Shown piece by piece: positions 1 to 64,000 of a DNA stretch of 64,000 bases. Within the stretch, counting starts at the first letter, position 1, and each line of letters starts with the position of its first letter. A program made the position numbers and the translations under genes. The notes under the pieces are model-generated. The model saw only the letters and a list, made by a program, of their open reading frames with translations, was not told the DNA's origin and did not search any database. This DNA is from Plumapathes pennacea (taxonomy: Eukaryota > Cnidaria > Anthozoa > Antipatharia > Myriopathidae): contig OZ038465.1 of the NCBI GenBank assembly GCA_964036295.1, forward strand, positions 248,001 to 312,000, read 5' to 3'.

Positions 1-35
1 TTAACCGTTCCATTGTTATCTTTTTAACCTTTTAG

Positions 36-2235
36 GAACTGTATCTGCGTTAGTGAGTTGGACGAAACCTAAAGACGACAGAAATGCCGTTGTCACTGGA
101 TACCAGATTCTCATGAACAGTGAACCACGAGAAAAGCTGTTCGGCAGAAACTCGACCCAGGTTCAATTGCAGGTGAAGCTCGACAGTCGTTGTTAACGTG
201 CGTTGATATTGGGTATTTATTACACGTTGCTTACCACGTTAATGAAAGTTGACCCTTTTTGCCATCGATATCTAATTGGTAGTTTCGTGATTATTGGTCT
301 CAAAATATTCTGACAGAAAGTCGAGAAAAAAAAGTGCAGTCTGTGGAGATTGAGCGGGGCTATTCCAGTAAGCCTTCTCCTTTAAACGACTTTTAATTTT
401 ATTTGCAGGTACCGGCCAGTCAGTTTCAGCAGGTGATCACAGTGCAAACGTTAACGAAACACCCTGTAGGTCCCAGTTCTCCCTCGGACGCAGAAGTGCT
501 TGATGGATCAGATTTCTTACCTTCAACCTTCTTCTGTTATTTTGATGTTCATGTTCGTGGAGCGAGGTAACGTTGTTCTGTTGATAGATTGTCTATATTA
601 ATAAGGCAAATCGGCTATTATACCACTAGATCACTCATCTTTGTCTCTTAAATTTGCAGCTGGCCTGATCGTGGTTGTTGCAGCGTTCATGATACTGTTG
701 CACATGAAGCTTCACTTGGCGAGCACACCAAACCGCTTGCACATCGGGGACTGCTGACCACGAGAATACCGTGCCCAGTGGTTTCAGTTCTTGACCTGTT
801 CGACACGAATTGGAAACCCCTTACAACAGCCGTGCGTTCCTTCAAACCAACTGCACTGCTGTTTTGGACTAAGTGGTTAGAACCCCAGCCCTGCACTCTC
901 CAGTATTTGTGTTTTCCTTTTTTTATTATTTCTTCTTCCTTCTGGGTTGTTTATTCGTAATCACCTTTTTTTCTGAATAGTCTCCTATTACTTTGGTTCA
1001 CCAGGTGTCATTCGTCACAGAAACTTATGGATTTCTTCGTGGAATTCTGTGGGCGGTGCTCTGACGAGGTCTGTGTGCGTGTTTGTGTGTGTGTGTGTGT
1101 GTGTGTGGTTTTGTGACTTATTCTTTCGTTGGCCGTTTTGCTGACATACACGTACAGAGCTGGAAAAGTTCCCAAGGTCATGTTTCGTCTCAAAACAACC
1201 AGATCCATAGAGGAATTTTTCTCTTTTGCCTATTTACAGTTCTCTTTTGTTACGTGCTGTGTGAAAAGTCAGGAATCAGGAGCAGATCATTGTCAGTCCG
1301 TCATGGATTTTATCACCCAAAAGGACTGGGTCAGACATGGCAAACTTCTGCATTTGTGCGCCTGCCATTCTGATAGCCAGCGGGTCAAGCCGTTGCGACG
1401 TGGCGTGAGCATGGTCCCGGATGTAAGCCAGCTTTTCGGTTTAGTGGGCGTGCCCACTGTAGTAATCCTTGATCCGTCAGGTGAGACAAATTGAGTAAAC
1501 AGCAACACGAAACAATTTCTGGCGGAAGAACCCGTCGCCACATCCAATTGAAATTCTCGATCGCAGGTGAAAATTTAATTAAGCTACTTCGTAAAACTGA
1601 CTTATCTAATTCGAAAGAAATATTCTCGCGTGCATTTAAGTGTATACACATGCATGCACATAGCAAATGTACGCAATAGATGTACACAAACGTAACGCTT
1701 CATCTCTCTTGTAGGGCACATTGCATGGCGGGGACGTTGCTGCTCTACAGACTACAACACTTTCCATAGTATCATGTTACACGCTAGAGCCCAGTCTTTG
1801 GGTGAGCAATGCGCAGATGTAGCCTGTGGGCAATGCATTATGGACTGTTTTGAAGGCCGCCTAAAGCGTGTGAGTGAGTGCTCTTCAGACACTCGAACCT
1901 CGAGCAAGTTGTCACAGGGTACACTCACCCTACACACACAATTGCATGGAGGTAAACCAAGGGAAATTCATGTACCTTCAGGTAAGCGTTTGAAATGGTT
2001 AAACAGTCATTCAAGAAGCGGTGCCTCGGTGATTTTGCCCACAGGACATGGCACAGCGCAAGGCACAGGATTCTCACTTCCTGTAGGCGCTCCCTGTGCC
2101 GGATTAATAGGAAAAGCTACAAAATGTAAAGAGCCAGTAACAAAAAAGTCTACCAAGAATGTGTCTGCAGCGCGGGAACTAGTGACCAACAGGAAAACGA
2201 AGAAAATCTCCATCGATGACTTTGTGTTTCGGTAG
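36..2235 (+). CDS. FN3 plus thioredoxin-like domain protein, 5' end missing
   Basis: I join eight exons by phase-matched GT-AG junctions: 36-172, 409-566, 660-875, 1005-1068, 1240-1480, 1567-1629, 1715-1981 and 2045-2235 (444 codons plus stop). The first 100 or so residues look like a fibronectin III fold (LVSWTKP near the start, VTGYQILMN, then a final strand ending VQTLTKHP). A thioredoxin-like domain follows: FWTKWCHSSQ has a WCxxS in place of the usual WCxxC, and VGVPTVVILDPSG supplies the cis-proline segment. The WC codon is split by the 875/1005 junction, which supports the splicing. The C-terminal 150 residues are basic and unrecognised. The last intron (1982-2044, 63 nt) is in frame and could be retained. 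With only one active-site Cys the domain probably lacks ordinary dithiol exchange. Upstream exons lie outside the window, so start and targeting are unknown. The domains are convincing; the family is not recognised. Confidence 0.75.
1081..1109. repeat. GT microsatellite
   Basis: A run of GT dinucleotides in the intron after the WCxxS exon (1005-1068) of the FN3/thioredoxin gene. It starts within 15 nt of the splice donor. Confidence 0.9.
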
Positions 2236-2340
2236 TGGTGCGCGCGCATAGAGTGGCAAAGTTCTCAAGAAGTAAGCCAAGGCAAATCGTAGCGAAGCTT
2301 CAAAGTTTCTAGGATGAAATGGTAAATCTCTGCTCTGCAG

Positions 2341-2460
2341 GAAACATGAAAGATACTCGCTTGCAAGCGGAGCAGCAAGAACGCTCGGCCGGAGTTTTGG
2401 TATTACTAGAACTTGATTATCAAGGAAAATCGCTCAATAGAATACAGCTCCGTCATCTGG
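2341..2460 (+). other. Possible extra exon downstream of FN3/thioredoxin gene
   Basis: The segment starts after a good acceptor (CTCTGCAG) and ends at CATCTG/GTAAAC, a plausible donor. One frame is open throughout (LVLLELDYQGKSLN inside it). I could not connect it in phase to the preceding gene, whose frame stops at 2233-2235. It could be an exon of an alternative transcript, the start of another gene, or chance. Confidence 0.25.
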
Positions 2461-3889
2461 TAAACTGTATCTACAAACTGTAAACTTGTATCTATATTAC
2501 CTATGTTTAGTTATTATATTGCTATACACACCTGTCCAGCTAATTGCCGTTTCCTGTGTTATCATGCAATCTGATTGGCTGAGAGCAAGCAAGTTAATCG
2601 TTAATTTGTATTTATTGCAATTTAAAATCGCGGCTTTATCCGACGAGACTGAGTTATTTCTCAACCGTGACAAAAGTTCGCGCGCTCAATGAGGGAATTT
2701 TGAGTCCCAACGATCTTTTCATAGTCAAATGCTAAGCAATTAATTATGAGTTGCTCATACCATTCTCGGGATGTGTTAAATTTGTATAGGCAATTTTGTA
2801 AACAGCGCAACGTTTGTAGTATTTGATGGTGACGATTATTCGAAACCAGGCCTTGAAAGATGGTGGAGATAGCCTGAGAACAAGAATGCGATACATAAAC
2901 AGATAGTGAGAGGCGCCCAGTCATGCGCGGTAAATCTCGGCCAAGTTGCGTTGCTTTTACCCAGGCCACCTGCTGGAATGAAGAGAACAGAGTAAAATAA
3001 TGTTAGAGGAATGCTACCGAGGATAAAGTACACTTATTGAAATTTGCAAGGAAACCCATGGAAGGTTTCCTTGTGCATACGCCGTGCCCCAGAAACTCAA
3101 CACCTAAGCCTTTAAATTACTCTATAATTATACTTCACTCGTTCTCCGCCATCATTGCGACAATGTAGCTTCAATTTGTACATATTTTGACAATTAATCA
3201 ATCGATATCTATTTGTACTTCAAGTACATTACACACAGCAAGACTAATAAGTAACAAAAATGTGAAGTAACAAGGCACCCGAAATAACTATAAGGAGCTA
3301 ATCTAAGCGGGTGTCCATTATGATGTTTAATATTGCGGAGTAAGGAAAGTAGGCATCCACATATAAGTTACATGTATAGACAAGCAGAGCTGTATCTGAA
3401 CAAGAACACGAACACAATTAAGCAGAAATAAATAATAACAAAAAACAGAATACCAATAAACAAAACACTGTCCAGGAGGTTATTCAAGTGTTCAGTAGAG
3501 GCTGAGTTCACGCCTGAAGCAGCGAAAGCTTAAATTTGTCAGTGAATCTTTTAAGTCATTTCAGATTTTAGGGCCAAAATAACAGTTTGGCTGTGATCGG
3601 CTGCGTCTTGCGATCAAAGATTGCTTCAAGTTGCTCTGGTGTAATAGACATGGTGTAACCCACATGCAGTGTCAGGAAGTCCAATATATCGTCAGATATA
3701 TCGGAGCCATGGATGAAGCGGCCATCTTTCACTGCTACCGCTGACCTTCCATGTACCAGAATTTCTTGCTCCCTAAACGGAGTCTTTGTCAACATTCTGC
3801 TACGCTTAATGTTTTCTTTGGCACGGGATAAATTGCCAAACTCCGCAGTCAAGACTTTCACTGTTTTGTATGACTGTTTTCTCACTAAC
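2461..3889. other. No gene recognised
   Basis: AT-rich sequence. An open frame on the minus strand (3966 down to 3568) overlaps the ZP exon in another frame, matches nothing I know, and is not called. Confidence 0.5.
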
Positions 3890-4279
3890 CTTTTGATTGT
3901 GTTATGTTTTTGTGCACTCTTTGTGCTGATGCAAGCCTCAGCCGGTACTCCCGTTGATACTTGCAAGTAAACGGATAATAAAACTCCGGGGCAAAGGAGA
4001 CTCTCCGCTGCATTGATTGGTTGGCAGCGGAGTTCACGACTACGTTGGAGTAAACAAGAAACTGAGCAACACTCGACTGCATGGTGCCACAGCCATGCAA
4101 GGGTACCTCAAATGTCACATGACTACCTTTGATGACGTGCGGTCCACAGGAAGAATGACGCAAATGAAGCGAGGACTGTTGGACTGTGGGTAGCGCCTGC
4201 AGGTCAATGTCCAGCATCATGTGGTCAGACCAGCAGTTTAACTGCACGTCTTTACTGCGCAAACTCAGTCCAGTAGCAG
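3890..4279 (-). CDS. Zona pellucida (ZP-N) domain exon, isolated
   Basis: The exon reads from an acceptor (TTTTTCACAG) ending at 4280 to a donor (AAAAG/GTTAGT) at 3889. The translation has the ZP-N signature: LNCWSDHMML near its start, SSCGP in the middle, PLHGCGTMQ, then LVYSNVVVN and a final PFTCKYQRE. The conserved cysteines and the CGT and YSN motifs are all present and in order. ZP-N domains polymerise extracellular matrix and gamete-coat proteins and normally precede a ZP-C domain and a membrane anchor. I found neither a signal-peptide exon at higher coordinates nor a ZP-C exon at lower ones. If the donor is not used the frame stops eight codons after the final KYQRE region's basic tail. 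It is either one exon of a dispersed gene or a relic. Confidence 0.7.
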
Positions 4280-7200
4280 CTGTGAAAAACAATGGCCATA
4301 TCTTTCTGATAACCACCTCATAGCACAGAAGTCTAATCCATACTATCAGTACATTAACTTCTAATTCTCTCTCTCTTTGACAAGTTGGAATGGTTGAAAA
4401 CATTCTAGTTATGAATAGACGCCGGTAAACAAAAGAGAGGTGCGAGAGGACGTTTGCCGGCAAATGTATCAAACAATCAGCATGTGGTTGAGCAGGTGCA
4501 GCAGATATGACAGCGTGGCGCCCCGAGGCGCTGCTCACCCGTCACGCCACAACTCCCTTGGTTGGTCTGAATAAAATTCACTAGAAAGTTACAATCTCTC
4601 CCACGGCTCAATCGTTGTCAGGTCAATTCAGTTTTCTGGAGACTCTGAAGGATTGACACGCAATATTTTATCAGGTTTCCAGTAATATTGGTTTCCCTGT
4701 TATAATTTCAAATCAGGACCCTTCACATCCTTTACCTCGAAACGTAAATTGGATGAGTTCGCTTTTGTAAGCTGTTTATAAAGCCGGAACGCTCAGATCG
4801 CGAGTTCTTCGCACGTGGTCAACATGGCCATTAATTGAAAGACGTAACGTCCCAAACATTTTGACTCAGTGTCCACCTATTGAGTTTTCTTTTTCGAGTT
4901 TCATGACATATACGGCACGTGCAGCTCTGCGCTATAAGTTGTGTTCTGATATAATTATTTAAATATTTGGTAACCTTTCTGCAGAACTGAGCATACAAAA
5001 CGCAACTTACTTGTTGGTTCGGTGCACTTGACTGCACTGACTAGGAATATCCATAAAATACATTGAACAGGTAGTCTTTCCATAGCTTCTCGTTGGCATT
5101 CAATTCTCGATGGCAGCCATTATTTACATCAACAGCGGGACATATTCCCCTTAAAACGATGGGTCCAGAAAGAGCTTAAACCTCGAACACATTGGTTGAG
5201 TTATCCATAATTTCTAAGCAAACAAAGAAGTTGTTTTAAGTAATTATCATTTTATGATTGTTTAGAAGCTAATAAAATATTCGAGCGCCAAGTCAGCATG
5301 TAGTCACGTGCTCCAGTTACAGATAAACGCAGAACAGCTTGCTCGTTTTTTCCGTTGACTAAAATTTATTGTGGCGCGCCAGAGTTTTCGAAAATTTCCG
5401 TTTCCCCTTTCACTACAACAGGAAAATCCCGCCCACTCTGGAGAGCGTTTTTAAAAAGTTGCGTTTTCGTGACCGAAAATGCCGGCATAGTGTGGACGGA
5501 AAACCTAAACGGAACAAAATGGTTTTTTGAAACGAAAAAGAACTGGTGTGGACGGGGCCTTGGAATGCAATGCTCTATAAAATAACAAGATTATATCTGG
5601 TACTATACACTGCAGAATACCCTACCACATCGAATGCTTGGTTCCCGCTTAAAAAGGTATCGTTTTCAAGCGTTTTACGCAGCAGTCGATTTTGTGTCTT
5701 TGGTCTGGGATATGATTAGAGCAGTAGATTTTGCTTGTTTTGGAGTTAGTCTGAAAAAAATGGTATAAATGTTGGTATGCAGGCCTGAAGGGGGGGAAAC
5801 TTTGGGGATACGGGTCTGAAATAGGGTCGAAAAGTCGCATATTTTGGTCTGAAATAGGGCAAGAGTTTCAGGACGGCGGCACACTAGATACCATTCAAAA
5901 TTATGAGCAATACTTCCGGGTAGTAGAATGTGCTGATACATGCATGGCTGACTTAAATAAAGCGGGCACTTTAGCATACTTGTTTATGCCAAAATTAACC
6001 CTTCGACTGCAAAAGGCAAGTTTTGACGTAGCTTAGAGCACTATTGACTCCTGGACTGTCAAATGCAGCCTACATGTGTGACTCACTCAAACAAAAGATC
6101 ACATTGTATACTTTATAGCAGTACTTACATTGCTGAGGAGTGTACTTCTGGTTATTCTCATTTTACAGATTTTAGGTATAATTATGAACAACTGAGGGAC
6201 TGTACTTTTTAGAGAGTTCGTGGATTTGAATAGGAAAAACCGCTGAACAGTTACTAGTGAAACTCTATCCTAAACAGTCCCTTGTTGTTTATAGCTAGTC
6301 GACGTAAACCGCGGTATTCGACTCAATCTTAGTACGTCCGGTATTCGAGTTTTTTAAATAACTATGATACTACGCGCGTTCTGATTGGCTAGAAAACCGT
6401 GTTAGATGAGAGTATATTACACGCTGACGTGATATGTGATGTATTTTATTGACTAATTATTTTATAAAAGAACTATATAGCGCGTTCCTGTGTAACATAG
6501 CTTCATCTAAACACGCGGGAAGTTGGAAGAACCCGAGAGCAGCGTAGGGAAACCACGAGGCCAAATATTGCCGAATTGAATGCCCTTCATGGCCATTTTA
6601 GTACAAGTTTTTTCCGGCTCTGTTTTCTGCGTTTCCGAGTCGCTCGTCAATACTAATTCTTTTTCATTTGAAAACGCATAGGTCTACACTTTAAGAACCG
6701 TTTTTCATTTTAGTATGAACGCATAAATCAAACGTCACACGTGACTGTCGCGTGTCATCGGAGTCAGCGGTCACATATGAACGGATAAGCTTGAACAAAT
6801 TTTACGTGAAATTTTCTGCAGTTTAGCGTAACTTCAGGACTGGCCAACCAGTCCAGAAATGAACCCTACTAAGAAAGAGTCGCGCAGTTTCAGCTGGTGT
6901 GGTATGGCTCTATCCTGTGTTATTTTTAAATAATTAATCGTTACCTCCGTATTGGGGATGACATCGAACAATATGTTATTTTGGCCTCATTATACCGAAA
7001 GTCATTCAGTTAGATCTCTGAAAATCTCATAAAGCCTGTTGTGGATTACTTAACAACAGAAATGGTAGACATTGTGATATATTTTGGCTGGTTGTTTAGA
7101 AACTGCTGTTGTCCATCACCCGCTCTATGAAGGGATAGGAAACATGTCAGATCACATAAATTAACCTTTTTTTTATTAATTCACATCTAACATCTCTACT

Positions 7201-10200
7201 TTCAGCAACGGTAAGTACGTAAGCAAATGGGACGGCGTTTCATGTTTACCCCGGGCCGTCTACCAACGAGCCCCAAGAGATCATTTAATATACATTTAGA
7301 GTGGTGCGGCTTACAAGTTATTGAGTCCCCTCCATGTGTTTAATTCCATGTTTCCGGCAAGGAAACTTTTACGCACGCGCACCTGTCTTTAAACAAACGT
7401 TCAAGTAAACGAGGCGACTTATTTAAAAATGGATGGCCAGTATTAATTACTAAAGAATATCATATGCAGCAAACAACATTTATCAGTCAGTAAATTTTGC
7501 CAGTTGAGATAGATAAAATGAGCTGGGTGGAACGAACTGGACCGCATTGTTGGACGGCGGAAATGGCCGACATCTGCAGACTAAATCACTTTCTGCTGAA
7601 ATGTTTAACTGTCATTATGCGGCGGCATCAGAATACAGACTCCGTTGATTTAAATAATTGAAGACTGAGGGTTTTTGTGGTCAACCATGAATCATGTGCC
7701 CTCGACCGCATGCTTCATGCTTTGCTAAACTAACTTACACATTGCTTTGATCAAACGAAGATTCCAGTTACTTTCAGGAAATAACTTCTCACTGTAAATC
7801 ACCTCCATGGACCTATAAAATATTTTCACATTTAATACAACAGTGGCGTTACGCTTTGGTATTGTGTGACCGCGCAAGGATTGCTGGTCTAGCTGCAGTC
7901 GGGTTTTTGTTCCGTCAGTCACTTGTACAGAATTGGTCCGTCGCGCTCATGTTGAGAATATTTTTCCCACGGATCCGTTATTCGAATCTCCATGCACAGT
8001 TGTGAGACGCCTACACGACAAGACCTGAGGTAAGTCACCTGAATACTGATCTACAAAACCAGAACGTTGTAAAGTACTTTTGATCTAAAATAGAAATGTC
8101 TACAGCATTTATAAAGAACGGTTTACTTGTAATATCAAGAAAAACCGACAATATCCAGTAATGCCACAGTTCCCTCCGATTAAAAGAATTAAAACGCTCG
8201 TATTCGCTTTAAGTTCGAGCAAGCAACCGTAACTGAACGGAAAAGCAAGTTGTCGGCCATATTTTTAGGAGTGGTACTTGCTCAGCCACATTGCTACTAC
8301 CTATTTATCGACTGCAAGACCACATTGGTAATGCTGGACGGCTTTGTATATTCCAAAATGTATTTAGATATGCGGGATCACTTCATTTCTCCCGGCGTTG
8401 ATATCTACATTAAGACTTTATTAACAAACTGCTGAACTGTTATCGGTCCACATCACTGAAAACTTTCATTTCTTTCATCCACGGTTTCGTTTTATCATCT
8501 TGCCAAACTTTCATTTTCAACTGCTGAGAACGGAGGCGCGCTAGCCCGGCAAACTTATTTCCCAGGACTGTTTTCATTATGAATTAATTAAGAGGGGACA
8601 GATGCGATTCTCTTGCAGAACTTTCTGAGAGACTATTGGTCCATTTTTGACAGGTACTCATCAGCTTTGCTGCCGGTTTTGACCGTATTGTGTAAGCGAA
8701 CAAGGGCAGCTACGTGATGTTTTATTTGACAACATTCACGGAGCTAAAATAACCTCCAATCAAAGGGCGAGAATTTGTCGCCTAATTACAATTATTCATC
8801 ATATCTTTTTTTTTCACAATATTGTTTTTGAAGAAGCTCTAGAAAGCAACGAACGAGCGTTTGACACCTGCTCTTCTGAAATTCATAATTTCTTTAGAAC
8901 TGTTCCTCGACAAATACGTTTCATTTTGCCTTCGACTTTTTGTGAACATTTTCAGAGTGTAAAGCAAGCTGTATGACTGTAGATGAGTAAAACACGAAAA
9001 TAATTCCCTGATTTTTGTATTATTTTAGATGTATTTTTTGTCCAGCAAAATTTAGTTTGCTCATGCACGCGTCATGTTTTTCTGTCCTATTAACGACGAC
9101 TCGGACAATATGCGGCGCAAAAATTCCGGGTTAAACCCCTTGTCTGGCAATGGAACTTAGTGATAGTAGAATGATCCATGCGTGAAATAAGGAACCTCGA
9201 AGCCAGTCGGTATATCAATGAGATCAGCAAAATTGTGCTTATTCAATTGTCACAACTCGAGCTCATGGCGGTCCGCTTTTCGGGCTGATTTCAAGAGACC
9301 TTATGAATTTGCTAGCATACATTTGTTTGATAAAACAGAGGCAATGTTTCAGATACTAGTCGCAGATGAATTCTCCAACTCAAATCCAAATGAAAGTAAA
9401 AACAAAACTGCAAATCATTATTCAAATTCTAACATGCATGGCCTTGTAGCACTTTGTGATATTGTGGTACTTTACAGCTCGTCTCGATTCTCTATATAGT
9501 TTCCACATTTCCTTGCATTTTCCCGCCAAAGGTTGTGCTTTATTATAGTTTTTTCTTGTGTGACGTGGGGTTCCACTATATTGTGTAGGCGGGTATGTGA
9601 GCAATATTTTGGAGATTTTCCTGGGGTATTTTTTGGCATTTTTAGTACGCATGGCCGGTCGAGCAAGTACAACAGTTGACATGCACGAGGGCAGTTTAAC
9701 GCCTCCATTCAAATTAGTAAGAACATTTTGCTAACTCCGTCTATCGAAACTGATGTTCTCAAAAGCTCTATGATTTTCTCGGACGAACCTTTGAGGGGCA
9801 CGTTGATCTATAAATCGCCTGACCACAAAACAAACATGGCAAGGTTTTGCCTGAGAGATATTTATTGCCGATCTCAGCAAAGCTGGATCGCTGATTGTCT
9901 ACACGAGGACGGAATCAAATGGTTTGTGACGAACTACTGATTGACAGGAATGATCAGCGATGGGAGTTCTGTAATATTCAAAGCGCACTACGGTTGGATA
10001 CCTTCTGCGATGGAAAGCCACAGCTATCACCGTTCAATTCAATGTAAATCAAAATTTGAAGCTTGCTTTTGATTTGCTGTGATGTGGTTAAGATTTCGTA
10101 CCTGCAAATCTCCAATCGACTGCCTATATGCGCTGTGAAGAAAGGAGCAATACTGCATCTATCAATTCGATTCACGAAGGACTTTCAGATGATGGAGCTG

Positions 10201-12383
10201 GTAAAACATGGAATTAAACACTTCAAGTTGCATATTTTGTTTTAGTACTTGCCGCGAGTCTTTATTTTATTTATCATAGGTCAGGGACAGCACAGGTTTA
10301 ACTGTCCATTCTTCACAGTTGTACTTGGGTCAATAGCCTTGCAACAGAATATGGTATAGTCAGTTTACAGCACTGGCCATGTCATTCATGTTTGGTTATT
10401 CTTGTCACGTTCAGTCATGAATAAGTCAGCCTATTTTATTTTAGAACGTCAAAAATCTGTTGTCTTCGCTGTATTTCCTCTTCGATGGAAACTTGGTGTT
10501 TTAGGCTCATGATCTTGTGTTTTACCCGGAAAGAAGTAGCACTGGCACGCACCATATCGCAAGGACGTGACACGGGCTAAACACAATGCAGCTACAATAC
10601 TTTGACTTAGATTAAGCTTTCGCTATCAACACGTTTTCCTTGACAAAATTTCTTAAAACTTTTCATATACGGTCCTCACAGCAATTAAGACATTGTCGCT
10701 ACATCCACTAGTTCTAACCAATTTACTATACATGCGGAAACTCCAGTACTGCATAATGTTGCTAAACAGTGCACTGGAGACGCCATCTTGAATATCCATG
10801 TTAGATCTCCAGTCTTGATATAACGAGAAATCCAAAAGCTCTTTCTCTATTAACGCTTTAAACGCGAAAGGGAAACATGTTATGTATAATAATAAGTTTC
10901 ATCGGGGAGACATCTCGAATAATTTCTCAGTGTGTTGAAGCATCGTTCACTTTACACTCATGGAGGCATTGTGTACATGTCGTTCTTCAGTGGGACGGTC
11001 TTTATCTCAGTTCAGACATGGTCCCATGATTTTCAATTCTACAGCGCCATTGAAAAGAATAATGTTGAAAACTCAATTGGATGGCTTCAGTAGTTTGTTG
11101 TTCAGGCATCATTTTGTGAAATTCATTCACCCCATGTTACGAATCAGTATAATGAAATGCAACTGTGCTACACCGAGTGTCGAAGTAGTTGGCATGTCTA
11201 CTTTAAATTCAACTTTACTCTTCTCAAACGTGGTCGTCACAGTATTCGTGCCACACTTAGTACATTCAAGATAGTAGTTATACGTACCTGTGTTTTGAAA
11301 ATTCATCATACAATGTACGAAGTTCAGCGTCCTAACGAAACCAACTCGTGTGCAGTTGAATCATGCAGGTCTAACAACATACACAATATAACAACATTCA
11401 CAGTTATTTGGAAATACTGCATGCCCGCGTTTAAGTTTGAGAATAACAAGTAGAGGTTTCTTGAACGGAAGGCTTCCGGTTGTCGCTATCCTTGGAGGCT
11501 AAACGAGCATCCGTTGACAAGAACGTACCTGTCTGCACGATAAAAAAGACCACAAGTCAAGTTAGCAAGATTTTCCAAATATTCCGACTGAAGCGTTCAT
11601 CTGAGGCTGAAACACCAGCCTTTACTTTGTACCTTATTATACCAGAGTATGTAAAAATGGATATTTTCCTTTAGTGTGAGAATAAGCCGAGAAACACACA
11701 AGGTACTAGCTACTACAGTTTGTACATAAAAGGTCTTCCCTTCCACCGGCAGTCTACACTAATTCTTTTATTTACAAGGCTTGTTGTGTCTCATGTACGC
11801 GATAAGAGGACCAGATTCTCCATGCAACTCATTTATTTGCTCAGAATTTCGCAGCAGTAAAATCCAGAAATAGAATTATGCGTACCAAAACAAGTTTTTC
11901 AACGCAAAAACGAAATATACAATGAATCCAAGCGAAGCATATTTTAGTTATGGTTTTGTACATTATGTAGCGGGCCTATATCATCGAGAGCTACAGTCAC
12001 AAAAAAGCATTTTGTGTTACAGTTTTATCCCTGGAGTTCCTTCGCTTGAAATGTCAGCGATTTATATACAGATACACATTTCTGTATAAAGAAGAAAGTA
12101 AAATAAAGATGCGTCATGCCAGTTGACGGCCCATCGGTTGAGGGTGTTGCCATGTTTTACACTGTTGTATTCAGATGTTGCTTGCTTCCCAAATGTCCAT
12201 TTTAAAGCATAGGGATTTGTAAAACTCGAACACGAAAGTAAAAGGTATTATTTTTCCTCTCAAAATACCTTTTTTAGTTTCAACAGCAGTGTTCACTTTC
12301 ATGCCACTCGAGGTTGCATGCATGCACCGCAACTTTCGATCCCTTTCGCTGAAACGCGTGGCGTTCAACATTGCAGTGTTCGA
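4280..12383. other. Gene-poor stretch, no gene supported
   Basis: Eight kilobases of AT-rich sequence with only short open frames and no recognisable domain. Near 5.5 kb a GTGTGGACGG motif occurs twice about 50 nt apart, as in a small interspersed repeat. An exact CTGATTGGCT block (inverted CCAAT box) near 6.37 kb also occurs near 2.57 kb. Undetected short exons or noncoding RNAs cannot be excluded. Confidence 0.5.
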
Positions 12384-12614
12384 CTAAATAAGCACTCGTA
12401 ACGCTATACAGAATGCTATGATACACAAACTCTTCACGGTTAGAGAAACTTCGTCTTTTCGCTTCATTGACTGCTGACTGAGTTCAAGTTTGTCACCAAT
12501 TTCCGCAAGTCTTTCCGCCACCTCGGAGACGAGTAGGTGATTGTTAGACTGCTCGGGGTATGACATTCCCGCTGAATGGAGGTTGTATCCTTCTATCGTG
12601 TTTTCAGGGCACAT
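12384..12614 (-). CDS. BH3-only-like tail-anchored protein (76 aa)
   Basis: A 76-residue single-exon ORF starting at ATG 12614, with an in-frame TGA 21 nt upstream of the start. Residues 32-44 (VAERLAEIGDKLE) fit the BH3 pattern hydrophobic-x3-Leu-x2-hydrophobic-Gly-Asp-x-hydrophobic, with V32, L36, I39, G40-D41 and L43 in register. A basic KRK segment (51-53) follows, then a hydrophobic C-terminus (about 59-76, LCIIAFCIALRVLI) that looks like a mitochondrial or ER tail anchor. This layout (short N-terminus, BH3 helix, C-terminal anchor) is that of BH3-only activators of BCL-2 family apoptosis such as Harakiri. A TATAAAA box lies about 35 nt upstream of the ATG. BH3 motifs are short, so chance cannot be ruled out, but motif plus anchor plus upstream stop make a real gene likely. 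Confidence 0.65.
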   Translation of the reverse strand: MCPENTIEGYNLHSAGMSYPEQSNNHLLVSEVAERLAEIGDKLELSQQSMKRKDEVSLTVKSLCIIAFCIALRVLI

Positions 12615-12648
12615 GATGTGACGAATGAATTCTCAAAACGATACAGCG

Positions 12649-12655
12649 TTTTATA
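12649..12655 (-). promoter_or_regulatory. TATA box upstream of BH3-like ORF
   Basis: TATAAAA on the minus strand, ending 34 nt before the ATG at 12614. At the usual 25-30 nt spacing, transcription would start just upstream of the start codon and give a very short 5' UTR. Positional inference only. Confidence 0.35.
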
Positions 12656-14124
12656 TCTGTCCGTGAAGTTCAAAAAAGCAACTCAGGCCAAATGAGGCCA
12701 GCAACTGCTGCGTTGTACTCAGGCTCTGCAACTTGTTTCTTCGTCGCGGTCCTCTGGTAAAGAATGCAGTTATCTTTTGTATCGAAGTAGAAAGTCTTTT
12801 CCAATAATATATTCCTCTGGGATTTTCAAGTAAAAGTCCTTTCGCCTTACTAAGACGACGTGTTGGTCAACTTTATTGTTGTTTCGTCCATGCTAAGTAA
12901 TTTCTATTGCGTGTGTTGTGCTTACGTAATGGTTTTTCTTCGTGCTGATTGGTAGACTATGCACGCACGGTCGCTGATTGCCTGAGCCAGCGACGAAAGA
13001 ATCGTGACGAAGCGCAGGACAGAGAGAAGTGTACTGAAACGAATTTGATTTTAGGCATCGTTTTTGTTGTTCCCAAGCATTGGACGTGAACCTATATGGC
13101 AGCCGGGCTCATGGAGTCATTTTTTGCCAGTGAATAATTTTCCTGATTTCCAGTAATCGGCAGAAGTGTGACATTTACACAGGAGTTCACAACTTTTCTG
13201 AGTGTTGCTTTTGTCGATTTACTAAACGGCTGAAAAGATTATCTCAGGCTAGTCGTGTTGTCCTCCCTGCGTGTCAAGTGTCTGCCCTCCTACAAAAACT
13301 ATCCAATGGAGTTACTTTATTGAGTGAATCTGCATGAATGTAGAGAACATTAGGCACGCATGTTTAATCACTGGAGGTGCTAAATTTGGGCAGTCCAGTT
13401 CTACGGAGGGCAAATTAGTATTATTATGCAATTATTCTCCTCACGCAAACTTGCAACTCACACGGCGGGCTTCTATTTGCACACGTGATCTTGTGCACAA
13501 ATTGTAAACTTCGACTCAAACCAGTGGGTTCTTATCAGTTGTGTTTCTTTCTTTTCATTTGCAGGACTCATTTCAAGTATGGCCAATAAAATGCTTTCCA
13601 TGCATTGCCGTTTGTTAATATAGGAACGTGATTCCAAATACGACAGCAAAAGTGTAGCCGAAGATCTATTTGTCTGATATTCATAAAGCTTTTATTAAGG
13701 CTTTCATTTTACAGCTTCTGAGATGTTTATGAGATGTTTTGGTTTTATGTGCAACAAAGGTAACTTCAAACTAGTTTCTGAAGTGCCAAAAAGAAATTTA
13801 CAAACCTGTCATAATTGACATAAAAGAGAGAAGTTGGTATTTAAAAGAACCAATGAATTTAAAGTAATTCCGGACTAATTGTGATCCCGTGCCAAGAGAC
13901 TGACCTTGTACTCTGGAAACCGATCTGTTTATTGTCTGACGAACTTCATAAATCAATCTTTAGTCACGGAATCACCAAAACAAAAACCACAAAACAAAAA
14001 AAACTTCAACCAGAAAAACAATTGTATTATATTCTATATATTTTTAACGGAGCTTCCGCTTATAACAGTGTTTTTACACTAGCTGAAGGGTTTACCATTA
14101 TCATCATCATTACTATTATTATTA

Positions 14125-14179
<55 letters not shown>

Positions 14180-16142
14180 ATTATCATTTTTATTTTTACA
14201 TTGATCAGTGCATCATTTAAACTCGCGAGTATTGAAATAGTAATTAGAAGGCAACATTAGTTTGAATTGTTTATTACCCAGTGTAAACACTTTGCATTTT
14301 GAATCCAACTTCTCATCCCTAAACGCTATTTGTGTTACACTAAGTTTAGCTCGAGAACGTGAACAAAAAGGACACCAGTTATTTATAATTGCAATATTTA
14401 CCTGGACACCCATCCCGCGAGTTGTGTACATGTTTTGTAAACAAGGTGGCTGTAAAACCAAAACAAAGCCCGGCCAAAACCAAAGTTCTAAACAGTGACT
14501 GATTAGTAGCTGATTTCGTTGTGAAAAATTCACGTAAACCATCAGCGACCTTGTGCACGTGACAGTTTTCCGATATCGGCCTTCACAGGTCAAGTTCATT
14601 GACGCAACGTAAGAATTCTCCAACAGGAAGTTAGGACAAGTATTGTAAACAGTGCTGTGCGTTGATGTCTTCCTTTGACATAACTGCCAGTTTTGAATCG
14701 AGATTCTAAAGTACATCGCTCGGTTGATCATATTATTATTTTGTGACGGACAATACCTTTTCTGTGTTTTTAAATAGTTCTTTTTTTGGTCTTGGTTGTT
14801 TCTAGGTATTTCTACAGAATGCAAATGATGGGATTATACAATTGTTGTAGATGAAACACAAAGAGCGAGCTGGCAGTGTACGTGCAAGTTTAGTATTACG
14901 TAGTCTCGAAAATGAAAAGTGTCATCATTGGATGTTGACTCGGCTCATAACTGTCCTTAGACCGGCCATCGCGCATGTACTAATCAGCGGTTACTCCAAA
15001 CATAAGTATAACCGCGACTAAACAAATTTTCCGCATAGAAACCAATCATGTTGAGCCAGTAGTGAAGAAGTCTAGTGTCGAGCCTACAGACATAAGAATT
15101 AACAGAGCTGTCGTGTCACGAAACAAACACTATTCTGACTATTTTATTGCATTTGCCATGGCAGGAACAGAACCGGCTTTTTTTAAGATCCCATTCGTCT
15201 GTCGACTCTCCCGTTAGTAGCGTTGTTAAATATCACTGAACATCAGATTTACTGAAGTTTAGCACTGAATGAACGGAGGCGCCGACAGGCACAGCACGTC
15301 ATTATAAACTCCTCTGGCGAACAACAGAATAATTATGTATCTCTTCCTCGCGCGAAGTAACATAAATTAACAATAAAGTACACAAATGCATTGAAACTCC
15401 GTACACAAACCAGAGTTTGCCATCCCGTGTTTAGCACTTTTAGTTTCGGGCTGTACCCAGTAACTAAGCCATGACATCATCATGTGCATGTCGCCATGTT
15501 ACATAGTTCCGGTTTTACACTAGTCCGTCGTATGCAAGTCCCAACCCAGTGGTTCCTTGGTCAAAATAACTTAAGTAACTTAGTGGTATACTAATCAGTG
15601 ATACAAGTCTCGTATAAACGACTTACGTACGAGAGTTCCCATGACTTTATACGGAAACATAAGAGGCATTTGACCGTTAAGTTTCAAATTTAATCATGCC
15701 TGACAAAATTTTAGATTGATGATAATTACAGTTTACATTGATTGCTTTTTAGTACTATCTGTGTGTGTTAATCCTGCTTTTTTCTTCGCATTTCTATTTA
15801 AGTTTACGAGTTTTCCTTGAGAGGAGAACGTCTCGCTAAAACACAAAGACAAAATCAGCTGACCATGTTCCATATAAGGAAGTCCTTTTGATCACCTAGA
15901 CTCGGAAAAACTCTTCTGTGATATAAACATATGCAAATCAGGAGCGACAATAATAAGCAGTCGTTGGTAGTGCCAGTTCTTTTTTAGTGAACAAGCCATA
16001 AAAAGTTCCAGTATTCTTGCAGTTTCACTTTTCCGTTCGTAAGGTTCAAATCTGTACGGCGGATTAATGACGATCTTAACCGTGATGCCACAACCATAGA
16101 GACCTTACTTTAAGCAAAGTGGTTGTCAACGCTGTTTCGCTC
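12656..16142. other. No gene supported; TTA microsatellite inside
   Basis: AT-rich sequence without recognisable coding exons. A 203-codon minus-strand frame (14824 down to 14213) has no known motif and is not called. Confidence 0.45.
14098..14178. repeat. ATT/ATC trinucleotide microsatellite
   Basis: About 80 bp of imperfect ATC/ATT repeats that become pure ATT on the right. It yields a spurious poly-isoleucine reading frame on the plus strand. Confidence 0.92.
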
Positions 16143-16712
16143 ATGAGTTTGAGGAAGCTGATTCGCAGAATATCGAAGGATATCGGTTTATCAGAGTCTC
16201 GGGTAGAAATTTCTTCACCGACGAATTTTGAACATCGCGTTCACGTCTTTCTAGATGACACCGGGCGATACATTGGTTTACCGCAACAGTGGGCTGATCT
16301 AATCGGAAACAAAGCCAGGAGAAAGGCCAGAAGAACTGAATCTTCTCCCGACTTACTTCTTGCTGCAAGGAGGAGAAGTTCCGCGTTGAGGCGCGCGGAA
16401 ATCACAACTGGCGGGAAACAGGACGCCGGGATGCACGGCGGACACAACGGGTACCTCGCGGGCAGTTTGGAAAACCCGCGGTCACGCAGCAGTGTGGCGG
16501 ATCACCAAGACCTTATTATTGAACGCCTTAAACTCGAGCTGAAGGACTACAAGATGAACCATCCATCTGAATTTAACAGCATGTTGGAGAACTCCTATTC
16601 GGTCGACAGGCCTTTGGCGCTGTCTCGCGAAACTCAAAACGAGGGAATCCGACATAACTTGTACCGGACAAACAACTTGGTTGCAACAAAAAAAGCCGAA
16701 TCTGCAGTGTGA
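16143..16712 (+). CDS. CRIB-domain protein, PAK4-like N-terminus without kinase (189 aa)
   Basis: An intronless 189-aa ORF from ATG 16143. Residues 20-54 hold a CRIB/p21-binding domain: ISSPTNF (23-29), H31, H34, then GLPQQW (45-50). The spacing matches the Cdc42/Rac-binding motif I-S-x-P-x(2-4)-F-x-H-x2-H-x-G, although the residue after the second His is V rather than the usual G. The surrounding RVEISSPTNFEHRVH closely resembles the extreme N-terminus of group II p21-activated kinases (PAK4/PAK6/mushroom-bodies-tiny), and a basic tract (NKARRKARR) follows as in those proteins. The rest is polar, with no kinase domain before the stop and none recognisable on the plus strand nearby. It may be a Cdc42-effector adaptor, a PAK-derived retrogene, or a first exon that splices onward before the stop. 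Confidence 0.78.
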   Translation: MSLRKLIRRISKDIGLSESRVEISSPTNFEHRVHVFLDDTGRYIGLPQQWADLIGNKARRKARRTESSPDLLLAARRRSSALRRAEITTGGKQDAGMHGGHNGYLAGSLENPRSRSSVADHQDLIIERLKLELKDYKMNHPSEFNSMLENSYSVDRPLALSRETQNEGIRHNLYRTNNLVATKKAESAV

Positions 16713-18803
16713 CTGACAAAATGCTTATCAGTCTTATTCAATGCGCCTCGCTTCCTTGCCTGCATGAGTTCCATACGCTTTGCTGGTGTTTAGAAAATGA
16801 TATCAGATTAAACTTCCAATATGCGCTGTATTTTGCTTTGAGGAAACTTTAAACACTATTCAAGAGCCTATGAGGAGACAAATTGATTATGAAGAGAATT
16901 ATGTTAGTCGTAGTTCTCTGTGAGAACAATAGCTCGTCGATACACGAAGCGCGAGCGAGCAGCAAAAGACTGTGAGGAGATGTTCGGATTGCATGGAAAC
17001 AAGCACTCAGCCGTGATGTGAGCTAGTGGCAGCTTTTCCGTTGTTTACTCACTTCTTTTGTGGATCGTTTACACAGAAAAACTTGTATTTACACATGAAA
17101 AGAGCTGATAGTTTCTTATAGCTTGGGAGCCTCGAACGAGAATATTTAATCAAGCAGCACACAGTACTCCTAACAGAATATTAAATAGCTCGTCCATGCC
17201 ACCTGTCTTGTAATTATGCGAAGTTGCGTCTTCAAACTGCATGAGACGCGCATTGTGTTTGGGAGTTATTCAGTATTCGTGAATAAAGTCCCTACAGTTT
17301 TTGGCCGAAATATTCCACAACAGAGAGGTTTTTCAGCACGAAAATGCAGATGACTCAGACTCAATGTTTGAATGAACCTTGGTTGCGTAGCAACTCCGAT
17401 CATTGAGGTGTCATGTAAATAGTGTGTTGAACCAGCACCGTTCAAATGCGTCTGAAAACTATAGAATTAAAATTCACTTAGTTATGCTGTCATTATTGAA
17501 ATTGTAATAGACATTTATGGATAAGACGTAGTTTAATGTGTCACGTGGCACACTTCAAATTACGGCTCACTAGAAAACAAGACGTCCACGTCAGCATTTT
17601 CCGTTCTTATATTCCTCAATTATGAGCAAAATGTTCCGCTTCTGTATCGGAAAGGTTCGTCAAGGGTAACACTGTAGTCATTGAACATTCATTTGACTAG
17701 AGGCTCATTCTGACTAGCAAGTTCTAACCATAGAAATTTAAACTTCCAATTTACTAAATTTGATATCCCCAAGTAACCCTGCATTTTATTAAACTGATAC
17801 CAGTTATTCACACATAATACAACACATGATGAAACTATATACGCTCCGCATTTCGGCATTGTGGGGATCGAAAAGTTAACAAAAGAATTTACTTTCGTTT
17901 ATACGAAAACTTTGTTCTTTGCGTCAGAAAATCCGCTCAGGATCCAGCACACGTGACATCACCCACAGCTTGAAACTAATATTTCGAGTCTCAAATCAAA
18001 CTACAGTATATTTGTTTGATGTATTTTATCTTGTCACCTTCTCCAGCCACAGCAAACAACAGAAAGGAAGCATTTGTAGCCCACAAAAAAAAAAAAATGG
18101 AACTGAAAGACTGTCATAACTATATTACTAAAATATCGAATTTGTTGATTTGGCATGGTACCAAGTAAAAGCAGGAAAAAAAAAAGGAAAAAACGAGAAA
18201 AACATGTTAGCTCGGAGTCAAGATGACTGCAACACAAAGTATATACTACACTCGTATAAATAAAATTATTTATTCTGTATTTTTATTGATTATCTATTTA
18301 AACTGTTGACGAGAAAGCTTCACACGTCAACTTCGAACGAATTCACACAAATATAATGTTAACAACCTGAGAAACTACTACATACATCAAACGGGAAGGG
18401 CGGTCATCATTTTAAAAACGATTTGTTTGTGATTTACTGTAGTTGTGGAAAATCGGAATATTGTAGTTTTAGTTCATTCTATTTTCATTTTATTTGATTC
18501 TATTTTTATGTTGGGCGGCAGACGCAGATACAGGGACGTGGGGATATGTCTAAATTTTAGTTTATCTATGCTTTGATTGGAAAATCTCCACCCGTCGCTC
18601 CTTCTACAATTATAATTTGAGCAAGCTTCAAGCGCTCCTTGGACGTTAGCTTCATGCACTTTTCAAGATCAGCAATCAATATATCAGTGATTCATTTACG
18701 ATTAATAGCGGGCTAGAACTATCCTGTTCAACGCGATAGCTCATGAGTAAAGGCCATCCAATATCTTATTCTGATACCGATCGTGAAGCCAATCCATGAA
18801 TTT
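16713..18803. other. No gene recognised
   Basis: AT-rich, with short A-runs near 18.1 kb. No domain or splice-consistent exon seen. It may contain the 3' UTR of the CRIB gene. Confidence 0.5.
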
Positions 18804-18995
18804 TCAGAGAGCACTTAGCAGTTGAATGAAGATTGTGCGAAGCAAAAGTCTTGTCACATTTTTGTTGAACCAATTCAAGCCATGTGACCTTACAAGCTCG
18901 TCCCCAGCTCTCTTCAGTTCGTTGGCTACTTCTCTTGTGAGATCGATATCCGTAAGGGTTTGTCTGCGCAGATCACGAGGGCATCTTGCTGTCAT
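18804..18995 (-). CDS. Second BH3-like small protein with hydrophobic tail (63 aa)
   Basis: Read from ATG 18995, the ORF has 63 residues. Residues 23-34 (VANELKRAGDEL) match BH3 spacing: V23, L27, A30, G31-D32, L34. A hydrophobic C-terminus (about 47-63, LLLRTIFIQLLSAL) could anchor it in the outer mitochondrial membrane. The frame is open upstream to 19085 and includes a further Met, so the start is uncertain and an upstream exon is possible. Proteins of this form bind the groove of BCL-2/BAK relatives. It lies 6.2 kb from the other BH3-like ORF on the same strand, but outside the motif the two are not obviously alike. The small Ala at the third hydrophobic position weakens the match. Confidence 0.55.
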   Translation of the reverse strand: MTARCPRDLRRQTLTDIDLTREVANELKRAGDELVRSHGLNWFNKNVTRLLLRTIFIQLLSAL

Positions 18996-20768
18996 GACGA
19001 GCAGTATTAGCACTACGTGGAAAAACGAGCAACAAAATAATTTGGCATTTTCACCCAATAAAAGCCTCGTAAAAAATATTTGCACGTCATGTTAGAAACA
19101 AAATTTGGAACATTACACGTTTGCCGAAATCAAGAAATGTATTGTGAAGATTGTTTAAAAAATACTCACTTTCTTGTTCAGACTGTACTGCACAGGTCGT
19201 CCTCGTAAGCAAGAGCTTTATCCGTTGCAACTTTAGGGATACCGTGCAGTGTCGTTTGCCTGTTCCTCTGAATGGGGTTGCGTGAGCTTCAGTGCTAACT
19301 GATGCGCTGGGCCCACACGTATTACTAATGTGGAACCAGCAGCCAATGAAAAAGAGCGTTGCGTAGCCGCGTGGAATTCCATAAATAAACTGTTTAGCTT
19401 GTCACCACTGTACAAGAAATTTTTGTTCTTTAAACTTCCTCAGAAATAATCACAGCTGTTTGCATGTTTTCTTGGCGGCCGATTGTCAAACATGCTGCCC
19501 TTTTCGCTCCCGCCCTTTTCAGGACTCTGTCGCAATTTTATTCAAAACAAATTAGCATTTTCACACTTGTGTACACGAAGGCCGCTTGATATATCGGGAA
19601 TGCGATGTGTCGTGTTGTGGGGCCGGCTATGGATCTTTCGCCTTATTAATTTGTCTTCGGTGTCCGTTATATTTTGCATGGGACGAAGTGTTTTTCACCT
19701 GAAAGTTAGACTTTTGGCTTTCTTGTTCCAGTTTTCGTGTAAAATAGTGTCAAAGTTTACCATTTTTTATGCGTGACTACACAAGACCTGTATATCTAAC
19801 CGCCCCCAAACGATGTGTTTACTGCACGATCCTTAGTTGCGCTTTTGGAGCAGAATTCATAGCTGATGACCAGCTGATAACTTTCCGTCCAAGTAGTCGC
19901 GCAAAACACGAGTCACTGCTCTTATGAGTCACAAGATACAGTTTGTTGTCATGGATAGATGAAGCAGTCACCAAAGGGTTACTTATAAACCTGAGGGAGG
20001 GAGGGAGAGGGGAGTGGTACGCGTGTCAAAGTCTTCATGACATAACGTTTATAAAAGTGCTATATTCCTATAGCTTATGTGTATTTCCACTTCAGGATGA
20101 TGGGAGCTGCCCCATAAAAACTCCCCTAAAACGGTTAGACAGGTGAAAGCAATACTTCCACACAAGGGCGTTTATTGGTGTATGTCTCCCATTGTGATTT
20201 CACATGCAACGGGAAAATTGGAAAGGAGTAATCCTGAATTATTAGAACCAGATATAATTTGCGAGAGTGGACTCAGCTTCGGGCCATTCTCATGGAACAA
20301 AAGCCTTGTTTTAGGAAGGTTAGAGGAACCATTCATTATGTCATGCTACGTGAAGCATTTTTAAAATATATTTTTGTGCAACGCTCGCAAACCGCAGTTC
20401 CTGCAGTCTTTAGATAGTCGATCGAGCAACAAAATTATGACTAAAATGGTTACACACAATACAACAAGAATTGTGCACTTATTGAGAAAGACCGAAAAAC
20501 TTTATTCACTGCGTTCATGTACATCAGGTTGTAGTTTTGTTGATCAGGACTCTACAGCAACACTGCTTGCCAAGTTGTCAAGACTGTCCAACTGAAACTA
20601 ATAAGATATAAACATGGTGAGAACTGCTAAACGAGGGAGGTCTGCATGTATTGTATAAATAAAGGTTACATTCTAGTAGTTAATAAAACTGGATGTCCTT
20701 GTTTAGCTGCATATAAACACTCACCGTATGCACAGGTTTCATAGGGAGTACCGCTGGATCGATCCTCT
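18996..20768. other. No gene supported
   Basis: Short open frames on both strands with no known motif. If the upstream BH3-like gene has 5' exons they should lie here. The tract near 19.99-20.01 kb is a GGGA-rich purine run. Confidence 0.45.
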
Positions 20769-21126
20769 TCAGGGTGCGGGCGGCGCCATGAGATCAATGT
20801 CAGATAACTCTCTTGCAGCAATCACAGCCAAAATAAAGATGCTTGTATGTTTCACCAGCTGCCTGAAATATCAAGGCAGGACAGAAGAGTGAACTCTGGT
20901 GCAGAAAATTGATACAGTCAAGCGAGTTGAATACAATGGGCCACTCAAAGCAACCTACACAGTCAATTTGTCTGAACTGCTACCACCACGATAAAACTCA
21001 GAAATCAATTTTGATAAAACGATAAAGCATCTCTCACCACTTCAGAGGATTTTTATAAATGTCCTTGATGTAAGCTCCAACAGACAAATTTTTCGCCGGT
21101 GATTTAGAAGTCCGTCCGAGCGCCAT
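20769..21126 (-). CDS. TOMM6: TOMM6, small subunit of the mitochondrial import pore
   Basis: Two exons (21126-21038 and 20862-20769) join in phase to a 60-residue protein. The second exon ends AARELSDIDLMAPPAP, which matches the conserved C-terminus of metazoan TOM6 (LARNLSDIDLMAP). It is preceded by one transmembrane helix (about 34-46, TSIFILAVIAA) and a short basic N-terminal region with GAYIKDIYKNP. TOM6 stabilises the TOM40 channel complex in the outer mitochondrial membrane. Donor AAGTG/GTGAGA and acceptor ATATTTCAG/G are canonical and split the Trp codon. RAB7 lies divergently on the other strand. The protein is too short for routine ORF calling, but the C-terminal match makes it confident. 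Confidence 0.9.
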
Positions 21127-21167
21127 CTTGTTAAGTTTCGCGTGTGGTCGAGGCTGTGATGACGTCA
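21121..21167. promoter_or_regulatory. YY1-like motif and palindromic CRE between TOMM6 and RAB7
   Basis: CGCCATCTTG (21121-21130) is the reverse of AAGATGGCG and covers the TOMM6 start codon, a typical place for a YY1-type site in housekeeping promoters. A perfect CRE, TGACGTCA, lies at 21160-21167. A donor-like CTCCA/GTAAGAG at 21265/21266 on the plus strand could end a noncoding first exon of RAB7. If so, the two genes share this promoter. Confidence 0.45.
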
Positions 21168-22253
21168 GTGATCTCGTGACCGCCTCGCGAGCTTCGGCCA
21201 TTTTTTGTGTCAGTGTCGCAATAGACTCAGCATCTCTTCGCATTCAGGGAAATTGGTCGTCTCCAGTAAGAGTTGGTAGGTTCACAGATGTTCAGGCTTT
21301 TGCCATTTGCAGAGTTTACCTTGATCAACCTGGTAATTTCGGACGTGCGAACCATGTAGACGAGCACGTTTGAACTGCAGCAGTGCGATTTGTGATTTGT
21401 CCTTTGGACTTTGCTTGTCTCCAGACAGCAGAAGTTCGGCACTACGCTATACACAGATTGAGCACTAAGTAAATTATTTTCTGGATCAAACACTACTCGA
21501 GTGTTACTTTGATTAGTGTTTCGGCTTGGCGATTTCGACACTGCTTTAAATCTTTCCCAGAGTAGATTTCGACATTTATCCTGAAATGTTGCTTTTGATC
21601 GACTGATGGAGAAATATCGGAACTAGTAGGGCTTTATAAGTGAAAGTGTTTTACTACCTTCAGTTTTTTGTTGGTAACAGCGACATCATCACATTTTGGA
21701 GGTTTTGTCTTGACATGTGCGATAAGTGGAAATCATTTTAAATATGAAACGTACAGTAGAAGTTTACCCAGTATCGAACGTCTGTGTAGGGTGCGAGGCT
21801 AATAAGGCGTACACCAATCGACGAGAATGTGAAATTAACTGCATTTTACAATGTTGGAAGGAAGTTATTAGGCAGAGCCGACATGATTTTGTGCCAATTG
21901 TATTGGCCCGACACGAGCCCATCGATAACTTTGATGCACACAAGAGATCAATGTTACACTGTTTGTTTGTACTTTTCACAAGAAATTTCTCAGCACTTCT
22001 AAGAATTATTGAGAAACCACTACCAAGAAAAAAAGAAGGTTAAGTTTTACATGTTTTTTTTTTTTTTTGGTTATTTTATCTTTATTGTCTGATCTTGTTA
22101 TCTTTAATTGTCAGAACAGATAATTTGGTTCACTTAAGGACAGTAATGAGGAGAGTTTGTGACTAAAAACACTTTGAGTTTGTTTATGTGCTGGTACTGC
22201 CATTAAAACATGTCTCAACATGTGCTCTTGTGTTCTTCAGATTTGTTTTTATC

Positions 22254-24490
<2,237 letters not shown>

Positions 24491-24540
24491 GATGCATTTG
24501 TACATTGCTATAATACCATGCTGTTAATCTTTTAAATAGA

Positions 24541-24546
24541 AATAAA
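24541..24546 (+). terminator. RAB7 polyadenylation signal
   Basis: AATAAA 51 nt after the RAB7 stop codon. It would give a very short 3' UTR, and longer alternative 3' ends are possible further downstream. Confidence 0.55.
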
Positions 24547-25843
24547 CTGAAACCACCCAGTAAAAATGGGCAGCATCACAGAATACCAAACGTCTAACAA
24601 ACTCTGTCCTGTACACAATATTATGCAATTTGTGTGTATTTCTATGTCACTAGTATAAATGGAATGTCTGTGAAGTAAAAACCCTCCAGAAATGATAGTG
24701 TGGTTCTGTGAAGAAATGCTGGGTATAAAAGTGGTACTTCAGGAACTTACCAAAAGCTTGTCATACAGTATATGCATTATTGCTGCTAGTTAAGTTTCAC
24801 TGTTGTGATATTCATTACCAGTGGACTGTACACAGTACATCACATGTATTTTATCTCATGTGTGAGTGTTTGTCATTACAGTATGACTCTATTAGTTTCT
24901 GTTAATCTTTCCAGCATTTTCTCTCTCTTTACCATATGGTAAGTTGACTATTATACACAACTAATGACTTCAAATACACAGAGTGCAGTTGTCCATGCAC
25001 TGTTTATGAAATTAGTATCAATTTTGTGTGAGGATTATGAAATGCACTAGGATTTGGCATACATTATTTTGTTCTCTGGGAGCTGGCTAAAGTGGTTATC
25101 TTTCAACTATACAAATTATAGCATAGAAAACACAAGTAAAAAATATTATAGAGTACAGTAGTTCAGCAGCCTCTTTTGTGTTTTGGAAATGGAAAAACTT
25201 TGGAAATTATAGATTCTTTACTGTGTATGTTTGTCTAGCAGAAAAAAATACAGTAATACAAACTTGTTTCAAAGGATGACAAAAACATACTTAAATAAAA
25301 TATGATTTCTTACAGCATGGTGTAAGTGTTTATGTTTATTCATACATAACATATAATACAACAATTCTGGCCACACTTTTATTTTATTTTTTAGCCCACT
25401 GTCTAATAGTAACTTGGGCTCGGTCCTTCTCTAATAAGTACTATTTTGATTCCTAATAAATATGTTAAATATAAGTACATTGCATTAAATATTTCCAATG
25501 GGTGCACCAGCAGACAATGCAAGTCCAAGGGCTTCTGTCCAAAACAGTGATCATTTGTCAATGCACTGCTGAGAGGCAGACCAGTTCTGAGTGACTATAA
25601 GAACAGAATATCAAAAAAATAATAATATTCTTGTGTTCCTTGTGTGTGTTTCAAGCAAAATGATACTCCTATTTTACTGATGTGTTCATGAGCTGGAGCA
25701 GTTACTAGCAACCATGTTGTCAGATTGGACATCAGTAGAAGTGTAAGGGGTCATACTGTTGGGTCACAGATTGTTATTCTGCTCATTTAGCCAATTCACA
25801 AACTGCGTAATGTGAGGGGGTTAGCCTGGACAGTTTTTTCCTT
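24547..25843. other. Convergent intergenic region, RAB7 and FBXL13 3' ends
   Basis: AT-rich noncoding sequence between two convergent genes, presumably holding both 3' UTRs. No coding exon seen. Confidence 0.6.
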
Positions 25844-26986
25844 CTAATCCACAGCAGTGGCCCATGCTTGGAGTTTGTTGTTACCAACTGTTGATTTGAC
25901 AGGTACTACTGTCAACAGGAAATGTCTGACATTGAATGCAGCAGATCTGTGATACACCTCATGAGTAGATTAGGGACGGTGTGGGATCGTCTGTGCTGTG
26001 CAAAACATGGGGACACTTGATCTGAAGCTTTTGAACAGCTGACCTTCGAGTGAGGATAAAACAGGTTTAGTTGCGGTCAACAGTAAGAAGGTATTCACTC
26101 TACTTCAAAGGGGCCTGCACTTGGAGGTCTATGTTTTCAATTTGGAACCTTGAATGCTGGGTAAAATTTATGTAAAAAAAGTTACTAACATTTTTCTTAA
26201 ATAGCCAGATAGCTGAAAAAGATTGTCCACTGCTTTTAAATTTTGAGGTCTTGAAAATGACTGTTTCAGTTTGACAAGAGCTTGTCATTGAGACTATGAT
26301 GCAAACAGCTTGGTGGTCATAAACTTGAACCCAGCAATTTATGCTCTATTCGGGACTGACTGTGGTCATTTGTACTTACTTGGTAATGTTTCGGCAATAC
26401 AGAACAGTGAGGGAAGATAACTTTTTACACCCTTTCCTCAGGTAACGCAAAGATTTGTCTCTGCAAACAAAAGGCAAAAAACTGATAGTTGAAGAAATAT
26501 TCTGTATTTATCAATATAACACGGGGGGGGGGGGGGTCAAGACAAGGTTATATTATCATTCGCTCTGACGAAGGGCTAGCGCTCGAAACATCAGCTATTG
26601 TCTCTTTTACGGCGTTCCATTACCCTCATCAACACTTAGTTGATACACCAGTTTATATTATCAAGTATGTGCTTACGTGATGTGAGGGCAACCAGACAGA
26701 TCCAAGTACTCTATGAAATGACACACTCCTGATAAGTACTGCAAGCTAGAGTCTGTTAGCTGTAGAGAAGAGAAAATAATTTACCATTGATGAATTAAGC
26801 TGAGCACCACTGATTCAATGAAACAGTCACCAAACCATACATTAAGTAGTTATTGTACATGCATTATTCTAATATCATACATTGGGTAGTTGATGTACAC
26901 ATTTTGTTTTTATTTTATTTTATTATCTTTGCCATTAAAAAAATATATATATATATAAATATAATAATAATAATAATAATAATAAT

Positions 26987-27023
<37 letters not shown>

Positions 27024-30000
27024 TAAACAAACAGATGAGTAGATAGCTTAACAATAAAAACAAAACTGAATAAATAAATATGGCAGGGTAACGACAACAG
27101 CAGGTAGCCAATTACTGTGTGGTCACATTCTAATTACCATACAATGGGTAGTTACTGTACAAGTATTATTCCAATACAATACTGGGTAGTTATTGTACAA
27201 GTATTATTCTAACTACCATACAATGGGTAGCTATTGTACAAGTATTATTCTAACTACCATACAATGGGTAGCTATTGTACAAGTATTATTCCAATACCTT
27301 TCATTCAGTAGTTATTGTACAAGTATTATTCCAATACCATTCATTAAGTAGTTATTGTACAAGTATTATTCCAATACCATTCATTCAGTAGCTATTGTAC
27401 AAGTATTATTCCAATACCTTTCATTCAGTAGTTATTGTACAAGTATTATTCCAATACCATTCATTAAGTAGTTATTGTACAAGTATTATTCCAATACCAT
27501 TCATTCAGTAGTTATTGCACAAGTATTATTCCAATACCATTCATTCAGTAGTTATTGTACATGTATTATTCTAATACCATACCTTGTCACAACCAGCAAG
27601 ATTGAGAGTACGAAGAAGTCGACAGCAAAATGCCAAGTTCTTGATTGCATTATCAGTCAAACCCTGTTAAAGAAAACAGGTATACAGAGTTGTGCACAAA
27701 ATTTAACTTGTATTTTAATAATGTACTGATGTCATCAATAGGGCTGAACTAAAAATCAATAAATTAAAACATTTAGATAGTGTTTAGCACTGCCTGAACT
27801 CTGTAAACTAGACCAGCCCCCAATATTGAACACTTTAAAACTGTAGGATAGTACACATGCACTTTGCACTATCCTTACCTTGCAATGAGAGAGATCCAGA
27901 TTTTCAAGGTCCCTGCATTGCTGGACCATTTTCTGAGTAAGAGAAAACAAGCTGTATATGTAAGAGCTGGCTGCTGGTAAGTCATTTGTTATTTTTCATT
28001 AGGTATTGAATGGTTTTCTATCTCACTAGTTGCTATTTTATTCTCTTAGACCAAGCAAGCCTTGGGGACTGTACGAAACATTTTACAGAAAATCAATTTT
28101 ACTTGGTTAATGACTGACGTTAGTAATCATGATGCTATCAATTCTGAGGTCAACATGAGAGCAAAAGAGGAGGACAGTACCTGCAAGCCCAGATCAGTGA
28201 TATTTGAACACTCTGACAGGGTGATGTCTCTGAAGCGGGGGTTGTTGCCCAGTGCAGCCACACCTTGATCCTGTATGTTGCAGCCAGACAGGTCCAGCGA
28301 TACCAAGGAAGGGAGTGTCCCCAGTAGCTCCACCCCGGCATCTGTTACATGTTCACAATAACACAGACTGGCATACACCAAATGATGACACCTGCATCAC
28401 ATGTCGAACAAGAAAGAAGCAGATGCAATGAATAAACAAATAGACCCACCGCAGATGACTACCATACTCTCAAGGAAACACACTTGGTAACATGCTCATG
28501 CACGACTGTTCACTTTTGAAAAGGTTGGCTGAATTCCGTTGAGAATATAATGCAGTATCTGAGTGAACCAGAGAACTCAAACCCGGGGGGGGGGGGGGGG
28601 GGGGGGCTACTCAAAGGACTTTTGTACGGGGAGGCTCCGCCCGGACTGTCAACCCCTTACCCTTTAAAATACCATCCTAGGGGCAAAATCGGGACCCTTT
28701 TATGTACCTCCAGTACAAATGCACTCCTTTTTTATACCTTTGATGCGTCCGGCAGACGATTCCACAGTGGGGTGCTTCCCTCTTTTAACAAGGCGGAGTT
28801 TCCGGTCTTCCGCCGTTTTTTTTCCCCGGTTTTTCCTGGCGTTTTTCATACCCCTTTAAAATACCAAAATCATTTCCTCACTCCACCCTTTTTATTGACC
28901 CTTTAAAATACCTAAAAAACATCATTTTCCTATACATTTTTTATACCTCGATCGTAAAAATATACCCCTTTCGGGCGGAGCCTCCCCGTATAGCCGATCA
29001 TAGGGAGTACCCCCCCGGGACTCAAACCTACAGCACTCTCACATCTAAATTCATGCTGCCAACATCCAAACCAATATCAAATCACTGTGGGGATGAAGCA
29101 TTTATTCAATAAGTTCAGTAGAATCAAAGCATTACCTCTGAGCTATCCGCAGTAACGTGACATCACTGACACGCACACAGTTGGTCAGGTTGAGCTCTTT
29201 TACTTTGGAACCAGAGGGACCTTCAACTATTTGACGCACGCCTGTGTCCTGCATTCTGTAAACAAAGTGAACAAGTATTGGGAAATTTCACATGGAACAT
29301 GTCTCAGCATGCAGCTTATAAATTTGCTGCTGGATTTCTAGCTCTCCACATTGACTTGGATGGAAAACTGGGGAAACTGGGAAAGCCACAAAGGTTTGTT
29401 ACACTGTACATGTAGGTACAGTATACAATTTTGCATTTTGCTATTCCTTAACGTACCTGACACAATCAGCCACATTAAGCACAACCAAATGCTTGCAGGA
29501 TGCCAAAGCTTTGAGTGACAAGTCTGTTAGCCGTGGACAATCAACCAAATAAACATGCTCCAGCAATGAGCAAGTCTTGGCCAACACTTTGACTGATGCA
29601 TCTGTGATGCGATTATTACCTGTAAACAGAGGTAGATTGCATACTAAGTCAAAGTTCAAAATCATTGTTGTTTAATATAATATATGTTTTATAATAAAAT
29701 TAACATATTTGGTTCACAATATTACTCACCCTCAATCCTTATCTTGTGCAGTCTCCTACACAATGCAAGTGACTTGAATGCAGCATCCGACAGAAACGGA
29801 GAATGCAACACTGAAACTGACTTCATTGTGCGACACTCAGATGTCAGTGCCTGTTGGTAGTTATTTTAAAACTAATTAACCATTTGTAACAGAAGGTGTG
29901 GTCTGTTGTGAAAAAAAACAAAAACAAAAACAAAACAACAACAACAACAACACCAAGGAGTAAGGTTTCAGTCTGTAAAAATACCAAAATGAGCAACTCA

Positions 30001-33000
30001 CATGGATACATCCATCCCTTAATCCTGGAAGGTCATTCAGTACCACAGTGTTCAAGTTTGAGCAGCCCATGGAAACATACTTGAATCCACCCTCAGTTAT
30101 CTAATACAAAACAGACGATCAAATATGTTATGATGACCACAAATAACTGTTACAGAGAGATACTATCAATTCAATGTAAAATTGCAGATTCTGTTGGAAT
30201 TCTACTGATGCTTTTCAGCCAGAACATTTCACGAATTATAGACTTGTGTATGAACTAATATTCTTAATTTTTGGGGTGATGACATCATTTTGGCTGTTCT
30301 AGTGTACTGTGACCCAATATTGGAAAAAGAAAGGCCTGATAAAAATATTAGATCCTTCCAGACAGGAACATAACTTGTATGTGCCACACTATGCTGACTG
30401 GAAGTACCAGAGCACACAAGGTTGGTGAAATCTGTGCTGTATATATTATTACTGCATGGTTGTGGGCTCACTTCATGACAATGTAGCTGAACAGGGTCAC
30501 ACACTGTGCATGTACAGCTGTGCTGGTGTTGCCTTGTCTATGATTATTCATTTACCTGTTCACATCCTGACAGATCAAGATACACAATCTTGTGGCAACC
30601 CTTTCCAGTGGCCATGTAACTAAGACCTTTGTTGGTGAACTTTAAACAGTATGCCAGGCTTAAATACTGCATGTTCGTGCAGTAGCTGGAAGCAAGGAAT
30701 GTCCATCAGTATAGTAGCCCCATCAACAACAGAAAGTGTCATTCAGATCATTCAATTATGATTTAGGAGTGTCAAACTTGGAACTCATACCGTGCTAGGT
30801 AACGGAGTGTTGCATCAGATATTCCACAGTGAGACAGGTTCAGATACAATAATGACGAGCAGCCAATGGCAATGTCTTTCATGACATCATCCTGTAAAAA
30901 AGAATCAAACCAAATTTATAAACTGTATATAAATATATGCAGGAATCTAGCAACTGCTGTAGGAACTGCAGAAACATCAGCCCCACAGAATAATGACGAT
31001 GATGAGAGTTAGTTACAGCAAAAGTATAACATACTGTTACTCCATGGCATTCTGCCAGATTTAAATCTTGCAAATTCCTACACTGCCCTGAAAAATACAA
31101 TATTTTGTTTCTGTTAATGTATTTTGTATTCACACTGAATAGCACTGTATTGATGGATCTCATACAGTACCTGTAATTTTTAGACTTTCTCGTGTCAAGT
31201 TGTAGCATCCTCGAAGATTGAGATGGCCTAAGAATGGTCGGCACTTATGAATGAGATTGGATGTCACTTTGTTGGTAGCACTGAGATGGAAAAAATGTGT
31301 ATATAGAACTTCAGACAATGGGAGTAACAGTACATAACTGAACATAGACATATTTATCATTTTGAACAAGTCCACACATTCAACTTGACTAACTCAGTAC
31401 CTGTGCTTCATCTTTGACAGGTCAACCTGTTATGAGAGTAAGAAATCAAGCCATGAGAAAAACTGTAGAAGACATTACAAAAATGTCTCAAAAAATGTTT
31501 TCAGTATAGACATATTCTTTACCTTGCTCCACAGGATGTTTGCCTGAACCAGAACCTTCCATGTTCTGCAAACTCGGGCACAACGACCTAAGTCTCCAAC
31601 ATTTACATAACTGAACATCTAAAATCACAAGCAAATGAAAGGGCATGATAGACTATTAGAAACCAAGACACTTTCCATACAATTGCAAGTCAGATTACTG
31701 ATTAGAAGCAATTCTTTATGATCCTGTCACATTTTGCAGGGGGAGGGGGGGGGGGGGGGGGGGGGGGGGAAGGGGAAGGTAGGAGATACTATGCAAGGAT
31801 GTAATATTGTCCCACATGGTATTGTAACAAAAACTATCTTTCAGCATAGCCATGCCAGGATAACTAACCACTGACAGCATTTAAATCTACTTACTCGCAA
31901 AGCAACATGTTTGGGAAGTGATGAAATTTCATCTTTTCCATCAGCACGAACTCTGAAGAAGCCATCATATCCACTATCAATGATCTCTCCTCTCTCTATT
32001 CTCTACAATATGAAAATATATATTGTGAGCACACAAAAACTCTTGATTAAGGGATTATAATGACAACCAACCTCAAAGTACTCTTTAGTTCTTCTTGCAT
32101 CCACTGCAACGCTGTGCCATGCAGCAAACACAATCCTCAACAAAGAGGTTGTCAACACTCCTCTTATTCGCATTGATATTACTGAAAGAAAAATGTGACA
32201 CTACTGTAAGTTAAAATGATGGTGATCGAAGAAGTAAATCATCGACACGGCATCTTGAACTGTAATCTAACCATGTTGTCTCTCTTTTCGCTCTGCTGTC
32301 CAATCCTGTAGACATTCATGTAAATAAATGTCAGTTAAGGATGATAATATATCAGCACACAGTACAGGTAGTCTTTAATAAAATATAATTATTATATTAT
32401 TCAGTACTTGCATCTCTACACTTTTACTTCATTCAGTAATCAAGAAAACAAAATTGTGTTTTCTTACAACACAAAAAAGTATATCTGACAAAACTGCAGG
32501 GATTACCTAACCAGCAGAAAAGCAATAAAAATAAAAATAAATAAATAAAGAATATTAAGTCTTGTAACTAATTAAAGTGATACAGCCCTTGTCAGCTGGA
32601 CATGCAAGCAACAGGTAAAATTAAGGATACAATCCATTCATGTAGGTGCAGCCTCAATACTCTTTGTTTGTGCCACAAGCGTGCACTATCCAGCTTCCTT
32701 GACAACACGGCCTTCTTCTTCTTCATATGCCTGTGGTACCTCATCCATGCACTAAGAGGAATAAGTAATGGTCTCATTTTAAATCCCTGTCAGGGCTGGA
32801 TTGGATATATCCACTACATATCCATGTCACTGGATTACCACAACAGGTTACAAATTAATTTTTGTGTCCTGCACACAATTGGTTTAGTTAGAAGGCCAGC
32901 TAGTGCCTGTACAAGACCATTACCTGAAACATGATGCCTTCAATTTTCCATTATAACGATTGTATGCCTTCTGGTACATTTCAGGAGTAGGCTATAAAAG

Positions 33001-34180
33001 AAAAACTAATAATCTCACTATGGTCTGGTCATGTTGATGCATCACAGTGTTCAGGGATTGTACAGGGTTTAGATGACTTATGATTTAATGGGTCCTGGTG
33101 CTCCACTTGGACTTGAGGGGATTGTTTTAGATATTAATGTTATTCCTTATCTACAAATCCAGTTGTTATACTTGAATCTACAGTGGCTACACAGCAACTC
33201 CTGTAAAGAGACCTGCAGGGTCAGAGGTGCCAAAACTCAACAACCAATCAGGTTGGAGATTCAGGTCAGGGGAATGGGCACAACTCAGTCAAAAGGTAGA
33301 GCTCCATGTGGGGGTGGGAAAGGGACTAGATGGTAAATGATAGCTAGAAGTTATATTATTATACTGATGACAGCACATTGGGTCAGTTCAGGGAAGAGCC
33401 TGGGAGACAGTAAGAAAAAGAAGTGAGGTGAACCTGTGAGTTCTCATCTTCATACGACCACAAGAAATCCAACACGACAGCTTTGATCACACGATGCTTT
33501 GGTCTGAGTTTCTTGTCTATGAAAGAGTCCCTGGAGGAATATAAAGCCATAACGTATTGATGCCCTGTAATATAGGAATTCAGAAAAATACAATCTATTT
33601 ATAGTAGATCATAAATTAGCACCATACCATCTGAGTCCCTCCAGAAGGCTTTCACTATCGATAATTTCTCTCAGCTTTTGTAAAATGAAAGCTTGCGGGT
33701 CAGCTGGACAGTTTACAGCAACAGCAGTAAGAATAGCCTGAAGAGAGGAAGGTGTGAGCTCACAGTAATTAGGTTCAAATGTTAAGAGTGCATGATTGAC
33801 AATGTACAGGTGTATGCAAAGAGAAGAGTGTGAAATGCATGGCAGTCACGTTTTGACGCCACAATTAGCACATAATTTATTCATTATTGTATCGATAAAC
33901 AACATAAGGGACTTTAAGTGAGGTTAAGAACTGTAATAGAACTCAATCTGAGGTAATTGCTGCAATACTCAGGGCATCTTATTGCCATCTTCTGAACTGT
34001 CAGTGACCATGCAACGACTTAAACAAATTCAACTGAAATGATCATCTGCATCGAAACTCTCCAGAAACATTTGTTGTCCAGTAGTCGACTACACTAAGCA
34101 CATACCTCAAACACATCTGGGAGTCGATGCCTGAGGAGATATCGCCTCAAATCTGGATCGCAGTTCTTCAAAGAAGTCAT
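25844..34180 (-). CDS. FBXL13: FBXL13 / DRC6, leucine-rich-repeat F-box protein of the dynein regulatory complex
   Basis: I join 24 phase-consistent exons into 784 aa: 34180-34106, 33737-33628, 33530-33434, 32991-32924, 32751-32631, 32305-32272, 32181-32072, 32002-31895, 31618-31523, 31426-31401, 31280-31171, 31087-31035, 30891-30791, 30685-30556, 30100-30002, 29850-29730, 29619-29457, 29255-29136, 28391-28181, 27932-27879, 27663-27583, 26759-26677, 26460-26380, 25946-25844. A basic helical N-terminal region (AWMRYHRHMKKKK, AAWHSVAVDARR) precedes the F-box (ISSLPKHVALRMFSYV to ILWSKVDLS, exons 8-10). About 15 cysteine-containing LRRs follow (LNLRGCYNLT, LDLSGCEQ, LNLAGCDK). FBXL13 is DRC6, a nexin-dynein regulatory complex subunit of motile axonemes, and may also act in SCF ubiquitin ligases. 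Three alternative in-frame Met codons lie up to 34303, but the longest would run antisense through PQBP1's start, so 34180 or 34222 is likelier. Confidence 0.95.
26523..26665 (+). mobile_element. Penelope-type repeat fragment with poly-G flank
   Basis: In FBXL13 intron 22 (26461-26676). A G-run (about 26523-26536) is followed by a block whose core carries hammerhead ribozyme motifs and whose right part contains a small palindrome (CAACACTTAGTTG). A related, degraded core recurs at 61856-61886 in a different gene, so it is a dispersed repeat. Assignment to Penelope-like elements follows from the ribozyme, which is known to be typical of them. Confidence 0.5.
26561..26597 (+). ncRNA. Hammerhead-ribozyme-like motif with minimal stem III
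   Basis: CTGACGA (26565-26571) matches the invariant CUGANGA box. GGGC (26573-26576) pairs with GCTC (26581-26584) as stem II with a four-base loop. GAAA (26585-26588) is the second invariant box. The following CATC can supply the U-A pair and the cleavage-site C. GCT just before the first box pairs with AGC just after, as stem I. Such tiny-stem-III type I hammerheads are known from Penelope-like elements and usually need dimers to cleave. Structure inferred by eye. Confidence 0.5.
26940..27023. repeat. AT and TAA microsatellites in FBXL13 intron 21
   Basis: A short AT run followed by about 60 bp of TAA repeats. Confidence 0.9.
27120..27582. repeat. 40-bp minisatellite abutting FBXL13 exon 21
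   Basis: About eleven copies of a 37-42 bp unit containing TATTGTACAAGTATTATT followed by CCAATACCATTCATT. The array runs right up to the splice donor of the exon at 27663-27583, so the donor's downstream sequence (GTATGGTATTAG on the minus strand) is part of the repeat. Confidence 0.9.
28582..29019. mobile_element. hAT-like non-autonomous element (MITE), 438 bp
   Basis: It lies in the FBXL13 intron between the exons at 29255-29136 and 28391-28181. Ends are inverted: CCCGGGGGGG then CTACTC on the left, and AGTACCCCCCCGGG on the right. An inner pair (ACGGGGAGGCTCCGCCCG near 28625 and its exact complement near 28972) is also inverted. ACTCAAA at 28575-28581 is repeated at 29020-29026 as a 7-8 bp target-site duplication, the size typical of hAT transposons. 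No ORF of its own. The left G-run is expanded to more than 20 bases. Confidence 0.75.
31741..31770. repeat. Poly-G tract in FBXL13 intron 8
   Basis: About 30 bases of nearly pure G on the plus strand (poly-C in the FBXL13 transcript). Prone to G-quadruplex formation and assembly error. Confidence 0.85.
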
Positions 34181-34284
34181 CTTCTTTCCGCCGCCATTGC
34201 AGTGTCCTGAGTTCGTTCCCATGGCAACTCTGCTGTCTAGTCCCAGATTCCCGCAACAAGGGATCCGCCATTTTGTTTGTGAAG
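34181..34284. promoter_or_regulatory. Bidirectional promoter between FBXL13 and PQBP1
   Basis: Only about 104 bp separate the two divergent start codons. The region contains CGCCGCCATT (near 34190) and CCGCCATTTTG (34266-34276), both YY1-like GCCAT cores, and no TATA box. Alternative upstream FBXL13 starts would overlap PQBP1's 5' UTR. Confidence 0.6.
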
Positions 34285-37200
34285 ATGCCTCTTCCACCTG
34301 CACTTCAAGCTCGTTTGAAGAAAAGAGGAATCCTGCACAAAGGTAAGTAGGCAGTGCTTCAGAAACGATACTGTGAAATCCTGCTTTCTCTTTTGTGTAG
34401 GCTGGTTTAAGGGAGCTTGTCTTTACACATCACATATGACACATTTAATATATAATACATTTCTCGTATGATCAACCATTCTATTCCCTATTAACTGTTG
34501 ATTGAAGAACTAGCTGTCTTTCTGGTCGATAGAGGGAGGCAGATTAATAAGCTAAGGTTTACATACCTTACATATACTGATATATTCTTTAGTGTACTGA
34601 CTTTGACCCCAGTGAAATCAGAAGAAGATTTAGGAAGCATATGGAAAGGACAATTTAAAATGAAAAACTGCAAAAATAGGTAATAACATAACATAAATTT
34701 TATTTCAATTCAGATTTACAGTGTATTTAAAGAAGCTAATATCTCCAAAAAAAGATTTGTTCGTTGTTTGTTTTGCCAGTGAAAGTATTAAAAATGGAAC
34801 CACTTTATAGTCTTACTAACCATTCTAATTTGTAGTACCTCCTCTTTCCCATCACCCCCTCCCCCTATTTCCCCATACTGTACACACAGAGAGCATTCAG
34901 TCATATTTTGTGTTGCACTTCATCTGCAGACAAGGAGGAGAAGGAGAAACTTGATACAGAGGACGCAGTGAACAAATGTCCTAATGCATGGAATCCATAC
35001 CACACCTGTGTAGAGTACTGCAGACAAAGATGGGGTACAAACAAACAGGTCTCACAAGCTTCAGTGGTAACTAACAGTCTTGTTGGATAGTTGGTTCAAA
35101 CTGTTTGTTAGGTCTGTGAGGGCAGCTCCTTTTGGTAAATATTGATTAAGGTTTTTGTGTTTCTTTGTTTGCTCTCAGGTCAACTACAGCAATATTCCAG
35201 TACCACCTGGTTGGTATGTGGTTCCAGACTCTTCAAGGTACTGTAAAGGGAAATTTATATTTCTCCTCAGTTGTTTGTTCAGTGAAACTGTATTTTGTAT
35301 ATCATCAATTTCCTAGTAGGTTTTTAACAATTTTGTTTTTCTTCAGTGGAGCAAGTTATTATTGGAATACATCAACAAACCAAGTGTCCTGGTTACACCC
35401 CCTTGGTTTGTACCTTTTTAGAGTTGCACTTCATGTCTTTACATTATTTTATTTAATAATACTATTTTTTATTTGGTTTCCAGAGTGTCTGTATCATCAC
35501 TCCAGTAAATTCTCAAACTTGTTGTGGATTTTTTGATTTGCAGATCCTAGTGCAAATATAACTGCTCCTGCATCTGCACTGGATAAACAGAAGGGTAAGG
35601 TTACTCTGTAACTTCTGATAGCATGCAAGTGCACATTGCTCTCTTAAGTAAATTATTATTTTTTATACAAAGGAAATGTAGGAAGTGAAAACTAAAATAA
35701 TAAGAAAGACTATGGCAGGGTTACTGCAAAAGCATAGCCAATTACTACCATCCTGTCTGCAGAGAATGAAGTGCAACCAAACAGAGCAATTCCTGCTCCC
35801 CCTGGAACAGATCAGTCCCAGGAGAGAGAGCAGCTCCTGAGTATTGGACGTCACCCAAGCCTTGTCAAGGTCAGATTTATCACACACAATAAATTTTATT
35901 GTGCTGACTTATAACCAATCTGCACAATACAGTACTATCAGGAACTACTTTTTCCCAACCAGGCTGACAATTTTATCTGCATTAAAAATTACAGGGTTCA
36001 CAAAAGAAACAGGAAGCTGCAGTCAAAAGAAAACAGTCAGAGAGAGGTAAGCTGACTAGAAAATTAGATGTGCAGTAAAAATGTTCTGATGACTTTCCTC
36101 TATTTGCAAGAATATGCAAAGTGAAGTTGTGTGGAATACAGCATTTTACACTTTATACAAACAAAACATTGACATTTTAACTCTAGTACTATTAACCCAA
36201 ATTTTGGCCCTTTCTGAGCTGTACTTTCAATAGCCTTTCAGCTGATTACGGATACCTCAGTCAATATAACTGGTTAGATTTTATCAACATGAAAATTTTC
36301 AGCTTTCTTATTCTGTAGTTTTTTTTATAGCATTAAATTGATCAATCTTTATTTATCCACAATGATAGTTTGAAGCTACACTATTTGTAGGGTCATGTTA
36401 AATCATACAATAGTTTGCTTTGCTTGTTGGTCAGTGTCCAAGACATAGGAAAGACAGGGGCTGTGTACATATTGTAGTTTGCATTTCCTCTTTGTTCAAA
36501 AATTAAATGTTATTCTAGTATAATTTTTTTTAAGCTAATTGTTTTAGCTGTGTTGTTTAGAACTGACACGTGTTATTATGATGTAATGATTAATAAGTAA
36601 TTTGATCAGTGATTAAAGTAGAGACGGATTTAGACTCGCAGCGTGGTTGTGTTTGGTTTTCGGACGCGTAAGGTTTTACAGTCAATTCGTTGGTATCTTC
36701 GATTATCTCATCGAATTACGGATCGTCGGAGATACAGAAGAACTAGCGTCTTCATTTGGTCCTTCGAGCCGGATCTTTGGTGAGGAGATACAGAAAAATC
36801 GCTGCATCGGAAAAAAGGGGGCGTTCCGCGAGGATCTTCAGTTGTGTCCATCGGCGGAGGAAAAGGTTTCGCTAGGGAAATGCGCGCCCAGGAGGAGACT
36901 GTGGAAGATGATTCGAACCATGGTGAGGTTCTACAGAGAGCAGAAGCTCTACAACGGAGTATTCAAGGATGGAAGCAGGCGAAAAGGAGTGCAAAATCGT
37001 TGATGACTCGCTTGCTCAACAGGTTAGCTGCCTTAATATCGGACGAAAATACACAGAAGAATGAAGTCAACGAATTAGTGAAATCCATCGATGAACAAAA
37101 GGAAGAGACACTAAGGATTATGGATCGATTAGAGAACACCTATCGGGAAAACAAAGACGAAGAAAATGCTTCAAAAGTGGGCGACGAAGCAGACGCCCTC

Positions 37201-40070
37201 GTGGATCAAGTAGATCGGGAGACAAGCTCAGCTCGTTATTTTCTGGCCCCAGTCGCTCAAACACAATCTCGTCCAAGTTCTGTCGCCGACAGTCAAACAT
37301 CAGAGAGATTTGAAAGTCCCACGGAAGCAAGACACGAAATGAAGGAAAGAAACAGCAGACTGCAGGAAGCTACTCTTAGTAGTTTTGCCATTGCCAATGA
37401 AAGGAATATTGGGCCAGAGTGGCGACTGACCCCATCTCGATTCTCCAAATGGTACCGGACCCATCCGAGCAAGAATTTCGAGATCGGACTCTCCTTGGTA
37501 CGTGTCCGAAGCTGGGTCCATAGATTCATCGAGAATTGCAGAAAGCCGGATGAAGAGAGACTTCACGGGGAGCTTACGCCAGAGGAGTTAAAGAAAACAG
37601 AGAAACGAATAATAGCAGATGCACAGAGAGAGGTGCATTTCAACGAAATCAAGAGTTTACAAGACGGAACCAGTTTTCCAAAGAAGAGCTCTATTCAAAA
37701 GTTGACCCCGACGTGGCTGGACGGTCTCCTTCGCTCAAATACCAGGTTGAGGTATTCGACAGATCTTCCCGATGAAGTAAAATACCCGATCATTCTCCCA
37801 AAGAACCATCCTGCCACCAGACTGATTGTCAAGTACCACCACGAAACCGAAGGACACGAGATGGGGGTGAACTTTACACTGAACCATCTGCGTGAGAAGT
37901 ACCTTGTTGTTCATGGAAGAGAGGCTGTGAAGAAAACAATTAAGGAATGTTCTGAGTGCAAGAGACGCTTCAGAGGAAAAGCGTCCACCCAACAAATGGC
38001 ACCGCTGCCCAGAATCAGACTGGAAGCTACCATGCAGCCATTTACGAACTGCGCCGTGGATTTCGCTGGACCCTACTTTACCATTCGGGGTCGCGGAAAA
38101 GCTCGAGCCAAGCGTTACTTGTGTTTGTTCCTGTGCCTTCAAACACATTGTTGTCATCTGGAAATGGCGTGGTCTTTGGAAACAGACGGATTTCTGAAAG
38201 CCTTAACACGAATGGTAGCAAGGAGGGGGTGGCCCCGAGATATGCTAAGTGATAACGGCACAAATTTCATTGGAGGAAACAAAGAAATTCGCCAGTTGGT
38301 GGACCAAATCGACCAGGATAAAGTTCAACTCATGACGTCTAACAAGGGGATCAAGTGGCATTGGAATCCACCTACGGCTCCTCATTTTGGTGGAGTCTTC
38401 GAGAGAATGATCAAGTCGGCCAAGAGAGCTATAGCCGCTGTGATGAGAGACGCAGATGTCAATGACGAGGAGTTGCAAACCGTGTTCGTGGGCGTCGAAA
38501 GTTTGATGAACTCGAGGCCGTTGACAGCACTAAGCGGGGACCCTAACGATGAACCAGTCCTGACACCCAACCATTTCCTGATTGGTCACATGGGTGGTGA
38601 ATTAGCCCCAGAGAGTGTGGATACTACGGCATTCAATCTGCGGAAGCGCTGGAGACGAATTCAGGAGCTGATTCGGCACGTTTGGCAAAGATGGATGCGG
38701 GAGTATCTCACCAGCATCGGCTCTCGCCAAAAGTGGTTCCACCCAGAGAGAAATATCAAAGAGGGAGATGTTGTTCTCATTGTTGATTCTAGTTTACCAA
38801 GACGCCAGTGGAAGATCGGCAGGATCGAGCAGACATTCCCTGGACAGGATGGCTGTGTTCGAATAGTGGATGTCAAGGAAGGAGACAAAATTTACAGACG
38901 ACCCATCAGCCGAATTTCGCCACTGGAGTTTGATGGGTAAAAACAACTCGAAATGAACTTACGGATTCCAGTCAGAATCCGGGAGGGGAAGATGTTGTTT
39001 AGAACTGACACGTGTTATTATGATGTAATGATTAATAAGTAATTTGATCAGTGATTAAAGTAGAGACGGATTTAGACTCGCAGCGTGGTTGTGTTTGGTT
39101 TTCGGACGCGTAAGGTTTTACAGTCAATTCGTTGGTATCTTCGATTATCTCATCGAATTACGGATCGTCGGAGATACAGAAGAACTAGCGTCTTCAAGCT
39201 GGTTTGAGGGAAAAGAAAGAAATAATTCTTCAGCCCTACCATCCCATCCCTATCCCTCTCCCCTTCACTTTTCCACCCCTCTCTACTTCGTTACTCCACT
39301 GTCCTTTCTTTCTTCTTTTTCTTGTTTTGCTTGGGATTCAAACTCCAAACTTTCGGACTTGTATTCCCTTGACTTGACCATCCAGGCTTCTGTGATTGGA
39401 GTCCATTGTATCTTTGCTTTTACAAAATCCTAATCCTAACTCTAACCCCTTGTTAAACCAGATTAAAATATTAAACAAGGTTGAAAAAATAAACCAGTTT
39501 TAAAAATTAAACAAACAAAAAAAAAAGAGAGTTAAATTCAACATACACACACAGTACTCATCTGACAAGGACCATTGTTTTAGAGTCAAAGAGTGAAAAA
39601 CGTAGCAAGACAGATGCTCTGGACCCAATGGATCCTGCTTCATATGCTGATGTTCCCAGGTATGAGACTGAATAATTATTTTAACCAGTGTTTCAATAAG
39701 TGTTTTTATGTGTACAGTACTTCTTGCAGCGAGCACATGTTAACCAAGATCCCACCAAGATTAACCTTTGGAGTTAGCACAATTATACTTCTTTGTTCAG
39801 CTTGAAATAAATTAATAATTTACTACAATTTAATGCTGTCTGGACAAAATATCTCTAATATGATCCTAGACCCTATCTACCTATAGATCCAATCACAAGT
39901 GAATTTAATCCAATTTCCTTCTCAGAGGGACTTGGTCAACTGGCTTACCCCAAGTGGGAGAGGCAAAGACAGGAGTTGACACAACAGCTAATGGGCCGCT
40001 GTTCCAGATGAGACCATACCCCAGCCCTGGTGCTATCCTGCGGCAGAACCAACAGCTCTCACAGAATTGA
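34285..40070 (+). CDS. PQBP1: PQBP1, polyglutamine-binding splicing factor
   Basis: Nine exons join in phase to 241 aa: 34285-34342, 34930-35048, 35179-35237, 35347-35405, 35544-35594, 35763-35869, 35995-36046, 39584-39659 and 39926-40070. The N-terminus [17 protein letters not shown] is diagnostic of PQBP1. An invertebrate-type [15 protein letters not shown] segment follows. A WW domain runs over exons 3-4 (PPGWYVVP to [15 protein letters not shown]). The short polar region differs from the vertebrate Asp/Arg repeats. The C-terminus has [20 protein letters not shown] and ends in the conserved [11 protein letters not shown], which binds the spliceosomal U5-15kD protein. PQBP1 acts in the nucleus in pre-mRNA splicing and, in mammals, also as a cofactor of innate nucleic-acid sensing. 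Intron 7 is enlarged by a BEL/Pao insertion. Confidence 0.96.
36551..36754 (+). repeat. 5' LTR of BEL/Pao element
   Basis: Starts TGTTGTTTAG and ends GCGTCTTCA (TG...CA ends). It matches 38993-39196 base for base by eye. Confidence 0.93.
36757..36774 (+). other. Primer binding site, tRNA-Tyr type
   Basis: TGGTCCTTCGAGCCGGAT starts two bases after the 5' LTR. It is the exact complement of the 3' end of animal tRNA-Tyr including CCA (recalled from the family, not aligned here). Confidence 0.8.
36880..38940 (+). CDS. Gag-like/integrase fusion polyprotein of BEL/Pao element (686 aa)
   Basis: Read from ATG 36880. Residues 1 to about 170 are charged and helical (coiled-coil-like), consistent with the start of a BEL Gag. 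From about residue 190 the sequence is the BEL region between RNase H and integrase (RVRSWVHRF), then an HHCC zinc-binding domain (HHETEGH to CSECKR, about 320-362). The DDE integrase core follows: CAVDFAGPY (D near 393), [10 protein letters not shown] (D near 456) and GGVFERM (E near 507). A C-terminal domain typical of BEL integrases follows ([14 protein letters not shown]). No aspartic protease, YxDD reverse transcriptase or RNase H core is present, yet the frame is uninterrupted across the junction. The element would need another element's reverse transcriptase. Confidence 0.88.
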   Translation: MRAQEETVEDDSNHGEVLQRAEALQRSIQGWKQAKRSAKSLMTRLLNRLAALISDENTQKNEVNELVKSIDEQKEETLRIMDRLENTYRENKDEENASKVGDEADALVDQVDRETSSARYFLAPVAQTQSRPSSVADSQTSERFESPTEARHEMKERNSRLQEATLSSFAIANERNIGPEWRLTPSRFSKWYRTHPSKNFEIGLSLVRVRSWVHRFIENCRKPDEERLHGELTPEELKKTEKRIIADAQREVHFNEIKSLQDGTSFPKKSSIQKLTPTWLDGLLRSNTRLRYSTDLPDEVKYPIILPKNHPATRLIVKYHHETEGHEMGVNFTLNHLREKYLVVHGREAVKKTIKECSECKRRFRGKASTQQMAPLPRIRLEATMQPFTNCAVDFAGPYFTIRGRGKARAKRYLCLFLCLQTHCCHLEMAWSLETDGFLKALTRMVARRGWPRDMLSDNGTNFIGGNKEIRQLVDQIDQDKVQLMTSNKGIKWHWNPPTAPHFGGVFERMIKSAKRAIAAVMRDADVNDEELQTVFVGVESLMNSRPLTALSGDPNDEPVLTPNHFLIGHMGGELAPESVDTTAFNLRKRWRRIQELIRHVWQRWMREYLTSIGSRQKWFHPERNIKEGDVVLIVDSSLPRRQWKIGRIEQTFPGQDGCVRIVDVKEGDKIYRRPISRISPLEFDG
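38981..38992 (+). other. Polypurine tract of BEL/Pao element
   Basis: GGGAGGGGAAGA immediately precedes the 3' LTR and would prime plus-strand DNA synthesis. Confidence 0.8.
38993..39196 (+). repeat. 3' LTR of BEL/Pao element
   Basis: 204 bp that read as identical to the 5' LTR. Followed directly by the second AGCTG. Confidence 0.93.
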
Positions 40071-40915
40071 TCAGATCTGCATGTATCTGCACACACCAAG
40101 CTTTTGGCTTGTCATCAGAAGGAACATTCAGCTCCTGATCTGACAAACTGGACAATGTCTTAGTTAACATGGTCGCAGAGGGGCTGTGTCGCACACATTG
40201 TTTCGTTCTATAATTGTGTGCAGATGACAGTTGAATATTTTCAGGTCTTCTCTCTTACTGGAGAATCCCACATACTATATAGTTATTTAAATTGACTTGT
40301 CCTGGTATCAGTCATACTGTAGTCTACATGTAGCATAGGATCGTCAGCTCTGTACAAATGATGACTATGAAATCAAACTACAGGAGTCCACCAGTCAACT
40401 CTAAAAGATTTTCCTGGTGCTGATGAAAGTTTTAATTTAGAGTTTTAATTTAGTCAATAAAACACTGTCGCTTCATAGTAAATATATGCCAGTACAGTCC
40501 ATACTATTTCATAGTGGTACAGTGGGGATTTTGTTGAAACAGATGAATATTCAAGTAATAAATTAAAGTAAATGTATAATACCTGGTCCTCGTTAATCAA
40601 AAACTCACTGAGTCCAACTCAACACCAAAAGTAAACAAGAAATGTGTTCAGAGGAAGATTTGCCAAGCAAGCAAACTGGAAGTCATGTCCGGCCCGGCCC
40701 AGACCCCCAGCTGCACCGGGACATTGTGTGTGCCATAAATAAAGTACTATTACGAGTTCCATATAATTACCGCTGGTCAGGTTACTGCGGTGGTCAGGAC
40801 AGGTTGTGGTTGTGTGTGTCGCTTTATGCTGTTGTTCTCTAAAAGACTATTTTCTGTTTCCTCAATCTCCCGACGTCCGTCAAGCCAGTTATTGTCGTTT
40901 GTGAGATTCAGCACA
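40071..40915. other. PQBP1 3' region and QARS1 upstream region
   Basis: No coding exon seen. It should hold the PQBP1 3' UTR (AATAAA-like AGTCAATAAAAC near 40453) and the QARS1 promoter close to 40.8-40.9 kb. The two genes are in tandem. Confidence 0.5.
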
Positions 40916-55685
<14,770 letters not shown>

Positions 55686-55735
55686 TTGTTTTGTCAAATC
55701 TCAAGATGGCTAGCAGAGCAAGCATCTGCAATCTT

Positions 55736-55741
55736 AATAAA
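55736..55741 (+). terminator. QARS1 polyadenylation signal
   Basis: AATAAA 50 nt after the stop codon TGA (55683-55685). Confidence 0.6.
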
Positions 55742-56459
55742 CAGAATTTATGTGTGAACTTAGGTCAATTTGTAGCTGAACATTAGCTGGCAAAATTGTA
55801 CTAGTATTTACAAACTGGGATATCTGTACTGCATGTATATTGACTAGGGGAGTGCAGAAGCTGCTGTTTAGATACCCTGGTCCCAGAGGTTTTTTTCCCA
55901 AAGAATGGTCGGGAGCTGTCTCGTCATGAAACAAGGACAAGCAAAACCTCTGGATTTCAAGGTATCTGTTTTTTACTTATTGCTACCACATTATATAGGA
56001 GACTAGAGGCTTGGTAAAGTTCTCTCTGTTTATGCATGTGCAGTCAACTCCAACTATCTGGATGCACAGTACATAAACCCTCTCTGGAAGTAATAAGTAC
56101 AGGTATTAATCAGTATCGGCTTAATTGCATGTGTTTAATACTTTATTATGCGTGACAAATTTTAATTATCACTCCATGATAATTTACCAAACGAGATGGC
56201 TGACTGTTGTCTTATTATTTTATTCTGTTTACATTTTTTTCTCAAAATGCTCAAAAACACTCGCCAAAAAAAGTGTGCTGCTCCAAAACACAAACTAGAC
56301 GAATAAATAGCGCCTGGTGCTGCAGGGATTCTGTTTGTTTTGGTGTCTTCAACCTAAATAATCACAAGTCATCCGTAAAAGGAAGTCATAAAACTTTGCA
56401 ACTACTACTACCAAAAACCACTCCGGCAAATACAAAGGAAAGTGTGCTACCTTCACCAG
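55742..56459. other. Convergent intergenic region with a short inverted repeat
   Basis: Between the 3' ends of QARS1 and SPMIP1. CCAGAGGTTTT near 55883 is answered by AAAACCTCTGG near 55943, about 70 bp end to end, resembling a small hairpin element. No gene seen. Confidence 0.5.
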
Positions 56460-57011
56460 CTAGTCCGTGTAAAAAATGCCATTTGGTCGATAAAATGAAT
56501 CTCGGATTTCCCGACTCTGCCCAAACTGTGGTTTGACTGGCTTAACGCAATCATCGATCTTCCAGCCAATCTCCCATGCACTTGTTATTGGGAATTCATA
56601 TTTCTCCTCGGGTTTCTTGAATCTTCTTTGTTGCAGATATGCATAGCGGCCGCCACCCAGCGCACTGAAACCGTCGAACAACAAACCACGTGTATCTTTG
56701 GACACTGGGCGCATCTCAATCAAAAGCGACTCGGGTTCTGCCTTCGCAGCTTCCGCTACTTTCTTCTGTGCAGGCATTTTATGTGTTTTAGCGCAAGTTA
56801 CATTTGTCCCTGTCCCACTCGATTTTCGTTCCCTGGCCGATTCCTTTGGTTTGAACATCATACCTTCTTTCTTTGGTTTGGAAACGAACGAACTCCGCGA
56901 GAATTCTTTGGAGTATCTTGTGTGCCACAAAAGCCTGACCATGGCCTCTTTGCCAATGGATTCCTTCCAAAAGTTTTGCCGTTGGGTGTCCATATTTAGC
57001 TCGCGAACCAT
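56460..57011 (-). CDS. SPMIP1: SPMIP1 / ATP6V1FNB-like sperm microtubule inner protein
   Basis: A single-exon 183-aa ORF from ATG 57011. The N-terminus MVRELNMDTQRQNFWKE matches the vertebrate start (R-x-L-N-I-D-x-x-RQNFWKE). The C-terminal half has GGRYAYLQQRR, EKYEFPITSAWEIGW and a terminal SFYRPNGIF, as in SPMIP1 (FPIT, GW, SFFRKNGAF). The central region is Lys/Ala-rich and variable. The family protein sits inside axonemal doublet microtubules of sperm flagella. The frame is open upstream to 57080, but the family start and the fit of MVREL favour 57011. The absence of introns is notable because the neighbours are intron-rich. Confidence 0.85.
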   Translation of the reverse strand: MVRELNMDTQRQNFWKESIGKEAMVRLLWHTRYSKEFSRSSFVSKPKKEGMMFKPKESARERKSSGTGTNVTCAKTHKMPAQKKVAEAAKAEPESLLIEMRPVSKDTRGLLFDGFSALGGGRYAYLQQRRFKKPEEKYEFPITSAWEIGWKIDDCVKPVKPQFGQSREIRDSFYRPNGIFYTD

Positions 57012-58051
57012 CTTTAAATCCCAAGATAAACGAACAAGCTTGAGCTTCACTTCTGTTCGCAACTCTGAAGGAATGTCCACACGCAGTTACCATGGCGATC
57101 AGTTCAATTCACCCATGATGCATTGCGTGCACCGGAAGTGATGGAAACGCAAACATACACATAAAACAGCCACCATCGGGACATAAAAATCTGGCCGTGT
57201 TAACGGGGTGGCCGTATTAACGAGGGTCTTCAGATAAGAAAATGCCTGGGCGTTTGTTCCGCGGGACAAAAGATAGCGGCCGTAAGGCGGGGTTTCACCG
57301 TTGAAGCATTTTTATCAGATTATTTTCATGGGGCAGTGTCAGAGGCCTTCTTTAGGTGAATAACTATACCCCTCTCTCTAACAAGACCCTTGTCAGTATA
57401 ATGTGTACTGGTCCATCATGCACGGGCTGCTGAACACGAGACTTGATTTATTGAAAAAGGGTGTTACGTTTGTCAGCATATATCTGGCCTTTGAGAAGGT
57501 TTCATCTTCCGTGTGTGACAACATGGGCATTTTCTTAGCTCAGGGCTTACGTAGTTTCTGTTATAACGACCACGCTCAATTTCTAATACGTGATCACTAA
57601 TTCGTAATTTCGTTAGAGCTCTGCGGTGTTCTGTATTTTGAATCTCGTTTAGGTGACTCTCAAATTCGTTTTCGGTTTTGAATTCACGGTAAGTTCTTGA
57701 TTTATTCCCCCTACCGATCTGGATTCATCATTGAAAATATATGCCAGCATCTAACGAAGCCTCAGTCAACAAGTCTTTCTGGAGGCTACTCTTACCCGGA
57801 CGATCACAAGCAATTTATTTATTTAGTACATACACTCTGATAGCACTGAAAAACCCCACGACAACACAGGCAAGGCAACACAAGAGAAAGCAAATAAAAG
57901 GACAAAAATGATAGACAGTTTAATCAGACATCACCGACGAACAGACATCTGAAGCTAGAGTATTCATGGTAACTCGGCTTTGTCAAAAACGAATACGAAA
58001 ATACTGACTGCCACACTGAAAATCTAAGGAAACTTCAACGGTGCAAACTAC

Positions 58052-58111
<60 letters not shown>

Positions 58112-58234
58112 GAACGGGATGCTAATATTTTCCAGTTACATCACTGTGAAAATCTCATCTTAATTGTTGAAAACAAATGCAAACTTTGATCTTGACGGGG
58201 CTGGCTGTGTGAGAAGCTTGAGTTTTGTTTTGTG
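57012..58234. other. Intergenic, TAA microsatellite inside
   Basis: Between SPMIP1 and the 3' end of the glycyl radical enzyme gene. Contains the microsatellite at 58053-58109. Otherwise no gene recognised. Confidence 0.55.
58053..58109. repeat. TAA microsatellite
   Basis: About 57 bp of TAA repeats, 125 bp beyond the stop codon of the glycyl radical enzyme gene (in its probable 3' UTR). Confidence 0.92.
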
Positions 58235-61200
58235 TCAGTGCGGTACATGGTAGTACTGCCTTCGCTGCTGGTGCTTCTGGTGAGCGGAGAAGTAGGTGAT
58301 GTAAAATTCTGACCAGCCTCCTGTGCGCACGCGCACCAGATCGTACTTCTCTGGGTTGATGACGGCCTGGGACAAAGTGTCGCCATTCACACAGGTGACT
58401 AAAACATAAGAAAGTTCTAGTCATAAAACAGATAAGAAAGTTATAGTCATACTGCAGTAAAAAAAGATTGAGATAATAGAGTAAAAAATCTGCAAGTTGG
58501 GTTCATTTTTTAGACTGAGGTGAAACGCCAGACTGCTAACTCTCCGAATCGCGTCTCCCGCTTTCCCGAGAACTCACGTCAACCTCCAGAATAAAGAGTT
58601 AAATGCATGGCGGTATCAGACGTAACGAATGTTGCTTGATTTGTGCATGTGGTGAGTTGCTTTTGTTTTTATACGTACCGGACATGATATTGCCTCCCAC
58701 GTCGGCAGTCTGGTCAGCGTACTTTCCCAGAAATGTAACCAAGTCCTGCTCGTTACAAGTTTCTTCAATCTTTATGTCGATCTCCGTGCCATTAGTAAAG
58801 TTCTCGTTGATCGATTGCTTGTTACAGCACTTGAGGGCCCTTTAGAGGTAAATGAAAGACAACACAGCAATACTTAGATATCAACCAGGACCACCGCACT
58901 AATGAAGAGTACAGACAGCGCTTCCGTGTTTGGTGCTGTACATTTGTCACTGTGCAAGAGACCAGTGAATACTACGCATAACAACATCTTATTTTTCATT
59001 AAAACTTTCACTCCGATCTGACTCACTTGTAGATGTTGTTTTTCTTCGGTGCCGCTGGTTTGTCCTGCGGGCTCGGTGCCGCACTGAAGTCTGATGCAAT
59101 AGGAGACGCTGTGCGTCTGCCGTCTGCTGATGCAGCAAGTCCCAGGCCCCAGCCTACGTAACCCTCGAAGGTTCCACTGCCCGCAGGGAGCATGATGTCC
59201 CATGGGAAGCCTGGGGCTGAGAACTTTTGCTTTAGAGACTGAATCATGTCGCTCAGCGGCTGTCCCTCCTGCCCACGCGCAACAGTCTGGATTGTGTTCG
59301 TGGCCAGGTCACCCAGCCAGCTGTGTGGGAATAAATATGTCAAACTCACAGATCACTACACACCAACATACTTCAGCCTTTGCTATAAAAATTATTCTAC
59401 AATTTTAAGACAGTGCATATGTTGATACAAAGCGGGGAGAACTGGGCACTAGCAACCTACCTGGTGAGTTCCTGGATATCTTTGTTGTCAACCGCCTCGT
59501 CGGTCCCAAATTTCGGGAGCCGCAGTGACTTCTCTCGCACATCCTTGTAGAAGTCAGACAGCCGCTGACCGTGCGTGGGCCCGGCTAGTTCATCGTGCCA
59601 AGGCTCCATCATGTTGTTTCCCCAGTCACACTTAAGACACTGCACCAAATCGGCCAGGGACAGAACGGACGAGTCGTGGTCAAAACACAGCCTCTTGATA
59701 GCGTACAGCGAGTCCACAGTGTTGGAGAAGCTGATAAACTGTACGCCAATCAAAGGATGACGGGCACCGCCTTTGGTCAAATCTCTCTTGGCCTCGATAC
59801 AGTCGTGGACGAGTGTGGAGAGCAAGGGACTGGGGCACACTTCATGCAGGTTTCCATAGTTCAACAGCAGCAGATAAATACTGTACTCCACTCGAACTCG
59901 GAAGTGTTTTTCATAAATTTCCTTCAGCTAAAAGAACATGTAAAATGTTAGAGCTGCAAACTGTAAATTATTTTTACTTCGTATTGTGCTACCAGTTGAC
60001 TGCATTATCTTTCAGGGAAGCTGAAACCGCACTCTGATGAGTCAGCAGTTTGTCCCAATTTACGCTGGGAGATTCCGCTTAAGGAACTACTTATAATATA
60101 CCTCAATACGTTAATTAAACAATCTATTCCAAATCATGGGAACAACGAACTAGGGAAGTAATGACCACTAATAATAAGTAATACTCACCTGCTTAAAGGT
60201 GTGAATGTCCTTAGCGTGTGCTGTAGGGAGGGACTGGGGTGTCCCTTCCAGAAAAGCAGGGCCACACATACTGTACGTGGAGCCATGATTTATAGTCATC
60301 TCTAACACACCCAGCATTGGCACGTAAACAAGCGAGAACTCGGTGAGGCCTGGGAAGATGGGTTCATAGCAGCCGTCACACGCATAATCACGCCTTGTCT
60401 TAATGTCCAAGGGCACATCAGGTGGACTGTCACGTGCAAAACCTGCGATCAAACGGTCGTCATGGAGAAGCAATGGGTGTGCTCCTCCGCTCAGGATACA
60501 TTTAGCAGCTTGCTTGAGAACCTGGTAAATTACGACGAGCACACAGTCAAGAAAAGCAATAAAATACTAAGATGGCCCCGATCACCACCCTGTTGGGCGA
60601 ACGATTTTTAGTACAACTGATATTAAACCTTGATGTCAAAGTCTTAGAGCGTGCAGAAATAATGGTATGACAAACTTTGCCTCAAACCAGAGATTAATTG
60701 CCATGTCATAAAGAACTGCATGTAAGTGCTTTAACACCATACCTCGCGCAAATGACTACATACTCCTAATAAGCATTCTTGCATTCGCGTCATAACCATT
60801 ATTATCTACTTCTCCACTCTTTTAATCTACACTTTGAGATTCAGGTGTCACCTCTTGAGGCATCTGCTTGTGCATCCTGAGCGACAAACATGGACCATTA
60901 ACCGGCAAACGGCGAGAGGCCTTCAGACAAAGGATGGTGACGTCATTACAGGCGTCTTGCGGTGTTGGTGTGTCTGTTGCTTTGTAACCACCCACAGTGA
61001 CCTATGAATAGGAATCAGAACTCACATAGTAACTTGAACGGATTGTAGAGACATCCTTTGGTCAGAAAGAGCAGCCCGCAACTCCAAAGACGTCGCAAAT
61101 TCACTATTTACCCAAGATCCCAACAGGCCTCTGCTCGCAGTCTTCAACTGACTGTATTTATTGACAGTCCAGTCTTTGCCTTCTTTCATCAAAGACACGG

Positions 61201-63921
61201 TCAATCACACTCTCAAGAATTTTTAACGATTACATCTTCCTGTCGTTTATCTATGCTCTGTCTATACCTATACGGAGTAATAAGCATTTCAACCCTTACC
61301 TGCTGCACCCATTGGTTGATGGAATCTCCGTTTGGGAACACCCCGGTACTAGAAAAAGGCACAGCGCATGAACCCCACGCCCCCTGGTCTTCCAGAAGTC
61401 GATTGTTTAGCAGTGTGGGCTCACCCAATTTCAGCCAGAAACAATCGATGATCTCCTGAGATTTCTCTTTCTCTTCCTCGTTGTAGAAAGGCATCAAAAT
61501 TTGGTCTAAGCGGCCGACAGAAGTCGGCTCACCAGTCAGATGCAAGCAGCAGTGAAAGGAGAAGATGAGCTGCACCGCCTCCACAAACGTGTCTGGCTTG
61601 TGTTTGCTCAGCTTTTCCATTCTCTTCCCGACCTGCATTTAAAACAGTTTTTTTTCTTCTCTATGAATTCACGTCATTTCCTGGAAACAACAGCTACACA
61701 TACGTACGTACATATTATTACATCACTAGATTTCCTTGTTCATTTTCCTGTTATCAACACATCGCTAGATTTCCTTGTTCCTTTTCCTGTTATTGATAGT
61801 GTTAATATTGCTTAATATTGATCAATGTTAATGTATCACGTTAGTCTGCATTTGATCTGACAAAGGGCTAACATTTGAAACATCACTGTCTGTACTACAT
61901 GTGTTCAGCATATACACATAAAATGCACATCAACCTTACGTTGACACATTCTACACATCAACCTTGCAACAAATCAAAATTTCTTTTTACCTCTCTCAAG
62001 TTTCTTCGCTGATCTTCGGAGTAGTTGAAGGTCTGATTGTCGGCCATGTACTTGGCAAGGTAAGCGAAGTTCTTGTGATACTTTCGGATTCCGTTTAGAG
62101 CCAAGATGCACGATGCAATGAAATCCTTCTCTGCCTTGTCTTTAGGAGAGGCGGCCACCAGATCTTTGATCAAACTCCCGATCCCTTTGCTCACCAAAGT
62201 TTGGTAGTCGGGAATTATGTGTCCGAAGGTTCCGGCTTCGCTCAGCCCTTTTACAAACGCGGGCATCACTTCTTTGTCATGCAGATACGGCATCACAATC
62301 TGACCCAGGCCTAGGGAGAAAGTTGGGGGCATCCGACCCGCCAATATGTCATCGGGGTGGATGGAGAACGTCCCTGCCCGTCGTCCATAGAAACTGTCAT
62401 CCTCAAGCTTGGCTCTGTTATTGGTGGTCAGCAGACTACCAAGGGTCTGCTTGATGGCCCAGCCCTTCCTGAGAGCCACTGAACCCACCTGGATCTCCGC
62501 TATCTTTTTTTTGTTTTTCTTACCTTTGACGTTTTGGAAGAGATGCGGCATTGGCGGCATGACCCTCTTCTTGAACCATTGGTCATTCCAGTGACAGAAC
62601 ATGTAGTCAACCAGGGTAAGCACGCGATTAGTCGGGGGGTCCTCAGGGGTGTAGCCGCCTGTAGTCATACGGTGCAGGTATTCCTTCTGGTTGTAGAACA
62701 TGTACTCGTTCGGACTGCGGACGTTCCAATGCTCATTGAAATCGAACCTGATCAATTATGCAACGAAAAGAAGAAGAAAAAGACGAAAGAAACTCACTGG
62801 CTGCCATTGGCACTGTTCAACCCATACAACCGGGCGTGCTTCGGGACACCTGACGTAAACTTCAGTCGATTCTGGGACACACTTTGTTTTTTTAAACTGT
62901 ACTACAAGTTGATAATACGTACATGCAATGCAATAAAACCTAAAGTATATGGTTATCGACAGCTTCGCCCAACTCACTTTTCTTGCACAATGGCACTAAA
63001 ACTTATGTTGTACTTGTAGATCCATACCTTCTCTCTTCGAACGTAGGAAGATTCAGCTCCTCCGCACTCGGCACGTACCACCAGGTTCCCAACTTGGGTT
63101 GCACATTGCTTAGTAACGTGTCAACAGTGACTTCGCCAGGAGCGTCTTTAGACTTTGAGCCCGCGATGCTGGTGAGTATCCGCTTGAACACCTCCGTCGT
63201 GTTGCACAGGTGCATGTACATGACACCCTGCTCTCTCCCGGGTCCGCTGCCATCCACTCCATACGGCATCGACAAGCGGAACACTCTGCTGTGCTGTGCA
63301 TTTGGGTCGATGGGCGTCACTTCCGGTATGACGTGAGCACACTTCATATGTGCACGTGAGTGCGTGAATGACATGAAGGCGTCTGACGTCATCCTTCGAC
63401 CAATCATGTCTTCCTTCTGCGTCTGTGATAGAACCAGTTGACATTGTTAGGTCAAAATGCCGTCGCGCACAAAATTCAAATGCGTTGCATAATGGGAAAA
63501 CATATATCAAACAGAGCAATGGCCGTGCAATGGCCGTGAAGGTCATGGGCTCGTTTCAAGACGGATTTTGCCGCGGGTTGTCTTTGTAATTGTTTAAGTT
63601 GCTTCAATACTACATAGATCACTTACGTACTGTCCATAAATATTCTTTCAGCTTCGTGTGTCAAGAATGTAAATCAGAAAGTGCTTATTCTCAGTCTTAA
63701 AATGCGTTTGTTTCAGTAGAGACGTTCTGTAGTATATCATAAAGTACCTGGTCCAAGCCCCCGAGAGCTACCCAGTTGAACTTGAACTTCTGCGTCAGCA
63801 GAAAGGTGGAGCCGGGGAAGCCATCTTTGCTGTCGATGTCTGCATTCACAACAGCATTCTTCAGGCTCTCAGTATCACATGGGTTGGCAAGACCGTCTTT
63901 GAACGAATTCTGAATAATGCG
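58235..63921 (-). CDS. Glycyl radical enzyme (PFL/diol-dehydratase superfamily), N-terminus outside window
   Basis: Ten phase-consistent exons give 1,075 aa plus stop: 63921-63748, 63422-63028, 62747-61991, 61632-61300, 61001-60852, 60521-60189, 59927-59461, 59320-59027, 58839-58679 and 58398-58235. Family signatures appear in order: GRLDQILMPFY in the barrel, LLNNRL, then NDVTILCLKA. The thiyl-radical cysteine is in CDGCYEP (Cys codon 60369-60371; GCVEP in the family), followed by LGVLEMTINHG. Further on come SADGRRTASPIASDFSAAPS and the C-terminal glycyl loop VRTGGWSEFY (radical Gly codon 58316-58318; family R-x-x-G-[YFW]-S). The GCxEP form places it with the dehydratase/lyase clades (glycerol, propanediol, hydroxyproline, choline TMA-lyase) rather than classical pyruvate formate-lyase, which has two adjacent Cys. 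At over 1,075 aa it exceeds the usual 750-900. Substrate unknown. All introns are GT-AG, so it is a resident nuclear gene. It would need a radical-SAM activase. Confidence 0.93.
61855..61886 (+). ncRNA. Degraded hammerhead-like core, second copy
   Basis: In the intron between exons 61632-61300 and 62747-61991 of the glycyl radical enzyme gene. CTGACAA replaces CTGACGA (the invariant G is lost), AGGGCTAAC is kept, then TTTGAAACATCA. The same family as the motif at 26561-26597, but probably inactive. Confidence 0.45.
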
Positions 63922-64000
63922 CTGCAGAAATATACAATCAAACGTAAAACAGTCTTTCTATGGAAGTGAGAATTTTGTAGCTTTCATTGCATAGTTCCTT

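Follow-up and report, generated by a model that had tools for sequence, protein, structure and literature searches.

On the minus strand of the 64-kb window (the whole stretch of DNA analysed), ten exons span 63921 to 58235; their junctions are GT-AG and consistent in phase, and their joined frame is free of stops. An earlier note on this DNA had reported these ten exons, and both exons and junctions hold up, but the gene as described there was incomplete. It runs past the window end, where three further exons on the same contig, the first of them predicted only, bring it to 13 exons, at least 11 and probably 12 introns, and a protein of 1257 aa with an N-terminal DyP domain (Table 1). Two of the ten exons listed in the earlier note, 63921-63748 and 63422-63028, encode DyP sequence, a domain that was missed there.

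Table 1. Exons of the DyP-GRE gene, in window numbering, with the protein residues and features that they encode
Exon	Position	Strand	Content
1	66333-66262 (beyond window)	-	predicted only
2	66117-65925 (beyond window)	-	part of N-terminal DyP domain
3	64429-64149 (beyond window)	-	part of N-terminal DyP domain
4	63748..63921	-	DyP domain, residues 183-240; distal Asp191; GT-AG, phase 0 at both ends; within PF20628 match 188-361
5	63028..63422	-	DyP domain, residues 241-371; proximal His265, distal Arg289 (alignment and residue table)
6	61991..62747	-	linker and start of GRE domain, residues 372-624; PF02901 from residue 536
7	61300..61632	-	GRE domain, residues 625-735
8	60852..61001	-	GRE domain, residues 736-785
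9	60189..60521	-	GRE domain, residues 786-896; active-site CDGCYEP, Cys836 and Glu838
10	59461..59927	-	GRE domain, residues 897-1051
11	59027..59320	-	GRE domain, residues 1052-1149
12	58679..58839	-	Gly_radical region, residues 1150-1203
13	58235..58398	-	glycine loop RVRTGGWSEF, Gly1231; stop codon at end

SPMIP1 and P21-Rho-binding exons are present in the window too, and the gene sits beside SPMIP1 in a 27-Mb contig. On the mitochondrial contig, cox1 is interrupted, with a LAGLIDADG ORF, and two tRNAs reach the Rfam gathering score, features that we take to be hexacorallian. These surroundings agree with the earlier proposal of an intron-rich gene in an animal chromosome. The gene is isolated, all five PF02901 matches in the animal genome being exons of this one gene, which would suit contamination by bacterial DNA, misassembly or a gene in decay. 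We consider such an origin very improbable, given that the frame stays open across thirteen exons separated by GT-AG introns, that SPMIP1 adjoins the gene in the 27-Mb contig and that the key residues of both domains are intact; a bacterial contaminant in particular was rejected on the introns and genomic surroundings.

Judged by its domain matches and aligned residues, the encoded protein joins two enzymes, a DyP-type haem peroxidase and, C-terminal to it, an eliminase-type (GC-x-E) glycyl radical enzyme (GRE). Both profiles that the earlier note had proposed to search were matched, the PFL-like domain PF02901 with E = 5.2e-88 and the Gly_radical domain PF01228 with 24.0 bits (cut-off 22.2). 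The CDGCYEP and RTGGWS motifs correspond to C836 and G1231 of the full-length protein; Cys836, Glu838 and Gly1231 are intact, and Cys836 and Gly1231 align to the catalytic columns of classical GREs, so that the reported GRE with both catalytic motifs is confirmed. On the peroxidase side, PF20628 (DyP C-terminal domain) scored 45.3 bits (cut-off 20) and TIGR01413 (DyP) 86.8 bits, below its cut-off of 100.5, while Dyp_perox_N was absent among the Pfam matches; the proximal His and the distal Asp and Arg are present in the alignment. An ordinary pyruvate formate-lyase was rejected, as the TIGR01255 equivalog scored 15 bits where its cut-off is 994.2. Equivalog models for choline TMA-lyase, hydroxyproline dehydratase and sulfopropanediol dehydratase likewise scored far under their cut-offs.

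The relatives that we sampled are bacterial, and the description of a bacterial-type gene was therefore right. The family was seen in ten bacterial phyla, with most relatives in genera that are, we presume, aerobic. In our phylogeny a branch with support 100/99 separates all 30 family sequences, and with them all DyP-linked rows, from the rest. A tree with bacterial and eukaryotic members had been suggested; ours covers bacterial members and this one animal protein, which falls within the fused group (support 88/99, short of the program's mark). A DyP was found at 30 of 31 family loci, fused to the GRE in 21 and encoded by the next gene in 9, and the remaining locus runs out of DNA. By comparison, none of 16 classical GRE loci had a DyP, but every one of these controls is clostridial, which confounds the contrast with lifestyle and descent and makes its p value too strong.

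Cys836, Glu838, Gly1231 and Arg1228 are kept in all 30 aligned family rows. The Cys-x-Glu of the active site, found in 30/30 family and 11/11 classical rows, is shared with GC-x-E eliminases such as glycerol/propanediol dehydratase, CutC and PflD. The family differs from these in its fused or adjacent DyP (30/31 loci), in having no activase found beside it (30/31) and in its glycine loop, which reads R-[MT]-G-G-W and not the classical R-V-A-G-Y; the altered position is, we assume, the activase docking site of GREs. The PF02901 match begins at about profile position 131-154 in most family members, as though an N-terminal part were missing, but the fold predicted for one member (L010) can be aligned to a solved GRE from that structure's residue 2 onward, suggesting that this part has diverged and is not absent. 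The DyP fold of a bacterial homologue had structural matches including KpDyP, DtpB and YfeX. Unlike those peroxidases, the DyP of the present protein is not free-standing, and the distal Asp position is Glu in 15 and His in 5 of 21 aligned fused proteins. The five with His (L010-L013 and L026) also have Gly or Ser for the distal Arg and, because these distal residues are replaced, cannot be canonical peroxidases; the genomes of L010, L013 and L026 had no activase over cut-off either.

Family bacteria mostly show no radical-SAM activase beside the DyP-GRE: the activase profile was blank at 30 of 31 family loci but matched at 15 of 16 classical ones. Across whole genomes, a GRE activase scored over cut-off in all 16 classical genomes, all clostridial, and in 4 of 29 family genomes, each time near a classical GRE; 10 of these 29 are labelled MAGs and may be incomplete. 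TIGR02494 radical-SAM matches at E <= 1e-5 were present in 15 of the 29, in 11 only below the cut-off, so an unrecognised activase is possible. At L017, the fusion has a PflA-like gene at a distance of 7.5 kb, but a classical GRE is closer to that gene. Searches of the animal genome for an activase with TIGR02494 and one PflA protein gave no match, the PflA search lacking a positive control and intron-rich radical-SAM genes being poorly seen there. Because the radical-SAM search of that genome was insensitive (3 matches, 1 over cut-off), the absence of an activase from the animal is weakly tested. A search for the bacterial PLD neighbour, as a trace of co-transfer, also gave no match in the animal genome and likewise had no positive control.

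The DyP-GRE architecture is already known. Excerpts of Zamocky et al. 2016 (PMC5041501) describe DyP-PFL fusions in Ascomycota and Proteobacteria, with an N-terminal DyP and a C-terminal PFL-like domain in the order of the animal protein, and state their physiological function as unknown; a further fusion, g1956 of Xylaria grammica, appears in an excerpt of PMC8469222. For the fusion-bearing fungus Chaetomium, the former excerpts report a putative PFL activase and describe no exchange of an activase for a peroxidase, a comparison made by published description. The present gene differs from the fungal and bacterial fusions in lying in a hexacorallian-like animal and in its introns. The earlier statement that no metazoan enzyme of this type had been described is fair only in part, for Deuterostomia and Mollusca appear with other DyP taxa in the legend to Fig. 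5 of PMC5041501, with fusion left unstated in that section. What appears to be unpublished among our results is the DyP linkage together with the activase lack in the bacterial relatives; neither this pattern nor an activase-free GRE mechanism was found in the literature searched. The suggested need for hypoxia or a protected compartment was not borne out; most relatives belong to genera that we take to be aerobic, and the fusion itself is a described architecture.

GREs are held to require anoxia and a radical-SAM partner. We favour, at a probability of roughly 0.42, the reading that the peroxidase takes over the role of the missing activase. Peroxide would convert the DyP haem to compound I, whose oxidising equivalent would pass to the GRE domain and leave a radical on Gly1231, or on Cys836 without that intermediate. 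A small substrate would then be opened by the thiyl radical via H-atom abstraction, with Glu838 as acid/base. We infer that the radical passes from the haem to Gly or Cys, what type of reaction follows and that the animal protein works in the same way. Slightly more tentative is the wider proposal of a GRE class primed by a haem peroxidase and not by a radical-SAM activase, an aerobic counterpart present in at least ten bacterial phyla and captured by an animal. By analogy alone, this would resemble ribonucleotide reductases, in which the radical is oxygen-dependent in class I and made by radical SAM in class III, the likeness lying in thiyl chemistry reached by two radical routes.

Counting against peroxidase priming are the subclade without peroxidase residues and the putative activase reported in Chaetomium (PMC5041501, in excerpt). 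The latter, the sub-cut-off radical-SAM matches, and the rise of Chaetomium dyprx transcripts (3-fold under hydrogen peroxide, 18.5-fold under peroxyacetic acid in the same excerpts) would all fit activation of the GRE by a radical-SAM enzyme of the usual kind that has diverged and lies elsewhere in the genome, the peroxidase only guarding the radical by removing peroxide. We regard this as rather unlikely, as the activase profile is blank at nearly every family locus and present at nearly every classical one, and guarding alone would leave unexplained why 25 of 29 genomes show no activase over cut-off. The loop is also changed at the presumed docking site. Less likely again is that the two domains work one after the other on a metabolite, one supplying what the other consumes, and that the GRE fold may use no glycyl radical; the PLD-like, glyoxalase-fold, FGE-sulfatase and putative HAD-like genes that recur beside bacterial members do resemble a small metabolic cassette, but the four invariant residues of the GRE domain are hard to explain without radical chemistry.

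With a DyP tied to the GRE at 30/31 loci and no activase over cut-off in 25/29 genomes, peroxide priming of GRE chemistry becomes testable. The family pattern hints at a route for oxygen-sensitive GRE chemistry in air-breathing cells, and the animal copy shows that the combination can persist in an oxygen-breathing lineage. Should the mechanism prove wrong, there would still be a phylogeny for the unexplained DyP-PFL fusion, together with its conserved residues and the ways in which it departs from classical GREs. Viral carriage was rejected, as no relative turned up in two scans of viral contigs, and for an anti-phage role neither the one fusion scanned (L015) nor the one separate DyP scanned (L033) matched any PADLOC family. 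Some PADLOC families did show weak matches to PLD-like and trypsin/endonuclease neighbours.

The ten exons proposed in the earlier note are real: they lie on the minus strand from 63921 down to 58235, with GT-AG borders, consistent phase and a joined frame without a stop codon. The gene extends beyond the window, which covers C4:248001-312000, and three more exons in the following 2.3 kb (L006, the adjoining DNA) give a gene of 13 exons and twelve introns of 140-1495 bases, which spans 8099 bases and has a product of 1257 residues. Exon 1 (24 residues) is predicted only; exons 2 and 3 are backed by DyP matches extending back to residue 49 (9obr) and by alignment to a fusion from Asticcacaulis. 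We consider it very likely that the gene encodes a fusion of an N-terminal DyP-type haem peroxidase with a C-terminal glycyl radical enzyme (GRE). All five PF02901 matches in the animal genome (290 Mb, 24 contigs) are exons of this gene. A TAA-type repeat run lies just downstream of its stop codon, at about 58051-58110.

Other features of the window are listed in the table. The best solved-structure match of the SPMIP1 gene is 8snb (163 bits), presumably a sea-urchin structure. The exon with a P21-Rho-binding domain perhaps belongs to a PAK-like kinase gene, and the 718-aa frame is one that we take to be a BEL/Pao-like retroelement. Elsewhere in the assembly, contig C24 is the mitochondrial genome (17,711 bases; L063, L064), in which a LAGLIDADG ORF interrupts cox1 and two tRNAs reach the Rfam gathering score, a combination that we take to be usual in hexacorallian Anthozoa, sea anemones for example.

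Features of the window other than the fusion gene
Feature	Position	Strand	Basis
Exon of SPMIP1 (sperm microtubule inner protein 1), the first gene detected downstream of the fusion gene	56460-57086	-	Pfam, 9.8e-33
Exon with P21-Rho-binding domain	16086-16712	+	domain match
Open frame, 718 aa, Integrase_H2C2 and DUF5641	36784-38940	+	domain matches
Open frame, 1366 aa, putative Ty3/gypsy gag-pol	49062-53162	+	reading of the sequence

The DyP-GRE architecture is not new, since DyP-PFL fusions appear in two earlier papers: one in Chaetomium cochliodes, described without a known function (PMC5041501), and a second, g1956, in Xylaria grammica (PMC8469222). The former source also claims transfer between proteobacteria and ascomycetes and reports a putative PFL activase in C. 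cochliodes. Its Fig. 5 legend names Deuterostomia and Mollusca among DyP taxa, and animals may thus already be in its DyP tree.

A tblastn search of plasmids returned a single full-length fusion, from Asticcacaulis, and, from Hymenobacter, a GRE adjoining a separate DyP. Genomes were scanned, non-exhaustively, for two short peptide patterns, which gave 45 loci. Identity was 33-42% for 29 of them and 22-26% for the other 16, which are classical GREs, all clostridial by title. The 29 span ten phyla (Cyanobacteriota, Myxococcota, Actinomycetota, Pseudomonadota, Bacteroidota, Verrucomicrobiota, Planctomycetota, Acidobacteriota, Gemmatimonadota and Thermodesulfobacteriota). The tree had 42 rows, 30 from the family and 12 classical, and a branch of length 2.64 with support 100/99 set all 30 DyP-linked rows, including the animal, apart. 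The animal row sits within the fused group at 88/99, short of the tree program's mark, and is placed only tentatively beside Scalindua; the program flagged long branches for the animal and for E. coli PflB.

Counting the two plasmid loci with the 29, DyP was present at 30/31 family loci versus 0/16 classical loci. It was fused in 21. Ten loci have a separate GRE; in nine of them the DyP, located from the Hymenobacter protein, is encoded by the adjacent gene, and at the remaining one (L035) the available sequence ends first. Pfam confirmed both DyP halves in the two separate DyPs scanned individually (L031, L033). Models of fused and separate DyPs miss each other at E <= 1e-3, and gene order varies, with DyP before or after the GRE, which together point to repeated association of DyP with GRE.

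The radical-SAM activase, which makes the glycyl radical, showed the opposite distribution. A profile of three activase proteins matched at 1/31 family loci (L017, 7.5 kb from the fusion) versus 15/16 classical loci, and across whole genomes TIGR02494 was over cut-off in 4/29 versus 16/16, a comparison limited by the common descent and anaerobic life of the classical controls. The PflA model was over cut-off in 2/29 family genomes, at two of the TIGR02494 places. By record title, 17 of the 29 are neither MAG or uncultured nor single-cell assemblies (L032 being taken as single-cell), and two of these (L017, L022) have an activase over cut-off. In all four TIGR02494-positive family genomes an activase lies about 1 kb or less from a full-length classical GRE, and therefore no activase there has to act on the DyP-linked GRE. 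Of single explanations for this mutual exclusion, the best is that DyP stands in for the activase, a tentative proposal to which we give a probability of roughly 0.4. The hypoxia suggested in the earlier note is compatible with the present evidence but not needed by it. Two family genomes (those of L013 and L025) each hold a second PFL-like locus whose match is likewise confined to later profile positions; neither genome has an activase over cut-off.

Cys836, Glu838, Arg1228 and Gly1231 are present in 30/30 family and 11/11 classical aligned rows. The glycine loop, presumably where radical-SAM activases bind, is altered as a set from classical to family: Ala to Gly1230, Tyr to Trp1232 and Ala to Glu1234. 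Among 21 aligned fused proteins (animal, Asticcacaulis and 19 loci), all have the DyP proximal His and 16 retain the distal Arg. At the distal Asp position the animal alone has Asp, 15 proteins have Glu and five have His. Eight separate DyPs have all three residues. The five with His (L010-L013, L026), which also lack the distal Arg, include members from Scalindua and Desulfobacca, whose groups are anaerobes. These five possibly have a different haem chemistry, and they speak against a single peroxidase mechanism across the whole family; they would fit peroxide chemistry being needed only where oxygen is present.

Among bacterial neighbours, clustering found a PLD-like gene recurring at 11 loci (L012:11742-13694 and ten others), and PLDc_2 was present in 11/92 neighbours scanned; the PLD protein had no match in the animal genome. 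In some loci it is followed by a putative HAD-like protein, named from a Hymenobacter record and a reading of its motif; Pfam found no domain in the one scanned (L012). Rarer among the 92 were glyoxalase-fold (4), FGE-sulfatase (2), trypsin-like (2) and non-specific endonuclease (2) neighbours. A SUMF1/FGE-like gene (L008:6561-7565) immediately precedes the Asticcacaulis plasmid fusion, and a trypsin-like peptidase fused to a DNA/RNA non-specific endonuclease lies near the DyP-GRE gene at L015:11897-13894 and L026:15727-17706.
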